This document shows, piece by piece, positions 1 through 64,000 of a stretch of DNA of 64,000 bases (positions within the stretch are counted from its first letter, which is position 1; every line of letters starts with the position of its first letter). This DNA comes from Ruminococcus sp. (GTDB taxonomy: Bacteria; Bacillota; Clostridia; Oscillospirales; Ruminococcaceae), in NCBI GenBank assembly GCA_017470905.1, contig JAFUXL010000007.1:186001-250000 (forward strand), read 5' to 3'. The notes below the pieces were generated by a model, which was given only the letters and a program-made list of their open reading frames with translations, made no database searches and was not told where the DNA came from. The translations under genes were made by a program, and so were the position numbers.

Positions 1-317
1 TTTCTGCGCTCGATGCTCATGGTCTCGGGCATGGTGATAATAATTCTGTAGCCTCTTGATGCGGCAACGGAAGAAAGACCTATACCCGTGTTTCCGCTTG
101 TCGGCTCGATGATAACACTGCCCTCTTTGAGGACACCCTTTGCCTCGGCATCGTCTATCATAGCCTTGGCAATTCTGTCCTTAACACTTCCTGCGGGGTT
201 GAAGTATTCAAGTTTAGCGAGTATTCTTGCGCCTGTATTTTCGGCTTTTTCTATATTTTCGAGTTCGAGCAGGGGGGTACCGCCGATGAGGTCAGTAATT
301 TTTTTGTAGACAGCCAT
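1..317 (-). CDS. cysK: cysteine synthase, N-terminal part (runs off window)
   Basis: O-acetylserine sulfhydrylase makes cysteine from O-acetylserine and sulfide in the cytoplasm, using PLP. Only the first 105 residues lie in the window; the rest is beyond the left edge. The family signature NPAGSVKDR is visible, with K46 as the expected PLP-binding lysine, followed by the phosphate-binding [11 protein letters not shown] segment. The ATG at 317 has an AAGGAG ribosome site. A consensus promoter lies upstream at 369-397 and no gene precedes it, so it is probably transcribed on its own. The motif order is that of CysK; a cystathionine beta-synthase-type relative is less likely but cannot be excluded without the C-terminus. 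Confidence 0.93.
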
Positions 318-368
318 AAATGACAACTCCTTATAAAACTATTTTACCTATATGTTTGGTATGAAAAT

Positions 369-397
369 ATTATAGCACATTATTCATGATTTGTCAA
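369..397 (-). promoter_or_regulatory. promoter for cysK
   Basis: A TTGACA box at 392-397 and a TATAAT box at 369-374 on the minus strand are separated by exactly 17 nt, about 50 nt upstream of the cysK start. Both hexamers are perfect consensus. Confidence 0.88.
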
Positions 398-482
398 GGG
401 GTTTTTGAAAAAAATTTCACGCAGGAAAAAATCTGTCGTTTTAGGTGATTTTTTGCTGTAAACGGGCATTTCAGAATAATTC

Positions 483-514
483 ACAAAAATAATCCCCGTC
501 GTGAAACGGGGATT
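483..514 (-). terminator. intrinsic terminator after the TIM-barrel/AMP-binding fusion gene
   Basis: The stem AATCCCCGT/ACGGGGATT at 491-514 is followed on the minus strand by a T-rich tract. It lies directly downstream of the stop codon at 522. Confidence 0.85.
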
Positions 515-521
515 TAATATA

Positions 522-3059
522 TTATGCTGTTTCTATGCTGTTTGCGCCGTGGAGCTTGAGTTTTTCGACAGCCTGCTCCCTCATCTTGTATTTGAGGATT
601 TTTCCTGCCGCATTCATCGGGAAACCGTCAACGAAATCGACATATCTCGGACACTTGTGCTTTGCCATTCTTGCAAGGCAGAAATCCTTTATTTCCTGTT
701 CCGTTGCCGTTTCGCCGTCCTGAAGAATTATACAAGCCATAATCTCTTCGCCGTAGTCCTCATCGGGAACGCCTATAACCTGAACGTCCTTTACTTTCGG
801 GTAGGTGTAGAGGAAATCCTCTATTTCTTTCGGGTAGATATTTTCTCCTCCACGGATAATCATATCTTTAATGCGACCTGTGATTTTATAATATCCGTCT
901 GAGGAGCGTTTTCTTGCGAGGTCGCCCGTATGCAGCCAGCCCTCGGAGTCTATTGCTGCGGCGGTAGCCTCCGGCATTTTATAGTAGCCCTTCATGATAT
1001 TATAACCTCTTGCGACAAATTCGCCGTCCGTATCGTCGGGCAGCTCCTGATTGGTTTCGGGGTCAACGATTTTGCATTCAACACCGAAAATAGGTCCGCC
1101 GACAGTATTTACTCTCTGCTCGATTGTGTCTGTGGTCTTGCTCATAGTGGTTGCGGGAGATGCCTCTGTCTGACCGTAGGTAATGCATATTTCGCTCATA
1201 TGCATTTTCTCGATAACCTCTTCCATAGTCTTTATCGGACAGGGAGAGCCTGCCATTATGCCCGTTCTCATATAGGAAAAGTCCGTCTTTTCAAAATCTT
1301 CATGACCGAGCATGGCAATGAACATTGTCGGTACTCCGTGGAAACAGGTTATTTTCTCCTGATTTATGCAGTGCAGACCCTTTCTCGGAGAAAATCTGGT
1401 TATGGGAGACATGGTAGTGCCGTGTGTTGCGGAGGCAGTCATTGCAAGCACCATTCCGAAGCAATGGAACATGGGAACCTGTATCATCATTCTGTCAGCC
1501 GTTGACAAGTCCATGCAGTCGCCGATAGCCTTGCCGTTGTTTACAACGTTGTAATGCGTGAGCATAACGCCTTTGGGAAATCCCGTTGTACCTGATGTAT
1601 ACTGCATATTGCAGACATCGTGGATATTGATTGTGCGGCGGACGGCTTCTACTTCGCTGTAGGGTACATTCTTCGAGAGTGCGACAGCCTCCTCCCATGT
1701 ATAGCAGCCATGGTTTTTCGAGTCGCAGGTGATTACATTTTTGAGGAAAGGAAGTCTTTCGGATTTGAGCTGACCCGGCTCACAGCTTTCGAGTTCGGGG
1801 CAAAGCTCTTTTATTATATCCACATAGCTTATATTTTTGATACCGTCAATCATGACGAGCGTCATTGTATCGGACTGTCTGAGGAGGTATTCTGCCTCGT
1901 GTATGCGGTATTCGCTGTTCATGGTAACGAGTACTGCGCCGATTTTTGTCGTAGCCCAGAATGTTATATACCACTGCGGAACGTTCGTTGCCCATATAGC
2001 CACATGGTCGCTCTTTTTAACTCCCATTGCAAGGAGCGAGCGTGCGAATGTATCCACATCGTCACGAAATTCGGGATATGTTCTTGTATAGTCAAGCTCC
2101 GTATACCTGAAAGCATACTGGTTGGGGAACTGGTCGCATATGCGGTCAAGAACATCGGGGAAGGTATAGTTTAATATTCTCTCCTTAGGCCAGGGGTACT
2201 GTCCGGCCCCTCTTATGCTTGTCTGGAGGGAGTGCTTGTGCTTTCTCTTGTAGGGCGACATATATTCTGCGAACTGCGGAATAACTATGCCCGCATCACT
2301 CAAGTCGGGAGCCCAGCGTTTTACCCATTCAAGGGAGATATAGCCTGTATAGTTTATGGTATCGAGGGCGGCAATCATCTCTTTTACGGGAATATCGCCG
2401 CTGCCCATAATCATATATTTAACTTTTCCGTTTTCGTCAATAACCGAGTCCTTTACCTGAATATATTTAATATATTCGCCTAAATTCGCAACAGTGGTTT
2501 CGGGGGCTTCGTTATTGAAACGGTAGGGGTGGTGCATATCCCAAAGAGCGGCAACTTTACGGCTGCCCACATCGGAGAGAAGCTTTGCAAGACGTGCGGT
2601 ATCGCTGTATACGCCGTTAGTCTCGACGAGGAGCGTAATGTTGTATTCCTCCGCAATCGGTACGAGTTTTTTAAGGCATTCAATAACATATTCGTCATCG
2701 ACATCGCCGCCGGGAGCAGGTTCAAGGTCGCCGAGTATGCGTATATACGATGTGCCGAGCTTCTGTGCAAGCTTTGCGTATTCGGTTATTTCGTTTCTTG
2801 CCTCATCAAATCTATCCTTGAATTTAAGGCAGGCACCTGATGTAAGGCAGGGAATTTCGAGACCGAGGGATTTTAATTTTTCGATAGTTTTGGGGAGCTG
2901 TGCTTCCGTAAAGGGCTGCGCCTTTACCGAGAATATCTCATTTCCCAGACCACGTATTTCAATTCCGTCAAAGCCGAGGTCTTTTGCCATAGAATATATG
3001 TCAGTCCATGAGAAGTTGGGACAAGCGAGTGTTGAAAAGCTTATCTTCAAAAATATCAT
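522..3059 (-). CDS. fusion of sugar-isomerase-like TIM barrel and acyl-CoA synthetase (AMP-binding)
   Basis: An 845-residue protein with two apparently intact enzymes in one chain. Residues 5-265 resemble the xylose isomerase-like/AP endonuclease 2 TIM barrel, with candidate metal ligands E146, D174, H177 and E244. Residues about 285-845 are an ANL-family acyl-CoA synthetase. The adenylate motif YTSGTTGFPKG is at 487-497, an HTGDL motif follows, and the C-terminal lysine motif NAAGKILKYK is near the end. The ATG at 3059 sits directly against the AAAGGA ribosome site; a TTG at 3050 has better spacing (9 nt) and may be the true start, giving MKISFSTLACPNF. It is monocistronic with its own promoter and terminator. 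The acid and sugar substrates are unknown. Fusion of these two folds is unusual, and no frameshift is needed to join them. Confidence 0.85.
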   Translation of the reverse strand: MIFLKISFSTLACPNFSWTDIYSMAKDLGFDGIEIRGLGNEIFSVKAQPFTEAQLPKTIEKLKSLGLEIPCLTSGACLKFKDRFDEARNEITEYAKLAQKLGTSYIRILGDLEPAPGGDVDDEYVIECLKKLVPIAEEYNITLLVETNGVYSDTARLAKLLSDVGSRKVAALWDMHHPYRFNNEAPETTVANLGEYIKYIQVKDSVIDENGKVKYMIMGSGDIPVKEMIAALDTINYTGYISLEWVKRWAPDLSDAGIVIPQFAEYMSPYKRKHKHSLQTSIRGAGQYPWPKERILNYTFPDVLDRICDQFPNQYAFRYTELDYTRTYPEFRDDVDTFARSLLAMGVKKSDHVAIWATNVPQWYITFWATTKIGAVLVTMNSEYRIHEAEYLLRQSDTMTLVMIDGIKNISYVDIIKELCPELESCEPGQLKSERLPFLKNVITCDSKNHGCYTWEEAVALSKNVPYSEVEAVRRTINIHDVCNMQYTSGTTGFPKGVMLTHYNVVNNGKAIGDCMDLSTADRMMIQVPMFHCFGMVLAMTASATHGTTMSPITRFSPRKGLHCINQEKITCFHGVPTMFIAMLGHEDFEKTDFSYMRTGIMAGSPCPIKTMEEVIEKMHMSEICITYGQTEASPATTMSKTTDTIEQRVNTVGGPIFGVECKIVDPETNQELPDDTDGEFVARGYNIMKGYYKMPEATAAAIDSEGWLHTGDLARKRSSDGYYKITGRIKDMIIRGGENIYPKEIEDFLYTYPKVKDVQVIGVPDEDYGEEIMACIILQDGETATEQEIKDFCLARMAKHKCPRYVDFVDGFPMNAAGKILKYKMREQAVEKLKLHGANSIETA

Positions 3060-3086
3060 TCCTTTCTGATTTATCTTAACACGGAT

Positions 3087-3115
3087 ATTATATCACATTA
3101 AAGCGAAAAAGTCAA
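3087..3115 (-). promoter_or_regulatory. promoter for the TIM-barrel/AMP-binding fusion
   Basis: A TTGACT box at 3110-3115 and a TATAAT box at 3087-3092 are spaced by 17 nt on the minus strand, about 30 nt upstream of the start codon. Confidence 0.85.
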
Positions 3116-3325
3116 GTATTAAACCAGTATCATTGTCTGTAAAACCAAACCCGGCAGGTTGTTTTTTGTTATATTGATAATTATATCACATCATGGAAAA
3201 AATTACAAGAGGGATATAAAAATTTCCGGAATAAATATCTTAAAAAAAGCAATAATATTTTCAGACGCTTATTTAATGTTTTGAAATAAACGTCCATTAA
3301 TCCCGAATAAAGAGGTGTTCTCAAT

Positions 3326-3544
3326 ATGTGGGACAAACTTGCGCTTATTCTTCTGATTGTCGGAGGAATAAACTGGGGACTGGTCGGCATTTTCCAGCTT
3401 GACCTTATCGCCTGGATGTTCGGCGGTGCAGGAAGCCTTATCGCACGTACTCTCTACATTCTTGTAGCGATTTCTGCGGTATGGTGCATATCTCTTCTTT
3501 TCCGCAAGGAAGGGGAGCTGTCATACAATTCTGCAAGCCGATAA
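3326..3544 (+). CDS. small membrane protein, DUF378 family
   Basis: A 72-residue protein with two hydrophobic segments (about 4-25 and 38-60). It has the DUF378 signature of a glycine-rich first helix with GGINWGLVG, then a second helix ending near ISLLF. DUF378 proteins are small inner-membrane proteins of unknown role. A GAGGTG ribosome site precedes the ATG by a suitable distance. It stands alone between two minus-strand genes, and a strong hairpin terminator follows directly. No function can be assigned from the context. Confidence 0.8.
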   Translation: MWDKLALILLIVGGINWGLVGIFQLDLIAWMFGGAGSLIARTLYILVAISAVWCISLLFRKEGELSYNSASR

Positions 3545-3548
3545 AAAA

Positions 3549-3575
3549 ACGCTCCCTTACATGCCGCAGGGAGCG
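3549..3575 (+). terminator. intrinsic terminator after DUF378 gene
   Basis: The stem CGCTCCCT/AGGGAGCG lies just after the stop codon. A-rich sequence on the 5' side means it could also work for minus-strand transcripts. Confidence 0.65.
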
Positions 3576-3582
3576 ATACATA

Positions 3583-3675
3583 TTTAAAATCGTCAATTTG
3601 CGCCTTTGTAACCTTGCCATTTCGTTCACTGCGCTGCGCTCCGTTCACTTTCATGGCAAGGGCGCAAATTTCCTC
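3583..3675 (-). repeat. family 1 nested-hairpin repeat, copy a
   Basis: The outer stem AATTTGCGCC (3595-3604) pairs with GGCGCAAATT (3661-3670). The inner stem CCTTGCCAT (3612-3620) pairs with ATGGCAAGG (3653-3661). The core between them carries the repeated GTTCAC words typical of the family. The conserved tail ATTTTAAA is at the right edge in minus orientation. It lies between the convergent DUF378 and ldh genes. Confidence 0.85.
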
Positions 3676-3683
3676 TTATTTAC

Positions 3684-3770
3684 AATCGTCAATTTTTGCC
3701 TTTTAAGGCTTGACTACTCACTCACTTCGTTACACTCCGTTCGTTCATACGTCAAGGGCAAAAATTTCCT
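3684..3770 (-). repeat. family 1 nested-hairpin repeat, copy b
   Basis: Tandem to copy a. The outer stem AATTTTTGCC (3691-3700) pairs with GGCAAAAATT (3757-3766). The inner stem CTTGAC (3709-3714) pairs with GTCAAG (3751-3756). Stem sequences differ from copy a but stay complementary. Confidence 0.85.
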
Positions 3771-3844
3771 TATTTAATTCATAATATTTTCGATATTGTA
3801 TCGCCGCAGGCGATATAATTCTTAATTATGAATTATGCGTTATA

Positions 3845-4798
3845 TCAAAGTTGTAAGCCGTTGAAATTTTCTTCGAGTACATCGCAGGAATTTTTGAATT
3901 TCTCTTTTTCTTCGTCCGTGAGGGAGAGTTCTATAATCTCTTTCACACCGTTTCTGCCTATGATACAGGGTACACCGACAAATACATTTCTTGTGCTGTA
4001 TTCTCCGCAAAGCTTTGCGGAAACCGTCAGAACGCTGTTTTCATCGCCGAGGATAGCCTTTACAATTCTCGTGATAGCCATGCCTATGCCGTAATATGTC
4101 GCCCTCTTAGCCTCTATGATTTTATATGCGGCTGTGCGGACTTGTTCTTCTATCTTCTGCATATCGTCAATGCAGTAGTCGTTTTTGTCGTCCTCAAGGA
4201 TTTCCGTTACGTGCTTAGTTGCAAGCATAACCTGAGAAAGCGGCACAAATTCGCTGTCGCCGTGTTCGCCTATTACATATGCGTGGATATTCTTAGGGTC
4301 TACCGTGAAATAATCTCCGAGGAGATAGCGCAGTCTTGCGGTATCGAGGGAAGTACCCGTTCCGATAACTCTTGCCGAGCCGAAGCGTGAAAGCTCATAG
4401 GTTACTCTTGTCATGATGTCAACGGGATTTGTGGCTACGAGGAATATTCCGTCAAAGCCCGACTTAACGACGGGAGTTATAATCGAACGGAAAACCTCTG
4501 TATTTCTCTGTAAGAGGTCAAGTCTTGTCTCGCCTTCTTTCTGTGCGACACCTGCGGCTATTACGATAATATCCGCATCCTTGCAGTCATGGTAATCGCC
4601 TGCATAGATTTTCATATTTGATTTTGCAAAAGCAAGACCGTGGTTCAAATCCATAGCCTCTCCGTTAGCCCTGACCTTGTTCACGTCAATGAGAACGAGT
4701 TCATTGCAGATACCGCCCTGATTTACGAGGGCATAAGCGAAGCTCATTCCGACCATTCCCGTACCGATGAGTACGACTTTTCTCTTATCCGTATTCAT
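3845..4798 (-). CDS. ldh: L-lactate dehydrogenase
   Basis: NAD-dependent L-lactate dehydrogenase reduces pyruvate to lactate and regenerates NAD+ during fermentation in the cytoplasm. The 317-residue length is normal. The Rossmann motif GTGMVGMSFA is at residues 12-21. The coenzyme-loop segment AAGVAQKEGETRLDL carries the Gln/Arg pair that favours lactate over malate dehydrogenase activity. The proton-donor histidine lies in GEHGDSE. The ATG at 4798 follows an AAGGAG ribosome site (reading AAAAGGAGTGTTTTTCT). It is monocistronic with a perfect promoter about 110 nt upstream. The intervening leader is AT-rich and contains a short palindromic TAATTCATAATT-type repeat. Confidence 0.96.
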   Translation of the reverse strand: MNTDKRKVVLIGTGMVGMSFAYALVNQGGICNELVLIDVNKVRANGEAMDLNHGLAFAKSNMKIYAGDYHDCKDADIIVIAAGVAQKEGETRLDLLQRNTEVFRSIITPVVKSGFDGIFLVATNPVDIMTRVTYELSRFGSARVIGTGTSLDTARLRYLLGDYFTVDPKNIHAYVIGEHGDSEFVPLSQVMLATKHVTEILEDDKNDYCIDDMQKIEEQVRTAAYKIIEAKRATYYGIGMAITRIVKAILGDENSVLTVSAKLCGEYSTRNVFVGVPCIIGRNGVKEIIELSLTDEEKEKFKNSCDVLEENFNGLQL

Positions 4799-4904
4799 AG
4801 AAAAACACTCCTTTTTTTAATTCATAATTCATAATGCATAATTTTTTCTTAATCATAAATCGGATTTAAATCCCTTTTATATTATGTGCAGAAATTATAC
4901 TGTT

Positions 4905-4933
4905 ATTATAGCATAAATTGATATATATGTCAA
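4905..4933 (-). promoter_or_regulatory. promoter for ldh
   Basis: TTGACA (4928-4933) and TATAAT (4905-4910) on the minus strand are separated by 17 nt. Both are perfect hexamers. Confidence 0.88.
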
Positions 4934-4970
4934 GACTGTTAGGTTTAAACAACAAAAATAAAATTTTCTC

Positions 4971-4999
4971 TTGTAATTGATATGAAATTATGTTATAAT
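4971..4999 (+). promoter_or_regulatory. promoter for gltX
   Basis: TTGTAA (4971-4976) and TATAAT (4994-4999) are separated by 17 nt. It would give a leader of about 250 nt that contains one copy of each repeat family before the gltX ribosome site. Confidence 0.65.
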
Positions 5000-5036
5000 G
5001 AATTATAGCTATAGTAAATTTGAAATTTTTATAATA

Positions 5037-5119
5037 AAAGCGTTATTCCCCCCGCCTGCGGCGAGGGGAATAAGGAAAAAATGTGAGAATTTTTGTGCAT
5101 TATTTAAAAAGCTCATTTA
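5037..5119 (-). repeat. family 2 terminator-like hairpin repeat, copy a
   Basis: On the minus strand it reads ATAATGCACAAAAAT, a T-rich tract, then a hairpin of TTCCCC and GGGGAA arms around CCGCAGG. It is embedded in the presumed gltX leader, in antisense orientation. Confidence 0.7.
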
Positions 5120-5147
5120 TAGTTATAAGTTATTTGCGGTTTTAAAT

Positions 5148-5246
5148 AAGAGCAAATTTTTGCCTTTGACGTGTGAACGAACGGAGTATAACGAAGTGAG
5201 TGAATAGTCAAGCCACAAAAGTCAAAAATTTGCGATTTTAAATAGG
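5148..5246 (+). repeat. family 1 nested-hairpin repeat, copy c (gltX leader)
   Basis: The outer stem GCAAATTTTTG (5152-5162) pairs with CAAAAATTTGC (5223-5233). The inner stem TTGAC (5166-5170) pairs with GTCAA (5207-5211). The conserved tail GCGATTTTAAAT runs straight into the AGGAGG ribosome site of gltX. Confidence 0.82.
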
Positions 5247-5255
5247 AGGATTTTT

Positions 5256-6677
5256 ATGTCAGAAATCAAAACCAGATTTGCGCCCTCGCCTACAGGGTTC
5301 ATGCATATCGGAAATTTAAGAACAGCACTTTATTCCTATCTTCTTGCCAAATCTCAGGGCGGTAAATTCGTTCTGCGAATAGAGGATACCGACCAGGTTC
5401 GCCACGTTGACGGTGCGGAACAGGTCATAATCGACACACTCAAATCAACGGGCATCGAATACGATGAAGGACCCTATATCCAGAGCGAAAGGCTCGGTAT
5501 CTACAGAGAATATGCCGATAAACTCATAGAAAGCGGTCATGCATATTATTGCTTCTGTACTCCCGAAAGACTGGAGTCGCTTAAAGACGAAAAGGGTATA
5601 GGCGGTTATGACGGTCACTGCCGTACTCTCACACAGGAGGATATTCAGAAAAATCTCGCCGAGGGAAAGCCGTATGTTATACGTCAGAAAATGCCCGACA
5701 GCGGTACTACATCATATGTTGACGAGGTTTACGGAGAAGTCTCGATAGACAATTCCGAGCTGCGTGACCAGATAATGATAAAGGCTGACGGCTATCCGAC
5801 TTATAATTTCTGCCACGTTGTTGATGATTATTTAATGGGCATAACCCATGTCGTAAGGGGAAACGAATATCTCACTTCAACCCCGAAATACTGTCTTTTA
5901 TACGATGCCTTCGGCTGGGAAAGACCGCATTACGTTCATCTTCCGCTTTTAATGGGAAAGGATGCCGACGGCAATGTTTCAAAGCTTTCTAAAAGACACG
6001 GTGCGGTAAGCTTTCAGGATTTAATCGGTGACGGCTATCTCCCCGAAGCTGTCGTGAATTATATCGCTCTGCTGGGCTGGTGTCCGAAGGACAGCAATCA
6101 GGAATTTTTCACCATAGACGAGCTTAAAAAATCATTCTCAATGGAAGGACTGAGCAAGTCGCCTGCGGTTTTCGACTACGAAAAATTGAAATGGTTCAAT
6201 TCCGAATATATCAAAAAAATGCCTGATGATGAATACGGCAAAATCGTCATGCCGATACTTGAAAAAATATTCTCAGATAATATAAATATCGGAAAATTAT
6301 CCGAACTCCTCCACGGCAGACTGATTACATTCGGGGAGATAGGAGAAAGAACCGAATTTGTACTCAAAAGGCTCGATATGGACAATTCCCTCTATATCAA
6401 CAAGAAAAACAAAACCACCCCCGAACTCTGCAAGCAGATACTTAACGAATGCCTTCCGCTGCTCGAAAATCTCGAAAGCTGGGATAATGACAGCCTTTTC
6501 GCCCTCCTGAAAGAATATTCCGCATCAAGCGGCATAAAGGCAGGTGCGGTCATGTGGGCAGTGAGAATTGCCGTTGCCCGTCAGGGTATAACTCCCGGAG
6601 GAGCAACCGAATTAATGGAGGTTTTCGGAAAGAACGAGTCGATAGAGAGAATAAAGCTTGCAATAAGCGAATTGTAA
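5256..6677 (+). CDS. gltX: glutamyl-tRNA synthetase
   Basis: Class I aminoacyl-tRNA synthetase that charges tRNA-Glu (and in many Firmicutes also tRNA-Gln for later amidation). The 473-residue length is typical. The HIGH-type motif HIGN is at residues 17-20 within FAPSPTGFMHIGNLR. The KMSKS-type motif KLSKR is at residues 243-247. The C-terminal anticodon-binding domain ends normally. The AGGAGG ribosome site at 5244-5249 precedes the ATG. The gene follows a long leader carrying two repeats and is closed by a hairpin terminator, so it is probably transcribed alone. Whether the organism uses the indirect Gln route cannot be seen here. Confidence 0.97.
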   Translation: MSEIKTRFAPSPTGFMHIGNLRTALYSYLLAKSQGGKFVLRIEDTDQVRHVDGAEQVIIDTLKSTGIEYDEGPYIQSERLGIYREYADKLIESGHAYYCFCTPERLESLKDEKGIGGYDGHCRTLTQEDIQKNLAEGKPYVIRQKMPDSGTTSYVDEVYGEVSIDNSELRDQIMIKADGYPTYNFCHVVDDYLMGITHVVRGNEYLTSTPKYCLLYDAFGWERPHYVHLPLLMGKDADGNVSKLSKRHGAVSFQDLIGDGYLPEAVVNYIALLGWCPKDSNQEFFTIDELKKSFSMEGLSKSPAVFDYEKLKWFNSEYIKKMPDDEYGKIVMPILEKIFSDNINIGKLSELLHGRLITFGEIGERTEFVLKRLDMDNSLYINKKNKTTPELCKQILNECLPLLENLESWDNDSLFALLKEYSASSGIKAGAVMWAVRIAVARQGITPGGATELMEVFGKNESIERIKLAISEL

Positions 6678-6684
6678 AAAAAAT

Positions 6685-6712
6685 TCTCCCCGCAGGTCGG
6701 GGAGATTTTTAT
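6685..6712 (+). terminator. intrinsic terminator after gltX
   Basis: TCTCCCCGC/GGTCGGGGAGA hairpin followed by a run of T residues, just after the gltX stop. The convergent membrane-protein gene ends at the T run. Confidence 0.85.
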
Positions 6713-7248
6713 TTTTTTCTCCTGAATTTCGGCATAAAGCGTTTTTTGTATATATGATAGAACATATCGAGATTATAATCATAAAGCACAAAAATGACAT
6801 TGCATATCAAAAGCATGAAAATGCCGCCGTATTTTCCGAAATCCTGCATCTGTTCGAGCATTTCCTCTATGCCGAAAATATAGACGGTCATATAGAAGAA
6901 ACTGAGCGCACAGACGTTGAATATTATTGTTTTCAGAATAAAACGCACAAAGCCGATACGTATTTTTTGCAGATAAAAGCGCAGTATGGGATAATGACCA
7001 AAAAGCATTATGAATATAAGTGCGGCTTCCTTGTCGGCAGTTACAAGCATTGACAAAATACTTACTGCTATATATGTCAGCAATGCCCAGCTTGTGCTGA
7101 CCTCCGCCGCAATTATCATCATAAGCACTCCCGCAATCATGGGCAGTATGAGGTAAAAGGCAGGGAGTACTCCTGCAAGGAACATGGCTATCAGGCACAG
7201 AGCTGCGACTATTCCGCCGAGAGCTACCCTGTAGCTTATGTCTCTCAT
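6709..7248 (-). CDS. multi-pass membrane protein, function unknown
   Basis: A 179-residue protein with five or six hydrophobic segments (about 7-28, 32-48, 52-70, 74-88, 104-126, 143-163) and a basic C-terminal tail rich in Lys/Arg. The small size and helix-dense N-terminus with Ala/Gly faces recall ECF-type transporter S components, but I see no diagnostic motif and do not assign a substrate. Its start overlaps the stop of the SDR gene by 4 nt (ATGA), so it is the last gene of the long minus-strand operon and likely translated by coupling. Confidence 0.6.
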   Translation of the reverse strand: MRDISYRVALGGIVAALCLIAMFLAGVLPAFYLILPMIAGVLMMIIAAEVSTSWALLTYIAVSILSMLVTADKEAALIFIMLFGHYPILRFYLQKIRIGFVRFILKTIIFNVCALSFFYMTVYIFGIEEMLEQMQDFGKYGGIFMLLICNVIFVLYDYNLDMFYHIYKKRFMPKFRRKK

Positions 7249-8027
7249 TCAGTGACCGCCTTTGAGGAGGGTATATCTTTCTTTTTGGCTTTCTGGATAT
7301 TATATACAAGAGCCGTGCTTAACCTGTAGGGGAGGAATTTGTTTAAAAATACTCCGGCCTTTACAGAAAGTCCGGGGATTGCTATCACCTGACCCGAAAA
7401 TGCTTTTTTAAGGGCATATTCTGCGGCATAGTCGGGGGTAATCGGCTTCATGCTGAAGCTTACGCCTGCACGGTTGTTGAAATTGGTATCAACGGGTCCC
7501 GGACAAAGGATGGTTATTCCCACATTTGACCTGTCACGTCTCAGTTCCTCCGCAATGGCGAGGGAGAGCTTTACAACGTAGTTTTTGGATGCGTAGTAGG
7601 ACGAAAGGAGAGGTCCCGAAAGAAATCCTGCGGAGGATGCCACGTTGATGATTATGCCCCTGTTGTGCTTTTTGAAATCCCTGAGAAAAAGCTTCGAGAG
7701 GATATGCACGGCGGTTATATTGAGGTTTATCATATCTATCTCGTCTTTTAAATCCGTCTCGTCAAATTTTCCGAATATTCCGTAGCCTGCGTTGTTTATC
7801 AGCAGGTCAATATCCTTGTCCTTGCAGAATTTATACACCCTGAAAACCTCCGCCTTGTCGGATAAGTCTGCCGGGATTATCAAGGTATTGTTGCCGAGCT
7901 TTCTCTGCATATCGATGAGGACAGCCTCGTTTCTTCCCGTGAGAACGAGTTCCCAGCCTCTTTTGTTGAGCTGTTTTGCGAAGCTCATGCCTATTCCCGA
8001 TGTTGCGCCTGTAATTAATGCTCTCAT
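7245..8027 (-). CDS. short-chain dehydrogenase/reductase
   Basis: A 260-residue classical SDR oxidoreductase using NAD(P)H. The cofactor motif TGATSGIG is at residues 6-13, the NNAG motif in the middle, and the catalytic Ser plus YASK motif (SSYYASKNY) around residues 145-160. The chosen ATG at 8027 has a clear AAGGAG ribosome site; an upstream in-frame ATG would add 33 residues overlapping the preceding gene and lacks a ribosome site. It follows the DHHW-like gene by 25 nt and overlaps the downstream membrane-protein gene by 4 nt. The substrate is unknown; the fold and length fit the DltE/YqjQ-like SDR group, which is only a guess. Confidence 0.88.
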   Translation of the reverse strand: MRALITGATSGIGMSFAKQLNKRGWELVLTGRNEAVLIDMQRKLGNNTLIIPADLSDKAEVFRVYKFCKDKDIDLLINNAGYGIFGKFDETDLKDEIDMINLNITAVHILSKLFLRDFKKHNRGIIINVASSAGFLSGPLLSSYYASKNYVVKLSLAIAEELRRDRSNVGITILCPGPVDTNFNNRAGVSFSMKPITPDYAAEYALKKAFSGQVIAIPGLSVKAGVFLNKFLPYRLSTALVYNIQKAKKKDIPSSKAVTE

Positions 8028-8052
8028 AATTTTACACTCCTTATTTATATTT

Positions 8053-9174
8053 TCAGTCTGCAAGCGGCGAAAAGATATTTTCACTGCCGAGACTGTCAGT
8101 GCCGAATAAAAACAATATCTGTTCATAGTCGCCGATATTTACGAAATCCGTTATTTTCCCCTCCGCACATTCAGGAGAGAATATATCTATAACGCTGTAG
8201 TGCTGTATCAGAAATGGGATAAAGCAGTCTGCAAAATCATCTTTGATAACGAGCAGCTTTCTCTCGTTGTTGACAGATGTATTAATCTGCACGAGCGGCA
8301 TATCCTCTCCGAGATAGAGACTGTACATATCGTCCGTGTCAACGGCATCTCTGTTATATAATTCTTTCCTGCGGACCTTGTGACTGTTGTCCGTACCCGT
8401 GCAGGATAACAATTCTGCGCCGTCATTGTAATTATATATGTCGAGAATATCGGGCTTTGATTTCATGTACTGTGATTTTTTCCATAAATTCCCCCTGAAA
8501 TTGTCCGTAACGTGTTCTATGGTATACTTATCATAGGCAGAGGGCTGAAAACCGAGCTTCTGGATAACGGTTCTGTATACACAGTACGCCCCGTAGCTTG
8601 TCCATTTGCTGTCGCTGCGGAAGTATATATAGTTTTCGTTGAGCCTTTTGAGGATATTATAGGCATCTATCCTGCGTATGCCGCTGTTTAGCTTTGAATA
8701 TACGCTGTCTATGCATTGTTTTTCCGTTTTGCCTGTGAGATATTCGGGTAATATTTCGCTGTAAACTCCCGATGAAGTCGGCACGGCGACAAAATATACC
8801 GCACTGTCATTTTTTGCGGAAAATCTGTTTACCGCATCGGCATTCGAGGTATAGGAAGGGGAGGAGAGAACCTCTGCGCCGAGGAGCATATCATCTCCGA
8901 TATACACTCCGTTTACGACCTTTTCGCATATCTGGGACTCTATTTTAGCCTTTGAGGACAGCCATAAATTACGCTGCACAAAGCTGAGGGTAAAGCGTTC
9001 CTCCAGAGCTCTGAAGAGAGAGCCGTCCATTACTGCGGAGAAAGATATTTCGGGATTTTCGCCCTCTGCTCCGCCTGCCGCCGTCATGACAAGGAACAAT
9101 GTCATAATCAGCAGGATAATAAAGGCGGCTGTTTTGTTTATTATAACCGATATATTTTTATCCCTGCGAGCCAC
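8053..9174 (-). CDS. DHHW/AlgJ-like protein lacking catalytic residues
   Basis: A 373-residue protein with one N-terminal membrane anchor (about residues 14-32) and an extracytoplasmic domain of the DHHW family, relatives of the AlgJ/AlgX SGNH-type acetyl handlers. The signature normally reading TDHHWT is SDSKWT here (residues 187-191), so the catalytic His is lost. The nucleophile motif normally reading KDSF is KDDF (311-314), so the Ser is lost too. The GTG at 9174 is chosen because AAAGGAGG lies 6 nt upstream; an upstream ATG would add 25 residues without a ribosome site. It pairs with the MBOAT gene just upstream, as in alginate-type O-acetylation loci. With these changes it may be a non-catalytic partner. 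Confidence 0.75.
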   Translation of the reverse strand: MARRDKNISVIINKTAAFIILLIMTLFLVMTAAGGAEGENPEISFSAVMDGSLFRALEERFTLSFVQRNLWLSSKAKIESQICEKVVNGVYIGDDMLLGAEVLSSPSYTSNADAVNRFSAKNDSAVYFVAVPTSSGVYSEILPEYLTGKTEKQCIDSVYSKLNSGIRRIDAYNILKRLNENYIYFRSDSKWTSYGAYCVYRTVIQKLGFQPSAYDKYTIEHVTDNFRGNLWKKSQYMKSKPDILDIYNYNDGAELLSCTGTDNSHKVRRKELYNRDAVDTDDMYSLYLGEDMPLVQINTSVNNERKLLVIKDDFADCFIPFLIQHYSVIDIFSPECAEGKITDFVNIGDYEQILFLFGTDSLGSENIFSPLAD

Positions 9175-9279
9175 ACCGCACCTCCTTTGAATTTTCTGTT
9201 TTAACCTATAGATGTTTTTTGTCATACCTTGTAACAGTATAAAAAACAATAATTATGAATTATAAATTGTGAATTAAAC

Positions 9280-10662
9280 TCAAAGTTTTATCAGCATTAT
9301 GTCAGAGTTTCCGCTGTATGACATAAGTGCGGTGCATATCATGAGCATAAGGACAGCAACAATCGGAGATATGAAGGAAAATGCGGTTCTTATCCTTGAT
9401 TTTCCCGAACGCAGCATCATATTCCCGAAAAGGTCCGTTGAGGCATACGTTGATACGAGCAGCAAAACCATATAGGATTTGAAAAAATAAACCGATATGC
9501 TGTCGGCGAATATTCTGTTTCCGCCGAACATGGCGATTATATATCCTATCGAGCTGCCTATGCTGTCGCCTGCGAGGAATGTCATCAAAAGGCACATGAT
9601 AAGAAAGGTATATATTATCCCCGTAGTTTTGAGTATTTTTTTGCGGATGAAAAAATTTTCCGCAGTTACCGCAATTCCGACAAGACAGCCCCAGACCGCA
9701 CCGTTAAGGCTGAATGTATACCAGAAGCCGATAAGACACCATGCGGCTATGAAAAGCAGTTGTTTAAGCTGTTGATTTCCCGAAAGCCTGTACAGGGGCT
9801 TTAAGGTGTACAGCCTGAACCAGCGTACAACCCCCATATGCCATTTTGATGCAAAATATCTTATTCTGCTGCTGAAAACGGGATAATTGAAGCTTTTCGG
9901 CAGACGGTAGCCGAAACAATACCCCATGCCCCTGCCCATATCCGCAAAGCCCGAAAGCGTGAAGCAGAGAGAGAGCATATATGCGATTATTCCAAGCCAT
10001 GCGTTGACGGCGGAGAGCTTTTCACGGTCAATATTATTCACGTCACTGCAAAGCATATATATCGTATCGGCGATGATTACCTTTTTCGCAAGACCCTTTA
10101 TGAATATAATCAGACCCTTTCCGATTTCAGAAAGTCCGTATTTTCTGTTATCGCTTATTTTGAGAAAGGAACGGTATCTTATAACGGGTCCCGCCGTTAA
10201 TTTCGGGAACATGAGCAGATACAAGCCGAATGTTACTATATTCCTTTCGGCTTTTATCCGTCCGCAGTAAATATCCGTCAGATAGCCAACAGCCGACAGC
10301 GTGAAGAACGATACTCCGAGCGGAAAAAATTCATCGGGAAAGCCGAAAATACTCCTCAGCCACGACATATATTCAGTCCTGAACATGAATATAACGATTA
10401 TATCCGCCGTTATTCCTGCGAAAAGCGGAACGGCTTCAAGCGATGTGCCGCTTTTTTTAATAACATCAATAAGAATGCCCGTGAAATAATTAAAGGCAGC
10501 GTATGCAGCCATGAATATTAAAAATCCCAGACCGTTCGCCGCACAGAATATCATGCTGAATACAAGCAGAATTATATCACGGTATTTCTGCGGCGATATA
10601 TAGAACACAAGGATTGAAACAGGGAGAAAGGCATAAATAAACAGCAGACTGCTATATAACAT
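9280..10662 (-). CDS. MBOAT family (AlgI-like) membrane protein, active-site His replaced
   Basis: A 460-residue polytopic membrane protein of the MBOAT O-acyltransferase family, which moves acyl groups across or within the membrane onto exported polymers. Family landmarks are visible: TAGPVIRY (156-163), KWHMGVVRWFRLY (273-285) and a terminal region of several helices. The near-invariant catalytic motif, usually GLWHG or GFWHG, reads GFWYT at 312-316, with Tyr where His is expected. It overlaps the upstream RNase M5-like gene by 11 nt and is followed after 105 nt by the DHHW partner. Both partners lack the usual catalytic residues, so the pair may not act as an acetyltransferase or may use another chemistry. 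Confidence 0.82.
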   Translation of the reverse strand: MLYSSLLFIYAFLPVSILVFYISPQKYRDIILLVFSMIFCAANGLGFLIFMAAYAAFNYFTGILIDVIKKSGTSLEAVPLFAGITADIIVIFMFRTEYMSWLRSIFGFPDEFFPLGVSFFTLSAVGYLTDIYCGRIKAERNIVTFGLYLLMFPKLTAGPVIRYRSFLKISDNRKYGLSEIGKGLIIFIKGLAKKVIIADTIYMLCSDVNNIDREKLSAVNAWLGIIAYMLSLCFTLSGFADMGRGMGYCFGYRLPKSFNYPVFSSRIRYFASKWHMGVVRWFRLYTLKPLYRLSGNQQLKQLLFIAAWCLIGFWYTFSLNGAVWGCLVGIAVTAENFFIRKKILKTTGIIYTFLIMCLLMTFLAGDSIGSSIGYIIAMFGGNRIFADSISVYFFKSYMVLLLVSTYASTDLFGNMMLRSGKSRIRTAFSFISPIVAVLMLMICTALMSYSGNSDIMLIKL

Positions 10663-11251
10663 TTTTATCCTCCCTGAGTTCGGCTAATTTTTTTTCAAGC
10701 TCCTCTCTTGTCATCATGGTATTGAGTACTTCAATGAGCGATGATGCGGACATCAGAGAGGGAAGACCGAGAGACTTCTGCAATTCAAGTCTCTTATTCC
10801 TGCTGTCGGGCTTTCCGCTAAGACCGAGTTCATAGAGGACAGCTTTGTCTATATCGGGGGTATCATCTCTTTCCGAGGCGGTAATTCCGGCTTTTTCAAA
10901 GGCATCGAGTATCAGGTTTATATTTATTCCCTCAACGCCGAGCTTACCCTCTGCGGAGGGTTTTTCCTTGCGCTTTTCTTTGCCGAAAATATCGGGGATG
11001 TAGACGTTTTTAATATTCCCGTTTTTCACTGCGCTTTTTATATATCCTCTTATCTTCCGCCCGGCACTGTCGGAGTCGGTCAGTATTATTATGCCCGTTC
11101 TTTCGGCATAAAAACGTATAAGCTCAAGAGTTTCCCTGTCCCTGAAAATCCCGAAACCGTTGGTTACTATAATTACCGCATCGAAAACGGAGGATAATTT
11201 TATCTTGTCATATTTTCCCTCGACTATGACGGCTTCATTAATTTTAATCAT
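10652..11251 (-). CDS. Toprim-domain protein, RNase M5-like (DUF4093)
   Basis: A 199-residue protein with an N-terminal Toprim fold: EGKYD (residues 11-15) supplies the catalytic Glu and ILTDSDSAGRKI (about 55-66) the DxD metal site. The C-terminal half matches the DUF4093 extension of RNase M5. RNase M5 matures the 5S rRNA 3' and 5' ends. The typical neighbour ksgA is absent; instead it lies between holA and an MBOAT gene. The ATG at 11251 overlaps the holA stop by 8 nt. A role in 5S maturation is likely but not certain. Confidence 0.78.
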   Translation of the reverse strand: MIKINEAVIVEGKYDKIKLSSVFDAVIIVTNGFGIFRDRETLELIRFYAERTGIIILTDSDSAGRKIRGYIKSAVKNGNIKNVYIPDIFGKEKRKEKPSAEGKLGVEGININLILDAFEKAGITASERDDTPDIDKAVLYELGLSGKPDSRNKRLELQKSLGLPSLMSASSLIEVLNTMMTREELEKKLAELREDKNVI

Positions 11252-12350
11252 ATATCCTCCGCTGGTTTTTGGTCATGAGCATTTTTGTGACAGCCTGTTC
11301 GAGAATGATACGGGGTTCGGTTGATGAAGAGGAAAACTGCACGGCGGTATCTCTCATTATCTTAACGCAGTCACGCAGACGGTTTATACTCATTCCTGAA
11401 CAGTCCCTGAAAGCATTTTTCATCACAAATGCACGGTTTGCAGGGTAGCCGAAATCCCTGACCGTATCATCAATGCTTTTTCCTGATTTTATGGCGCAGG
11501 CGGCACGGTACAGGTCAACAAAAGTTCCCGAAACCACCGTGAGTATCAGCATTTTATTGTTATTGTCGATATTCAGCTCGTCTATTGCGCCGAAAGCGGC
11601 ATTCCTGTCCATGAGGGCAACGGCATTTGCAAGCTTATATACTGTCATGTCGTTCTGTCTGCGGACGAGGAGATTTATAATATCCCCTGTAATCTCACGT
11701 CCCTGAGCGTATGCGCAGAGCTTGTCAATTTCGTTGTTTACTGCGATTGTGTCGCACAGGCACATTTCCGCAAGCTCCCTTGCATTTTCGAGCCTAATCA
11801 TACCGCCCCTTGACGAGACCTTGTTGACAATATCCTTTGCAAGCTCATTTGCATTTTTTACGGCACATTCGCAGAGTATGCCGTTTTTTGCGGCGAGGTC
11901 GGCAAGCTTTTTGTTCTTGTCCTTTATGACATTTTTTCTCGATTTATAGTCATATCTGGTTTCGACTTCAAAGCCCGTGACATTGAATATCACGACCGTT
12001 GCCGGGGGAATATCCTTAAGTATATTGAAAAGCTGTTTATTTATATCCTCTGCTTTTCTGCCGCGCATATCTTCAAGGGGCTTTTCGCAGTTATAGTCAT
12101 TGATGAGTATGCAGTTATAATCCGACATCATGGGCATCATGCCGATAGTGTCCTCAAGAGAGGAGAGGTCGATATATTTGCCGTTTATTTTTGTAAGGGC
12201 AAATTCCTCATTGTCTCCGACAGCGGCTTTTACAATCTGTCTTGTTATATTTTCGACACTGATTATATCCGAGCCGTATATATAGTATATATTTGCAAGC
12301 TGATTTTTTTTCAGCCGGGAGATTAGTGATTTTTGGTCAAGCTGTGGCAT
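11244..12350 (-). CDS. holA: DNA polymerase III delta subunit
   Basis: The delta subunit of the clamp-loader complex opens the beta sliding clamp at replication forks. The 368-residue length, the N-terminal YYIYGSD segment (residues 22-28) and the C-terminal helical region fit the family. It starts at an ATG that shares its A with the stop of the comEC-like gene (TAATG), which implies translational coupling. The comEC-holA order is conserved in many Firmicutes, which supports both calls. Confidence 0.92.
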   Translation of the reverse strand: MPQLDQKSLISRLKKNQLANIYYIYGSDIISVENITRQIVKAAVGDNEEFALTKINGKYIDLSSLEDTIGMMPMMSDYNCILINDYNCEKPLEDMRGRKAEDINKQLFNILKDIPPATVVIFNVTGFEVETRYDYKSRKNVIKDKNKKLADLAAKNGILCECAVKNANELAKDIVNKVSSRGGMIRLENARELAEMCLCDTIAVNNEIDKLCAYAQGREITGDIINLLVRRQNDMTVYKLANAVALMDRNAAFGAIDELNIDNNNKMLILTVVSGTFVDLYRAACAIKSGKSIDDTVRDFGYPANRAFVMKNAFRDCSGMSINRLRDCVKIMRDTAVQFSSSSTEPRIILEQAVTKMLMTKNQRRIYD

Positions 12351-14362
12351 TACAGACTCCTTATCCTGTATACTCCGTCACCGTATACAACTATTTCAAA
12401 GTTATTCATTCCCGAAAGCTTATAATCATCGTGTTTATCAAGATATATGCCGTCATACGGAATATCTGCGGAGGAGGGGATATTTCCGTAGAAAATATTC
12501 AGTCCGCCGTATTCGTTTCCTTCTTTTGCAGGTGATAAAACCATTCTGCATTCGCTGAAAGCGACCGAAAGAACATCATCGCCGAAATCAGCCGAAAAAT
12601 TGCCTGCAATGCTGAATTTTCCGTCCGTCTTTATTATATTTTTTATTTTATGATATTCAAATTCATGCATATAGGACGAATACAGGGAGTTTATATTCCT
12701 GGTAAATATGAGATTATTTATCCTTTCAATGCCGTTTGCGGAGATATATTTTCCGACATAATCGGCACTGCGGTAATTTCCGCTTAAATCAATGATATTG
12801 ACATCGCCCTTAAAGCAGATAACAACGGCTGCATTTGTACCCCGTCCGAGTACGGATATTATAAAATGATTGTATCTCCACACGGAATAAGCCGTGCAGA
12901 CTACCAAAAATACCGCAAACGATACGGAAATAGCCGCAGTCAGAATTTTTCTGTTCCCGAAAATCATATGCACGGCTGCGCATACCGCACACAGGCACAG
13001 GAGGATATATGCGGAATATTCACCGCCCCTTGATACATGGAAGATATTCACGGCGGCTGCTTTCTCCGACAGGTATATCACGGGCTTTATGAAAATATAT
13101 GCGGCATATATAATCGGAACAAGTCCGCCCGTCAGGATATAAACCGCACCTGTCAGCATTGAAGCCGTACAAAGCGGTACTAAAATTATATTGCTTACAG
13201 GCGATATAAGCGATGTTTCGTCGAAATAATACATACCGAAAGGGAATATCATAACGGACGTGCAGAGTGCCGTCATAAAATTATACTTTAATTTCTGCAA
13301 GGCTGTATCTTTTTTCATATCCTTTGTCATATAAGGGGCGAATACACCTATTCCGAAAGTACCTGCAAACGAGAGAACAAATCCCGAACTGTATATGGAA
13401 TACGGGTTGACAATGCAGATAACCAGGGCTGCCCACGCAAGGGAATTGAATGTATCGTTCTGCCTGTAGAACAATGCCGCCGAATAGATAAAGTCAAGCA
13501 TTATCATTGCCCTTACTGCGGAAACAGGGGAATTTGCCATAATAACAAGCAAAAGCATGAAGATATTTAAAATTCCGAACGAGAGAAATTTATTCACGCC
13601 GGTTTTTCGGAGCAGGAGCATTAAAAATGCCGCAATTATTGAAACATGAAGCCCAGAAACGGATAATACATGACCGATACCGCTGCGGTATAGGGCGGTT
13701 TTCAGGTTGTCCTCAACGGATTGTTTTTCGCCGAAAATCATTCCTGCCATAAATCCTCCGCATTCATCGCCGAGAATTATCCTGAATTTATCCATCATCT
13801 TGTCACGGTACTGCGCAAGAAGATTTTTTACTTTCCTTGAATTTCTGTGATATATTTCTATACTCTCCGCATTATTCGCCGAAAGGTATATATTTTCGGA
13901 TTTGTAATAATCCTCCGCATTGAATATATAGCTGTTCTCGAACACGGAAAATTTACAATTCCGTATATCAATAATATCGCCGTATCCTGCGTCTTGGTTA
14001 TCTGTGAAAAGATTTACCTTTGCGGAAAGCTTTCCGTTTATCTTTCCTTTAAGCGTATATGATGCGTTATCGCCGTCATATAGCCTTATATCGGTTACTT
14101 CGCCCGAAAAGTTCCCGTATGTTCCGCTTAGTGATATTATTTTATCATAGCCGAAATGCGTATAAAGACCGAAATATCCGGCACCTGTCACGAAAGAAAC
14201 GGCTATAATGACAAAATCACGCAGGACTGCGCCTTTAATCCGCAGTATAAGCACAATTACGGCGGCAGAGGATATGCAGAGGAATATATTCTTGTTAAAA
14301 AATGAAGCGAAAAACAATCCCGACATATATGCTGCTGCCGCTTCAATTATTTTTCGCTTCAT
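12350..14362 (-). CDS. comEC: ComEC/Rec2-like channel protein with degenerate C-terminal domain
   Basis: A 670-residue membrane protein matching ComEC, the channel for uptake of single-stranded DNA in competent bacteria. An N-terminal OB-like segment (about 60-190) is followed by the multi-helix Competence domain (about 215-480) with the typical GxxHxLSVSGLHVS segment around 245. The last 170 residues sit where ComEC normally has a metallo-beta-lactamase domain, but no HxHxDH metal motif can be found. That region (after SVLGRGTNAAVV) therefore looks degenerate. ComEC proteins without this domain do occur. It lies 9 nt after the phosphoribosyltransferase gene and overlaps holA. No other competence genes are in the window. 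Confidence 0.85.
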   Translation of the reverse strand: MKRKIIEAAAAYMSGLFFASFFNKNIFLCISSAAVIVLILRIKGAVLRDFVIIAVSFVTGAGYFGLYTHFGYDKIISLSGTYGNFSGEVTDIRLYDGDNASYTLKGKINGKLSAKVNLFTDNQDAGYGDIIDIRNCKFSVFENSYIFNAEDYYKSENIYLSANNAESIEIYHRNSRKVKNLLAQYRDKMMDKFRIILGDECGGFMAGMIFGEKQSVEDNLKTALYRSGIGHVLSVSGLHVSIIAAFLMLLLRKTGVNKFLSFGILNIFMLLLVIMANSPVSAVRAMIMLDFIYSAALFYRQNDTFNSLAWAALVICIVNPYSIYSSGFVLSFAGTFGIGVFAPYMTKDMKKDTALQKLKYNFMTALCTSVMIFPFGMYYFDETSLISPVSNIILVPLCTASMLTGAVYILTGGLVPIIYAAYIFIKPVIYLSEKAAAVNIFHVSRGGEYSAYILLCLCAVCAAVHMIFGNRKILTAAISVSFAVFLVVCTAYSVWRYNHFIISVLGRGTNAAVVICFKGDVNIIDLSGNYRSADYVGKYISANGIERINNLIFTRNINSLYSSYMHEFEYHKIKNIIKTDGKFSIAGNFSADFGDDVLSVAFSECRMVLSPAKEGNEYGGLNIFYGNIPSSADIPYDGIYLDKHDDYKLSGMNNFEIVVYGDGVYRIRSL

Positions 14363-14371
14363 ATATTCTGC

Positions 14372-14911
14372 TTACTTAAAGAAAAGGGGCAGTTTTTCGA
14401 GGAATATAATGTCATCTCTGTCTGCGGCATCTCCCTCTGCAAGAACGGCAGCCATTGCGGAGATTTCTCCTCCTGCGGCGGAAACCAGCTGTTCAAGGGC
14501 TTTGAGAGACTCTCCCGTGCTTATGACATCATCGACAATCAGGACTTTTTTATTTTTCAGCATTTCAGCCTTATCCTCGGATAGACAGAGTGTCTGTTCG
14601 GCGGCGGTGGTTATTGATTTTACATTGACCGAAACGGGGTTTTTCATATAAAGCTTTACGGATTTTCTTGCGACAATATATGGCTTGCCGCTCTGTCTTG
14701 CCATTTCGTAGGCAAGGGGAATGCCCTTTGTCTCTGCGGTTATGATAATATCAAAACCGGGGCATTTTTCAAGAAGAGCCTTTGCGGAAGCGACAGTGAT
14801 TTCTACGTCTGAAAACATGATAAAAGCCGCAATATCAAGCTTTTCATTTATGGGACACAGAGGGAGTTCCCTCGTAAGCCCGGCAACATTGAGAGTATAT
14901 GTTTTATCCAT
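14372..14911 (-). CDS. purine-type phosphoribosyltransferase
   Basis: A 179-residue type I phosphoribosyltransferase that transfers ribose-5-phosphate from PRPP to a base in nucleotide salvage. The PRPP-binding motif VLIVDDVISTGESL is at about residues 122-135. The size and the N-terminal segment resemble adenine phosphoribosyltransferase, and xanthine is an alternative substrate. The ATG at 14911 has a GGAG ribosome site. It lies 11 nt after the HIT gene, so the two are surely co-transcribed, joining two nucleotide-metabolism proteins at the head of the operon. Confidence 0.85.
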   Translation of the reverse strand: MDKTYTLNVAGLTRELPLCPINEKLDIAAFIMFSDVEITVASAKALLEKCPGFDIIITAETKGIPLAYEMARQSGKPYIVARKSVKLYMKNPVSVNVKSITTAAEQTLCLSEDKAEMLKNKKVLIVDDVISTGESLKALEQLVSAAGGEISAMAAVLAEGDAADRDDIIFLEKLPLFFK

Positions 14912-14922
14912 TTTAAAGCTCC

Positions 14923-15276
14923 TTATTCGGTTTTTCCGAGTGAGTCCTCGCCCCAGCCCATTTTCACACCGCCGAGGAGATGGAAATGCAGGTGCATAAC
15001 GCTCTGACCTGCGTCCTCACCGCAGTTGTTTATAATGCGGTAGCTTTCGATATTCTCAGCCTTTGCGATTTTCGGCACAGCCTCAAAAATCCTTGCGGCA
15101 TATTCCGAATTTTCGGCATTTACAGCATTTGCACAGCATATATGCTTTTTGGGGATAACGAGGTCATGCACGGGGGCAATGGGATTTATATCCCTGAAAG
15201 CGAAAACATAGTCGTCCTCGTAAACCTTGTCGGCAGGAATTTCTCCGCCTATTATTTTGCAGAATAAACAGTCCAT
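14923..15276 (-). CDS. HIT family nucleotide hydrolase/transferase (HinT-like)
   Basis: A 117-residue histidine-triad protein. The catalytic triad HLHFH is in the C-terminal third (about residues 99-103), and the N-terminal MDCLFCKIIGGEIP is the HinT/PKCI hallmark. HinT proteins hydrolyse AMP-lysine and other phosphoramidates, including aminoacyl-adenylates. It is the first gene of the minus-strand operon, with a GGAG ribosome site and a candidate promoter about 55 nt upstream. A function next to aminoacyl-tRNA synthetase genes (alaS is upstream) is compatible with the aminoacyl-AMP link, but this is inference. Confidence 0.93.
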   Translation of the reverse strand: MDCLFCKIIGGEIPADKVYEDDYVFAFRDINPIAPVHDLVIPKKHICCANAVNAENSEYAARIFEAVPKIAKAENIESYRIINNCGEDAGQSVMHLHFHLLGGVKMGWGEDSLGKTE

Positions 15277-15329
15277 ATTAATTCTCCTTTTTATTTATAA
15301 ATCAAAATTCAATCCGTCAGAAAAAAATT

Positions 15330-15358
15330 TTTATATTAATCAATGCTTTTGCATTGAA
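15330..15358 (-). promoter_or_regulatory. candidate promoter of the HIT-phosphoribosyltransferase-comEC-holA operon
   Basis: TTCAAT (15353-15358) and TATAAA (15330-15335) on the minus strand are 17 nt apart. The spacer holds a perfect 6-4-6 palindrome CAATGC-TTTT-GCATTG at 15341-15356, which could be an operator. The rest of the 338-nt gap between the HIT gene and alaS is AT-rich. It contains short AACAAATACA-type direct repeats near 15530-15580 and a GTCTGT-ATCA-ACAGAC hairpin at 15431-15446. Confidence 0.4.
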
Positions 15359-15577
15359 AAAGTATTCATTTTAAGCCATTATTAGAAGGAGTTTTTTCTC
15401 CAAAGGATTTTTAGTTTTCAGTTTTCAGCAGTCTGTATCAACAGACGAAAAGTATTAAGCAATAAGTACAAAAGAAAAACAGACAGATGTATAACAAACG
15501 GTAACAAAGTTATACAGAGCATAACAAAGCTAACAAAAACAAATACAATAACAAATACAAAAACAAATACAGAAAAA

Positions 15578-15610
15578 GATTTATATCTCCCCGTCCGAAA
15601 GGACGGGTGA
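15578..15610 (-). terminator. hairpin terminator after alaS
   Basis: The CCCGTCC-TTTC-GGACGGG stem lies just past the alaS stop, with a T-rich stretch a little further on. It is the most likely transcription end for the tRNA-alaS unit. Confidence 0.7.
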
Positions 15611-15614
15611 TATA

Positions 15615-18245
15615 TTATTTTATAATTTCAGAAACGATATTTTCAAAAGCATTAACAGCCTCGTCAGCCTTTGAGACATCGCCCATACCTGCCATTGCAC
15701 TGTCTGGCTTTCCGCCTCCCTTGCCTCCTGTAACTGCGGCAGCCTCACGTACAAGCTTTCCTGCATTTGCGCCCATTTCAACGGCAGCCTTTGAGCATAC
15801 GCAGTAGAGAGTGCCTTTTGCGCCGTTTATTCCTGCGAAGAGGGCGATAATCGGTTCGGACTTATCCTTTACGCTGTCGCCAAGCTTTCGGAGTTCGTCG
15901 GGGGTCGAATTGCCAAGATTTGCCTTTATGACACTTATTCCGTTGATATTTGTGCTGTTCTTGAATATGCCGGCAATTTTGGAATTGGCAATCTGCTGAT
16001 TGAGTGCTTCAAGCTTTTTGTCCTTTTCCTTGAGTTCGGCATTGACTGCGGCGCATTTTTCGGGCAGTTCGTTTATATTTGCAAGCCTGAGAGCCTTTGC
16101 GGAATTTATCACGGTATTTTTGAAACTGTCAAGAAGTACGAGAACACCTGCACCCGTAACGGCTTCTATACGTCTCACGCCTGCGGCAACGGAGCTTTCG
16201 GAAACGATTTTGAAAAGTCCAAGCTGTGATGTATTTGAAACATGAGTACCGCCGCAAAATTCTATTGAAGAACCTGCCGTAACAACTCTTACCGTATCGC
16301 CGTATTTTTCGCCGAAGAGAGCCATTGCGCCGAGCTTTCTTGCCTCGTCAATGGGCATTTCCTGCATGGTTACGGGAATATTGTTCATAATTTCCTCGTT
16401 GACGATATGTTCAACCTCTGAAATTTCATCATTTGTCATTGCCGAAAAATGATTGAAGTCGAAACGGCAGGATTTGTTGTTTACAAGCTGACCTGCCTGA
16501 TGAACGTGGTCGCCGAGTACTCTGCGAAGAGCGTTCTGGAGGAGGTGTGCGGCAGTATGATTTCTCATAATATCCCAGCGTCTTGCGGAATTTATTTCTG
16601 CCGTTACCTTATCGCCCTTTGAGAGCGAACCCTCCGTTATTGAGGCAATATGCAGGAAATGACCCTCCGATTTAACGGTATCGGCAACATTTGCAAAATT
16701 CTGAGCCGTGGAAATAGTACCCGTATCGCCGGCCTGACCGCCGCTTTCTGCATAGAAAGGAGTTTTGTTGAGAACGATAACCACATCATCGCCCTCAACG
16801 GCGGTATTTATTTCCTGACCGTCCTTGTAAATTGCGAGGATTTCGGCATTTTCCGCAGTCATGTCGGTATAGCCCGTGAATACGGTTTTCGGGGCGTCAA
16901 TCTTGATACTGTTGTCAGCCCATGAAGAGCCTGCTTTGGCGAGGTGGTCGGCTTTGGCCTTGTTTCTTTGTTCAAGGGCAAGCTCCTTAAATCTTTCAAC
17001 ATCAACCGAAATCCCCTTTTCCTCACATATCTCGATAGTCAAATCTATCGGGAAACCGTAGGTATCGGAAAGCTTGAATGCATCATCGCCCGAAAGGGTT
17101 TTTCCGTTTTCGGAGCTGAGATTATCAATGAACTGCGATAAAAGCTCCGTACCCTTGTCGATGGTTTTAGCGAAAGCCTCTTCCTCAACACCGATAATTT
17201 TCTTTATGTATTCTCTCTTTTCGGCAAGCTCAGGGTATGCTCCTGCGTTTTCGTTTATGACGGTATCACAGACTTCGCAGAGGAAAGGCTTTGTTATGCC
17301 GAGCAGTCTGCCGTGACGTGCGGCACGGCGCAGAAGTCGTCTGAGGACATAGCCACGGCCCTCGTTGGAGGGCATTATGCCGTCACCGACCATGAAGGTG
17401 GTGCTTCTTATGTGGTCTGTAATTACACGGAGAGAAACGTCCTTTTTAGCGTCTGTTTTATATTCAACACCTGCGAATTTTGAGATATGCTTCATTATAT
17501 TCTGCACGGTGTCCACTTCAAAGATATTGTCAACGCCCTGCATTACACAGGCAAGTCTTTCAAGACCCATGCCCGTGTCGATATTTTTGCTTTTCATTTC
17601 GGCATAGCTGCCGTTTCCGTCACTGTCAAACTGACTGAAAACTAGGTTCCATATTTCGATAACACGGTCGCAGTCGCTTGCCTGTTCAAAATTCTCGAAA
17701 GCCCCGTAAGCCTCTCCTCTGTCGAAATGGATTTCTGAACAAGGACCGCAGGGACCAGAACCGTGTTCCCAGAAATTATCCTTTTTGCCCAGTCTTATAA
17801 TTCTGTCATGGGGGATACCGATTTTATTCTCCCATATCTGTTCAGCCTCGTCGTCGCTCTCATAAATGGTAATCCAGAGGCGGTCGGCAGGGATTTCGAG
17901 CGTTTTGGTGAGAAATTCCCAAGCCCATTCTATGGCTTCATTCTTGAAATAGTCGCCGAAAGAGAAATTTCCGAGCATCTCGAAATAAGTACCGTGACGG
18001 GCAGTTTTTCCGACACTTTCAATATCGGGTGTGCGTATGCATTTCTGACAGGTAGTCACTCTCACATTGGGGGGTACAGCCTGTCCGAGAAAATATTTTT
18101 TTAGCGGAGCCATTCCCGAATTAATCAGGAGCAGGCTTTTGTCGCCCTGCGGAACGAGAGATGCGCTTGCCATGCGGGTATGGTTTTTGCTCTCGAAGAA
18201 CGAAAGATATTTTTCACGAAGATCATTAAGACCTGTCCATTTCAT
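15615..18245 (-). CDS. alaS: alanyl-tRNA synthetase
   Basis: Class II aminoacyl-tRNA synthetase that charges tRNA-Ala and edits mischarged Ser/Gly. The 876-residue length is full. The N-terminal aminoacylation core begins MKWTGLNDLREKYLSFF. The editing domain has HTAAH and CGGTH zinc/editing motifs. The C-terminal oligomerization region ends with the Gly-rich GGKGGGKPDSAMAG segment. The ATG at 18245 has an AAGGAG ribosome site; an in-frame ATG upstream would run into the last tRNA gene. The gene begins only 30 nt after the CCA end of that tRNA gene. It is therefore probably transcribed from the tRNA promoter at 18733-18761 and released by tRNA processing. No T-box leader is seen, although alaS in Firmicutes often has one. 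Confidence 0.97.
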   Translation of the reverse strand: MKWTGLNDLREKYLSFFESKNHTRMASASLVPQGDKSLLLINSGMAPLKKYFLGQAVPPNVRVTTCQKCIRTPDIESVGKTARHGTYFEMLGNFSFGDYFKNEAIEWAWEFLTKTLEIPADRLWITIYESDDEAEQIWENKIGIPHDRIIRLGKKDNFWEHGSGPCGPCSEIHFDRGEAYGAFENFEQASDCDRVIEIWNLVFSQFDSDGNGSYAEMKSKNIDTGMGLERLACVMQGVDNIFEVDTVQNIMKHISKFAGVEYKTDAKKDVSLRVITDHIRSTTFMVGDGIMPSNEGRGYVLRRLLRRAARHGRLLGITKPFLCEVCDTVINENAGAYPELAEKREYIKKIIGVEEEAFAKTIDKGTELLSQFIDNLSSENGKTLSGDDAFKLSDTYGFPIDLTIEICEEKGISVDVERFKELALEQRNKAKADHLAKAGSSWADNSIKIDAPKTVFTGYTDMTAENAEILAIYKDGQEINTAVEGDDVVIVLNKTPFYAESGGQAGDTGTISTAQNFANVADTVKSEGHFLHIASITEGSLSKGDKVTAEINSARRWDIMRNHTAAHLLQNALRRVLGDHVHQAGQLVNNKSCRFDFNHFSAMTNDEISEVEHIVNEEIMNNIPVTMQEMPIDEARKLGAMALFGEKYGDTVRVVTAGSSIEFCGGTHVSNTSQLGLFKIVSESSVAAGVRRIEAVTGAGVLVLLDSFKNTVINSAKALRLANINELPEKCAAVNAELKEKDKKLEALNQQIANSKIAGIFKNSTNINGISVIKANLGNSTPDELRKLGDSVKDKSEPIIALFAGINGAKGTLYCVCSKAAVEMGANAGKLVREAAAVTGGKGGGKPDSAMAGMGDVSKADEAVNAFENIVSEIIK

Positions 18246-18275
18246 AGTTATTATCTCCTTTTGATAAAAAATAAA

Positions 18276-18396
18276 TGGAGTACCGTTCAGGAATCGAACC
18301 TGATTACTCAATGCCCCTGCGGAGGCTGCTGTTACTGTCTCATACAAGACAGAATTATCCGACTGCATTGCGCTTTATCCAATAAGCTAACGGTAC
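18276..18396 (-). tRNA. interrupted tRNA gene with encoded CCA, isotype not resolved
   Basis: The acceptor stem GTACCGT/ACGGTAC, discriminator T and encoded CCA are intact. So are the D-arm (GCTT/AAGC with GGATA loop) and the T-arm (TCAGG-TTCGATT-CCTGA). A CAATG/CATTG pair sits where the anticodon stem belongs, but 52 nt lie between its arms instead of 7. That interval contains the shared insert module (18326-18352) and CGGA and TCCG words that can pair. T15 and A48 form a Levitt-type pair. The GGATA D-loop recalls tRNA-Arg and a CCG triplet is present. However, no excision that leaves the stem intact gives a normal loop with U33, so the anticodon is unassigned. Confidence 0.65.
18326..18352 (-). 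repeat. tRNA insert module, copy 3 of 3
   Basis: A 27-nt block identical to the one at 18576-18602. On the minus strand the hairpin CTGTCT-TGTATG-AGACAG is followed by TAACAGCAG. Confidence 0.9.
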
Positions 18397-18403
18397 AGAG
18401 AGG

Positions 18404-18520
18404 TGCGCTGTGCGGGAGTCGAACCCGCTTTTCAGAAACCCGATTGGAGGAGAAATTGCTGTTGCTGTCTTACGCAAGACAGCATTATTCCCCTGCGTTT
18501 TACCAATAAACTAACAGCGC
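18404..18520 (-). tRNA. interrupted tRNA gene, isotype not resolved
   Basis: The acceptor stem GCGCTGT/ACAGCGC, discriminator A, D-arm (GTTT/AAAC with TTGGTA loop) and T-arm (GCGGG-TTCGACT-CCCGC) are canonical, and T15/A48 covary as in the neighbouring gene. The 117-nt length exceeds a normal tRNA by about 45 nt because of the insert module at 18456-18482. One excision, after CAGG and before AATCGGG, would give a stem CAGGA/TTCTG and loop ATCGGGT with anticodon CGG and G37. The D-arm instead resembles Gly or Trp tRNAs. CCA is not encoded. The isotype remains open. Confidence 0.6.
18456..18482 (-). repeat. tRNA insert module, copy 2 of 3
   Basis: Matches the other two copies at 22 of 27 positions. 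The hairpin stem CTGTCT/AGACAG is unchanged, while most differences fall in its loop (TGCGTA instead of TGTATG) and just outside. Confidence 0.85.
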
Positions 18521-18570
18521 ATAGTGTGCCGTGCAGGAGTCGAACCTGCGACCTGTCACTTAAAAGGTGA

Positions 18571-18609
18571 GGTATCTGCTGTTACTGTCTCATACAAGAC
18601 AGGATTTTA
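18571..18609 (-). other. 39-nt insertion in the anticodon stem of tRNA-Lys
   Basis: Lies between positions 27 and 28 of the tRNA. It carries the shared module at 18576-18602, with the hairpin CTGTCT-TGTATG-AGACAG at 18585-18602. It is far too short for a group I or group II intron core, and no protein is encoded. Confidence 0.75.
18576..18602 (-). repeat. tRNA insert module, copy 1 of 3
   Basis: A 27-nt block identical to the module in the last tRNA gene of the tandem and 22/27 identical to that in the middle one. Confidence 0.9.
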
Positions 18610-18641
18610 CTGCTCTACCAACTGAGCTAACGGCACATAAA

Positions 18642-18673
18642 CAAAAAAGCCTTTTCCGCATGGGACGAAGGCT
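18642..18673 (-). terminator. intrinsic terminator between promoter and first tRNA gene (possible attenuator)
   Basis: The stem AGCCTT/AAGGCT with an inner TCC/GGA is followed by six T residues on the minus strand, ending 6 nt before tRNA-Lys. An upstream AGCCCTTTT at about 18686-18695 can pair with the 3' arm (AAAAGGCT) instead, so a terminator/antiterminator switch is possible. No T-box or known riboswitch consensus is recognised in the ~85-nt leader. Confidence 0.75.
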
Positions 18674-18732
18674 CTTGTAGAAACAGAAAAAGGGCTGTCA
18701 ATCAGTCAATCCCGTCATCACTGTACAGTAAT

Positions 18733-18761
18733 ATTATAACCTATTATGACGGGAATGTCAA
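18733..18761 (-). promoter_or_regulatory. promoter of the tRNA-alaS unit
   Basis: Perfect TTGACA (18756-18761) and TATAAT (18733-18738) boxes on the minus strand with a 17-nt spacer. Transcription would start near 18726, giving a leader of about 85-90 nt before tRNA-Lys. Confidence 0.88.
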
Positions 18762-18778
18762 GCTTTTTTTAAACTTAT

Positions 18779-18909
18779 GATTGAGCAAATCTGAAATTTT
18801 TCATGATAATATACAAAAAATTATAACAAAAAGCCCTGTTGCCCCCTCCGCATACGGGGGTAACAGGGAAAAAATATAAAAATTTTTGTGCATTATTTTA
18901 AAATAATAA
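18779..18909 (-). repeat. family 2 terminator-like hairpin repeat, copy b
   Basis: About 131 nt. Left end AAAATAATGCACAAAAAT, then a hairpin CCCTGTT-ACCCCC with its GGGGGC-AACAGGG partner around CGTATGCGGAG, a CTTTTTG tail, and right end TTTGCTCAATCATAAG. It is one of the most complete copies and lies just upstream of the tRNA promoter. Confidence 0.8.
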
Positions 18910-18945
18910 GAAAACGCCGCATATTGAAATGCAGCGTTTATAATC

Positions 18946-20169
18946 TTACCACCATCCGCCTTGCGAGAAGTGGTTCTGATAGCCGTCTCCGTAGAAGTAG
19001 AAATAGCCCTCGCTGAATGATGACGGGTCGCTGAAATAGAGATTTACAGCGTCAATAACGTCCTGACTTACATCGCTTGTAAAATATCCGAGGTAAGCGT
19101 AGCTTTCTGCGCCTGTAAACTGGTTCTGCTGTGTAAGTACCTCAATAACGGAATTGGGGAAGAGCGAACTGTACACACGGTTCATAATTACCTCAACAAC
19201 GTTCGCCTTGTCACGGGTGCTTATCCAATTGCAGCCTGCTTCATGGGCAACGGCATTGCAGAGTGCGATGTATTCGCTGTCCGTGAGGGGGATAACAGGA
19301 TTTGACTGTGTTTCCTGCCTGTTTTCTTCGGGCTGTGTGGTTTCGGGTTCCGCAGGCTCTGCCACATACTGAGTGGTAACGGTGGGAGTATCCTCATACT
19401 CTGTTGAAGAAACGGTGGTTTCTTCGGGTTCTGTGACTTCCTCGGTTTCGGGTTCTGAGGGTTCTTCCGCAGCAGACTCTGTAATTTCTTCGGTTTCGGG
19501 TTCTGTAGTCTCCTCTTCAGTCTCTTCCGTAACCGGTTCTGTTACCTCTTCTGTTGTTTCGGGTTCTGTTACCTCTTCTGTTGTTTCGGGTTCTGTTACC
19601 TCTTCCGTTTCGGGTTCTGTAACCTCTTCGATGGTAAACTCAAAGACTTCACGGTTATCTTCTTCCCCGGTTTCGCTTTCGGCTGACTTTTCGGTATTTA
19701 TATAACTGAAAGCCTCCCTGTAGTCTTCCGCAGGAACGGGCTGTGTTTCGGCGAACTCAACCGCAGGGGTTTCGCCCCTGTACTGCGAATATATATTCAC
19801 AGACGACTCCTGAGGAGCGGCAACGAAAACAGGCTCTTCGTATGAAGCAGGCTGTATATTCGTCACAGCGAATTTATATTCCCCCGTATTTTTTTGTTCG
19901 GAGGGGGTTTCTGTCTTTTCGATGTTCTCCACATTATATCCGCCGTCATAAGCGAGCTGAACTGCGGCGGTATCTGTTTTTTTCTCTTTTTCGTTTGAAT
20001 CAGTGATTTCAGTGTTTTCAAGGGATACGGGGCAGTCTTTCACTGCACTGACTTCTCTTGATGCAGCTACGCCGACAGTGGGGGATACAACATAACCTGC
20101 GAGCAGGACACCTGCCATGCAAGTTGTAAGGCTGCCGAAAATCATTGCTGCTGCTTTGGCTTTTCTCAT
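18946..20169 (-). CDS. secreted/anchored SleB-like cell wall hydrolase with acidic TE-rich linker
   Basis: A 407-residue protein. An N-terminal signal/anchor segment (about 8-30) is followed by about 250 residues of low-complexity Thr/Glu/Pro sequence, including tandem TEEVTEPET-type units around residues 190-250. The C-terminal 125 residues match the cell wall hydrolase SleB domain, with the catalytic-Glu region AVAHEAGC and the FTGAESY segment. Such domains cut peptidoglycan glycan strands. The ATG at 20169 has an AAAGGA ribosome site, and an upstream in-frame start is rejected because it reaches the promoter. It is monocistronic with a promoter at 20226-20254. The long acidic linker suggests spanning of the cell wall. 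Confidence 0.82.
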   Translation of the reverse strand: MRKAKAAAMIFGSLTTCMAGVLLAGYVVSPTVGVAASREVSAVKDCPVSLENTEITDSNEKEKKTDTAAVQLAYDGGYNVENIEKTETPSEQKNTGEYKFAVTNIQPASYEEPVFVAAPQESSVNIYSQYRGETPAVEFAETQPVPAEDYREAFSYINTEKSAESETGEEDNREVFEFTIEEVTEPETEEVTEPETTEEVTEPETTEEVTEPVTEETEEETTEPETEEITESAAEEPSEPETEEVTEPEETTVSSTEYEDTPTVTTQYVAEPAEPETTQPEENRQETQSNPVIPLTDSEYIALCNAVAHEAGCNWISTRDKANVVEVIMNRVYSSLFPNSVIEVLTQQNQFTGAESYAYLGYFTSDVSQDVIDAVNLYFSDPSSFSEGYFYFYGDGYQNHFSQGGWW

Positions 20170-20225
20170 TAACTCAATCCTTTCATAAAGAGCGTACAAA
20201 TTTTTGTTCCATCGGAACTGAGTTA

Positions 20226-20254
20226 ATGATAACATATTTGGACGAAAATGGCAA
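20226..20254 (-). promoter_or_regulatory. promoter for the SleB-like gene
   Basis: TTGCCA (20249-20254) and TATCAT (20226-20231) on the minus strand with a 17-nt spacer, about 50 nt upstream of the start. The rest of the gap up to 20655 is AT-rich with short TAATATATTATTAA-type palindromes and no recognisable gene. Confidence 0.65.
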
Positions 20255-20654
20255 CACCTTTGGGCATATTTCTATTTTACAGACAAAAAAAGCCTATGGG
20301 CAATATTTCCTTTGGTGAAAATGACACATATTATATGTATCAAATATTAATATATTATTAATAAAATAATAATAAATAAAAAGATAAGTCCATTAAAAAT
20401 TACAGAATTATTACAGAAGGAACAAAACTATTAAACTACAAACCGTGTAATTTCTGCTGCAATATACTTTCGGTCAAGAATTTTCAGCAATTTTTCCGCA
20501 TTTGAATATATATTTCCTGATAATAAAAAATCGTGAGGCGGTAACAATAATGTAATATTTTTTCTTTATGCAATGGCGAAAAACGTCAAAAATCCAAAAA
20601 ATAACAGGTAAAAATGCACATAAAATTTTTTTTCGTTTTTTGGTTATGTTTTAA

Positions 20655-20691
20655 CAAAAAAATATCTCCCTGCCGACAGCGGCGGAGAGAT
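20655..20691 (-). terminator. intrinsic terminator after the transglutaminase lipoprotein gene
   Basis: The stem ATCTCTCCGCCG/CGGCAGGGAGAT at 20664-20691 is followed by a T run on the minus strand. Confidence 0.85.
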
Positions 20692-20739
20692 ACAAGACCG
20701 GAAAAAATTTATATACCATTCAGACAGGGGATAACAAAA

Positions 20740-21831
20740 TCAGAAATCTATCGTTATTACCCTCATGGCATCATCGCTTGAATATTTTATCTCGCTGTAT
20801 TCGCCGACATAGGTGAGCGCAGACCATATATCCTCGTTTTCAAAGAGCGAACAGACCGCCTGAGCGTATACCTCATCGGAGGAGAACATTATGCTTATCT
20901 CTCTGCTTTCGGAATATCCGGACATTTTCGAGCCTATTTCGTCAATGTCATAACGCTCCATATAACAGCCGTTTTTTACGAAATAATTATCATCGAGGGA
21001 ATGGCATTCGGGTATGAAATATTGACTTTGGTCGAGGCTTCTCGTTCGCATGAGCATTTCGTCATTTATCAGGAAATACTTGTGTTCAAGCCGTCCGTAT
21101 TCGCTCTCGCTGCTTTCGGGGTCGTCCCATGTCAAATCAAGCCAGTAATATTTATCGTTGAGTTTAACATAATTCCATGCGTGTCTGCCCCTTTCGGAGT
21201 CTCCTGCACAGACACCGCATTCTATACCCAGCTTGTTCATTATTTCGAGGAAGGCTTCGGAATAGCCCTGACATATCGCACTGCCGTTGACAAGACAGCC
21301 GTAAGCCGTACCCCATATTCCGTTCTGCCCCGACCCTGCTCCGTCAAAGTCATATTCCGTATGTTTTATTATATAGTCATGCACGAACAGGATTTTTTCA
21401 TAGTCGCTTTCGCAGTTTTCAGCAAGAGATGCGATATATTGTGCGGTATCGGTCAGTCTGCTGTGCATTTCGGACAGCTCGTCTGCGGAATAATTATTCA
21501 GGATATTAAATTCTATTTTTGTCGAACGGTTGTCCGTAACGATTGTATATCCGTTGAGCCAGAAAAAATCGGGATTTTGTTTTTTGAACAAAGCAACTGC
21601 ATTTTTTATCATATCCGAATTAATATGCGCATCGAAATATACATCGCTGTTTTCTGCGGAAAGCTGACCGGTTATCTCATCGCAGACTGTTTGGGCAGAT
21701 ATTTCGGTGTATTGGCTGTCATTCTGCGAAAGTGCAAGGTTATTCTGCGGAATAATATCCGTCCTTACCGCACAGCCGCACAGCGAAACGGCACTTAAAA
21801 ACGTGATGAATATTTTTTTTATAATTTTCAT
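20740..21831 (-). CDS. transglutaminase-domain lipoprotein
   Basis: A 363-residue protein. The lipoprotein signal ends in the lipobox SLCGC at about residues 18-22, so it should be anchored on the outer face of the membrane. A transglutaminase-like (papain-fold) domain follows: the catalytic Cys in SAICQGYSEAF, the His in RHAWNYVKL and the Asp in WLDLTWDDPE, all in the usual order. Bacterial relatives act as proteases or transglutaminases at the cell surface. The ATG at 21831 is chosen over a TTG six bases upstream because MKIIKKIF gives the cleanest signal peptide. It is monocistronic, with its own promoter and terminator. Confidence 0.85.
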   Translation of the reverse strand: MKIIKKIFITFLSAVSLCGCAVRTDIIPQNNLALSQNDSQYTEISAQTVCDEITGQLSAENSDVYFDAHINSDMIKNAVALFKKQNPDFFWLNGYTIVTDNRSTKIEFNILNNYSADELSEMHSRLTDTAQYIASLAENCESDYEKILFVHDYIIKHTEYDFDGAGSGQNGIWGTAYGCLVNGSAICQGYSEAFLEIMNKLGIECGVCAGDSERGRHAWNYVKLNDKYYWLDLTWDDPESSESEYGRLEHKYFLINDEMLMRTRSLDQSQYFIPECHSLDDNYFVKNGCYMERYDIDEIGSKMSGYSESREISIMFSSDEVYAQAVCSLFENEDIWSALTYVGEYSEIKYSSDDAMRVITIDF

Positions 21832-21913
21832 AGGCAATTCCCCGTAAATTTATATTCTGTCTTTGCTTTCCCCGGCGCAGGCGGTGAAGCAAGGTTTTTC
21901 ATGCTATAGTGAT

Positions 21914-21942
21914 ATTATACCACGCAAAAACGGGAAATGCAA
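21914..21942 (-). promoter_or_regulatory. promoter for the transglutaminase lipoprotein gene
   Basis: TTGCAT (21937-21942) and TATAAT (21914-21919) on the minus strand, spaced by 17 nt. Confidence 0.75.
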
Positions 21943-21965
21943 TAAAATTAAAAATATAAATAAAA

Positions 21966-21995
21966 AATATCCGCCGTTGTGCTGCGGCGGATATT
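21966..21995 (-). terminator. intrinsic terminator of the rnf operon
   Basis: The AATATCCGCCG/CGGCGGATATT hairpin followed by a T-rich tract on the minus strand, directly after the rnfB stop. Confidence 0.88.
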
Positions 21996-21999
21996 AATA

Positions 22000-22779
22000 T
22001 CAGTGAATGGCTTTCACGGGACAGACTGCGGCACATTCTCCGCACGAGGTACATTTATCGTAATCTATAACCGCATGGAAATCCTTTACGGTTATTGCGC
22101 CGTCAGGACATTTTTTCTCGCACATCTTACAGCCTATACAGCCGTTTTTGCAGTTGGATTTTGTGATTTTTCCGTTATCCGCCGACGAACACAGAACATC
22201 CGTCCTGTTCGCAAGAGGACGTATCGAAATAAGCTTATTCGGACATACAGCTTCACACTGTCCGCAAGCCCTGCACAGACGGGGGATAACCCTTGCTACA
22301 CCCTTTTCAAGTCTGATTGCGTCATGTTCGCAGACGGCTGCGCAGTCGCCCAGACCGATACAGCCGTATTTGCACGCACCGTTTCCGCTGTAAAATCTCT
22401 TTACAGCCTTGCAGGACTGAACACCGTCAAAATTGAATTTCGTCTCTGTCGCATCGCAGTCGCCGTTACAGTGGACAACAGCAGTCACGGGGATTACTTC
22501 GGCGGCGGAAGTACCGAGAATTTCGGCAATTTTCCGTGCAGCATCCGCACCTCCCGGACGGCAGAGATTTGACGGAGCATTTTTATTTATTATAGCGTCC
22601 GCATAGTCGGCACAGCCTGCAAATCCGCACGCACCGCAGTTAGCCTGCGGAAGCGACTCGTTTATTTTTTCTGTTCTCTCGTTAACCTCTACATAGAATA
22701 TCTTCGAGGCGGCAGTCAGGAGAACTCCTGCAAGTATTCCGCATACTCCGAGTATAAGGGCAGGAATTACATAAGTCAT
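22000..22779 (-). CDS. rnfB: Rnf complex subunit B (iron-sulfur protein)
   Basis: RnfB receives electrons from ferredoxin and feeds them into the membrane-bound Rnf complex, which couples ferredoxin:NAD+ oxidoreduction to Na+ or H+ export. The 259-residue protein starts with a membrane helix (1-26). A 4Fe-4S motif of the CGACGFAGC type is at about residues 48-56. Several CxxCxxCxxxC ferredoxin clusters fill the C-terminal half. It is the last gene of the rnfCDGEAB operon, 12 nt after rnfA, with a GGGGG ribosome site. Confidence 0.94.
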   Translation of the reverse strand: MTYVIPALILGVCGILAGVLLTAASKIFYVEVNERTEKINESLPQANCGACGFAGCADYADAIINKNAPSNLCRPGGADAARKIAEILGTSAAEVIPVTAVVHCNGDCDATETKFNFDGVQSCKAVKRFYSGNGACKYGCIGLGDCAAVCEHDAIRLEKGVARVIPRLCRACGQCEAVCPNKLISIRPLANRTDVLCSSADNGKITKSNCKNGCIGCKMCEKKCPDGAITVKDFHAVIDYDKCTSCGECAAVCPVKAIH

Positions 22780-22791
22780 ACAAATACCCCC

Positions 22792-23370
22792 TTAGCTGAA
22801 AAGTCCCGAAAAGCCCATGAAGCTTACCGAAACTATCGAAGCGGCAATCAGAGTTGCAGGCACACCCCTGAACATTTCGGGAATGTCCGCATATTCCATT
22901 TTCTTGCGCACACCCGAAAATATAATGAGCGAAAGCATAAATCCAAGACCTCCGCCGAGCGCATTGACTACAGATTGCAGGAATGTATATCCGTTGTCTA
23001 TGTTCAGAACCGTAACGCCGAGTACGGCGCAGTTTGTCGTTATAAGCGGAAGATACACGCCGAGCGATTTATATAGCGAGGGAATAGTCTTTTTCATAGC
23101 CGTTTCAACGAGCTGGACAAACAATGCTATTACGAGGATGAACACGACCGTGTTTAAATATTCAAGACCGTTCGGAACGAGTATTCCGTGGTATATGGGA
23201 TATGTAACGCAGGTGGCGCATATCATTACGAATGTAACCGCAAGACCCATGCCCGTTGCACTGCCGAGCTTTTTCGACACGCCGAGGAAAGGACATATTC
23301 CCATGAATTTCGACAATACAAAATTATCCGTAAGCATAGCCGAAAGAAGAATGACCATCATAGTTTTCAT
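22792..23370 (-). CDS. rnfA: Rnf complex subunit A
   Basis: A 192-residue integral membrane subunit with about six helices. Together with RnfE it forms the pseudo-symmetric membrane core holding a 2Fe-2S centre. The conserved NFVLSKFMGICPFLGVS segment (residues 16-32) supplies one of the core cysteines. The ATG overlaps the rnfE stop by 4 nt (ATGA), which implies translational coupling. Confidence 0.95.
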   Translation of the reverse strand: MKTMMVILLSAMLTDNFVLSKFMGICPFLGVSKKLGSATGMGLAVTFVMICATCVTYPIYHGILVPNGLEYLNTVVFILVIALFVQLVETAMKKTIPSLYKSLGVYLPLITTNCAVLGVTVLNIDNGYTFLQSVVNALGGGLGFMLSLIIFSGVRKKMEYADIPEMFRGVPATLIAASIVSVSFMGFSGLFS

Positions 23371-24047
23371 ATCTTTTCAGCCTCCTTTTCGCAGCCGCCC
23401 GACATGGGACATTTTTCGCATGAGCCGCATTTTATCTCGGCAGGCGGTTTTCTGTTCTTTAATTTATTTACAATTGCGATAATCATGCCGAGGGTGAAAA
23501 ATCCGCCGGCAGGCATGATAAATATAAGCATGGGATTGTCGTGTGCAAAGGGGATATTCATGCCGAGCCACTGACCCGCACCGATTATCTCACGAACCGA
23601 ACCCATTAAGAACAGCGCAAGCGTAAAGCCTATGCCCATGCCTATTGCATCACAGGCGGAGGCGATTACATTATTTTTGCTTGCGAACATTTCAGCTCTT
23701 CCGAAGATAATGCAGTTTACGGTTATGAGCGTGAGATATATGCCCAGACTGTCATAGAGTGACGGCACAAAGCCCTCCAGAAGAAAGCCTATGAGCGTTA
23801 CAAAGCTTGCAATGATTACTATGAACGCAGGTATTCTGACTTTGTCGGGGATAGCCTTTCTCAATGCCGATATGACGATATTTGAGCCGAGGAGAACGAA
23901 TGTTGTCGCAAGTCCCATGCCTATGCCGTTCATAGCCTGAGTAGTTACCGCAAGCGTCGGACACATACCGAGTAGCATTACAAGCGTGGGATTTTCTTTC
24001 AGTATGCCCTTTGATATTTCCTGACCGAGAGATTTATTTTCAGCCAT
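23367..24047 (-). CDS. rnfE: Rnf complex subunit E
   Basis: A 226-residue integral membrane subunit, partner of RnfA. The conserved NPTLVMLLGMCPTLAVT segment carries the core Cys. A C-terminal Cys-rich tail (CGSCEKCPMSGGCEK) goes beyond the usual helical core and is worth noting as a possible extra metal site. The ATG at 24047 has an AAGGAGG ribosome site, so an upstream in-frame start inside rnfG is rejected. It overlaps rnfG by 8 nt. Confidence 0.93.
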   Translation of the reverse strand: MAENKSLGQEISKGILKENPTLVMLLGMCPTLAVTTQAMNGIGMGLATTFVLLGSNIVISALRKAIPDKVRIPAFIVIIASFVTLIGFLLEGFVPSLYDSLGIYLTLITVNCIIFGRAEMFASKNNVIASACDAIGMGIGFTLALFLMGSVREIIGAGQWLGMNIPFAHDNPMLIFIMPAGGFFTLGMIIAIVNKLKNRKPPAEIKCGSCEKCPMSGGCEKEAEKI

Positions 24048-24579
24048 TGAGTATCGCCTCCTTGTTTGTATTATATACTTCGAGAGCCTCACTGACGGCT
24101 TTCTGCATACCCCTTGAGGAGAATGTAGCACCGCTTACCGCATCTACATCAACGGGATATTCGCTTTCGCCGTAGAACTGTCTGCGGAAATCGGGAATAT
24201 CCCTTACTTTAGAGCCGAGACCGGGGGTTTCTCCGAGCGATACAAATTCAATCCCCGAAACTGCGCCGTTTTCGTCAATTCCCACGAGGATATTTATGCC
24301 GTCCTTAGAATATCCGTCCGTACAGACATGAACGGCAGTTTTTCCATCGGTTGTCACGGCGATGGCCTCAATGTCATCATTTCCGAAATTGCCGTCAATC
24401 AATCTGCTGTCGGTTTTCCCGAAAAGGGACTCAACACTTGTGCTGAAACGCTGTTCCTTCTGCTGTGCGATTTTGTCCTTTGTCAGTTCATAGGCGAAAA
24501 CAAGCAGAACAGAGGCTATTACGCATATGACCGTAAGCACAAGAGTAGGCTTGATGTTATTTTCGGAATTATTTTTCAT
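24040..24579 (-). CDS. rnfG: Rnf complex subunit G (covalent FMN)
   Basis: A 179-residue subunit with one N-terminal helix (about 10-30) and an extracytoplasmic FMN-binding domain. The flavinylation motif SGATFSS sits near residue 150, where FMN is attached to the Thr by ApbE-type transferase; that enzyme is not encoded in the window. The ATG at 24579 has an AAGGAGG ribosome site. The start overlaps the end of rnfD by 11 nt. Confidence 0.93.
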   Translation of the reverse strand: MKNNSENNIKPTLVLTVICVIASVLLVFAYELTKDKIAQQKEQRFSTSVESLFGKTDSRLIDGNFGNDDIEAIAVTTDGKTAVHVCTDGYSKDGINILVGIDENGAVSGIEFVSLGETPGLGSKVRDIPDFRRQFYGESEYPVDVDAVSGATFSSRGMQKAVSEALEVYNTNKEAILNG

Positions 24580-25516
24580 TCTTGACAGCCTCCTTTGCGC
24601 CGAAAACCTTATTTCTTGTGAGCTGTTCAATATACGGCGTAAGTATGTTCATGAGAAGTATCGAGAACGAAACACCTTCGGGATATGAACCGAAATGGCG
24701 TATAACGAATGTTATAATTCCGCAGCCAATCCCGAAAATTACCTTTCCTTTAGTGGAAATAGGAGTTGTGGCATAGTCCGTTGCCATAAAGAATGCTCCG
24801 AGGAATACGCCGCCCGCAAGTATCTGATAAAGGGGGTCTGCTCCCGAAACAGCCGACAGCAAGCCGAGAGTTCCTATAAATGCGAGAGGTGCGGCAGGAT
24901 TTATAATTTTCTTGATAATTAAATATATGCCGCCTGCGAGGAGTGCAGCCGCACAGGTTTCGCCCAGACAGCCGCCGCTTTTTCCGAGAAATAAGTCAAG
25001 GTATGAATATACATCAACCGCTGTTTCGGGGAGTGCAAGGGGAGTAGCTCCCGAAACGGCATCAGTGGGGTTTCTGTACCAGAAAGGATACACCCAGTGC
25101 GTCATTGCGGAGGGAAAGCTTACCATGAGGACAATTCTTGCGGTTATGGCAGGGTTTGCGAAATTCTGACCGATACCGCCGAAAAGCTGCTTTACGATTG
25201 CTATTGCGATAAATGAGCCGATAACAGCAATCCACGGCGGCAGCGTGACAGGTAGGTTCATGGCAAGGATAAGCCCCGTAACGACAGCCGACAGGTCGCC
25301 GATTGTATTGTCACGCTTCATTAATTTTCTGCAAATAAATTCAAACAGCACACAGCTTATGATACAGACTGCCGTGAGCATTATCGAACGCCAGCCGAAA
25401 TAATACACGCTCATCACAAATGCAGGGACGAGGGCGATTACAACATTCAGCATGATGACGGAGGTTTTTATATAATTTTCGTCATGCGGTGACGGTGAAA
25501 CAATGAGTTTGTTCAT
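24569..25516 (-). CDS. rnfD: Rnf complex subunit D (covalent FMN)
   Basis: A 315-residue membrane subunit of eight to ten helices, homologous to NqrB. The flavinylation motif SGATPLA occurs at about residues 155-161. The N-terminus MNKLIVSPSPH is typical. The ATG at 25516 is preceded by a weak GAGG ribosome site and lies 7 nt after the rnfC stop, so translation is probably coupled. Confidence 0.94.
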   Translation of the reverse strand: MNKLIVSPSPHDENYIKTSVIMLNVVIALVPAFVMSVYYFGWRSIMLTAVCIISCVLFEFICRKLMKRDNTIGDLSAVVTGLILAMNLPVTLPPWIAVIGSFIAIAIVKQLFGGIGQNFANPAITARIVLMVSFPSAMTHWVYPFWYRNPTDAVSGATPLALPETAVDVYSYLDLFLGKSGGCLGETCAAALLAGGIYLIIKKIINPAAPLAFIGTLGLLSAVSGADPLYQILAGGVFLGAFFMATDYATTPISTKGKVIFGIGCGIITFVIRHFGSYPEGVSFSILLMNILTPYIEQLTRNKVFGAKEAVKNEK

Positions 25517-25523
25517 ATCTGCC

Positions 25524-26801
25524 TCACTTTCTCGGAATAAGAGCCTTTGCAAGCTGGTTGGTTTCCGCAAGCTTCCTGTTGGCAGGGCATACGAATGTAC
25601 AGCTTCCGCAGTTCATGCAGAGGGTGACTTTAAGCTCTCTGAGTTCCTCAATGTTTTTGATTTTGTAAGCTCTCTCGATTTCCGCAGGCATAAGCCCCAG
25701 CGGACAGACTGCAACACATCTTCCGCATCTTATGCATGATGCTGTCCTGCTGTCGTCATAGCTTTTTAACGCAAGAAGAGCATTTGAAGTCTTTACAACG
25801 GGCATATTCGGGTCGGGGATACTCATGCCCATCATAGGTCCTCCTGCAATGATTTTCTTCACGCTTTCCATATCGGTCTTGCAGTATTCAAGGAGCTTTA
25901 TAAAGGGAGTGCCTATGACTGTGCGGATATTTTTCGGCTCACCGACAGCGTTTCCGTCAACGGTAAGTCTGCGTGTGACAAGCGGCATACCCGTAGTCAT
26001 ATATCTGTAAAGAAATGCGACAGTCGAGACATTTATAACGATAACTCCAACGTCCGAGGGAAGCTGACCCTCCATTACCGTGCGCCCCGTTGAGTTATAT
26101 ATTATAACTTTCTCCGCCCCCTGAGGGTATTTTGACGGGAGCGTGAAAATATCAATGGTGTCATCATTTTCAGCCATTCTGGTAAAATTTTTAATAGCCT
26201 CGGGCTTATTGGACTCTATCGCAAGAATGGCACGGGGAATATTCAGCATATTCTTGATGTAGTTTATACCGCCTATAATATCGTTCGGACATTCCATCAT
26301 TTCACGGTAATCGGCGGTGATGTAGGGTTCGCACTCTGCGGCATTGATAATGATAACGTCAATAGGTGTTTTGGGGTTGAGCTTGATATGTGTCGGAAAG
26401 CCTGCACCGCCCAGACCGCACGCACCGCTTTCACGGACTGCTTTCAGAAAGCTTTCTTTATCGGTAATGACGGGAGGTTTAACTTCTTCGGAAATCTCCT
26501 GTTTGCCATCAGTGGTTATTTCAACGGCTTTACAGACATTTCCCATAGCGTTTCTGTAGTCGGTTACAGCCGTGACAGTACCCGATACGCTTGAATGTAC
26601 GGGCGCACTGAACGGCGCATCGCAGTCTCCGATTTTCTGTCCGACCTTAACCGTGTCTTTCGGCTTTACAAGCAGACTGCACGGCACGCCCATATGCATC
26701 GACATGGGGATAATAACCTTTTCGGGCAGAGGAAAATCAACGGTAGCCGAATTCTGAGTATTTTTCCGGTGTTTCAGCTTTATTCCTTTAAGCTTTTTCA
26801 T
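25524..26801 (-). CDS. rnfC: Rnf complex subunit C
   Basis: A 425-residue cytoplasmic subunit that binds FMN and NADH and carries two 4Fe-4S clusters. The glycine-rich GACGLGGAGFPTH segment (about residue 130) marks the nucleotide site; two CxxCxxCxxxCP motifs are near residues 360 and 400. First gene of the operon. The ATG at 26801 has an AAGGAGG ribosome site and a promoter lies at 26833-26861. Confidence 0.95.
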   Translation of the reverse strand: MKKLKGIKLKHRKNTQNSATVDFPLPEKVIIPMSMHMGVPCSLLVKPKDTVKVGQKIGDCDAPFSAPVHSSVSGTVTAVTDYRNAMGNVCKAVEITTDGKQEISEEVKPPVITDKESFLKAVRESGACGLGGAGFPTHIKLNPKTPIDVIIINAAECEPYITADYREMMECPNDIIGGINYIKNMLNIPRAILAIESNKPEAIKNFTRMAENDDTIDIFTLPSKYPQGAEKVIIYNSTGRTVMEGQLPSDVGVIVINVSTVAFLYRYMTTGMPLVTRRLTVDGNAVGEPKNIRTVIGTPFIKLLEYCKTDMESVKKIIAGGPMMGMSIPDPNMPVVKTSNALLALKSYDDSRTASCIRCGRCVAVCPLGLMPAEIERAYKIKNIEELRELKVTLCMNCGSCTFVCPANRKLAETNQLAKALIPRK

Positions 26802-26832
26802 AAATTCCTCCTTAAAAAAATTATACACTATA

Positions 26833-26861
26833 ATTATATAATATTTTTTTTACGAATACAA
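26833..26861 (-). promoter_or_regulatory. promoter of the rnfCDGEAB operon
   Basis: TTGTAT (26856-26861) and TATAAT (26833-26838) on the minus strand with a 17-nt spacer, about 30 nt before the rnfC start. Confidence 0.75.
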
Positions 26862-26919
26862 TAGTATTGAGAAAAAAATTGTACAAATCAAATATCTGAC
26901 ATATCTTCCGTCTGCATAA

Positions 26920-26949
26920 ATATAAAGGACGCTTTTTTCAGCGTCCTTT
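26920..26949 (-). terminator. hairpin terminator after ftsH
   Basis: The AGGACGC/GCGTCCT stem lies just after the ftsH stop, with a T-rich 3' flank on the minus strand. Confidence 0.75.
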
Positions 26950-26953
26950 TCTG

Positions 26954-28846
26954 TTATTCTTCATCAGGTTTTTCTTCAAATACGGGCTGGTTGAGAATAT
27001 CCTCGGTTATTTCGCCCCTCATCATTTTTTCAAAGTCCTCTCCGTCGATTTTCTCGAATTTAAGGAGATACTTTGCAAGCAGATGAAGCTTGTCGATATT
27101 CGCACGCAGAATATCCTTGCAGTCTGCGTAAGCCTTTTCGATTATGCCCCTTACTTCCTCATCAATTTCTGCGGCGACAGCCTCACTGTAATTGCGTGTG
27201 TGACCATAGTCCTTTCCGAGGAAAACTTCATCGTTGCTTGAACCGTATACGACAGTTCCGAGCTTTTTGGAGAATCCGTATCTTGTCACCATATTCCTTG
27301 CGGTAGAGGTGGCACGTTCAATGTCGTTCGATGCACCCGTGCATATATCGTCAAGGATAAGCTCTTCGGCAACTCTTCCGCCGAGCAGCATTATTATGTT
27401 CTCACGCATCTGGTTTCTTGAAACGTGCATATCATCAGTATCTGGTCTTGTAACGGTAAGACCTGCCGCCATGCCGCGCTGAATTATAGTCACCTGATGA
27501 ACCTTATCCTGCGTGGGGAGATTATATGCGGCTACAGCGTGACCTGCCTCGTGGTATGCCGTGACACGTCTGTCGCTTTCGGTGACAATTCTCGATTTTT
27601 TCTCCGGACCTGCGATTACTTTCATTGTAGCCTCTTCGATGTCGTGTTCGGTTATGGACATTCTGTCCTGTCTTGCGGCAAGGAGTGCGGCTTCGTTGAG
27701 GAGGTTTTCGAGGTCTGCGCCCGTAAAGCCCTGAGTAGTCTGTGCGATTACACGCAAATCAACATCGGGGGCAAGAGGCTTGTTTTTGGAATGAACTTTA
27801 AGAATTTCCTCTCTGCCCTTTACATCGGGATAGCCGACAACGACCTGCCTGTCAAATCTTCCCGGACGGAGCAAAGCAGGGTCAAGAATATCACGGCGGT
27901 TGGTTGCGGCAATGACTATAACGCTTTCGTTGCCCGTAAAGCCGTCCATTTCGACGAGCAGCTGGTTGAGGGTCTGTTCACGTTCATCGTGACCGCCGCC
28001 CAGACCTGCGCCACGGTGTCTGCCGACCGCATCAATTTCGTCTATGAAGATAATCGAGGGGGAGTGTTTTTTAGCCTGTTCAAACAAATCCCTTACACGG
28101 GAAGCACCGACGCCGACAAACATCTCCACGAAATCCGAACCCGAAATCGGGAAGAACGGACAGCCTGCCTCACCTGCAACGGCTCTTGCGAGGAGAGTTT
28201 TACCCGTACCGGGAGGACCCAAAAGGAGAACGCCTTTAGGGACTTTTGCGCCTATTTCGGTATATTTTCCGGGGTGCTTGAGGTAATCGACAATTTCCTG
28301 AAGCTCCTGTTTTTCCTCGTCTGCTCCGGCAACGTCATCAAAAGTGGCTTTTCTGCCGCTTGCCTGTGCTTTGAGGTTGGCTTTTCCGAAAGATGTATAT
28401 TTTCCGCCGCCGCCGTTCTGTTTCATCATGAAATAGAGTATCACTATTCCGAGGACTATCGTGAGCAGGACGGGGATAAGGGAATAAAGCCATGTATGGT
28501 CAGTTACCTTTATATAGTCCTGAGTGAGCGGTTCATCGGGATATTTTTCGTTATATTCCTTTCTGTAGTCTTTGGTATCCTCATAGAATACCGAAACGCT
28601 CGGAACGTTGTATTTTTTGAGAGTATTGTCGTCCCTCAGCTTGTATACAAGCTCGCCCGAACCGAGGTCAAGCTCGTAATATGATACTTCGTAGTTGTCA
28701 AAATGGCTTATAACTTCGGTATATTCTGTTTTTTCGGCGGAACTGCCCATTCTTGAGGTAACAAAATATATGCAGAAGAAAGCTATTACGAGAATGATAA
28801 TGTAAGTAAAAATACCCTTGCTTTTCTTTGGTGTCAAATCATTCAC
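26954..28846 (-). CDS. ftsH: ATP-dependent zinc metalloprotease FtsH
   Basis: Membrane-bound AAA+ protease that degrades misfolded membrane proteins and regulators. The 630-residue chain has membrane helices at 13-30 and 120-141. The Walker A motif GPPGTGKT is at 210-217, Walker B IIFIDE at 265-270, the second region of homology ATNRRD at 314-319, and the zinc-binding HEAGH at 432-436. The GTG at 28846 touches the ribosome site AAGGAG; an in-frame TTG at 28837 has a more usual 8-nt spacing and may be used. It overlaps the tilS stop by 8 nt. tilS-ftsH adjacency is conserved in Firmicutes (often with hpt between them, which is absent here). Confidence 0.97.
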
Positions 28847-30191
28847 TCCTTACAGTAATTTTCAACAATTTTTTTGTATTCCCGTCGGGGGCTACCCTCC
28901 GGGAAATGCCTATACCCTCCGCAAAGACTGTTCCCTTTTCGTCCTCGATGAAATGCAGAAACTCCCTCTCTGCCGGGGGGATTTTTTCGTTTATGAGTTT
29001 TTTGACGGAGGAGGTAAAATTTCTTCCCCTGAGCTGTATTCTGTCGCCGAAACGCCTGTTTCTTACAACGGCTCTTCCTACTATTTTATCATAATCTATC
29101 AGGTAAAATGTTAATTTTTTATGAACAGAAAGAAATTTCTTCAAATTATCACATTCCACTGTTTCGCAGATAAGTTTTTTGTTTAAAAAAATGGAATTTT
29201 CGCCTATAACCAAATCTTTTTCGATATACTGCGTATCTTTTTGCGTAATTTTTCTGATTTCGCAGATATTTCCGTCCGATACGAGGAAAATATCGCCCGA
29301 AAGGTTTAATTTTCCGCCGTTTATGAGAATATCGTCTGCGGTGTTGAGCCTTTCATGGGAATACGGCAGGGAATTTTCCGAGAGTAGACGGGCTATGCAT
29401 CTTTTTCTTATGACCTCATCGTACTGCGAAAGTCCCGTCAATTTATTTTCCCGACAGCAGTTATTCATGGCGGAATTTACCTGATTTTCTATAAAATTAT
29501 TTTCGCTGCGCAGGCTGATGAATGTTTTGACCGAGGTTTCGATAACGGAAGTGTTTATCTCTGCCAGCATGGGGATTATGCCGTGCCGTATTTTATTTCT
29601 CGTGTAATCGTCCGATAAATTGGTGCTGTCGGTGACATACGGCTGATTTTTATCTTTGAGAAAGCTTTCAATCTCCTGTCTTGTGACTGTCAGCATGGGG
29701 CGGATAATATTGCCCCTCACGGGAGGAATGCCCGAAATGCCTTTGAGCGCAGTACCCCTTGTGAGGTTAAGAATTGCGGTTTCGAGGTTATCATTGGCAT
29801 TATGGGCTGTTGCGAGCTTCTTTCCGCAGGAATATTCCGAGAAGATTTTATACCTTAAAATCCGTGCGGCTTCCTCGTCCGAAATGGAATTTTCGGCGGC
29901 GAATTTCGGAACATCGCATTTTTCCGCATTAAAGGCTATTCCCATATTTTCGCAGAGCCTGCGGCAGAATTCTTCATCTCTGTCGCTCTCTTCGCCCCTT
30001 ATGGAGTGATTTACATGGAGAGCCTCAACGGAAAAGCCGATAATTCCGCTTAATTCCCTCATAGACAGCAAAAGGCAAACGCTGTCCGCACCTCCCGAAA
30101 GACCGCAGACAACGCAATCGCCTTTTTTAATCATATCATATTGTTTAACAAAATCAATAATTTTATTTATCATAATCTTTATCTTTATCAT
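28839..30191 (-). CDS. tilS: tRNA(Ile)-lysidine synthetase
   Basis: Modifies C34 of the CAU-anticodon tRNA-Ile to lysidine, switching its decoding to AUA and its identity to isoleucine. The PP-loop motif SGGADS is at about residues 31-36, followed by the TilS-specific HVNHSIRG and the C-terminal domain with the [11 protein letters not shown] segment. The 450-residue length is typical. An ATG at 30173 (MINKIIDF) fits the family N-terminus better than the one at 30191. Neither has a strong ribosome site, and both overlap the end of the broken upstream gene, so coupling to it is likely. Confidence 0.92.
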
Positions 30192-30495
30192 TTTTGTATG
30201 CGATGAAATCCCCGACAGTCTGAATTAATGCAATAAACGATGCCGAGCCGAATATAACGAGTCAGAAAATGAATACAAATCCGAGTGCGCCCTTGTTTGC
30301 CGCCGTATATGTATCGTCCATAGGCGAGAAGATTATCAGCATAGCAATAAAGCTTATAATCAGTGAAAGCAGCGTGAAAATAATCTCATGCAGTACGAAA
30401 CGGCTGGTTTTTTCGTAATTGCAGGTATTTATCCAGAGCTTAACCCACATAAACGATACTGCGACAAAAACAATCAGATAAATATATACTTCCAT
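30163..30495 (-). pseudogene. three-helix membrane protein gene interrupted by in-frame TGA
   Basis: The frame from the ATG at 30495 encodes 77 residues with membrane helices at about 3-22 and 32-55. It meets TGA at 30262-30264 inside a third helix. Reading through it continues for 32 more residues, completing the helix and ending in a charged tail, with the final TAA at 30163 overlapping the start of tilS. A tryptophan (TGG) at that point would give a normal 110-residue membrane protein. I do not recognise the family. The gene may be a pseudogene, carry a sequencing error, or be read through. Confidence 0.65.
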
Positions 30496-30499
30496 TTAA

Positions 30500-30590
30500 A
30501 ATCGTCAGGTTTGCGCCTTTATAACCTTGCATCTCCGTTCACTTCGCAAAGCTTCGTTCACTCCCGATGCAAGGCGCAAACCCTCCTCCT
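30500..30590 (-). repeat. family 1 nested-hairpin repeat, copy d
   Basis: The outer stem GGTTTGCGCC (30508-30517) pairs with GGCGCAAACC (30573-30582). The inner stem CCTTGCAT (30525-30532) pairs with ATGCAAGG (30567-30574). The family tail GACGATTTTAAAT in minus orientation ends in the ATG of the interrupted membrane-protein gene. Confidence 0.85.
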
Positions 30591-30593
30591 GTT

Positions 30594-30662
30594 GAAATCG
30601 TCAATTTTTGCCTTTGAGACTTGTCATTTCGTTCACTCTCATGACAAAGGCAAAAATTTCCT
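30594..30662 (-). repeat. family 1 nested-hairpin repeat, copy e (short core)
   Basis: The outer stem AATTTTTGCC (30603-30612) pairs with GGCAAAAATT (30649-30658). The inner stem TTGTCAT (30621-30627) pairs with ATGACAA (30641-30647). The core is only 13 nt, much shorter than in other copies. Tandem with copy d, between dnaB and the interrupted gene. Confidence 0.82.
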
Positions 30663-30674
30663 CTCTATATTTTA

Positions 30675-32042
30675 TTACGGAGCAGGCGGCTGCTGTGTGC
30701 CTGAATCGAGGTTTGAAAATCTTGTGTACTGACCGTCCCAGACAAGCTCGACAGTACCCGTTTCGCCGTGGCGGTTTTTGGCAACTATACATTCGGCGAT
30801 ATTCTTTTTCTGACTGTCCTTATTGTAGTAAGCGTCACGGTAGAGAAAGAGAACAATATCTGCGTCCTGTTCGATAGAACCCGACTCACGCAAATCCGAG
30901 AGCATGGGACGCTTGTCGTTTCTGCCCTCTGTTGCTCTCGAAAGCTGTGAAAGCAGGATAACGGGAACATTCAGTTCCTTTGCCATGATTTTTAGCTGTC
31001 TGGTTATTTCGCTGACAACGGTAACACGGTTGTCGGAGCGTGATGTGGACTCCATAAGCTGAAGATAGTCTATGACAACAAGACCGAGGTTTTTCATTCG
31101 TCTGAGCTTTGATTTCATCTGCTGTGCGTTTATTCCGGCAGTATCGTCAATATATATCGGGAACGTGCTTAAATAGCCTGCACCCGTAGCAAGTCTTACC
31201 CACTCATCGTTGTTTATCCTGCCGCTGCGCAGAGAATGTGAGTCCACTCCCGATTCCGTTGAGAGAACTCTTGTTGCAAGCTGTTCCCTTGACATTTCAA
31301 GGCTGAAAACGGCTACTTCTTTTTTGTTTTCAATATCCCTGCTCCGCCTTGCGACATTTGCTGCGATATTCATTGCAAAGGAGGTTTTGCCCATACCGGG
31401 TCGGGCGGCTATGATTATCAGGTCTGATTTGTTAAGTCCCGATGTTATCGTATCGAGGAGAGTAAAGCCCGTCCTTGCGCCGATATATTTTTCCTTGTCC
31501 TCGCCCGATATTTTTCCGAGCCTGTCATAAGCTTCAAGGACAGCCGTGCTGAGAGGAGTAAGCCCCCTTATGTCCTTTCCCTGACGTATGTCGAATATTT
31601 TCTTTTCCGCAGAGTCTATCAGCAGCTGCGAATCCGTTTCACCCGACTGTATCTCTTCGAGGATTGACCTTGCGGCGATACTGAGACTGCGGATATAGAA
31701 TTTATCCGTGACTATTTTGCAGTATGTATGTATATTTTCGGAGGATGGGAGAGTGTTGGCAATTTCCATGAGATAGCGTCTGCCCTCCGCAGCGGATTCA
31801 AATATATGCAGCTTTTCAGCCTCATTCAGAACCGTTACTATATCCACAGGGATATTATTTGTAAACATACGCTGAATTATTCCGTAAATAGCCTGATGCT
31901 GTTCGCTGTAGAAATAATTCGGGCTTATCTTTTCAATAACCGCAGGAAGTACGGAGGGGTCTGCAAGCACAGAGCCTATGACACACTGCTCCGCCTCGAT
32001 ATTGTGCGGAAATTCTCCTGCTGAAATATTCTGTCCGTCCAT
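30675..32042 (-). CDS. dnaB: replicative DNA helicase DnaB
   Basis: Hexameric helicase that unwinds DNA at the replication fork. The 455-residue chain has the N-terminal DnaB domain (about 12-115) beginning PHNIEAEQCVIGSVL. The RecA-like motor has Walker A ARPGMGKT at about residue 213. DnaB-specific motif VIDYLQLM is near 320 and the C-terminal SGSIEQDADIV segment is present. The ATG shares a base with the rplI stop (TAATG), which implies coupling. The rplI-dnaB pair is common in Firmicutes. Confidence 0.97.
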   Translation of the reverse strand: MDGQNISAGEFPHNIEAEQCVIGSVLADPSVLPAVIEKISPNYFYSEQHQAIYGIIQRMFTNNIPVDIVTVLNEAEKLHIFESAAEGRRYLMEIANTLPSSENIHTYCKIVTDKFYIRSLSIAARSILEEIQSGETDSQLLIDSAEKKIFDIRQGKDIRGLTPLSTAVLEAYDRLGKISGEDKEKYIGARTGFTLLDTITSGLNKSDLIIIAARPGMGKTSFAMNIAANVARRSRDIENKKEVAVFSLEMSREQLATRVLSTESGVDSHSLRSGRINNDEWVRLATGAGYLSTFPIYIDDTAGINAQQMKSKLRRMKNLGLVVIDYLQLMESTSRSDNRVTVVSEITRQLKIMAKELNVPVILLSQLSRATEGRNDKRPMLSDLRESGSIEQDADIVLFLYRDAYYNKDSQKKNIAECIVAKNRHGETGTVELVWDGQYTRFSNLDSGTQQPPAP

Positions 32043-32488
32043 TATTCAGAAACTACCTCTATATCTATCTTTTCGCTTATTCCTGCATAGAATTTTATAA
32101 CGGCATTGTAAGAGCCGAAATTCTTTATATCCGAGCCGAGCGAAATTTTCTTCTTGTCAATCTTGACGCCGAACTGTTCGCTGAGTGCATCGGCTACATG
32201 ACCTGCCGTAACCGAACCGAAAAGCCTGTCGTTTGAGCCAGCCTTAGCCCTGATTACAACCTTCTGACCCTTTACCTTAGCGGCATATTCTTCGGCTTCC
32301 TTTATTTCCATGTCAATCTTATGCTGTGCGGAGGCTTTTTTGCCCTCAAGGTCGCTGAGATTTTTTGCCGTTGCCTCGACTGCTAAATTCTTCGGAATGA
32401 GCATATTTCTTGCATAACCGTCGGCGACATTCCTAACCTCGCCTTTTTTTCCCGAACCCTTTACGTCCTGTAAAAAAATAACCTTCAT
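32042..32488 (-). CDS. rplI: 50S ribosomal protein L9
   Basis: A 148-residue large-subunit ribosomal protein. The N-terminal [21 protein letters not shown] and the Gly-rich YARNMLIPK segments are diagnostic, followed by the long central helix and the C-terminal rRNA-binding domain. An AAAGGA ribosome site precedes the ATG. It lies 26 nt after gdpP and overlaps dnaB, so gdpP-rplI-dnaB form one transcription unit, a common order in Firmicutes. Confidence 0.97.
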
Positions 32489-32514
32489 AAATCATAATCC
32501 TTTCTTATTTTATA

Positions 32515-34494
32515 TCAGCCGTTTTCGAGCATTTCCCTTTCACGCTCGTCAATGGCATGAATAAGCTTTTTAACAGCCTCCTGAACCGTTGTGTTTTCAA
32601 GCTGTGTGGCAGCCATGGTCTGATGACCTCCGCCGCCGAGTTTTTCCATAATAAGCTGTACATTGACCGCACCGAGGGAACGTGCGGATATATTCGCCGT
32701 GCTTCCTGTCGCAAAAACCACAAACGATGCGTCAACCCCCGTTATTCCGAGAAGCTCGTCCGCAGCCTGCGGAGCGGCAATGCGTATATCGTCGCTCTTG
32801 AAATCTGCGGCGGCGATTGCGCAGTTTCCGTGGATTTTTGCGGCGGAAACTATCTGTGCCTTATGCTTGTAGGCATCGAACGAATTTGAAAAAAGCTGCT
32901 TGACCGCAACGGTATCCGCACCGTTTTTTCTCAGGAATGCGGCAGCTTCAAAAGTCCTGACACCCGTTCGCATTACGAAATTTTTCGTATCGAGCATAAT
33001 TCCCGCAAGCAGAGCCTCCGCATACCACGGAGCAAGCTTTGCGCCGTTTTCAAAGCGGAAATATTCAATTATCTCCGTAACCATTTCACAGGCGGAGGAG
33101 GCATACGGCTCGTGATGGAAGATTACCGCATCATCTATGAAATTGACCGTTTTTCTGTGGTGGTCTATGACAACCACGGATTTTGCCTTGTCATAAAGCT
33201 CACGGCTTTCGATTAAATTCTTGTTATGTGTATCCACAACTATGAGCAAATCGTTTTCGTTTATCATTGAAACAGCCTCGGAGGGGGGTATAAATACTCC
33301 CACTCCCATTTTCCGTTCAATGTAGTCTATGAGGTTTACGGCGAGGTTTTTAGACCTGTCAACGGCAATGCGGACATCAATGCCGAGCATCTGCACAGCC
33401 CCTGCCATACCGCACGAAGCACCCACGGAGTCGAGGTCGCCGAACCTGTGGCCCATGAGAAAAACTCTCCCCGAAGTGGTGATGACATCCTGCAAGGCAT
33501 TGGAGATAATTCTCGTCTTTGCCTTTGATTTTTTTTCGACACCCTTTGAGACACCGCCGAAGAAGCGGTAGCCGCTGTCGGTTTTTACGACAGCCTGGTC
33601 GCCGCCCCTGCCGAGAGCCATATCAAGGCACTGACGGGCTATTTCCTCGCTTTCCGCAAGAGTTGAAGCACCCTGACCGACACCTATCGAGAATGTAAGC
33701 TGATATTTGGATGCAATGGTTATCGACCTTGCGGAGTCGAGAATGCTGAATTTCTCCATTATAAGCTGGTCGAGGTGTTTTCTTTCGATTACGGCATAGA
33801 ATGTATCGGAGGATATTTTCTTGATAATGCCGTTCTGACCGTTCATAAACTGCTCGATGAGCTTTTCGGTTTCGACAGATGCCTGTGCCTTTTCGCTCTC
33901 CTTTGCGTTCTGCATTATGTCGTCATAGCTGTCTATTTCTATGATAACAACATTGGGGCTTGCCTCCTCGGAGCGTTTCCTTATATTGAACAGAGCTGTT
34001 TCGTCCTGAAAGTAAAGCACAAAGAAAACCATGTCATTTTCCTCGAAACGCTTTGAAAAGACCTTATATACTGCTCCGTTTATATGGCACTGCGCAGAGC
34101 CGTCAAGCTCAAGGGCGGCAAGGTTTATCTTTACGAAGCCCTCGAAATCAAGTCCGTAAAGCTCCGTATCAGGGCATATCTTTTCCGAAAACATATGATT
34201 GTACCATATAAAGCAGTTGTTGCTGTCGATGACGGCAATCGGGGAGGGCAGAGAGTTCATATATTCCGAGGTTGCGTTTTCAAGGTGTTCGTTCATTGAA
34301 GAAACGAATTTCATGACATTCACAGAGCTGCGCAGTATGAACACAAGTATCACCCCAGACAGGACAGCAGAAACTGTCATGGCGGCCATTCCGCATACAA
34401 AGCTGTATTTTGTCAGCAGTAAGGCTGTCAGGAAAGACAGGATAAACATGGCAACAACGGACAGCAGTAATGCAAGCGGATATTTTTTCTTCAC
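32515..34494 (-). CDS. gdpP: cyclic di-AMP phosphodiesterase GdpP
   Basis: Membrane protein that hydrolyses c-di-AMP, controlling cell-wall and potassium homeostasis. The 659-residue chain has two N-terminal helices (about 5-50), a PAS-like domain, a degenerate GGDEF domain and a DHH-DHHA1 phosphodiesterase module. The last has the FLMGHRFGDLDSVGA metal motif, VVIDHH and the C-terminal GGGGHQTMAATQ. The GTG at 34494 has AAAGGAG 6 nt upstream; an ATG 13 codons earlier has no ribosome site. First gene of gdpP-rplI-dnaB. Confidence 0.94.
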   Translation of the reverse strand: MKKKYPLALLLSVVAMFILSFLTALLLTKYSFVCGMAAMTVSAVLSGVILVFILRSSVNVMKFVSSMNEHLENATSEYMNSLPSPIAVIDSNNCFIWYNHMFSEKICPDTELYGLDFEGFVKINLAALELDGSAQCHINGAVYKVFSKRFEENDMVFFVLYFQDETALFNIRKRSEEASPNVVIIEIDSYDDIMQNAKESEKAQASVETEKLIEQFMNGQNGIIKKISSDTFYAVIERKHLDQLIMEKFSILDSARSITIASKYQLTFSIGVGQGASTLAESEEIARQCLDMALGRGGDQAVVKTDSGYRFFGGVSKGVEKKSKAKTRIISNALQDVITTSGRVFLMGHRFGDLDSVGASCGMAGAVQMLGIDVRIAVDRSKNLAVNLIDYIERKMGVGVFIPPSEAVSMINENDLLIVVDTHNKNLIESRELYDKAKSVVVIDHHRKTVNFIDDAVIFHHEPYASSACEMVTEIIEYFRFENGAKLAPWYAEALLAGIMLDTKNFVMRTGVRTFEAAAFLRKNGADTVAVKQLFSNSFDAYKHKAQIVSAAKIHGNCAIAAADFKSDDIRIAAPQAADELLGITGVDASFVVFATGSTANISARSLGAVNVQLIMEKLGGGGHQTMAATQLENTTVQEAVKKLIHAIDEREREMLENG

Positions 34495-34530
34495 TTTTTT
34501 CTCCTTTCTGTGCCTTTTTGTATATAATCC

Positions 34531-34622
34531 CATAAATGAGCATTTTAAAACAACGGTTTTATTTGCTCCCCCGCCGCAGACGGGGGAAACAGTGCTTTTT
34601 GCCGGAATTGCTCATTCATAAT
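34531..34622 (+). repeat. family 2 terminator-like hairpin repeat, copy c
   Basis: Starts AATGAGCATTTTAAAA and ends AATTGCTCATT, giving inverted GAGCA/TGCTC ends. The central hairpin CTCCCCCGCC/GACGGGGGAAAC is followed by AGTGCTTTTT. It lies between the RNase J and gdpP genes. Confidence 0.75.
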
Positions 34623-34671
34623 ATAAATTGTATAATCCTTAATCTTCCCGTGTCAGGTCTCCGGTTTTCGG

Positions 34672-36486
34672 TCAGGTTTCCATTATTATGGGCAGTATCA
34701 TGGGACTGCGCTTGGTTTTCTGGTATATATAATCCGAAAGAGCGTCCTTCATCTTGCCTTTAAGGGTATTCCATTCCCTTAGTTCGCTGTATGAGCAGGC
34801 GGCAAGGGTATTGCTGAGTACGTTCTTAGCCTGAACGATTAATTCCTCCGACTCTCTCACATAGACAAATCCCCTTGAAATTATGTCGGGACCTGCGATT
34901 ATTTCGTTTGTCGTCCTCTCGATGCCTATTACTATTATAATAAGACCGTCCTGAGCGAGGTGCTTTCTGTCACGCAGCACTATAGAGCCTACATCGCCCA
35001 CGCCCAGACCGTCAACGAGTACTCTGCCGGAGGGAACCTGCGAAACTATCTTCATGGTAAGGCCGTCCGTTTCGATGACGTTTCCGATTTCGGCAATGAT
35101 TACATTTTTTTCGGGTATTCCCATTTGCAGAGCGAGGTCGCCGTGTTTTTTCAGGTGCTTGTATTCGCCGTGTACGGGGATAAAGAATTTGGGCTTTGTA
35201 AGGGCGAGCATGAGTTTAAGCTCCTCCTGACAGGCATGACCCGAAACGTGAACCTCATACATAGCCTCATAGACTACCTCTGCGCCCGACTTCATGAGTT
35301 CATTTACCACACGGGTCACGAATTTTTCGTTTCCGGGTATAGGAGTTGCGGAAATTATTATGAAATCCATCGGGGTTATGACCACTTTTCTGTGGTCGTT
35401 CATAGCCATTCTTGTGAGGGCGGACATAGGCTCGCCCTGACTTCCCGTAGTGATGAGGACAATTCTCTCATTTTCGTAGCGGCTCATAAGCTCAATGTCA
35501 ATCATTATGCCGTCGGGTACTTTGAGATAGCCGAGTTCTATTGCGGTATTTATGACATTCACCATACTTCTGCCGAAAACGGCGACTTTTCTGCCGTATC
35601 TCTGTGCGCAGTTGATAATCTGCTGTACACGGTGAATATTTGAAGAGAATGTAGCAATGATAATTCTCTTGCCCTCACCCTTTTTGAAAAGCCTGTCGAA
35701 GGACTCACCGACAGTTCTCTCGGAATGAGTATATCCGGGTCTTTCGGCATTTGTCGAGTCAGCCATGAGAGCGAGAACGCCCTTGCTGCCGAGTTCGCCG
35801 AAGCGTGCGAGGTCGATTATATTGCCGTCAATGGGCGAATAATCCACCTTGAAATCTCCCGTATGGACGATAACTCCGGCAGGGGTATGGATTGCCATTC
35901 CCACGGAGTCGGGTATAGAGTGATTTACCTTGATAAATTCTACAGCCATACAGCCCATTTTGACGGTTTTTTTCGGTTCGACAATATTAAGGCTTACCTT
36001 GCCGAAAAGCCCCTGTTCCCTGAGCTTGCCCTCTATGAGACCGATTGTCAGCCTTGTGGCATATACGGGGACGTTTACTTTTTTGAGGAGATATGCAAGA
36101 CCGCCGATATGGTCCTCATGGCCGTGTGTGATGACAATGCCCCTTATCTTGTCGGCATTGCGCTCAACGTAGGTAAAATCGGGGATAACTATGTCAACTC
36201 CGGGCATATCCGCATCGGGAAAAGCAAGACCGCAGTCGAGAATGAACATATCGTTTGAACATTCAAAGACGGTCATATTCTTGCCTATTTCGTTAAGACC
36301 GCCGAGAGGGATTATTCTTACGGGCGTATGCTTTGTCTCCCTGGGCTTTCTGCCCTTTTTGACGGTTTCGGTCGGAGTATTTTCGGGGGGATTGTCGGGA
36401 GTGGTTTTCTTTTTGTAATATCTTTTTCTCTGCGGAGCAGGCGAAGAGTTCCTGTTCATTTTTGCCGATGTATCTTTTTCGTTCAC
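34672..36486 (-). CDS. ribonuclease J
   Basis: Metallo-beta-lactamase/beta-CASP ribonuclease with endo- and 5'-exonuclease activity, central to mRNA decay and rRNA maturation in Firmicutes. The 604-residue chain has the metal motif HGHEDH at 121-126. An unusually basic, Pro/Lys-rich extension of about 50 residues (KKTTPDNPPENTP and around) precedes it. The GTG at 36486 is preceded by GAGG 7 nt upstream. It is monocistronic with a perfect promoter at 36702-36730. Whether it is J1 or J2 cannot be decided from one copy. Confidence 0.93.
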   Translation of the reverse strand: MNEKDTSAKMNRNSSPAPQRKRYYKKKTTPDNPPENTPTETVKKGRKPRETKHTPVRIIPLGGLNEIGKNMTVFECSNDMFILDCGLAFPDADMPGVDIVIPDFTYVERNADKIRGIVITHGHEDHIGGLAYLLKKVNVPVYATRLTIGLIEGKLREQGLFGKVSLNIVEPKKTVKMGCMAVEFIKVNHSIPDSVGMAIHTPAGVIVHTGDFKVDYSPIDGNIIDLARFGELGSKGVLALMADSTNAERPGYTHSERTVGESFDRLFKKGEGKRIIIATFSSNIHRVQQIINCAQRYGRKVAVFGRSMVNVINTAIELGYLKVPDGIMIDIELMSRYENERIVLITTGSQGEPMSALTRMAMNDHRKVVITPMDFIIISATPIPGNEKFVTRVVNELMKSGAEVVYEAMYEVHVSGHACQEELKLMLALTKPKFFIPVHGEYKHLKKHGDLALQMGIPEKNVIIAEIGNVIETDGLTMKIVSQVPSGRVLVDGLGVGDVGSIVLRDRKHLAQDGLIIIVIGIERTTNEIIAGPDIISRGFVYVRESEELIVQAKNVLSNTLAACSYSELREWNTLKGKMKDALSDYIYQKTKRSPMILPIIMET

Positions 36487-36701
36487 TTTATAACCTCACT
36501 TTCATGGATATGGAAGGCACAAGGCGTTCATGTGCAGTTCCGTAAAAACGTATGGAGCAATCCGGAGTGCAGAATACACTGTAAAGAGAGAGCATAAATG
36601 CAAAGTAAAGCTTTTAAATAATATTACAGTTATTATCCGGATTGAAAAATATATCTTAATGGCTTGCCGCCAAAAAAGCCGAAAATAAATAATACAATTT
36701 T

Positions 36702-36730
36702 ATTATACTAAAAAAGCGGACAAATGTCAA
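36702..36730 (-). promoter_or_regulatory. promoter of the RNase J gene
   Basis: TTGACA (36725-36730) and TATAAT (36702-36707) on the minus strand with a 17-nt spacer. It lies about 215 nt upstream of the start, so the mRNA has a long 5' leader. Confidence 0.88.
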
Positions 36731-36745
36731 TAGAAACGAAATCAA

Positions 36746-36810
36746 TTTTATATTTTTTCTTTGCTTGCCCGTCAACGGGGGAAACGGTATTTTTTGTTAA
36801 AAAATTATAT
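36746..36810 (+). repeat. family 2 terminator-like hairpin repeat, copy d (partial)
   Basis: Short copy: TTTTATATTTTTTCT, then the hairpin TGCCCGTCAACGGGGGAAAC and GTATTTTTTG. It is directly upstream of the RNase J promoter on the opposite strand. Confidence 0.55.
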
Positions 36811-38271
36811 CAGTCTGCTGCTTTTGCTTTCGAGGGAATATTCCATTATTTCCGCAAGCTTTTTTGCGTCCCCGACATATATTGCTTTTATGCGGAAGCG
36901 TGAATGCGTTTCTCCGCAGAACCAGAAGATTATATCGCATTTTCTGCTTATTTTCTGAAAAATATTCTGATGTATCTCAAATTTTATCATGTGATTTCTC
37001 TCTGCAATGACAGTATGGAATTTATTTATTTTTGAGCATCTGAAAACTATCTTACCATCGTATACGGAAACGCCGCTTGTCAGCAGAGCCGCCGTCTTTA
37101 CGGCTATCAGCCATACGCAGGGTATTTCGAGCATCACGGCGGTGAAGAACGAAAGCTCCGCAAACTGCGGAAAAAATCTGTCCGACAGATACCGCAGCGG
37201 AAAAATCACGGCGGTGAGTATAAGGGGCTGGCATATATAAGTCCACCAGCTTGAAAGTCTCGGTCTGAAATCGGGCATAAGCCTGTCCGAAATGCCCATT
37301 TTTTCAAGACCACTGATATTTTTTTCAAGCTTTATCGGAAAAATCACAGGAAGATACTGCGAGTCCGACCCAAATCCCGCACAGCTTACGTTTACGGTTA
37401 CTGCGCCTGCGATTTTCATTATGAGGTTCTGGCGCAGGTCGATATAATTTATATGCGGACATTTTATCCTGTATACTCTCCTGTTTGTAAGACCGCAGGT
37501 GACGCTTATGCAGCTGTTGTCCGACTCTATATGAAACATTGAGTATCTGAGCAGGTTCATTGCAAACGACAGAAGCCATGCAGATATGAAAATAACTCCC
37601 ACGGCTACGGCGGCGGTGGGTATGCCTATCAGGAGCTTGCTGTTAATCATTTCGGTGGTTTCGGTTATTCTTGCAAGCGATGCGGAAATTATATCATGCG
37701 CTATGCTTCCGCCCTTTACGAAAAATGTCGCCACGTATACAACTCCCGAAAATCCGCTTGAAAAAAGGAATGAAAAGAGTATTACGGAGAGCATATCGGG
37801 CTTTTCTATCTCCTTGTTGAGGTTTTCGGTGTTTACATCGGGCATATATTTCATTATTTCGTCACAGACTTTTTTGGTTATGAGCAGCTTCATGTCGGAA
37901 TTTTTGAAAAATCCCGAACGTGTGTCGCAGCTAAGTCTTACACCGTTGAAGGGCATGAGGTACATGGGATATTCTGCGGTTGCGACACTTATATTATTTA
38001 TCGGAATTGATGTTTTTATCTTTATGATAATTCCCTCTTTGTGAACTATGGCATTTTCGTCAATGTCTATAGTAGAAAAATGCCACTTTACAAAGCCGAA
38101 AATAAGGATAGCACCTATCACGGCGAGGTCGAACCATGCGCCCTTTATCCAGACATATAAATCGTATGCATTGAAATGCAGAACCGTAAAGCCTCTTATC
38201 AGGGGGAAAATAAGCAGCCATATGTTTTTCATTGAATATTTCAGCACTTTAAGCGGATGTTCGTGGTACAT
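36805..38271 (-). CDS. bPH2-domain membrane protein, YdbT-like
   Basis: A 488-residue integral membrane protein with several hydrophobic pairs separated by three soluble segments that match the bacterial PH (bPH2) pattern of YdbT. Each begins near helix pairs such as VIGAILIFGFVKWHF. YdbT/YdbS pairs are of unknown function; in Bacillus YdbST affects resistance to some bacteriocins. It follows the YdbS-like gene with 1 nt between the stop and the ATG at 38271, and a GGGAG ribosome site lies inside that gene, so the two are co-translated. Confidence 0.85.
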   Translation of the reverse strand: MYHEHPLKVLKYSMKNIWLLIFPLIRGFTVLHFNAYDLYVWIKGAWFDLAVIGAILIFGFVKWHFSTIDIDENAIVHKEGIIIKIKTSIPINNISVATAEYPMYLMPFNGVRLSCDTRSGFFKNSDMKLLITKKVCDEIMKYMPDVNTENLNKEIEKPDMLSVILFSFLFSSGFSGVVYVATFFVKGGSIAHDIISASLARITETTEMINSKLLIGIPTAAVAVGVIFISAWLLSFAMNLLRYSMFHIESDNSCISVTCGLTNRRVYRIKCPHINYIDLRQNLIMKIAGAVTVNVSCAGFGSDSQYLPVIFPIKLEKNISGLEKMGISDRLMPDFRPRLSSWWTYICQPLILTAVIFPLRYLSDRFFPQFAELSFFTAVMLEIPCVWLIAVKTAALLTSGVSVYDGKIVFRCSKINKFHTVIAERNHMIKFEIHQNIFQKISRKCDIIFWFCGETHSRFRIKAIYVGDAKKLAEIMEYSLESKSSRLI

Positions 38272-38272
38272 A

Positions 38273-38713
38273 TCATATCTCCCTCATGCTGTTGGTACGG
38301 GTGGTTTTAAGTATTTCAACGGTGTCCTGTCTGCTTAGAAAATCAAGGCGGAGCTGTCCGCCGTAGACAAAGAATACTATGAAATTGAAGCCTGTATATT
38401 GCGAAAGCGGAGTATTTATAACCGCCGTATACTGTATCGAGTCAAATCTTACGGACTGGTGGGTTCTCACGAGAACTCCGCTGTGCTTGATTACCTCCGT
38501 GGAGGTGGTCTCATAGCTGAGAGAGGATATATACAGCGGAAAGTACACGAACATTATAAATATTGCCGTTGTTATTATAAAAATTATAACTATAAAAAAC
38601 AGAAATTCGATAGTTATATACATTTTTGCGGCGACGGCGAGAATTATCGAAGCGGCAGCCGATACAATCCTTATAGTTAAAAGACCTTTTCGGTCGGGCT
38701 TGTATTTTTTCAA
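38273..38713 (-). CDS. bPH2-domain membrane protein, YdbS-like
   Basis: A 146-residue membrane protein with two N-terminal helices (about 13-32 and 37-58) followed by one bPH2 domain with the typical IKHSGVLVRTHQSVRFDSIQ segment. The TTG at 38713 is accepted because a GGAGGAG ribosome site precedes it and the N-terminus MKKYKPDRKG fits. The pair arrangement with the YdbT-like gene supports the call. No clear promoter was found in the 320-nt gap upstream, which is largely filled by a family 2 repeat. Confidence 0.82.
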   Translation of the reverse strand: MKKYKPDRKGLLTIRIVSAAASIILAVAAKMYITIEFLFFIVIIFIITTAIFIMFVYFPLYISSLSYETTSTEVIKHSGVLVRTHQSVRFDSIQYTAVINTPLSQYTGFNFIVFFVYGGQLRLDFLSRQDTVEILKTTRTNSMREI

Positions 38714-38745
38714 AAAACTCCTCCTTGTTTCGTGAATGAACGGTT

Positions 38746-38885
38746 TAAAATAATTTACAAAAATTTTTATATCTTGCCTGTGTTCCTACGCCGCAGGCTG
38801 AGGGAAGATTGCTTTTTATTATACTTTTCTGTATATTATCACAGATAATTTTAAATCTGCTCAGTCACAGCTTGTTCTTAATTTT
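38746..38885 (+). repeat. family 2 terminator-like hairpin repeat, copy e
   Basis: About 140 nt. AATAATTTACAAAAATTTTT, then a hairpin of TGTTCC-TACGCCGCAGG arms and GAGGGAAG, an AT-rich tract with GTATATTATCA, and right end TTTTAAATCTGCTCAGTCA. The remaining gap up to 39034 is AT-rich, without a recognisable riboswitch. Confidence 0.72.
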
Positions 38886-39034
38886 CATGTGCGGTAATAT
38901 AATCAAATATATTATATCACAAAGAAAAGAAAAAGTACAGTATATTATTAATTTTTAAAAATTAATTTATCGTTTTCGGGCGGAAAATATTGATTTAACG
39001 CAGATGAAAAATTATTGCGCAAAAGGGGCTTAAT

Positions 39035-40276
39035 ATGTATGAGATACTTACGGAGATAAATAATTTCATATGGGGCGGCGGTCTTATATTCCTCCTGCTC
39101 TCAACGGGTCTTTTATATACCGTCAGGCTTAAATTCATACAGCTGCGTATGCCGCTGTTTCTGTGGAAAAGCATTGGTTCACGGGAAAGCAACAAGGGAA
39201 TTTCGCAGTTCAAAACGGTCTGTATGTCGCTCGGAACGTCAATGGGGACGGGTAATATCACGGGCGCAGCCGCAGCGGTTACGGTCGGCGGAGCAGGTGC
39301 GGTGTTCTGGATGTGGGTGTCGGCTTTCCTCGGAATGGCGATTGTATATGCCGAAAACAGCCTGTCCGTTATATTCGGCGGCGAAGGCTCACCGGGTTCG
39401 TTCGCATATATCGAAAAGGGCTTTAAAAGCCGTATAATTGCCGTAATATTTGCGGTATTCTGCATATTCTGTTCGTTCGGAATGGGCGGAATGGTTCAGG
39501 TCAATGCCTTTGCGGAAAGTCTTTCCGTATATTATATAAATAAATACACGGCGGCATTGATTATATTTTTGATTATATTATCCGTTGTATCAGGCGGAGC
39601 AAAGCGAATAAGCACGGCGGCGCAGTATCTCATGCCTGCGGCATCGTTATTTTACACTGTCCTGTGCATAGCGGTCATGATAAAATTCAGGGGAAATATA
39701 CTCCCCTCGTTTTCGGCGATATTCCGTGAAGCGTTCGGTATACGTCAGGCGGCCGGAGGAGGTATCGGCTATGCGGTTTCGGTCGGCATACGCAGGGGAA
39801 TATTCTCGAACGAGGCAGGTCTGGGGAGTTCGCCAATACTTCACAGTGCCGCAGAGAGCGACAGTCCGCAGACACAGGGAATGTGGAGCATGTTTGAGGT
39901 ATTTTTCGATACCTGCATATGCTGTACGCTGACTGCGCTCGCCGTACTCTGTTCGGGTCAGGGGGATATAATGTCAATATGCCGCATGATGCTCGGAAAA
40001 ATCGGGGAGCCTTTTCTCATGGCAGAAATGGGAGTGTTTTCGTTCTGCACGGTAATCGGCTGGTATTACTGCGGAGAGAGCGCATATAAATACATATTCG
40101 GAAAGAAAAAAAGCATGATATTCTGCATAATATTCTCCCTTGCGGCGGCATCGGGTGCGGTCGGGGGAATGAAAGAAATCTGGACATTATCAGATATATT
40201 CAACGGACTTATGATAATACCGAACATATGCGCACTGATAATTCTATGTGACAAAGTGAAAAATAAATATGTATAA
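39035..40276 (+). CDS. alanine/glycine:cation symporter (AGCS family)
   Basis: A 413-residue transporter with about ten membrane helices that imports alanine or glycine with Na+ or H+. Family landmarks: FKTVCMSLGTSMGTGNITGAAA near residue 65, GVFSNEAGLGSS-type segment (RGIFSNEAGLGSSPI) near 265, and the helix-rich C-terminus. It is shorter than the usual 440-480 residues, mostly at the N- and C-ends, but no break is seen. The ribosome site AAGGGG precedes the ATG. It stands alone, upstream of a family 1 repeat. Confidence 0.9.
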   Translation: MYEILTEINNFIWGGGLIFLLLSTGLLYTVRLKFIQLRMPLFLWKSIGSRESNKGISQFKTVCMSLGTSMGTGNITGAAAAVTVGGAGAVFWMWVSAFLGMAIVYAENSLSVIFGGEGSPGSFAYIEKGFKSRIIAVIFAVFCIFCSFGMGGMVQVNAFAESLSVYYINKYTAALIIFLIILSVVSGGAKRISTAAQYLMPAASLFYTVLCIAVMIKFRGNILPSFSAIFREAFGIRQAAGGGIGYAVSVGIRRGIFSNEAGLGSSPILHSAAESDSPQTQGMWSMFEVFFDTCICCTLTALAVLCSGQGDIMSICRMMLGKIGEPFLMAEMGVFSFCTVIGWYYCGESAYKYIFGKKKSMIFCIIFSLAAASGAVGGMKEIWTLSDIFNGLMIIPNICALIILCDKVKNKYV

Positions 40277-40317
40277 ATTTCCCTTAACTGTAAATAATAA
40301 ACTCATAAGAAAATAAG

Positions 40318-40412
40318 AGGAAATTTTTGCCCTTGTGCCGTGAGTGAACGTAACGTAGTGAAGTGAACGGAGGCACAAGCCGCAAAAGGCAAAAATTGAC
40401 GATTTTAAATTG
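40318..40412 (+). repeat. family 1 nested-hairpin repeat, copy f
   Basis: The outer stem AATTTTTGCC (40322-40331) pairs with GGCAAAAATT (40388-40397). The inner stem CTTGTGCC (40332-40339) pairs with GGCACAAG (40372-40379). The tail GACGATTTTAAAT at 40398-40410 is followed by the leader of the phosphohexomutase-like gene. Confidence 0.86.
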
Positions 40413-40434
40413 ATTTTAAATAAGGAGTTTTGTT

Positions 40435-41478
40435 ATGGGTTATGTTGGCGAAAATAATTATTTCAGTTTCCGTGACGGCGGCTGCGAGGGAAAGAACGGT
40501 CATTCCATAGATACCACGGGTGCGGCATATCTGGGGAGGGTTCTTTCGGGGCTGTTCGGCAGGTTCAGCATAGGCTGCGGAGGATTTGAAAATCTTCCTC
40601 TGGTTTATTCGCTCTGCGGAGGAATATCGGAGTGCGGAAAAGATGTATATATCTGCGAAAATACGGACATACCATCATTTGTATTCGGCTGTCCGCTTAT
40701 ATCTGCGGATTGCGGAATATATGTGCGTGACGGAAAAATAATATTCTATGACAGAAACGGTTTTATCTTCCCCGATGTGCGCCTCATTGAGATAATGAAC
40801 GGCAAGCCTGCGAAAAAATCCGAAAAATGCGGCAGAATATCTTCACTGACATCATTCCGTGACATATATATAAATAATATAGCCGACAGTCTGAATATAT
40901 CATCTGCGATGCCTGCCGGGATAAGCTGCGGAGACAGGGCGGTCAGGTCGCTGTGGTTCGAATTTTTCACAGGCGATGACGATGAACTGATTTTTCAAAT
41001 ATCGAACGACGGCAGCAGGGTCAATGCATATTCAAACGAATACGGCTTTATTCCGTATGAAAAATTAATATTAATCTACGCAGTCATGCACAACAAAAAC
41101 AGCACAGTCTATCTCCCTTGGGATATACACTATGCCGCAGACTATATCGAAAAGCTTAATGTAAAAAGATTTGATTATAACGATATGCCGCCGCAGGCTG
41201 TAGGGCAGAGGTTTTTAAAGGACGCTCTATATATGTGTACGCATATAGCCGAAAACAGGTATTCCCTCGGCAGGATAATGAAAGAAATCCCCTCCATTGC
41301 GGCGGCAAGACGTGATATAGTTTCGGACTCGGAAACATCGGGCAAGGTGATTGAAAGCGAAAACGGCAGAATTATCCTCAAAAGAAGCGGAAAAAACAGA
41401 ATATCCCTCACGGCACAGGCATATTCCTCCGAGACAGCCGCAGAATTATGCTCGCAGTGGGCTGAAAAGCTAAGATGA
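40435..41478 (+). CDS. degenerate phosphohexomutase-like protein
   Basis: A 347-residue protein whose layout recalls alpha-D-phosphohexomutases. An N-terminal FRDGG (12-16) sits where FGTxGxRG is expected. A segment around VRDGKIIFYDRNG (97-109) lies where TASHNP-type active Ser loops occur. NDGSRV (191-196) sits where the metal loop DGDGDR is expected, and a C-terminal domain follows. The catalytic Ser and the metal Asp set are not seen, and about 100 residues of the usual ~450 are missing. AAGGAG precedes the ATG. Convergent with manA, a sugar-phosphate enzyme. It is probably a non-catalytic relative; I am unsure of the family. Confidence 0.5.
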   Translation: MGYVGENNYFSFRDGGCEGKNGHSIDTTGAAYLGRVLSGLFGRFSIGCGGFENLPLVYSLCGGISECGKDVYICENTDIPSFVFGCPLISADCGIYVRDGKIIFYDRNGFIFPDVRLIEIMNGKPAKKSEKCGRISSLTSFRDIYINNIADSLNISSAMPAGISCGDRAVRSLWFEFFTGDDDELIFQISNDGSRVNAYSNEYGFIPYEKLILIYAVMHNKNSTVYLPWDIHYAADYIEKLNVKRFDYNDMPPQAVGQRFLKDALYMCTHIAENRYSLGRIMKEIPSIAAARRDIVSDSETSGKVIESENGRIILKRSGKNRISLTAQAYSSETAAELCSQWAEKLR

Positions 41479-42417
41479 TATGATTAAAATTTCGGCATTG
41501 CCGTGAATTTCGGCATTTTCGGAATATGCCGCTGCGAATATGCAGTCTCCCTTTTTAAAGTTGATTATATTATCGTTTTCGGATATAGTTCCGCCGCCGT
41601 CCGTGCAGAGGATTATTTTAAAGCTTTTAATATCCGATATGAGGGTGAAGCTGTTTTTTAAATCAAGCTTTTTAACCGTGAAATAAGCACATTCGCAGAG
41701 CGTTTGAAGCGAATAGCCTGTGGTATTTAATTTATCGCCGTAGGGGATATATCCCGGAGCAGGCATTAAATTCATAACATCGAGAGCCTTTTCTATATGC
41801 AGCGGACGGGGATTGCCGTCCTTGTCCGTGCGGTTGTAGTCATATATGCGGTAGGTCAGATTTGAGCTTTGCTGTATTTCGGCAACGAGAACGCCCTTGC
41901 CTATCGCATGGACAGTCCCCGCAGGAATGAAGAAAACATCGCCCTTTCTGACGGGGATTTTTTTAAGCTTTTCGATTATATCTCCGCTTATCAGTGATTT
42001 TTCGATTTCGCTTTTTGTATAATTTTTATCGAAACCGTATATAAGGCATGAATTTTCGTCTGCATCGAGGACGTACCACATTTCGGTCTTGCCGTTCTGA
42101 TTTTCATGAAGCATGGCATATTCGTCATCGGGGTGAACCTGCACGGAGAGGTTATCAGCCGCATCAATCAGCTTTATGAGCAGAGGCATACCGTCTTTGT
42201 TATTCGTTCCGCAGTATTCGGGGTGCAGGCTGAGGATATTTTTAAGTGTTTTACCCGAAAATTCTCCCTCGTCCGCAGTGCTTTCGCCGTCGGGGTGTAC
42301 GGAGCATTCCCATGTTTCAGCGAGAGGGGAGAGGGGGATATTTTTGCCGTATTCGTTTTTGAGGCGGCAGCCGCCCCAGATATAGTCTTTTCCGACAGGT
42401 TTGAGTTTAAATATCAT
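41470..42417 (-). CDS. manA: mannose-6-phosphate isomerase, class I
   Basis: Zinc-dependent isomerase linking fructose-6-phosphate and mannose-6-phosphate for use or synthesis of mannose-containing glycans. The 315-residue chain has the metal-binding VQVHPDD motif (about 95-101) and the GTVHAIGKG motif (about 168-176). An AAAGGA ribosome site precedes the ATG. It overlaps the convergent phosphohexomutase-like gene by 9 nt at the stops. Small type of Firmicutes ManA. Confidence 0.95.
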   Translation of the reverse strand: MIFKLKPVGKDYIWGGCRLKNEYGKNIPLSPLAETWECSVHPDGESTADEGEFSGKTLKNILSLHPEYCGTNNKDGMPLLIKLIDAADNLSVQVHPDDEYAMLHENQNGKTEMWYVLDADENSCLIYGFDKNYTKSEIEKSLISGDIIEKLKKIPVRKGDVFFIPAGTVHAIGKGVLVAEIQQSSNLTYRIYDYNRTDKDGNPRPLHIEKALDVMNLMPAPGYIPYGDKLNTTGYSLQTLCECAYFTVKKLDLKNSFTLISDIKSFKIILCTDGGGTISENDNIINFKKGDCIFAAAYSENAEIHGNAEILIISS

Positions 42418-42440
42418 AAAAAATCCTTTCGCATACAGAA

Positions 42441-42737
42441 TTAAAAAAGTCCTGCGATATATGCTCCCACAGATGCCGCAAGCGCAACGACTATAAGCGG
42501 ACAGCCCAGATATGCAAGGACAAGTGCGATAACCGTTCCGACAGCCGCCGTCATCATATCGCCAGTGCTGTAGAGTATGGCAGGCAGAGTCATTGCGCTG
42601 AGTACGGCATAGGGGATATAATACAGGAAACTGCGTACAAATTCCGATTTTATCTTTTTTCTGAAAAAAGTGAATGGTATCATTCTTATGACATAAGTAA
42701 TGACAGCCATGACAGTTATATAAATTCCTGTACTCAT
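42441..42737 (-). CDS. azlD: branched-chain amino acid exporter subunit AzlD
   Basis: A 98-residue membrane protein with four hydrophobic segments, the small partner of AzlC. The conserved TYVIRMIPFTFF segment is near the N-terminus. The ATG at 42737 has an AGGAG ribosome site; an upstream start would add 18 residues that overlap the family 2 repeat. It follows azlC by about 100 nt and should be co-transcribed unless the hairpin repeat between them terminates. Confidence 0.88.
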   Translation of the reverse strand: MSTGIYITVMAVITYVIRMIPFTFFRKKIKSEFVRSFLYYIPYAVLSAMTLPAILYSTGDMMTAAVGTVIALVLAYLGCPLIVVALAASVGAYIAGLF

Positions 42738-42765
42738 AACTTGAATATCTCCTGAAAAAGAATAA

Positions 42766-42836
42766 AAAACTTTATATTTTTTTGTTCCCATGCCGCAGGC
42801 GGAGGGAACAGCTTATCATACAGCAATAAATAATAA
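42766..42836 (+). repeat. family 2 terminator-like hairpin repeat, copy f (partial)
   Basis: Carries TTTATATTTTTTTGTTCC, the loop CATGCCGCAGGCGGAG and GGAACAGCTTATCA. It lies between azlC and azlD, on the opposite strand to them. Confidence 0.6.
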
Positions 42837-43523
42837 TCAGTCCTTGTGCGGAAAAAGAATTGCTCCTGCCGCCGCAGAAATAACTGCGCATATTATCATT
42901 GCAAATCCCGATGATACAAATCTGAAAGCATAATAGAACAAGAGGCTCAGAACAGCCGAAAGAGATATTACAAACAGAATGCTTTTTTCCTTTCTTGCAG
43001 GCGGTATTATTATAGCCAGAAACATTCCGTATAATACTATCCCCATTGCGGAGGATACGGACTGCGGAAGAATTTCCCCGGCAGATGCGCCGACAAAAGT
43101 CCCCGATACCCAGCCGATTGCCGCAATAAATATCATGCCGTACATATAGGCAGGAGTAAGAAGTCCGGGCTGAGAGGAACAGACTGCGAAAATTTCGTCC
43201 GTTATGCCGTATGATGCAAGAAGTCTGTGCGGCATTGTGAATTTTTTGTCAAGTTTCTGCGAAAGAGAAAGCGACATCAGCGAATAGCGGAGGTTTATCG
43301 TAAGCTGTACAAGAATCATTTCGAGCAGAGTACCGCCTGCGGCGATTATATCGACCCCTGCCGCCTGTCCTGCCGAGGTAAGACTTGTCAGGGATATTAC
43401 AGATGCGGCGACAGGGGAAAGCCCTGACATTACGGCTTTAATTCCGAAACCGAACGAGACGGAAAAATAGCCCAGAGCGACAGGCAAGCCGTGCGACATA
43501 CCCTTTATGAATTTAGAACTCAA
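42837..43523 (-). CDS. azlC: branched-chain amino acid exporter subunit AzlC
   Basis: A 228-residue membrane protein with about six helices, the large subunit of the AzlCD exporter for branched-chain amino acids and analogues. The N-terminal GLPVALGYFSVSFGFG is typical. The start is read as TTG at 43523 with an AAAGGGTGG ribosome site. ATG at codon 9 is an alternative. First of the azlC-azlD pair. Confidence 0.9.
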   Translation of the reverse strand: MSSKFIKGMSHGLPVALGYFSVSFGFGIKAVMSGLSPVAASVISLTSLTSAGQAAGVDIIAAGGTLLEMILVQLTINLRYSLMSLSLSQKLDKKFTMPHRLLASYGITDEIFAVCSSQPGLLTPAYMYGMIFIAAIGWVSGTFVGASAGEILPQSVSSAMGIVLYGMFLAIIIPPARKEKSILFVISLSAVLSLLFYYAFRFVSSGFAMIICAVISAAAGAILFPHKD

Positions 43524-43593
43524 ATAACCACCCTTTCGGGATTAAAGAATAATAAAATAAATCTGCATTGCCGAAGGCATTGCCAATTATGAA

Positions 43594-44574
43594 TTAATTC
43601 AGCTTTATTGTGATGATGAATTTTTCGGAGTTGTCGCCGGAAATATCATAATTTCCGTTAATGGGTACATTCACGCAGGTTTCCTGACCCTCGCACTCCT
43701 TTGAATAAACGGCATAATTCGAGCCGTCCGCCTGACAGAACAGGGGATTTTCCTCCGAATAATTTTTCAGATAGACGAGATATTCCTCAAGACAGAGGTT
43801 ATTGTCATACATAAGCTTTGCATGGACTTTTCCGACATAGCGCAGATGCCACGGGCAGTATTTTTCGCCCGTTTTATCCTCTTTTCCGTCTGGATAGCGG
43901 AGAATAAAGCCGTAATTCGTGCAGTTGTCGAAAATCCATCTTTCAGCCCCCGCGGTGTTGAATGCGGCAATGTCATCACCCTGTTTCACGGCGATGTCAA
44001 CGCAGGTTCCGAGGTTGTTTTCCGAAAAATATCTGGGACACGGACATGAAGCGGAATTTGCCGCAATACCGTTCGCCGTGTCGTACACAACGAGATTGTT
44101 GCTACCTGTTGAATTGGAATATCCGAACATCAATTCTCCGAGCGAAACGGCAGTTTCTTCGGTAAGACGCATGGAATAGTCGTTTATCGTATAGAATGAA
44201 TTTGTATAGTCTATCAGGTTTACGGTATCTTCTTTCCTGACGGAAACCGTTTTGTGATTTTTGTCTATTAATACGAGAGAACCCTGAGAGAGCTTTGAAA
44301 GGGGGAGGGCAGCCTCGGAAGAGCCAAGGGAGCGTATGGAATTTTCCCCGATACCGGGACTGCCGCTTGACGGGATATTTTTTCCCTGACCGAAGTCTGC
44401 ATTTCCGCCGTTATTTTTCCTGACGAACTCTCCGTCTACCTTTACTCCGTCAACGGTGGGAGTGCGTGTAAATTCTCTGCAAATGCTGTCGGAGGCGAAT
44501 ATCAGGACTGACAGGAACGCAAGGAAGCACAAATATCTTCCGAACCTGAATTTTAATTTTCTCTTTCTTTTCAA
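43594..44574 (-). CDS. VanY-like (D-Ala-D-Ala carboxypeptidase family) protein lacking two active-site residues
   Basis: A 326-residue protein with a single N-terminal membrane helix (about 13-30) and an extracytoplasmic VanY/LdcB-type domain (about 125-260). In active relatives a His in SEHQxG and a Glu in EPWH complete the Zn site and catalysis. Here the first motif is SENNLG with N186 and the second is CPWH with C240; D193 and H243 are kept. Extra cysteines (C177, C179, C191, C218) surround the site. The TTG at 44574 has AAAGGGGG upstream. It lies beside a DacA-like gene in the same direction. Confidence 0.72.
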   Translation of the reverse strand: MKRKRKLKFRFGRYLCFLAFLSVLIFASDSICREFTRTPTVDGVKVDGEFVRKNNGGNADFGQGKNIPSSGSPGIGENSIRSLGSSEAALPLSKLSQGSLVLIDKNHKTVSVRKEDTVNLIDYTNSFYTINDYSMRLTEETAVSLGELMFGYSNSTGSNNLVVYDTANGIAANSASCPCPRYFSENNLGTCVDIAVKQGDDIAAFNTAGAERWIFDNCTNYGFILRYPDGKEDKTGEKYCPWHLRYVGKVHAKLMYDNNLCLEEYLVYLKNYSEENPLFCQADGSNYAVYSKECEGQETCVNVPINGNYDISGDNSEKFIITIKLN

Positions 44575-44615
44575 GCTTCAGTCCCCCTTTCCGCTGACCG
44601 TAGTAAAGCGGCAGA

Positions 44616-45782
44616 TTATTCCTCTGTATTTTCTTCTGCGGACTCCCCGGTAATTTCCTCCGTGATTTCTTCCGTAAATTCTTCTGTTATTTCTTCTTCT
44701 GTCTCTTCATTTTCGATGTGGACATTCACCGTCTCGTCATAGGGTTCGCCGTCGGCACAGTAAACGCTGAAAAGGCTTAAAAGGTCGCCCGTTGAACTCC
44801 AGCTTGACGTACTTCCGCAGACAACGCCTATATATGTCTTTCCGTTTACATCTGCGAAAGCCTCGACACAGTGCATAGCCTCGTCCGTGTAGCCTGTCTT
44901 TCCGCCCCTTACAAGAACATTCGGCATTTCGTCACCGTACATTCTCTTGAAGAGCGTAGCCTGCAAATATATTTCCTCTTCTCTCACATTGTTTGTAGGA
45001 ATGGTATATTCTGCGGTAGAGAGGACTTTCCTGCAAATTTCGTTATTATAGGCATAGGACAAAATGGCAGCCATATCATTTGCCGTGCTGTAGTGTTTCT
45101 CGTCATGCAGACCTGACGTATTCATGAAGTGTGTATTTTTAAGTCCCATTTGTTCGGCTTTTTCGTTCATCAGCCTGACGAAAGCCTTTTCCGAGCCTGC
45201 GACATATTTTGCGGCGGCGACTGTAGCGTCAGCACCTGACGGGAGGACTATGCCGTAGAGTATTTCCTCTATGGTCGGCTTGTCTCCTGCCGGAAAGCCT
45301 GCGAGGGAGGCATCATCGGCGAAAAGAGGCTCAATCATTTCGCTTGTCATTTCGACAGTATCTTTGAAATTCTCGGTATTTTCGACAGTTATAATAAGTG
45401 TCATGACCTTTGTGAGAGATGCAGGGAACATTTTTTCATCATTTGCTTTATAAGCAATTATTCCGCCTGTGTCGGCATCCATCAGGACTACATTTCTCGG
45501 CGGATATTCCGTATCTATATCAAATTCCTTTGAGCCTTCGGTTTTTACGGGGTATCTGAAATCCGTAAGAATTATTTCGGGTTCTGTGGGTATTTCTTCG
45601 GTTATTTCCTCCGTGTTTTCTTCCTGAACGTCCGATATTTCAAGATTTACCTCGGCACTTGCAGGGACAACCTCGCTGTTTCGTACCCAGTTGTAAGCCA
45701 CAGCACCCGATGCAAGGAGTAAGACAGCAGTAATCAGAAAGCCTGCCGCCGTTTTATTCATACCATGCTTTTTTTTACTCAT
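44616..45782 (-). CDS. D-alanyl-D-alanine carboxypeptidase, DacA type (peptidase S11)
   Basis: Penicillin-binding carboxypeptidase that trims the terminal D-Ala of peptidoglycan stem peptides. The 388-residue chain has an N-terminal membrane helix (about 10-30). The SxxK motif is SLTK (about 122-125), the KTG motif lies in RGGKTGYTD (about 300), and the second motif reads PSGADAT where SxN is usual. An acidic Glu/Thr-rich tail of about 30 residues ends the protein, similar in style to the linker of the SleB-like protein. An AGAGGTG ribosome site precedes the ATG. Likely transcribed with the VanY-like gene downstream. Confidence 0.88.
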   Translation of the reverse strand: MSKKKHGMNKTAAGFLITAVLLLASGAVAYNWVRNSEVVPASAEVNLEISDVQEENTEEITEEIPTEPEIILTDFRYPVKTEGSKEFDIDTEYPPRNVVLMDADTGGIIAYKANDEKMFPASLTKVMTLIITVENTENFKDTVEMTSEMIEPLFADDASLAGFPAGDKPTIEEILYGIVLPSGADATVAAAKYVAGSEKAFVRLMNEKAEQMGLKNTHFMNTSGLHDEKHYSTANDMAAILSYAYNNEICRKVLSTAEYTIPTNNVREEEIYLQATLFKRMYGDEMPNVLVRGGKTGYTDEAMHCVEAFADVNGKTYIGVVCGSTSSWSSTGDLLSLFSVYCADGEPYDETVNVHIENEETEEEITEEFTEEITEEITGESAEENTEE

Positions 45783-45817
45783 TATTACACCTCTCTGAAT
45801 GATAAACTACAGCTATA

Positions 45818-45908
45818 AATGAGCATTTTAGAACAATGCACAAAAATTTTTATATTTTGTCCTGTTTTCCCCCTCCGTATGGGGAAAACAGTGCTTTTAT
45901 TATATTAT
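45818..45908 (+). repeat. family 2 terminator-like hairpin repeat, copy g
   Basis: Starts AATGAGCATTTTAGAACA and ATGCACAAAAATTTTTATA. The hairpin CCTGTTTTCCCC pairs with GGGGAAAACAG around CTCCGTAT, then TGCTTTTATTATA. It lies upstream of the DacA-like gene and is the first of two copies in the 532-nt gap. Confidence 0.78.
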
Positions 45909-46099
45909 CAATGGGCATTTTATATCTCCCCCGAATACGGGGTATATGTTTTTGTAAAAATATCGCAATCTTTATTATAATACATTTATTTCGGTTTGTC
46001 AACTTTCTGACAGATAAAAATAAAAAAATACGGCACAAGCCGTAAAGCCTGTGCCGAATATTTTAAAGAATAAAGAATAATGAATAAATAATAAATTAT

Positions 46100-46245
46100 A
46101 TAATGCACAAAAATTTCATATTTTTTCTTTGTTCCCCTCGTCCCTAAAGGGATTTCCGTTGGTCACCTGCGGTGGGGGGAACAGTGTTTTTATGATATTT
46201 TTTGTATATTATTACGAACAATTTTAAATCTGCTCAATCATAGTT
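46100..46245 (+). repeat. family 2 terminator-like hairpin repeat, copy h
   Basis: A long copy of about 145 nt. Starts ATGCACAAAAATTTCATA; an expanded GC-rich hairpin (GTTCCCC and GGGGGAAC arms with a larger loop); then TTTTTGTATATTATTACG and right end TTTTAAATCTGCTCAATCA. The rest of the gap to the xylanase stop holds AT-rich ATTATGAATTATGAATTA-type palindromic strings and no gene. Confidence 0.76.
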
Positions 46246-46314
46246 AAAGAATAATGAATAAAGAATAAATAATAATTATGGAAGTCAATATAATTATGCA
46301 TTATGAATTATGAA

Positions 46315-49300
46315 TTATTTGTATGAGACGGGGAGCTGTTCGGCTTTGTATACGCCTGCATCAACCTGCTGAATGGTGAATGCGTCTCTTGCAGTCACGC
46401 CGTCGCCGTTGTTGTATACATCGCCGTTCTTCATAGCCTGTTCATTGAGGGCATATTTTTCGGAATTTGCGGTATACTGGAGTATTCTCACGGCATCGGA
46501 AACAGTTACTTTTCCGTCAAGGTTCACGTCACCGTAGAGCGTATCGGATTCGGGTGCATCGCCCGTAAGCTTGAGAAGTCCGAAGCCCGAAGTATCGGTA
46601 TAGCCCATGCCCGTGAGGTCAAACCAGTTTGCTATGCCCGTGCGCTTGCCCTCTCCGTTGTTGTCGTCATTAACCTGAACATCGAAGCCGACAACCTGAC
46701 CCGAAGTGAAACCGCCGAGTGTCGAGGGTATAGCCATTTCAACGAGATAGCCGTCAGAAGTTTTAACTGCGGCGGATATGAATTTATCCGTGCTTAATCC
46801 GTCCGTGACCGTCTTTTCGCCGTCAAAATTCACACGGCACTGAATATCGTCCGCCTCGTATGAGCTTGACTTGTGATTGTTTTCATCGAAGAATACCTCA
46901 ACGGTATCCTGTTCATAGGAGTTTGCGCTTGCCTTGCTGAGAACGGGGTCTTTTACTTCTGTCAGTATGTAAATGAATTTATTATCCCAGAGCATGCGTG
47001 AAGTGCCTGTTGCGCCGTCCGTACCCATTGAATAGTTATTTACATCAATGACGGGAGCATTTTCCCATATATCGTCAATTTTGCCGTCAATAACGGGAGT
47101 GCCTGCGGCAGCCTCGGCGATTGAGGGAAGCTTTTTAAGTGTAAGCTTTCCGTATGAAAGCTCGGAGTTTTCGTCTTTATAATTATTGGTATTCCATGCA
47201 GTGCCGTCAATGATTACCTCAAATCTTACAATATCGCCCTCTTTGAGTTCTCTTGTCGGCTTGCTTGCAACGAGTTCGAGAGAGCCGTTCGGAACAGTTG
47301 TGGTACGTGTATTGAAACAGTCTCCTGCGATAGTGACCTGTGCGCCCTTTGCTGTTTTGAAAAGGAAACATATACTTCCCATATTCTTATCATAAGCGAC
47401 CTGGAAACTTCCCTTGTCGCCGACCTGATTTACGACAGCCCCCTCAAATACGGAGGTATTTGTACTTCCTGCACTTGAAAGCATATATGCAGGAACGGAC
47501 TTTATTGTCTGAACCTCCGCATCTGTGTCAATAACGGAATAATATGCGTCCTTAGCCTGATAGTCCTTGTCGAAGAGAAGCGGATAGCCGCCTATCCAGC
47601 TTGTTGAGTCGGTAATGCCCCAAAGTACGACTGCGGAGAGGTTCACACCGTCATCCTTTACTCTCTTGTACATTTCAAAGCACTGTCTGTAACGCTCCGC
47701 AAGGGATAACAAATCCTCGTCCGTATTTGAACGGAGTGAAACATCAAGTTCCGTAATCTGAATTTCAAGACCCATGTCGGAATACTCACGCAGAGCGTTT
47801 TCGTACTGCGAAATCGAGGGACTGCTCATGCCGATATGCGACTGCATACCCATGCCGTCAATCAGTTTCTCGTCAACGAGGGGCTGGAGAATTTCGGATT
47901 TTATATATTTAAGCTTTGAGTCGCTGTATTCGTTGTAGTCGTTATAGAAAAGCTTACAGCCCTGCGGAGCGTATTTCCTTGCATATCGGAAAGCCTTTTT
48001 GATATAGCTCTGGTCGCCGTAAACGCTCACCCAGCCCGAAGAGCCGTCACCCTGAGAATATGCACCTGCATTGCGCATGGTACCCGAATCCGAGGCAGCC
48101 TCATTCACAACGTCCCATGAATACACATTCAGATTGGGATATTCCGTCTTTATGGCATTCATTACATTCTTTATATAATTCTCCATGCGCTTGTCCATAA
48201 TTTCGGGGGAAACAAAATCCGCATCGGCATCGTAATTTTCCTTGAAGAACCAGTCGGGGGTCTGTGAATGCCATACAAGAACATGACCTCTTAAATCGAG
48301 GTTGTTGTCCTCACAGAATTTGAGCATTGCGGCAGCCTGTTTGAGCGATACCTGCGGATTGGTCTGGTCGCCGCCGTTGCTGTTCATGTATTCGATTGTT
48401 GCGGCTTGGTCGAGAACAGCTTCGGGCTTTAATTCATTTCCTATGGTTACGCTGTTGTAATGCTTTAGAATAAGGTCTTTCGTTGCGCTCTGTGTAAATT
48501 CACTTCCTGCAACGGCACAGCCTATCCTGAAATAATCCTTGTAAACGTCTTTAAGGGAGGCAATATCCTCCTGTATTGCAGGGTCGGGCAGACGTTCGCC
48601 CGTTACGTCATCGAGATAAAAGCCCATTAAATCCTGTTCTGTTACAGATGCTTCGGGCTTGTATGCGGTCTGGACATATACATATATATTTGATGCGCCC
48701 TCGGGGATAGTGCATTCCGTGCCGACATAAGTCCATTCGCCCTTGTTTGCCGTTTCGGTATATATCGTATAGTAATTTTCCTTTCCGTCAAGGTCGTACT
48801 GTAGATTGATTGAGAATTTCTGCGTGTCAGTCCATTTGTCGCCCTCATACATGACATAGCAGCCGAAACGGTAATATCCTCCTGCTTCGAGGACAAGGGT
48901 TTTGTTGCAGGTTGCGCCGTTCCAGAGCTGTTTTCTGCCGTCTGTATAGAGGGAATATTTACCGCTGTGGGAATACTTGTCGGTAACTTCAAGGGTTGTA
49001 TTTGAACCTCTTGTCTGCCAGCTCATTTTTGTGCCGTCATCGAAATCATCGGAGAAACCGTCCGCAGAGGAGTCTTTTTCAATTTTTTCGCCGTTTACCG
49101 TGAAGTCGTCCATGTAGAAATCGCTCAGAGTAGCGGCTTCGACATATATAACGATGTTGCTTGCATCGGAGGGAACAGTATAATTGCCCTTTATTTCAGC
49201 CCACTGACCCTTTTGAGCGTTCACGCTTGAAATGTACTTGTAATTCTCTTTTCCGTCCTTGTCGGTATAAAGGCACTGGAGGTTGAACTGCTGTGACTGA

Positions 49301-49626
49301 CCGCCGACTTCATCATCATAGTAGACGGCAACGCTTAAAGAATACTGCCGGTCGGGGTACATAATGCCTATCATTGATGCGCCTGCGCCGTTCCAGTTTA
49401 CGGTTCTTCCCGTTATGCCGAGGGATTTTTTGCCCGTATGAGCCTGTTCGTCCGTGAGCTTAATTTCCGTGCTGCCCGAAGTCCTTGCTTTCCAGGTGCC
49501 GAAGCTTTCCTCGAAGGTGTTGTTCACAAGCTCTACAGGTGCGGCATATGCGCTCATGGAGAGGGGAGCGCAGGAGAGCGCAAGAGCTGCCGAGAGCAGG
49601 ACAGAGCCTGATTTTTTGAATTTCAT
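46315..49626 (-). CDS. dockerin-bearing GH10 endo-xylanase with CBM22-like and CBM9-like modules
   Basis: A secreted 1103-residue enzyme that cuts the xylan backbone. Modules in order: signal peptide (1-28); two CBM22-like modules (about 30-180 and 190-343); GH10 catalytic domain (about 350-690), acid/base E509 in DVVNEA and nucleophile E626 in ITELD; an intermediate region; CBM9-like module (about 850-1025); and a type I dockerin (about 1035-1095) with two Ca-binding repeats beginning GDVNLDGKVTVSDAV and GDVYNNGDGVTARDA. The ATG has a GAGGTGATG-type ribosome site. It is monocistronic with its own promoter. The dockerin implies docking onto a cohesin-bearing scaffold, but no cohesin is in the window. 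Confidence 0.95.
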   Translation of the reverse strand: MKFKKSGSVLLSAALALSCAPLSMSAYAAPVELVNNTFEESFGTWKARTSGSTEIKLTDEQAHTGKKSLGITGRTVNWNGAGASMIGIMYPDRQYSLSVAVYYDDEVGGQSQQFNLQCLYTDKDGKENYKYISSVNAQKGQWAEIKGNYTVPSDASNIVIYVEAATLSDFYMDDFTVNGEKIEKDSSADGFSDDFDDGTKMSWQTRGSNTTLEVTDKYSHSGKYSLYTDGRKQLWNGATCNKTLVLEAGGYYRFGCYVMYEGDKWTDTQKFSINLQYDLDGKENYYTIYTETANKGEWTYVGTECTIPEGASNIYVYVQTAYKPEASVTEQDLMGFYLDDVTGERLPDPAIQEDIASLKDVYKDYFRIGCAVAGSEFTQSATKDLILKHYNSVTIGNELKPEAVLDQAATIEYMNSNGGDQTNPQVSLKQAAAMLKFCEDNNLDLRGHVLVWHSQTPDWFFKENYDADADFVSPEIMDKRMENYIKNVMNAIKTEYPNLNVYSWDVVNEAASDSGTMRNAGAYSQGDGSSGWVSVYGDQSYIKKAFRYARKYAPQGCKLFYNDYNEYSDSKLKYIKSEILQPLVDEKLIDGMGMQSHIGMSSPSISQYENALREYSDMGLEIQITELDVSLRSNTDEDLLSLAERYRQCFEMYKRVKDDGVNLSAVVLWGITDSTSWIGGYPLLFDKDYQAKDAYYSVIDTDAEVQTIKSVPAYMLSSAGSTNTSVFEGAVVNQVGDKGSFQVAYDKNMGSICFLFKTAKGAQVTIAGDCFNTRTTTVPNGSLELVASKPTRELKEGDIVRFEVIIDGTAWNTNNYKDENSELSYGKLTLKKLPSIAEAAAGTPVIDGKIDDIWENAPVIDVNNYSMGTDGATGTSRMLWDNKFIYILTEVKDPVLSKASANSYEQDTVEVFFDENNHKSSSYEADDIQCRVNFDGEKTVTDGLSTDKFISAAVKTSDGYLVEMAIPSTLGGFTSGQVVGFDVQVNDDNNGEGKRTGIANWFDLTGMGYTDTSGFGLLKLTGDAPESDTLYGDVNLDGKVTVSDAVRILQYTANSEKYALNEQAMKNGDVYNNGDGVTARDAFTIQQVDAGVYKAEQLPVSYK

Positions 49627-49659
49627 CTTATCATCACCTCAAAAAATTTCTGTGATATA

Positions 49660-49688
49660 ATTATACAATTTTTTTGTCTGTTTGTCAA
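49660..49688 (-). promoter_or_regulatory. promoter of the xylanase gene
   Basis: Perfect TTGACA (49683-49688) and TATAAT (49660-49665) with a 17-nt spacer on the minus strand, about 35 nt before the start codon. Confidence 0.87.
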
Positions 49689-49724
49689 CCAAAATTTATA
49701 TTTCATTTATGAAAATAAATTATG

Positions 49725-49753
49725 TTGCAATATTTTCATTTATGTGATATAAT
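49725..49753 (+). promoter_or_regulatory. promoter of the FHA-FtsW-PBP operon
   Basis: TTGCAA (49725-49730) and TATAAT (49748-49753) with a 17-nt spacer. Divergent from the xylanase promoter, with only 36 nt between the two -35 boxes. The leader of about 180 nt holds AT-rich palindromes and a family 1 repeat. Confidence 0.8.
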
Positions 49754-49839
49754 ATAATTCATATAAGTTTTAGGCTAAAGAATAAAGAAAAAAGAATAAT
49801 TAATAAATTATAATAATTATAAATTATGCATTAACACAG

Positions 49840-49933
49840 AGGAAATTTGCGCCCTTGACATGGGAGTGAATGAAGTGTAACGGAATGAACGAAATGTCAA
49901 GATTAAAAAGGCGCAAATTGACGATTTTAAATG
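49840..49933 (+). repeat. family 1 nested-hairpin repeat, copy g
   Basis: The outer stem AATTTGCGCC (49844-49853) pairs with GGCGCAAATT (49910-49919). The inner stem CTTGACAT (49854-49861) pairs with ATGTCAAG (49894-49901). The tail GACGATTTTAAAT ends at the GAGG ribosome site of the FHA gene. Confidence 0.86.
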
Positions 49934-49942
49934 AGGTTTTTT

Positions 49943-50374
49943 ATGGAAGATATGAATTTAATGCTTTGCGCCGTGTCTGCGGCGGCACTGGATATATGCG
50001 CCCTTGTGCTTATCATAGCATCTTACAGGGAACGAAGCACGGGCAACAAGCAATGGAAGAAAATATCCGCAAATATGGAACTTGTCGAGCAGGGCTTTAC
50101 ATATCAGCTCGGCTGTGATGAAATACTCATAGGCAGACACGCAAGCGCAGATATAAGACTGCCCGATATATCCGTATCACGCTATCATGCCATGCTGACA
50201 GTAACCGACGGGGTATGGACTATCACCGATATAGGCTCGAAATCAGGGGTATACGTCAACGGAACTCTCGTAAAGAGAAAACGTCTGCACGAGAATGATG
50301 TAATAACTCTCGGCAACCGAAAGCTCACCCTTAGAAAGATTACTGACAACAAAAAAAGTAAAAAGCGTAATTAA
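49943..50374 (+). CDS. FHA-domain membrane protein
   Basis: A 143-residue protein with one N-terminal membrane helix (about 7-27) and a C-terminal forkhead-associated domain that binds phosphothreonine. FHA hallmarks are GRHASADIRLPDISVSRYHA and GVYVNGTLV. The ATG at 49943 is preferred over one four codons upstream because GAGG sits six bases before it. It is the first gene of a cluster with FtsW/RodA-type and PBP proteins, the same order used by actinobacteria and several Firmicutes to tie Ser/Thr phosphorylation to wall growth. The matching kinase is not in the window. Confidence 0.88.
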   Translation: MEDMNLMLCAVSAAALDICALVLIIASYRERSTGNKQWKKISANMELVEQGFTYQLGCDEILIGRHASADIRLPDISVSRYHAMLTVTDGVWTITDIGSKSGVYVNGTLVKRKRLHENDVITLGNRKLTLRKITDNKKSKKRN

Positions 50375-50491
50375 ATGCATAATGCATAATTCATAGTTGC
50401 TGTTGTCTGCGGCAATACGGAATAATCATAAATAATAATTGCGGTGATAATTTAAATATATTATGGAAGTAAATATAATTATGAATTATAA

Positions 50492-50590
50492 ACAAGAGGA
50501 AATTTGCGCCCTTGTGCCGGGAGTGAACGAAGCGTAGCGAAGTGAACGAAGGCACAAGATTTAAAAAGGCGCAAATTGACGATTTTAAAT
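50492..50590 (+). repeat. family 1 nested-hairpin repeat, copy h
   Basis: The outer stem AATTTGCGCC (50501-50510) pairs with GGCGCAAATT (50568-50577). The inner stem CTTGTGCC (50511-50518) pairs with GGCACAAG (50551-50558). The tail GACGATTTTAAAT runs directly into the AGGAGG ribosome site of the FtsW-like gene. Confidence 0.87.
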
Positions 50591-50602
50591 AGGAGGATAA
50601 AG

Positions 50603-51901
50603 ATGATTAAAAATCCCTTTGCATATCTTTTTTCATGCCTTTTTGTGCTTGCGGCGCATGGTGCTATGCTGATAAATATTTTCTACAACGGAAAATATGA
50701 TGACATAAAGGATTTGGTAATACTTGCCGCCGCCGTCCTCGGTCTGGATATATCGTATTATATAATCATGCTTTTCTTTAAGCAGTATACATATACGGTT
50801 GATTTCATGCTTCTGCTAATACTGAATATGAGCGTGATATTCCAGTCCTGTTTCGGAGGAGTAAGCTTTTCAACAAAGCATTATATCACCTGCATAGCTG
50901 CCCTTATAGCCTGCCGTTTCGGGCATATCCTGACATACAATCATAATTGGATTCAGCAGCAGAAAAAATATATCTGGCTCGGCATAGGTCTGCTCATGAT
51001 TATTATTTTAACCCTCACGGGCAGCAGAAGTATGTGGATAAATATAGGTTCTTTTTCGTTGCAGCCCTCGGAATTTATGAAGCCCCTGCTCGTGCTTGCC
51101 TGTGCAACCTCGATTACCGAACAGCAGAACAAGCACAGGGTCTGGAAATTCGACATAGTATGGGAGAATATTATACTGTTCGGCATAACGGGAGCTGTAT
51201 GCCTTTTGCAGTGGTGGTGCAGGGATTTGGGAAGCATTCCCACCTTTGCGGCTATCTATGCGGCTGGATTTTTCCTGAGAATATGCTACCCCAAGGCAAA
51301 ATTTTCAAACAAAACGCTTATTATCGCAGGCTCTGTCGTCCTGGCAGCCGCACTCATAGGCATAAAAATCGCCCCCGAATACGTAAAGGACAGGCTCTTT
51401 GTAGATATATGGAGCGATAAGGACGGAAACGGCTATCAGCAGTCGCAGGCTCTCATAGCAATCGCCGACGGCGGCTGGTTCGGAAAGGGTCCGGGCAATG
51501 GCTTTCTGCACAATGTTTTCGCACACGAAAGCGATATAGTTTTCTCCTCGATAAGCGAGGAATGGGGGCTTCTGTATGCGATAATGATGACGCTTGTAAT
51601 ACTGCTTATAGCCGCATCTCCGCTGATAAATCCTCCACGCTCTTACTATCACGGAACGATGTGCGCAGGAATATGTGCGGCATTTACGGTACAGATGGCA
51701 CTGAATATTTTCGGCTCGTGCAATATGATACCGTTCACGGGAGTAACTATACCGTTTATATCAATGGGCGGAAGCTCAATGGTGACAAGCGGATTTATGG
51801 CCGGTATGCTCGTTGCGGCGCAGTCGCCTGTGTTCAGAAAGCCTAAGCCGAAAAAGAAAAAAACTGAAAATACTCCCGTCCGCAGGAGGTATGCCGCATG
51901 A
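50603..51901 (+). CDS. SEDS-family peptidoglycan polymerase (FtsW/RodA/SpoVE-like)
   Basis: A 432-residue protein with about ten membrane helices, the glycan-strand polymerase that works with a class B PBP. Landmarks: the LQPSEFMKPLLV segment (about 160), the long extracytoplasmic loop with SQALIAIADGGWFGKGPG, and the PFTGVTIPFISMGGSSMV motif near residue 390. The ATG at 50603 has an AGGAGG ribosome site. Its stop overlaps the PBP start by 4 nt (ATGA), so the partner proteins are coupled in translation. Whether it serves division or elongation is not clear. Confidence 0.93.
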   Translation: MIKNPFAYLFSCLFVLAAHGAMLINIFYNGKYDDIKDLVILAAAVLGLDISYYIIMLFFKQYTYTVDFMLLLILNMSVIFQSCFGGVSFSTKHYITCIAALIACRFGHILTYNHNWIQQQKKYIWLGIGLLMIIILTLTGSRSMWINIGSFSLQPSEFMKPLLVLACATSITEQQNKHRVWKFDIVWENIILFGITGAVCLLQWWCRDLGSIPTFAAIYAAGFFLRICYPKAKFSNKTLIIAGSVVLAAALIGIKIAPEYVKDRLFVDIWSDKDGNGYQQSQALIAIADGGWFGKGPGNGFLHNVFAHESDIVFSSISEEWGLLYAIMMTLVILLIAASPLINPPRSYYHGTMCAGICAAFTVQMALNIFGSCNMIPFTGVTIPFISMGGSSMVTSGFMAGMLVAAQSPVFRKPKPKKKKTENTPVRRRYAA

Positions 51902-53253
51902 AAAGCATAAGAAGATGTCAGCATATAATAACTCTTTTCCTGCTTATATTCATAGCAGGAATGGCGGCTCTCGTCATAAAGATAAACCGTGAGGCTCCGT
52001 TTTATATGATGAACTCCGACCACCACGAACTCGGAATGGTCTATGACAGAAACGGCGATGTACTCTTTGACGGTCAGGGTACGGGGCAGTATGCGGATAA
52101 TTATTTTCTCGATGTGGGAAATTTAATCGGCGATGACAAGGGACAAATGGAAAATACACTTGTCGCAAGAAATATCGAAAAATTAAATAATTATTCATTC
52201 TCGGAGGGACTGCTCGAAACAGGCGGTCAGGCGGCTATATATACCACCCTCGACCATTACGCAAACCGTGCGGTATATGATGCCTATGCCGGAGCAAGAG
52301 GCTGTACCGTTGCGTATAATTACAAAACGGGAGAAATCCTTGTATGCGCAAGTATCCCCTCGGTTGATGTAACAAAGGGCTATGCGGATATTGCAAATTT
52401 TGAAACGGGTACTCTCATTTCAAAGGCCATGTACGGCACAGTCCCCGGCTCAACGCAGAAAGTCTCAACCGTTATATCCGCTATGGAGGCTCTCGGCAGG
52501 GATAATCTCCTCGCAAAAAGCTACAACTGCACAGGCAGATATTTAAACGCAAACGGAGATTATATCGACTGTCATAACGTCCTCGGTCACGGTCAGCTGA
52601 ATTTGCAGCAGGCTGTCGAAAACAGCTGCAATCCGTATTTTGCGCAGCTTGTCGCAGACCCCGAACTTCCCCTCGAAAATATAATTCAGGGCTACAGGAG
52701 AATGGGCTATGCCGTGAATGACGACAAGGAAAAATATATAGACATAGACGGCATAATCTGCGAAAAAGCCTCGACTACCCTTGTCGATAAAAATGAATTT
52801 CGCACACAATGGGGCTGTATTGGTCAGGGCGATACCCTCGCAAGCCCCGTACAGCTTATGATGTGGCAGAGCGCAGTCGCAAACGGCACGGGCAAAATGA
52901 CAATGCCGTATCTCGTGGACAAGGTTTTCAGCGTTCACGGAAATATAACCGAAATCGCAAAAACCAGATACAGCGACAAGATATGCTCCGAAACCACGGC
53001 GCAGGCTGTAAGACAGATACTTCTCACGAACGGCGCAAATAATTATTCCGTTTCGATAAGCGGCTATAATGTCGGAGTAAAAAGCGGTACTGCTCAGGTA
53101 AAGGAGGGTATGGAGGAAAATTCCCTGCTTGTCGGGTTCCTCGACGATACAAGACACCCCATAGCCTTCTGCATACTCATAGAGAATATGTACTCCACAG
53201 GCGTTACCACCGAACAGATAGCAACTGTATTGTTAAATTCGCTTTGCAGTTGA
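51898..53253 (+). CDS. class B-type penicillin-binding protein transpeptidase
   Basis: A 451-residue protein with one N-terminal membrane helix (about 10-28) and a transpeptidase domain that cross-links peptidoglycan. The motifs are in order: SxxK as STQK (about 184-187), SxN as SCN (about 243-245) and KSGT near residue 399. It is of the small PbpA type that pairs with an FHA protein and a SEDS polymerase. The ATG overlaps the upstream stop. A strong terminator follows. Confidence 0.93.
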   Translation: MKSIRRCQHIITLFLLIFIAGMAALVIKINREAPFYMMNSDHHELGMVYDRNGDVLFDGQGTGQYADNYFLDVGNLIGDDKGQMENTLVARNIEKLNNYSFSEGLLETGGQAAIYTTLDHYANRAVYDAYAGARGCTVAYNYKTGEILVCASIPSVDVTKGYADIANFETGTLISKAMYGTVPGSTQKVSTVISAMEALGRDNLLAKSYNCTGRYLNANGDYIDCHNVLGHGQLNLQQAVENSCNPYFAQLVADPELPLENIIQGYRRMGYAVNDDKEKYIDIDGIICEKASTTLVDKNEFRTQWGCIGQGDTLASPVQLMMWQSAVANGTGKMTMPYLVDKVFSVHGNITEIAKTRYSDKICSETTAQAVRQILLTNGANNYSVSISGYNVGVKSGTAQVKEGMEENSLLVGFLDDTRHPIAFCILIENMYSTGVTTEQIATVLLNSLCS

Positions 53254-53258
53254 TTAAC

Positions 53259-53290
53259 ACTCCCTTTCGTGCGAAAGGGAGTTATTTTTT
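53259..53290 (+). terminator. intrinsic terminator of the FHA-FtsW-PBP operon
   Basis: The ACTCCCTTTC/GAAAGGGAGT hairpin at 53259-53282 is followed by a T run. Confidence 0.9.
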
Positions 53291-53352
53291 TGTTAAAACC
53301 TACAAAAATATATCATCTCACTATACAGAATATACAAAAATATCAAAATCGC

Positions 53353-53381
53353 TTGCAAATTTATTTATTATATGCTATAAT
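53353..53381 (+). promoter_or_regulatory. promoter for hpf
   Basis: TTGCAA (53353-53358) and TATAAT (53376-53381) with a 17-nt spacer, about 65 nt upstream of the hpf start. Confidence 0.78.
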
Positions 53382-53448
53382 ATAATCACAATATTTATGC
53401 CCTTTCCGTTCGGACAAGGTGCATTTAAATAAAGGAGGACATCCGTCT

Positions 53449-53976
53449 ATGAAAACCACCATTACAGCAAAAAAAATGCAGATACCCCAGAACTTCACCG
53501 AATACGCAGAAAAAAGAATTGATACAAGACTTGACAAGTTTTTCGGAGATGATGCGGAAGCAAAAATCGTTTTGTCAGAGCTTAAAAACGAGATAATTCT
53601 CGAACTTACCGTTAAATATAACAGTCTCTATTTCCGCTCGGAAAGAAAGGCTGTCGATAAATTCGCTGCCCTCGATGATGCAATAGACAAGATTATCAGA
53701 CAGATAAGAAAGAACAAGACAAAAGTCGAAAAGCGTCTCAAGGACACCGCTTTCAAGGAGGCTTTTGCCGAACCTGTTGAAGAAGTACCCGACTATGAGG
53801 TAATCAAGCGCAAGAAATTCAAGATGCGCCCCATGGATATTGATGAGGCTATTCTCCAGATGAATATGCTCGACCATGAGTTTTTCCTCTTCACAAATGC
53901 CGGTACGGGTGAGATAAACCTCGTTTACAAGCGTGATGACGGCAATTATGCCGTTCTCGAACCCGACAATACCTGA
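53449..53976 (+). CDS. hpf: ribosome hibernation promoting factor, long form
   Basis: Binds the 30S decoding site in stationary phase and pairs ribosomes into inactive 100S dimers. The 175-residue chain has the N-terminal S30AE domain (about 1-100). The long-form C-terminal dimerization domain (about 118-173) has the KRKKFKMRPMDIDEA and NMLDHEFFLF segments. The ATG at 53449 has an AAAGGAGG ribosome site. It has its own promoter and is followed after about 70 nt by the LUD-domain gene. Confidence 0.95.
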   Translation: MKTTITAKKMQIPQNFTEYAEKRIDTRLDKFFGDDAEAKIVLSELKNEIILELTVKYNSLYFRSERKAVDKFAALDDAIDKIIRQIRKNKTKVEKRLKDTAFKEAFAEPVEEVPDYEVIKRKKFKMRPMDIDEAILQMNMLDHEFFLFTNAGTGEINLVYKRDDGNYAVLEPDNT

Positions 53977-54044
53977 TGATATGACATGATTGAAATTTAT
54001 GCGGGGCATTGCGCTCCGCATATTGTGTTTAAGGAGTATTAGCT

Positions 54045-54713
54045 ATGGATAACAATAAAAAAGCAGTAATCGAAAAAAGAATAATGAGAACAGGCGAAAA
54101 TCTTAAGAAAAATAATATGGAATTTTACTATGCCCCCACAAAGGAAGATGTAAAGCCGATTTTTGAAAAGCTTATTAAAAAGGGCGATGTCATAACACAC
54201 GGCGGAACTGTCTCAATGAAAGAGTGCGGTATAAATGAATTAATATCCTCGCCCGATTATAATTATCTCGACCGCTCGAAAATTCCGCCCGAGGAAATCC
54301 CCGAACTTTATATAAAGGCTTTTTCGGCGGATGTTTTCATTTCAAGCTCCAACGCAATAACCGAGGATGGCATATTGTATAATGTTGACGGAAACAGCAA
54401 CAGAATTGCCGCTATTGCCTATGGCCCCAAGTCCGTTATAATTATCGCAGGATATAATAAAATCGTCAGGAACCTCGAAGAAGCCGAAATCCGTGTGAAA
54501 AGAGATGCCGCACCTCCCAACTGCATAAGGCTTGACTGCAATACCTACTGCGCAGAAAAGGGCGAATGTGTATCGCTGAATAAGGCTGACAGACAGATTT
54601 ATGACGGCTGCGGCGGCGATGCAAGAATATGCTGTAATTATCTCATATCCGCACACCAGAGACACAAGGGCAGAATAAAGGTTATCATTGTCGGCGAAGA
54701 GCTTGGCTATTAA
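54045..54713 (+). CDS. LUD-domain (LutC/YkgG-like) protein
   Basis: A 222-residue protein with the LUD (DUF162) domain found in LutC and in part of LutB, components of the iron-sulfur lactate-oxidation complex LutABC. Features: GGTVSMKECGI segment near residue 56, SSNAITEDG (about 102-110) and a Cys-rich C-terminal third. The ATG has an AAGGAG ribosome site. No lutA or lutB is nearby, so it belongs to the stand-alone group common in Clostridia whose function is not established. Confidence 0.82.
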   Translation: MDNNKKAVIEKRIMRTGENLKKNNMEFYYAPTKEDVKPIFEKLIKKGDVITHGGTVSMKECGINELISSPDYNYLDRSKIPPEEIPELYIKAFSADVFISSSNAITEDGILYNVDGNSNRIAAIAYGPKSVIIIAGYNKIVRNLEEAEIRVKRDAAPPNCIRLDCNTYCAEKGECVSLNKADRQIYDGCGGDARICCNYLISAHQRHKGRIKVIIVGEELGY

Positions 54714-54724
54714 GTTAGACAGGG

Positions 54725-54826
54725 GGTTTGGGGGAAAGCCGCCCCTTGACATGGGAGTGAACGGAGCGTAGCGCAGTGAACGAAATGTCAAGGTTCAAAG
54801 GGCGGCTTCCCCCATTTTAAATTCCA
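54725..54826 (+). repeat. family 1 nested-hairpin repeat, copy i (GC-rich outer stem)
   Basis: The outer arms GGGGGAAAGCCGCC (54730-54743) and GGCGGCTTCCCCC (54801-54813) pair with one bulged A. The inner stem CCTTGACAT (54744-54752) pairs with ATGTCAAGG (54785-54793). It follows the LUD gene; the ATTTTAAAT tail is kept, but the next gene is almost 300 nt away. Confidence 0.85.
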
Positions 54827-54861
54827 TAATTCATAATTGATTTTCCTGTGGAAAATCCTGT

Positions 54862-54898
54862 TAAACTCCCTCTTATTTGGATAAGGGGGAGTTTTTTT
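54862..54898 (+). terminator. intrinsic terminator after the hpf-LUD unit
   Basis: The AACTCCC and GGGAGTT arms enclose CTTAT/ATAAG, followed by a T run. Confidence 0.82.
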
Positions 54899-54918
54899 GA
54901 AAATTTTCTGAAAAGCTA

Positions 54919-54947
54919 TTGACAAATGTGTAACGATGATATATAAT
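54919..54947 (+). promoter_or_regulatory. upstream promoter P1 of the MacA/MacB-type exporter operon
   Basis: Perfect TTGACA (54919-54924) and TATAAT (54942-54947), 17-nt spacer. Confidence 0.85.
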
Positions 54948-54977
54948 ATAACTGTATTATAAAACATAGTACACTTG

Positions 54978-54993
54978 TTACAATTTGTTGTAA
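54978..54993 (+). promoter_or_regulatory. candidate operator between the two exporter promoters
   Basis: Perfect inverted repeat TTACAA-TTTG-TTGTAA between P1 and P2. It could bind a repressor that controls both promoters. No regulator gene is adjacent. Confidence 0.4.
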
Positions 54994-55036
54994 AAAATTC
55001 TGTTTATCTGATTATATATTTTATGCATAACTGTTA

Positions 55037-55065
55037 TTGACAAATATTTAAACGTATGATATAAT
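55037..55065 (+). promoter_or_regulatory. downstream promoter P2 of the exporter operon
   Basis: Perfect TTGACA (55037-55042) and TATAAT (55060-55065), 17-nt spacer, about 45 nt before the start codon. Confidence 0.87.
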
Positions 55066-55110
55066 TAGCTTGCAGTTTTTTTCTGACAAACATAAGGGGG
55101 ATTATTAAAA

Positions 55111-56553
55111 ATGAAAAAAAGAAAAATTTTCCGATTGGCGGCTTTGTGCGCTGCTGCCGTTATGAGTACGGTTTCGTGTGCATCTTCTGATGTCGAAATG
55201 GGTAAGTTCGTAAATACCTATGAACTCGAAAAGCAGAAAATCGAAAACGACATAAGCGTTACGGGTCGTGTCGAGGGTTCAGATATTGTAAAGGTCACTA
55301 CAGACCTCACCGCAAAGGTCAAGACCCTTAATGTCGAAATCGGTAGCAGCGTAAAAAAAGGCGATGTTCTCTGCGTTTTTGACAGCTCCGAATTTCAGAC
55401 CGAGTATGATAATCTCGTATCAAGCTCCAACAAGAACAACGAAAAAAGCGACAGCCAGCATGATATTAACCAGCGTGCGCTTGACGATGCCGTTGCCGAC
55501 AAGCAGGACACTGTCAACAAGGCACAGAGAGCCCTGAACAATGCTATCGAGGCAAGGGACAACGCATGGAATAAATATTATGACCTCGAAGATAAAAAGA
55601 ATGACTACTACAACAAAAGCAATGAATATTACAACAGGGCTTATTCCGATGACGGCACTCCCGAGGATTTGGCTAAATATCAGGAATATGACCAGCTCTT
55701 CAGAAGTGCGGAGGCTGAATATAATTCGTGGGGCGAACAGTTAAGCTCATACGACCATGCTGTAGATGATGCAACAGATGCATATAATTCAGCCGTAAAA
55801 AATGCCGATAAGGTCATACAGTCCGCAAAGGACACTATCAACTCAGAAAAATTCATGACGGACGACTCAACCAAAACACAGCTTGAAAAATTACAGGAGA
55901 AAATCGACAAATGCACCGTTACTGCTCCGAAGAGCGGAATAATTACGGCTCTTGCGGTTTCCGAGGGAAGTATCCCCTCAAAAGACTCTATCATGACCAT
56001 TGAGGACAACTCAAAGCTTAAAATAAATGTAACCATCAAGGAAGCCGATATTCTCAGTGTTCATGAGGGTCAGAAAGCTACGATAACCACCTCCGCAACG
56101 GGAGACAAGGAATTTTCGGGTACTGTTTCGAGAGTTGTAAATATCATGAGCGAGCAGTCCGCAAATGCCCTTACGGGCGACACGTCGGGCGGCGGATATT
56201 CCGCAGAAATAACCGTTGATGACGATGAAAATATGCTCCTGCTCGGAATGAACGCAAAGGTTAAAATAATCCTCGAAGAAAAGGCAAACGTTTTCGCCGT
56301 TCCATACGATGCAATTGTTGAAAATGACGGAAAATACAGCATATTTGTCGCAGAGGGTTCAGGCAGCGAATGTACCGTAAAGGAAGTCGAGGTTACCAAG
56401 GGTCTTGAAACCAATTACCTTACCGAAATAAGCTCCTATGATATTGATGAGGGCGATTTGATAATAACGGACGTTGACTCCATCAGTGACGGTGACAAGG
56501 TGAGAGTTGCAGGCAGCTATTACGATACGGCAGACTCACAGGACGGTGAGTGA
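55111..56553 (+). CDS. MacA-like periplasmic adaptor (HlyD/RND family) lipoprotein
   Basis: A 480-residue membrane-fusion protein that links a MacB-type ABC transporter to the exterior. The N-terminal lipoprotein signal has a VSCAS lipobox (Cys about 23). A biotinyl-lipoyl-like beta domain is split by a long coiled-coil of about 150 residues rich in Asp/Asn/Lys (about 100-250). The beta-barrel with SGTVSRVVNI and a C-terminal segment follow. The ATG has an AAGGGGG ribosome site. First gene of a three-gene exporter operon with two promoters. Confidence 0.9.
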   Translation: MKKRKIFRLAALCAAAVMSTVSCASSDVEMGKFVNTYELEKQKIENDISVTGRVEGSDIVKVTTDLTAKVKTLNVEIGSSVKKGDVLCVFDSSEFQTEYDNLVSSSNKNNEKSDSQHDINQRALDDAVADKQDTVNKAQRALNNAIEARDNAWNKYYDLEDKKNDYYNKSNEYYNRAYSDDGTPEDLAKYQEYDQLFRSAEAEYNSWGEQLSSYDHAVDDATDAYNSAVKNADKVIQSAKDTINSEKFMTDDSTKTQLEKLQEKIDKCTVTAPKSGIITALAVSEGSIPSKDSIMTIEDNSKLKINVTIKEADILSVHEGQKATITTSATGDKEFSGTVSRVVNIMSEQSANALTGDTSGGGYSAEITVDDDENMLLLGMNAKVKIILEEKANVFAVPYDAIVENDGKYSIFVAEGSGSECTVKEVEVTKGLETNYLTEISSYDIDEGDLIITDVDSISDGDKVRVAGSYYDTADSQDGE

Positions 56554-56554
56554 T

Positions 56555-57301
56555 ATGGCAAGAACTATTATTCAGATGAGTAATATCATTAAAAGATATT
56601 ACATAGGTATGCCCAACGAACTCCAGATACTCAACGGAATATCAATCGATATACATGAGGGGGAGTTTGTCGCAATAGTCGGCGCATCGGGTTCGGGAAA
56701 GAGTACCCTGATGAATATTATCGGCGCACTCGACAAGCCCACAGAGGGTTCGTATTTCCTCAACGGCACGGATATAAACCGCCTCTCCGACAAGGAACTC
56801 AGCAAGATAAGAAATAAGGAGATAGGCTTTGTTTTCCAGACCTTCAACCTCATACCCAGAACTACCGCCCTCAAAAATGTCGAACTTCCCATGCTCTATG
56901 CAGGGATTTCAAGGAGAGAGCGTGCAAAAAAAGCCGTAAAGCTACTCGAAATGGTCGATATGCAGGACAGGTCAACCCATAAGCCCAATGAGCTTTCGGG
57001 CGGTCAGAAACAGAGGGTAGCCATTGCAAGGGCTATGGCGAACGACCCCTCTATCATACTCGCCGATGAGCCTACAGGCGCACTCGACAGCAAAACAGGC
57101 CGCCTCGTAATGGATATTTTCCACAGACTTCACAAGCAGGAGGGAAAGACTATAGTCCTTATTACCCACAGCCCCGAACTCGCCGAGGAGACGGAGAGAA
57201 TAATAACCATCAGTGACGGCTCTGTAATTTCCGATGTCGTGAAAAATCCGCCCAAGCCCGTCAGCCTTTCAAAAGATGAAAGGGGGACTGATGCACAGTG
57301 A
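56555..57301 (+). CDS. MacB/LolD-type ABC transporter ATPase
   Basis: A 248-residue ATPase. Walker A GASGSGKST (about 41-49), the signature LSGGQKQR (about 147-154), Walker B IILADEPTGALDS and the H-loop ITHSPEL are all present. It belongs to the 3.A.1.122 group that powers export of peptides, macrolides or lipoproteins through MacB/FtsX-like permeases. The ATG at 56555 is just after the MacA-like stop (56553). The stop overlaps the permease GTG by 4 nt. Confidence 0.95.
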   Translation: MARTIIQMSNIIKRYYIGMPNELQILNGISIDIHEGEFVAIVGASGSGKSTLMNIIGALDKPTEGSYFLNGTDINRLSDKELSKIRNKEIGFVFQTFNLIPRTTALKNVELPMLYAGISRRERAKKAVKLLEMVDMQDRSTHKPNELSGGQKQRVAIARAMANDPSIILADEPTGALDSKTGRLVMDIFHRLHKQEGKTIVLITHSPELAEETERIITISDGSVISDVVKNPPKPVSLSKDERGTDAQ

Positions 57302-58605
57302 ATATCTTTGAAAACCTGCGCATGGCGTTCAGCTCCATAGCCGCAAACAAAATGCGCTCACTGCTTACCATGCTCGGAATTATCATAGGCATAAGCGCAG
57401 TTATAACCATTACCACACTCGGAAGTACTCTCCGTGCAACGATAAAGAATACTCTCAACAGTCTCGGCTCAAACCTCATGGCAGTCTATATACAGCAGAA
57501 AAATGTTGATAATTACTATGATACGGTCGAGATTGAGTGGACTGACAACGATTTTATAAGCATGGAAATGATTGACGGGCTGCTTGAAAAATATCCAGGT
57601 GAATTTCAGGTTGCAAACGAAAACCCCATAGGAAACGCAACAATCTTAAATTCCAAGAACAAGACTGTAAAAATGAATATTGTCGGCGCATATGAGGGTA
57701 CTCTTTCATTTAATGCATATAAGCTTATTGCAGGAAGAAATCTCTCGTCAGGGGATATAAAGGGCAAAAAGCATACCTGTATCGTGTCGGATATATTCGT
57801 TGAGCAGTATTTCAAGGAAAGGGAAGAGCCTGTCGGATATAATCTGAATATCTCCCTCGAAAACGGCATAATACAGAATTTTACAATTGTGGGTGTTTAT
57901 AAATATAATTCGCTTAGCAACGGTATGGGCGACAGGAGTACAATGCGCACACCGGTATACATTCCCGATACGGTTGCAGATAATTTGAATGGCAATTATT
58001 ATCCCAAGACATTCTACAGCGTCAATTTTACCTATAATGCTAAATATGATGCAAATCTCCTGAAAGCCCACCTTACCGAATATTTCGATGAACAGTACAA
58101 GGCAAACAAGAATTTCGGAACGGAAGTTATCAGCATGGAAGACCAGCTCAAAACCATAGACATGGTAATAAATATAGTAACTCTTGTTATAACGGTCATA
58201 GCCGCAATTTCGCTTATAGTCGGCGGTGTGGGAGTTATGAACATCATGCTTGTAAGCGTTACGGAACGTACAAGGGAGATAGGTATAAGAAAAGCCCTCG
58301 GTGCGAAGAGACGCTCCATAAAACAGCAGTTCGTCACGGAGGCTGTAATAATCTGTCTCATAGGCGGTGTAATCGGAATAATCGCAGGCATTCTCAACGG
58401 CGAGCTTGCAGGAGTTATCGCAGGCAGTATCGTGTCATCAAGCCCCGAATACGGCGAAATACTCGGAGATATAACGGTTGTGCCGTCAGTGACTGCAATT
58501 GTGGTTTCGCTGGTTTTCTCGACCCTCACGGGCATATTCTTCGGACTTTATCCTGCAAGTAAGGCCGCAAAGATGAACCCGATAGACGCTCTCAGATACG
58601 ATTAA
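57298..58605 (+). CDS. MacB-type ABC transporter permease (FtsX fold)
   Basis: A 435-residue permease. An N-terminal helix (about 21-41) is followed by a large extracytoplasmic domain of MacB_PCD type (about 45-285) and three C-terminal helices (about 290-420). The FtsX-type segment VTERTREIGIRKALGAKRR is near residue 325. The GTG at 57298 overlaps the ATPase stop (GTGA). It completes an adaptor-ATPase-permease exporter. The substrate is unknown; antimicrobial peptides or own secreted peptides are the usual ones. Confidence 0.94.
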   Translation: MNIFENLRMAFSSIAANKMRSLLTMLGIIIGISAVITITTLGSTLRATIKNTLNSLGSNLMAVYIQQKNVDNYYDTVEIEWTDNDFISMEMIDGLLEKYPGEFQVANENPIGNATILNSKNKTVKMNIVGAYEGTLSFNAYKLIAGRNLSSGDIKGKKHTCIVSDIFVEQYFKEREEPVGYNLNISLENGIIQNFTIVGVYKYNSLSNGMGDRSTMRTPVYIPDTVADNLNGNYYPKTFYSVNFTYNAKYDANLLKAHLTEYFDEQYKANKNFGTEVISMEDQLKTIDMVINIVTLVITVIAAISLIVGGVGVMNIMLVSVTERTREIGIRKALGAKRRSIKQQFVTEAVIICLIGGVIGIIAGILNGELAGVIAGSIVSSSPEYGEILGDITVVPSVTAIVVSLVFSTLTGIFFGLYPASKAAKMNPIDALRYD

Positions 58606-58615
58606 TATTATAAAT

Positions 58616-58702
58616 ATAAATTAGCATTTTGAAATAATGCACAAAAATTTTATATTTTTCTTTTCCCCTCGCCACAGGCGGGGGGAATATTGTTTTTTAT
58701 AA
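58616..58702 (+). repeat. family 2 terminator-like hairpin repeat, copy i
   Basis: TTAGCATTTTGAAATAATG, CACAAAAATTTTATATTTT, then the hairpin TTCCCCTCGCC with GGCGGGGGGAA and ATTGTTTTTTAT. It lies just after the exporter operon and could act as its terminator. Confidence 0.78.
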
Positions 58703-58706
58703 ATAA

Positions 58707-58737
58707 AAGCTGCCGTATTTCTACAGCAGCTTTTTTC
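58707..58737. terminator. bidirectional hairpin terminator
   Basis: AAAGCTGC and GCAGCTTT arms with A runs on the left and T runs on the right. It sits between the convergent permease and rubrerythrin genes and can serve both. Confidence 0.75.
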
Positions 58738-58738
58738 A

Positions 58739-59299
58739 TTATCCGAAATATCTCTTCAAAAGACCTGCGAAAGCCTTGCCGTGGCGTGCTTCATCTCTTG
58801 CCATTTCGTGAACGGTATCGTGGATTGCATCGAGGTTGAGTTCCTTCGCTCTTTTAGCGAGTTTGAGTTTGCCCTCTGTTGCGCCCTGTTCTGCGGCAAC
58901 TCTCTTTTCGAGGTTTTCCTTTGTCGATGACGAAAGCACCTCACCGAGAAGCTCTGCGAATTTTGCGGCGTGTTCAGCCTCTTCAAAAGCGGCTTTTTCC
59001 CAGTATGCGCCTATTTCAGCATAGCCCTCTCTGTAGGCAACTCTTGCCATAGCCAGATACATACCGACCTCTGTGCATTCGCCGGTGAAATTAGAGCGCA
59101 GACCCTCGATTATATCGGGGTACTTGTCAGCGATAGCCTGAGCAACGCCGAGTTCGTGTTCGCAGGCAAAAGTAAGCTCAGATGTTTCCTCTTCCTTTTT
59201 GATGAATTTTGAACCGGGTACTCCGCACTGGGGACATTTTTCGGGGGGGGCATCTCCCTCGTGAACGTATCCGCATACGGGACATACAAATTTTGCCAT
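58739..59299 (-). CDS. rubrerythrin with N-terminal rubredoxin domain
   Basis: A 186-residue protein that reduces H2O2 in anaerobes. It is of the reverse type: a rubredoxin-like CPVCGY and CPQCG iron site comes first (residues 5-25), and the four-helix di-iron domain follows with EEAEHA, ECTEV and DEARH ligands. The ATG at 59299 has an AAGGAGG ribosome site; an upstream ATG would run through the end of the preceding gene. It follows the NrdD-tail-like gene by 19 nt and shares its promoter. Confidence 0.93.
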
Positions 59300-59318
59300 A
59301 ATTATTACCTCCTTGATA

Positions 59319-59582
59319 TTATACAGTGTGCTTGATGCGGTCGTGTTCTTCGGCACGTTTTCCGTTGTTGAAGCGGTCGAGAGTGCCGACAAGATAACCT
59401 GTTATTCTTCTTATGCGGTCGAAGGGAATATCTGCGAAATCAAATTTCAAATCAACGAAATCTCCGTCCGTTTTCACGGTCATTTCGGTTATTTCCTTGT
59501 CGCTGTATTTCTTTCTTCCGTATTCCGTGTAGGCATCAATCTCCTGCTGTGAGATTGGTTCGCCGATAACATTTATCTTCAT
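59319..59582 (-). CDS. small protein resembling the C-terminal part of anaerobic ribonucleotide reductase (NrdD-tail-like)
   Basis: An 87-residue protein. The C-terminal block [28 protein letters not shown] resembles the end of class III ribonucleotide reductase NrdD, and similar stand-alone small proteins occur in Clostridia. The usual zinc cysteines and the glycyl-radical loop are absent, so it cannot be a reductase alone. AAGAGGTG precedes the ATG. It is the first gene of a two-gene unit with rubrerythrin, suggesting a link with oxidative stress or radical-enzyme protection. That role is inference. Confidence 0.65.
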
Positions 59583-59635
59583 TCAAAAACACCTCTTAAA
59601 TTTAACTTGACGTACCCACTGGATACATCTTTATT

Positions 59636-59664
59636 ATTATAGCATGATTTTTATTGAAAGTCAA
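59636..59664 (-). promoter_or_regulatory. promoter of the NrdD-tail-like/rubrerythrin unit
   Basis: TTGACT (59659-59664) and TATAAT (59636-59641) with a 17-nt spacer on the minus strand. Confidence 0.8.
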
Positions 59665-59768
59665 TAGTTTGGAAGAAAATTTCGTGCGATTTATATATAA
59701 ATTATAAGCATAAGCAAACAGCATTGAAATTATTGATGACAGTATATTCAAGTTATATTAATATAACA

Positions 59769-59796
59769 AAAAAGCCGCCATACAGACGGCGGCTTT
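59769..59796 (-). terminator. intrinsic terminator after the flavodoxin gene
   Basis: The AAGCCGCC/GGCGGCTT hairpin followed by a T run on the minus strand. Confidence 0.88.
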
Positions 59797-59817
59797 GTGG
59801 TTTATTTTTAATCTTTT

Positions 59818-60240
59818 TTATGCGATAGCAGCACCGAGAGCCTTTGCATTGGCTTTTGCATCGTCATCGGGGGCTTCGTTTACGATGAGGCATTCAGCGG
59901 CAAGAGTAATTCCTGCGCTCTTTGCATCGTCCTCCCAGCTGCGCATCCATTCGCCGTCGCCCCAGCCGTATGAACCGAAGAGAACGATTTTCTTTCCGCT
60001 GAGACTGCCTTTTACAGCGTCCCACATGGGCTGAAACTCATCTTCTTCGAGGACTTCCGCACCCATTGCGGGGCATCCGAAAGCGATACCGTCATAATTT
60101 GCGGCAGCGTCTGCGCTGAAATCTGCGGCGGAGATTATTTCAACCTCTGCGCCCTTTTCTTTTGCGCCGTCAGCGACAGCGTTGGCAATTTTCTCTGTGT
60201 TTCCCGTACCGCTCCAGAATACAACTGCAATTTTGCTCAT
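59818..60240 (-). CDS. flavodoxin
   Basis: A 140-residue FMN-binding electron carrier that can replace ferredoxin. The phosphate-binding loop WSGTGNTEKIA is at residues 9-19. The FMN-clamping regions FGCPAMGAE (about 53-61) and FGSYGWGDGEWM (about 86-97) are visible. The ATG has an AGGAAG ribosome site. It is monocistronic with a strong terminator. No convincing -35 box was found upstream. A palindrome at 60315-60339 may be a control site. Confidence 0.94.
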   Translation of the reverse strand: MSKIAVVFWSGTGNTEKIANAVADGAKEKGAEVEIISAADFSADAAANYDGIAFGCPAMGAEVLEEDEFQPMWDAVKGSLSGKKIVLFGSYGWGDGEWMRSWEDDAKSAGITLAAECLIVNEAPDDDAKANAKALGAAIA

Positions 60241-60314
60241 GATAACATCTTCCTTTCTGTTAGTAATTTCTAACTAAGAGCTTTAAAAAAATCACACTGT
60301 CAGTATGATATGGT

Positions 60315-60339
60315 TATTATATCATGCTCTGATATTATA
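60315..60339. promoter_or_regulatory. palindrome upstream of flavodoxin gene
   Basis: Inverted repeat TATTATATCA-TGCTC-TGATATTATA, arms matching at 9 of 10 positions. It includes two TATAAT-like strings on the minus strand. It could be an operator overlapping a promoter. Confidence 0.4.
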
Positions 60340-60400
60340 TTCTACTCCAAAAGGACAGTTATATACCTGTTTTTTTAATCACAACGTGATTATATATTTG

Positions 60401-60429
60401 TTGACAGGACAAGGGATTTGATGTATAAT
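60401..60429 (+). promoter_or_regulatory. promoter for the YhfC-like gene
   Basis: Perfect TTGACA (60401-60406) and TATAAT (60424-60429), 17-nt spacer, about 40 nt before the ATG. Confidence 0.87.
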
Positions 60430-60469
60430 GCTATAGAATGAAATAAATTGATTGCAGACGGAGGATATT

Positions 60470-61114
60470 ATGACGGATATAAATTGTTTTCTTGCAGGAA
60501 TGACAAGACTTTGCATTTCACCTATACTGTTGTTTGTCTGGTGCAGAAAAACGGGTGCAAGACTTTATCCTGCATTCATAGCCTTTGCAGTGTGCTTTCC
60601 TGTTTTCATAATCGGAGGGGCAATTCGTTCGGGTTTCGGTCGTGATAATTTCATGGTTTATTACATAAGTCAGGGACTTCTTTACGGTATTCTCGAAGAG
60701 GGTACGAAATATCTTGTTATACGTTATTTTCTCAAATCAGACCTCCGTCCGAAGAACGCAGTGGTTTATGGTATCGGTCATGGTATGTATGAAGAGCTGG
60801 GTGCAGGTCTTTCGTGTCTGGGGCTTATCGGCACGGACAGGGCAGCTCCCGATATTTTCCTGTTTAATTTATGGGCAGCCGCCGAGGGAACGGCATTTAC
60901 TGTCTCGGTGACTGTTATTGTATTCTATGGAATATACACCGACAGGGCAAAAATAGCTGTTCCGGCAGCGATACTTCTTCATGCCGTAAGCAATATGTCT
61001 GCGGGGATTTTTATTGAGTCTGTTTCGGTTATAATATGTACAATTCTTACCGCAGGGATATGCTTTGCCGCATACCGCTGCTACAGGGCTGTGAAGATTT
61101 TGGACGATTACTGA
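60470..61114 (+). CDS. YhfC-like intramembrane metalloprotease
   Basis: A 214-residue protein of about six membrane helices. Two conserved charged motifs inside helices, LEEGTKY (about 73-79) and GHGMYEE (about 98-104), fit the YhfC family, relatives of CAAX/PrsW-type glutamic intramembrane proteases. A later AILLHAVSN supplies another conserved His. The ATG at 60470 has a GGAGG ribosome site. It is monocistronic with a perfect promoter and a hairpin terminator. The target protein is unknown. Confidence 0.82.
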   Translation: MTDINCFLAGMTRLCISPILLFVWCRKTGARLYPAFIAFAVCFPVFIIGGAIRSGFGRDNFMVYYISQGLLYGILEEGTKYLVIRYFLKSDLRPKNAVVYGIGHGMYEELGAGLSCLGLIGTDRAAPDIFLFNLWAAAEGTAFTVSVTVIVFYGIYTDRAKIAVPAAILLHAVSNMSAGIFIESVSVIICTILTAGICFAAYRCYRAVKILDDY

Positions 61115-61120
61115 AAATAA

Positions 61121-61146
61121 TATCCCCCGAAGAAATCGGGGGATAT
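61121..61146. terminator. hairpin between YhfC-like and SGNH genes, possible bidirectional terminator
   Basis: The TATCCCCCGA/TCGGGGGATA stem lies between the two convergent stop codons. T-richness is weak on the plus side. Confidence 0.7.
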
Positions 61147-61148
61147 AT

Positions 61149-62090
61149 TCAGCTTTTCTTTCTGACAAATGCTGTAATAAGGGAGATTATGCCGACAGCC
61201 GCAAGTGCCGCACAGCCGCATATAAGACCTATGCCAGGCTTTGAAATATGCTCCTGCTGTTCGTATGTGTAGTATGTAAATTCGGATTTTCTAAGCTCCG
61301 TGTCAACTATATCCGCAATGAGTTTATGACCCTCTGCGTTGGGGTGAATATCAAAATCGGGCATATTGGTAAGCTCCGCACTTTTTCCCTTGAAATGGAG
61401 GTAAATATCAATAACTGAATAGCTGTCCGCATGAGAGGATATTATATCATTGAAAGCGGCTATTTTTTCTCCCGTGAAGTCAGTTATAATATCGAGAGCG
61501 AGATATTCCGTGGGGTCGTATAAATTCTGAATATATATCTTTCCGTCCGTCTTATTTTTTAGTTTGTCGGATATAACCTGCAAATTTTCCTCAAACGTGA
61601 CGAGAGCCGCATCAATATCGTCACCGATATTCGGTATCGAGGCAGCAAGCGAAAATAAATTTACGTTCTCGTCTTTCAGACCGTTGAGTATACCGTAAAT
61701 CGGGTGCATGAGGTCGTTTCCGCCGATAGATACCACGACGGCATCGCTGTCTCTGAGGGCATCGTCAATATTGCCGCTGTCGATTATATTAATTAAATCC
61801 TGTGTGGTATCGCCCGAAACGGCTTGGTTAATCATTTTTGTATCCGTAACTCCGTCAAGCTCTTCTCTGTATCTGTCTTTGAGGATATTCGGATATGACA
61901 TACAGTGCGAATTATCGTCCCTTGAAAATCCGTCAAGCCCGTAGCCGTCCGGGATAGAGTCGCCTAAGAAGAGTATTCTCGGCGGAATATTTACGGTATG
62001 GGCGGTTTTGAGGGTTTCCGTTTCGGTCATGGAACAGCCTGTCAGCATTATGCCTGCACATAAAGCCGCAGGAATTATTTTTTTATTCAT
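61149..62090 (-). CDS. SGNH/GDSL hydrolase lipoprotein with C-terminal anchor
   Basis: A 313-residue protein. The lipoprotein signal has the lipobox LTGCS (Cys about 19). The GDSL/SGNH hydrolase domain has block I FLGDSIPDGYGL (Ser about 47), block III GGNDLMHP and block V DIHPNAEGH with catalytic Asp/His. A C-terminal helix (about 285-308) with a KKS tail may anchor the protein a second time. Such enzymes are esterases acting on acylated sugars or lipids outside the membrane; carbohydrate deacetylation is a plausible role in a xylan degrader. An AGGGAG ribosome site precedes the ATG. Confidence 0.87.
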   Translation of the reverse strand: MNKKIIPAALCAGIMLTGCSMTETETLKTAHTVNIPPRILFLGDSIPDGYGLDGFSRDDNSHCMSYPNILKDRYREELDGVTDTKMINQAVSGDTTQDLINIIDSGNIDDALRDSDAVVVSIGGNDLMHPIYGILNGLKDENVNLFSLAASIPNIGDDIDAALVTFEENLQVISDKLKNKTDGKIYIQNLYDPTEYLALDIITDFTGEKIAAFNDIISSHADSYSVIDIYLHFKGKSAELTNMPDFDIHPNAEGHKLIADIVDTELRKSEFTYYTYEQQEHISKPGIGLICGCAALAAVGIISLITAFVRKKS

Positions 62091-62116
62091 AAATTCACTC
62101 CCTTGTTCAGTATCTG

Positions 62117-62141
62117 AAAAAGGCTTCCGCAGAAGCCTTTT
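62117..62141 (-). terminator. intrinsic terminator after hisS
   Basis: The AAAAGGCTTC/GAAGCCTTTT hairpin, with T-rich sequence on the minus-strand side. Confidence 0.85.
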
Positions 62142-62144
62142 AAA

Positions 62145-63485
62145 TCAGTTTTTGCCGTCTGTAAAAGCAAAGAGCGAGCCGTTGTCCGTTTCTTCTTCGA
62201 GGAAATTGAGCATTTTATTCATATAAATTTCCTCAAAGGCGGCAGGGAATTTATCGTTCAGACGGATTTCCGTTTCTTCGCCGCTTTCCATTTCTTTAAG
62301 CTTCGCCTTGCCCTCGTTGAGTTCATTTTCGCCGAGGACTACGGTAAATGCCGCACCTGTCTTGTTTGCATATTTCATCTGGGCTTTAAGTCCTCTGCCC
62401 ATGAGGTCGTACTCTGCGAAATAGCCGAATTCACGCAGCTCCCTTGAAAGCTCCATAGCCTCCTCGAGAGCCTCGTCACCGATAGCGGCGAAATAAATAT
62501 CGCATTTTCGGGGCTTCATATAGTCGCAGTTCTGTTTATCCATGACGAGGAGAAGCCTTTCTATTCCCATTCCGAAGCCGAGGGCGGGGACGTGCTGACC
62601 GCCAAGCTGTTCGATAAGACCGTCATATCTTCCGCCGCCGCAGACAGTACCCTGTGCGCCGATTTCGGTAGTGACAAATTCAAATACGGTCTTTGTGTAA
62701 TAGTCAAGACCCCTTACGATTTTGGGATTTACTTTAAAATCTATATGCAGTTTGGTGAGATATTTTTTTAATTTCTCAAAGTGGTCGCCGCACTCCTCAC
62801 AGAGATAATCGAGGATAACGGGGGCATCCTTTCCGATTTCCTGACATATCGGACTTTTGCAGTCGAGTATGCGCATGGGATTTTTTTCGAGCCTGTCCTT
62901 GCAGGTGTCGCAGAGTTCGTCTTTTCTTGCGGAAAAATAAGTCCTTAAAGCATCGTGATATTTCGCACGGCATGACGGACAGCCTATTGAATTTATGTAC
63001 AATTCGATATTTTTAAGTTCAAGGCGGTCGAGGAGGGTTTTTGCGAGGGATATTACCTCCGCATCAGCCGCAGGGGACTGACTTCCTGCCATTTCAAGAC
63101 CGAACTGGTGAAATTCCCTGAGCCTTCCTGCCTGCGGTCTTTCGTGGCGGAAACAGGAGAGTATATAATAAACTCTCTGCGGAAGAGCCTCGTTGAGCAT
63201 ACCGTTCTGGAGCATAGCCCTTATTGTGCCTGCCGTACCCTCGGGGCGGAGCGTAAATTCAGTTTCCTTTGCCTTTACGGTATACATTTCTTTCTGGACT
63301 ACATCGGTGGTTTCGCCGACCGAACGGAGGAATAAATCGGTATTTTCAAAGGTGGGAACACGTATCTCTGCGAAGCCGAAGCTTTCGGCGGTTTCCCTTG
63401 CGATTTTCTCGACAGTGTGCCATTTGTGGACATCCTTGGGGAGAACATCTTCCGTACCGTTGGGGCGTTTTATATTTACAGCCAT
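62145..63485 (-). CDS. hisS: histidyl-tRNA synthetase
   Basis: Class II aminoacyl-tRNA synthetase for histidine. The 446-residue chain starts with the N-terminal VNIKRPNGTEDVLP segment. Motif 2 (QRVYYILSCFRHERPQAGR) lies near residue 115 and the HisRS signature RGLDYYTKTVFE near 260. Motif 3 GMGIERLL is near 315, and a C-terminal anticodon-binding domain follows. It is slightly longer than the E. coli enzyme. The internal cluster CxxC...CxxC (about 175-232) suggests a bound metal, as in some clostridial HisRS. An AAAGGC ribosome site precedes the ATG. It follows mgsA by 76 nt. Confidence 0.96.
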   Translation of the reverse strand: MAVNIKRPNGTEDVLPKDVHKWHTVEKIARETAESFGFAEIRVPTFENTDLFLRSVGETTDVVQKEMYTVKAKETEFTLRPEGTAGTIRAMLQNGMLNEALPQRVYYILSCFRHERPQAGRLREFHQFGLEMAGSQSPAADAEVISLAKTLLDRLELKNIELYINSIGCPSCRAKYHDALRTYFSARKDELCDTCKDRLEKNPMRILDCKSPICQEIGKDAPVILDYLCEECGDHFEKLKKYLTKLHIDFKVNPKIVRGLDYYTKTVFEFVTTEIGAQGTVCGGGRYDGLIEQLGGQHVPALGFGMGIERLLLVMDKQNCDYMKPRKCDIYFAAIGDEALEEAMELSRELREFGYFAEYDLMGRGLKAQMKYANKTGAAFTVVLGENELNEGKAKLKEMESGEETEIRLNDKFPAAFEEIYMNKMLNFLEEETDNGSLFAFTDGKN

Positions 63486-63512
63486 TTTTTATCAGCCTTT
63501 CTCTGCATGAAA

Positions 63513-63534
63513 ATTGCCCCCGTAAACAGGGGAC
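63513..63534 (-). terminator. hairpin after mgsA
   Basis: The TGTCCCC/GGGGGCA stem followed by ATTTTC on the minus strand, between mgsA and hisS. It may only partly terminate. Confidence 0.55.
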
Positions 63535-63561
63535 AATTGGTCAATTGATTTGTCCTTGTTG

Positions 63562-63963
63562 TTATATTCCGGGAGTGCCGACCTCCCGCCAGTCGAGGTC
63601 GCCTCTTTCGAGGGCGAGAATGAGAGCTTCGGCGGTTGCAATATTTGTAGCGACAGGGACATTGTGAACGTCACAGAGCCGCAGGAGATTCATATCATTT
63701 GCATCAGTTACCTTGGGATTATTGGGGTCTCTGAAGAAGAGGAGAACGTCAACCTCATTGCATGAAAGGAGGGCGAGTATCTGTTCGGCACCTCCGCGTC
63801 CGCTGAGATAGCGTTTTATGGGAAGTCCCGTAGCTTCGCTTACCTGTTTTCCCGTTGTATTTGTAGCCATAAGTGAATGCTTTGAAAGTATTCCGCAGTA
63901 GGCACTGCAAAATTGTACCATAAGTTCTTTTTTCGCATCATGGGCGATAATAGCAATCTTCAT
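63562..63963 (-). CDS. mgsA: methylglyoxal synthase
   Basis: Converts dihydroxyacetone phosphate to methylglyoxal, a bypass that relieves sugar-phosphate stress. The 133-residue length is usual. The N-terminal MKIAIIAHDAKK, the TGKQVSEATGLPIKRYLSGRGG segment with phosphate-binding residues, and the DVLLFFRDPN motif with catalytic Asp are present. An AAGGAC ribosome site precedes the ATG. It is the last gene at the right edge of the window. Confidence 0.95.
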   Translation of the reverse strand: MKIAIIAHDAKKELMVQFCSAYCGILSKHSLMATNTTGKQVSEATGLPIKRYLSGRGGAEQILALLSCNEVDVLLFFRDPNNPKVTDANDMNLLRLCDVHNVPVATNIATAEALILALERGDLDWREVGTPGI

Positions 63964-64000
63964 TTTTTCTGTCCTTTCCCCGCTTTGCGGATTTATTCTA

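Follow-up and report, generated by a model that had tools for sequence, protein, structure and literature searches.

The three tandem tRNA-like genes found 5' of alaS in the window, i.e. the whole 64,000-nt stretch of DNA that was analysed, are probably small non-coding tRNA mimics which dock a Ro60-like DUF2828 protein and which would represent circularly permuted relatives of the bacterial Y RNAs. On the RNA side, the letters read in ordinary tRNA order (acceptor 5' strand, D arm, T arm, acceptor 3' strand), with a Y-like module at the position of the anticodon arm. On the protein side, the same module recurs next to DUF2828 genes, where it forms arrays and has the open order, and the model of the DUF2828 protein has a Ro60 fold. 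The three tRNA-like elements (TLEs A, B and C) and their surroundings are as follows:

18733..18761, minus strand: predicted promoter-like site 5' of the leader (TTGACA-17 nt-TATAAT, read directly from the sequence)
18641..18677, minus strand: terminator-like remnant of an alaS T-box leader (AGCCTTCGTCCCAT followed by a T run; words common to the T-box leaders of genus relatives)
18525..18636, minus strand: TLE A, 112 nt; Rfam tRNA 48.5 bits, R1 112.2 bits
18577..18602, minus strand: permuted Y-like module of TLE A, CTGTCTT-G(TAT)-GAGACAG-TA-ACAGCA
18404..18520, minus strand: TLE B, 117 nt; Rfam tRNA 47.7 bits, R1 106.1 bits
18457..18482, minus strand: permuted Y-like module of TLE B, CTGTCTT-G(CGT)-AAGACAG-CA-ACAGCA
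18276..18396, minus strand: TLE C, body 18396-18279 (118 nt), encoded CCA 18278-18276; R1 96.2 bits
18327..18352, minus strand: permuted Y-like module of TLE C, CTGTCTT-G(TAT)-GAGACAG-TA-ACAGCA
15615..18245, minus strand: alaS (alanyl-tRNA synthetase), identified by eye from its protein sequence; 31 of 34 other genomes gave matches

All three TLEs are located on the minus strand between the promoter-like site (18761-18733) and alaS. The listed open reading frame of alaS starts at 18368, inside TLE C; its translation start is likely the ATG at 18245, behind AAGGAG. No T-box match was obtained 5' of the window's alaS at E<=5. The window's genome (G000) comprises 2.04 Mb and is 73.75% complete; it probably belongs to Ruminococcus, the name borne by close DUF2828 relatives. 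At 18946-20235, the window also carries an ORF in which a long repeat rich in Glu and Thr (TEPETEEVTEPE...) is followed, as judged by eye, by a cell-wall-hydrolase-like domain.

The original prediction, three tandem tRNA bodies with a common hairpin insert, proved correct: the Rfam tRNA model (cut-off 29 bits) picked A and B, and C, which had no Rfam tRNA listing at this cut-off, was picked by R1, a covariance model derived from seven elements of four genomes including the window's three, so that the R1 score of C comes from a model partly built from C. Direct reading reproduced the 27-nt module, identical in A and C and matching at 22/27 positions in B, as well as the claimed pair between positions 15 and 48, which reads G-C in A but T-A in both B and C. 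Folding z values versus shuffles were -2.87 for A, -3.72 for B and -2.62 for C; for B and C, the fold of lowest energy did not have the shape of a tRNA. ARAGORN detected no tRNA anywhere in the window.

In order to find relatives, 125 genomes of the genus were searched with R1. At E <= 1e-10, 32 matches were obtained in 20 of these genomes, the next-best matches being of ordinary tRNA length with a top score of 48.2 bits; at the same threshold, one of 148 genera, the window's own, was matched among 295 genomes of the order. Eleven of the 20 genomes have one TLE, seven have two, G000 has three and G084 has four; a third R1 match in G106, at 60.2 bits, was missed by this stricter filter. Across 30 distinct elements, the acceptor, D, hairpin and T stems were paired in 97.7% of cells, a percentage biased towards the structure by the fitting of the alignment to R1; slid controls gave 33.7-49.6%, and the acceptor pairs reached 100% in all 30 rows. 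Changes on both sides were seen for 20 of 23 pairs, which none of 500 shuffles attained, and with the paired cells they give the TLEs a tRNA-like domain of acceptor, D and T arms. This covariation over 30 distinct relatives is stronger support than folding alone. In 29 of 31 R1 matches, the hairpin contains no more than one mispair and leads into NN plus ACAGCA or a close variant of it, and CC or CCA stood behind position 73 in 22/31 and 11/31, respectively; R1-based counts favour the hairpin because R1 contains it. At one locus (L083), the fold barely beat shuffles (z -1.42).

The suggested search of related genomes for the module had a mixed outcome. Without mismatch, a degenerate pattern (CTGTCTTRYRTRAGACAGNAACAGC) occurred in G000 at A, B and C exclusively and in 0 of 59 other genomes, while diverged relatives were found, among them elements of this kind 5' of alaS in some genomes of the genus. 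Two more elements of G106 have the same arrangement with very different stem letters and other tRNA bodies. Three tRNA-like elements of this genome, with unlike bodies and module stems (L106, 4372-4613 and 6547-6665), share a contig with DUF2828 and hint that TLEs may have arisen more than once or diverged far.

With regard to genomic setting, the gene downstream of the TLEs is alaS in 17 of the 20 genomes, including the window's, and DUF2828 in three (G060, G106 and G123). The ORF downstream of the non-alaS TLEs matched Pfam DUF2828 and DUF7788 at L083 and L088 and was assigned at L084 by a PF11443 match; an alaS-like regular-expression match at L088 falls in another ORF. The T-box word GGGTGGTACCACG is kept in 14 of the 17 alaS loci with TLEs and absent in G000, G084 and G025, where only AGCCTTCGTCCC is retained of the T-box terminator and the promoter words remain. 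Of 100 genus genomes, 52 have a DUF2828 match, above cut-off in 51; G000 is one of the 52, in which the TLEs and the DUF2828 gene are on different contigs. Among the 100 genomes scanned for both, DUF2828 was present in 16/19 TLE genomes, defined by 53 bits or more, versus 35/81 others (one-sided Fisher p 0.0011, uncorrected for kinship). The TLE genomes without a DUF2828 match were G017 (82% complete), G035 (88%) and G116 (75%). An HDV-ribozyme-like sequence (L107 2811-2884; 41.4 bits, cut-off 50) is situated just past the DUF2828 gene of G106.

The sequence 5' of DUF2828 genes is strongly enriched in the word ACAGCA, which occurred 144 times in 30 loci (24,654 nt, of which L109 contributes 4 nt only) versus a mean of 10.5 in same-letter rearrangements; the next commonest word, CAGCAA, overlaps it. 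Most of these words are preceded by a 7-nt strand plus two bases, and a paired partner at most 140 nt away and followed by G was found for 105 of the 144, compared to 77 of 2,834 random positions. Modules were present in 79 of 80 named DUF2828 loci (267 sense, 0 antisense, 2 downstream), the sole exception being L190 with an upstream sequence of 132 nt. The array RNAs have the form AAGGCAC-TT-ACAGCA ... GTGCCTT-G and similar, with both ends at the stem. Matches in permuted order were limited to two places across the 80 named loci, and none was found in the phage loci scanned; a narrow module pattern gave no match in viral contigs. DUF2828 relatives occur in 671 of 50,697 phage records. One RNA beside DUF2828 in a Bacillus phage (L259 2104-2226) folds into a Y stem, a T arm and a hairpin that resembles an acceptor and is capped by four bases, and received no Rfam YrlA listing at E <= 0.05. 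KVP40 has DUF2828 and yielded no module, and the T-arm-bearing (YrlA-like) elements in DUF2828 arrays bore no clear relation to TLEs. In R. flavefaciens FD-1 (L175, 3231-4472 and 840-3096), which has two TLEs, rtcB lies 5' of the DUF2828 array, and one of the divergent upstream ORFs there has a WCX domain and possibly regulates the system. No rtcB was found in G000 (73.75% complete).

As to the protein, the predicted DUF2828 structure has the Ro60 fold, with a HEAT ring and a vWA domain. Pfam TROVE (PF05731) matched no DUF2828 protein, DUF2828 and DUF7788 being found instead; the DUF2828 profile retrieved no Ro60 from PDB sequences, and hhalign of DUF2828 with one TROVE protein aligned the vWA half only (prob 87.2). 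A TROVE (PF05731) protein was rejected as partner, being present in 1 of 100 genus genomes and not in G000. Upstream of this sole TROVE gene of the genus sample (G110; L102 1-450), GGTTACTTC is seen by eye three times, a motif unlike ACAGCA, and a YrlA-like match of 39.7 bits (cut-off 69) was recorded in the same stretch. The ACAGCA module was absent from the three TROVE loci scanned and therefore does not mark Ro60 systems in general.

The module order of the TLEs, CTGTCTT-G(TAT)-AAGACAG-TA-ACAGCA, corresponds to the partner strand plus G, a tetraloop opened by that G, the 5' strand, two bases and ACAGCA; the Y stem therefore has its outer ends closed and its inner side facing the tRNA body. 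In YrlA, the two termini of the RNA itself pair to form the stem, which is accompanied by a tRNA-like domain, as described in PMC8394870, and the Rfam model (RF02553) runs in the order T arm, acceptor, D arm. Judged by the order of parts, the TLE is a circular permutation of the plan of Y stem, T arm and closed acceptor seen in the L259 phage RNA and in YrlA. The TLEs scored below the 69-bit cut-off of RF02553, with a best value of 30.5 bits across element junctions. In tandem TLEs, acceptors were Watson-Crick at 133/133 positions within units versus 56/77 across neighbours; for the Y stems, the contrast was weaker (126/133 versus 66/77).

The explanation originally proposed, mini-introns spliced from precursors to give working tRNAs, was not supported and is now very improbable. 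It would account for the resemblance of A to a tRNA-Lys(UUU) plus insert and for the anticodon-like short stem and 7-nt loop which some TLEs show, by eye, behind the module. However, the module is conserved and recurs as a motif of the array RNAs next to Ro60-like (DUF2828) genes, the Lys-like triplet varies among relatives (UUU, CAU), with the loop CTTTTAA of A replaced by CTCATAA and TTCATAC in one element each of G084 and G025, respectively, and intact tRNAs are encoded elsewhere in G000: Lys(UUU), whose presence had been named as a check, Lys(CUU), Pro (tgg, cgg, ggg) and Arg (acg, tct, cct, ccg). An anticodon arm kept with the same anticodon in relatives, as in a decoding tRNA, was not found, given the different triplets and the lack of ARAGORN hits. 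As had been noted, C has no U33 loop discernible by eye, and the inserts are not group I or II introns, tRNA being the only Rfam family in the window at the cut-offs. Even less credible are decaying tRNA genes struck by a small palindromic mobile element. The same insert in three adjoining genes fits such a history, but the module pattern is found nowhere else in the genome, and there are paired changes in the acceptor, D, T and module stems, with acceptors fully paired in all 30 distinct copies. The other proposal, a regulatory element embedded in a tRNA, came nearer: most likely, the insert turns the RNA into a protein-docking tRNA mimic.

A function as cis leader regulators of alaS which replace or supplement the T-box, e.g. 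as sensors or as AlaRS-binding tRNA mimics, is unlikely, though less so than the two readings above. The position of TLEs 5' of alaS in most TLE genomes and the lack of the T-box word in G000, G084 and G025, against its presence in the other 14, speak for it. On the other hand, TLEs precede DUF2828 instead in three genomes, the shared motif points to a Ro-like protein, and G3-U70, the identity pair of AlaRS, was present in one of 31 TLE matches (L087). We also give little credence to a different register, in which the real RNA of tandem copies would be YrlA-like, combining the 3' half of an element with the 5' half of the element that follows, and the TLE reading would be a by-product. Rfam YrlA does span the A-B junction at full length (27.7 bits), and Y stems pair across neighbours. 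This register is at odds with the genomes that have a single TLE at E <= 1e-10 and with the within-unit pairing of the acceptors. The junction match was rejected as evidence of membership, and only the arm order of the model was used, because the model also matches, always below cut-off, 248 of 398 genomes of the phylum and 6 of 14 controls; of 30 loci examined from the phylum search, 26 straddle two ordinary tRNAs.

For the preferred reading, i.e. tRNA mimics docking a DUF2828 protein, we envisage that tRNA enzymes would cut the TLEs out of the alaS leader, that the DUF2828 ring would bind the Y-like module and that the tRNA body might serve as a tether or gate. In species keeping the T-box, transcription behind it could, judging from position, couple TLE output to alanine supply; in G000, where the T-box was lost, coupling through a T-box is impossible. 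A wider scenario is possible but rather doubtful: a shifted processing register in tandem YrlA-like copies may have converted a closed-head Y RNA into a true tRNA body whose 3' end is free and which bears a hairpin for Ro60-like docking. Behind the alaS T-box, synthesis of this RNA would follow a rise in uncharged tRNA-Ala, such that alanine shortage would load Ro60-like rings with tRNA mimics.

If the preferred reading is true, a Ro60-like protein has RNA partners of two kinds, related by circular permutation, and one kind is concealed in genes that look like tRNAs and are passed over by a tRNA finder; in Ruminococcus, the cultured R. flavefaciens FD-1 among them, Ro-type RNA handling is also linked to the operon of a tRNA synthetase. 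The motif for candidate DUF2828 partners (7-bp stem, NN-ACAGCA, G) is short and testable. Among the matches listed in literature searches on Y RNA, YrlA and TROVE, titles and abstract openings mentioned no such RNAs, and open Y RNAs of the DUF2828 type may have been published already; publications on DUF2828 concerned, by title, plants only, and none was found that combines alaS, T-box and tRNA-like or Ruminococcus.

Among known systems, tRNA-Other of the Bacillus cereus group is likewise a tRNA-like RNA tied to an aminoacyl-tRNA synthetase operon; we know of no Y module in it. The open Y-like RNAs beside DUF2828 in phages and Clostridia share with the TLEs the 7-bp stem, NN-ACAGCA and the G after the 3' strand, and differ in having the open order where the TLEs are permuted. 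Ro60/Rsr and the Salmonella rsr-yrlBA-rtcBA operon, as described in PMC7790460, resemble the DUF2828 system in the Ro60 fold, the RNA partners and the RtcB neighbour, whereas DUF2828 proteins are unmatched by Pfam TROVE and the three scanned TROVE loci are without the ACAGCA module. YrlA, according to PMC8394870, likewise combines a Ro-type binding stem, for which binding is predicted in the TLE, with a tRNA-like domain of acceptor, D and T arms. In contrast to the YrlA stem with its terminal strands, the Y stem of the TLE lies inside the RNA as a hairpin with a tetraloop, and the acceptor ends of the TLE are free, in the order acceptor, D arm, Y, T arm instead of T arm, acceptor, D arm.
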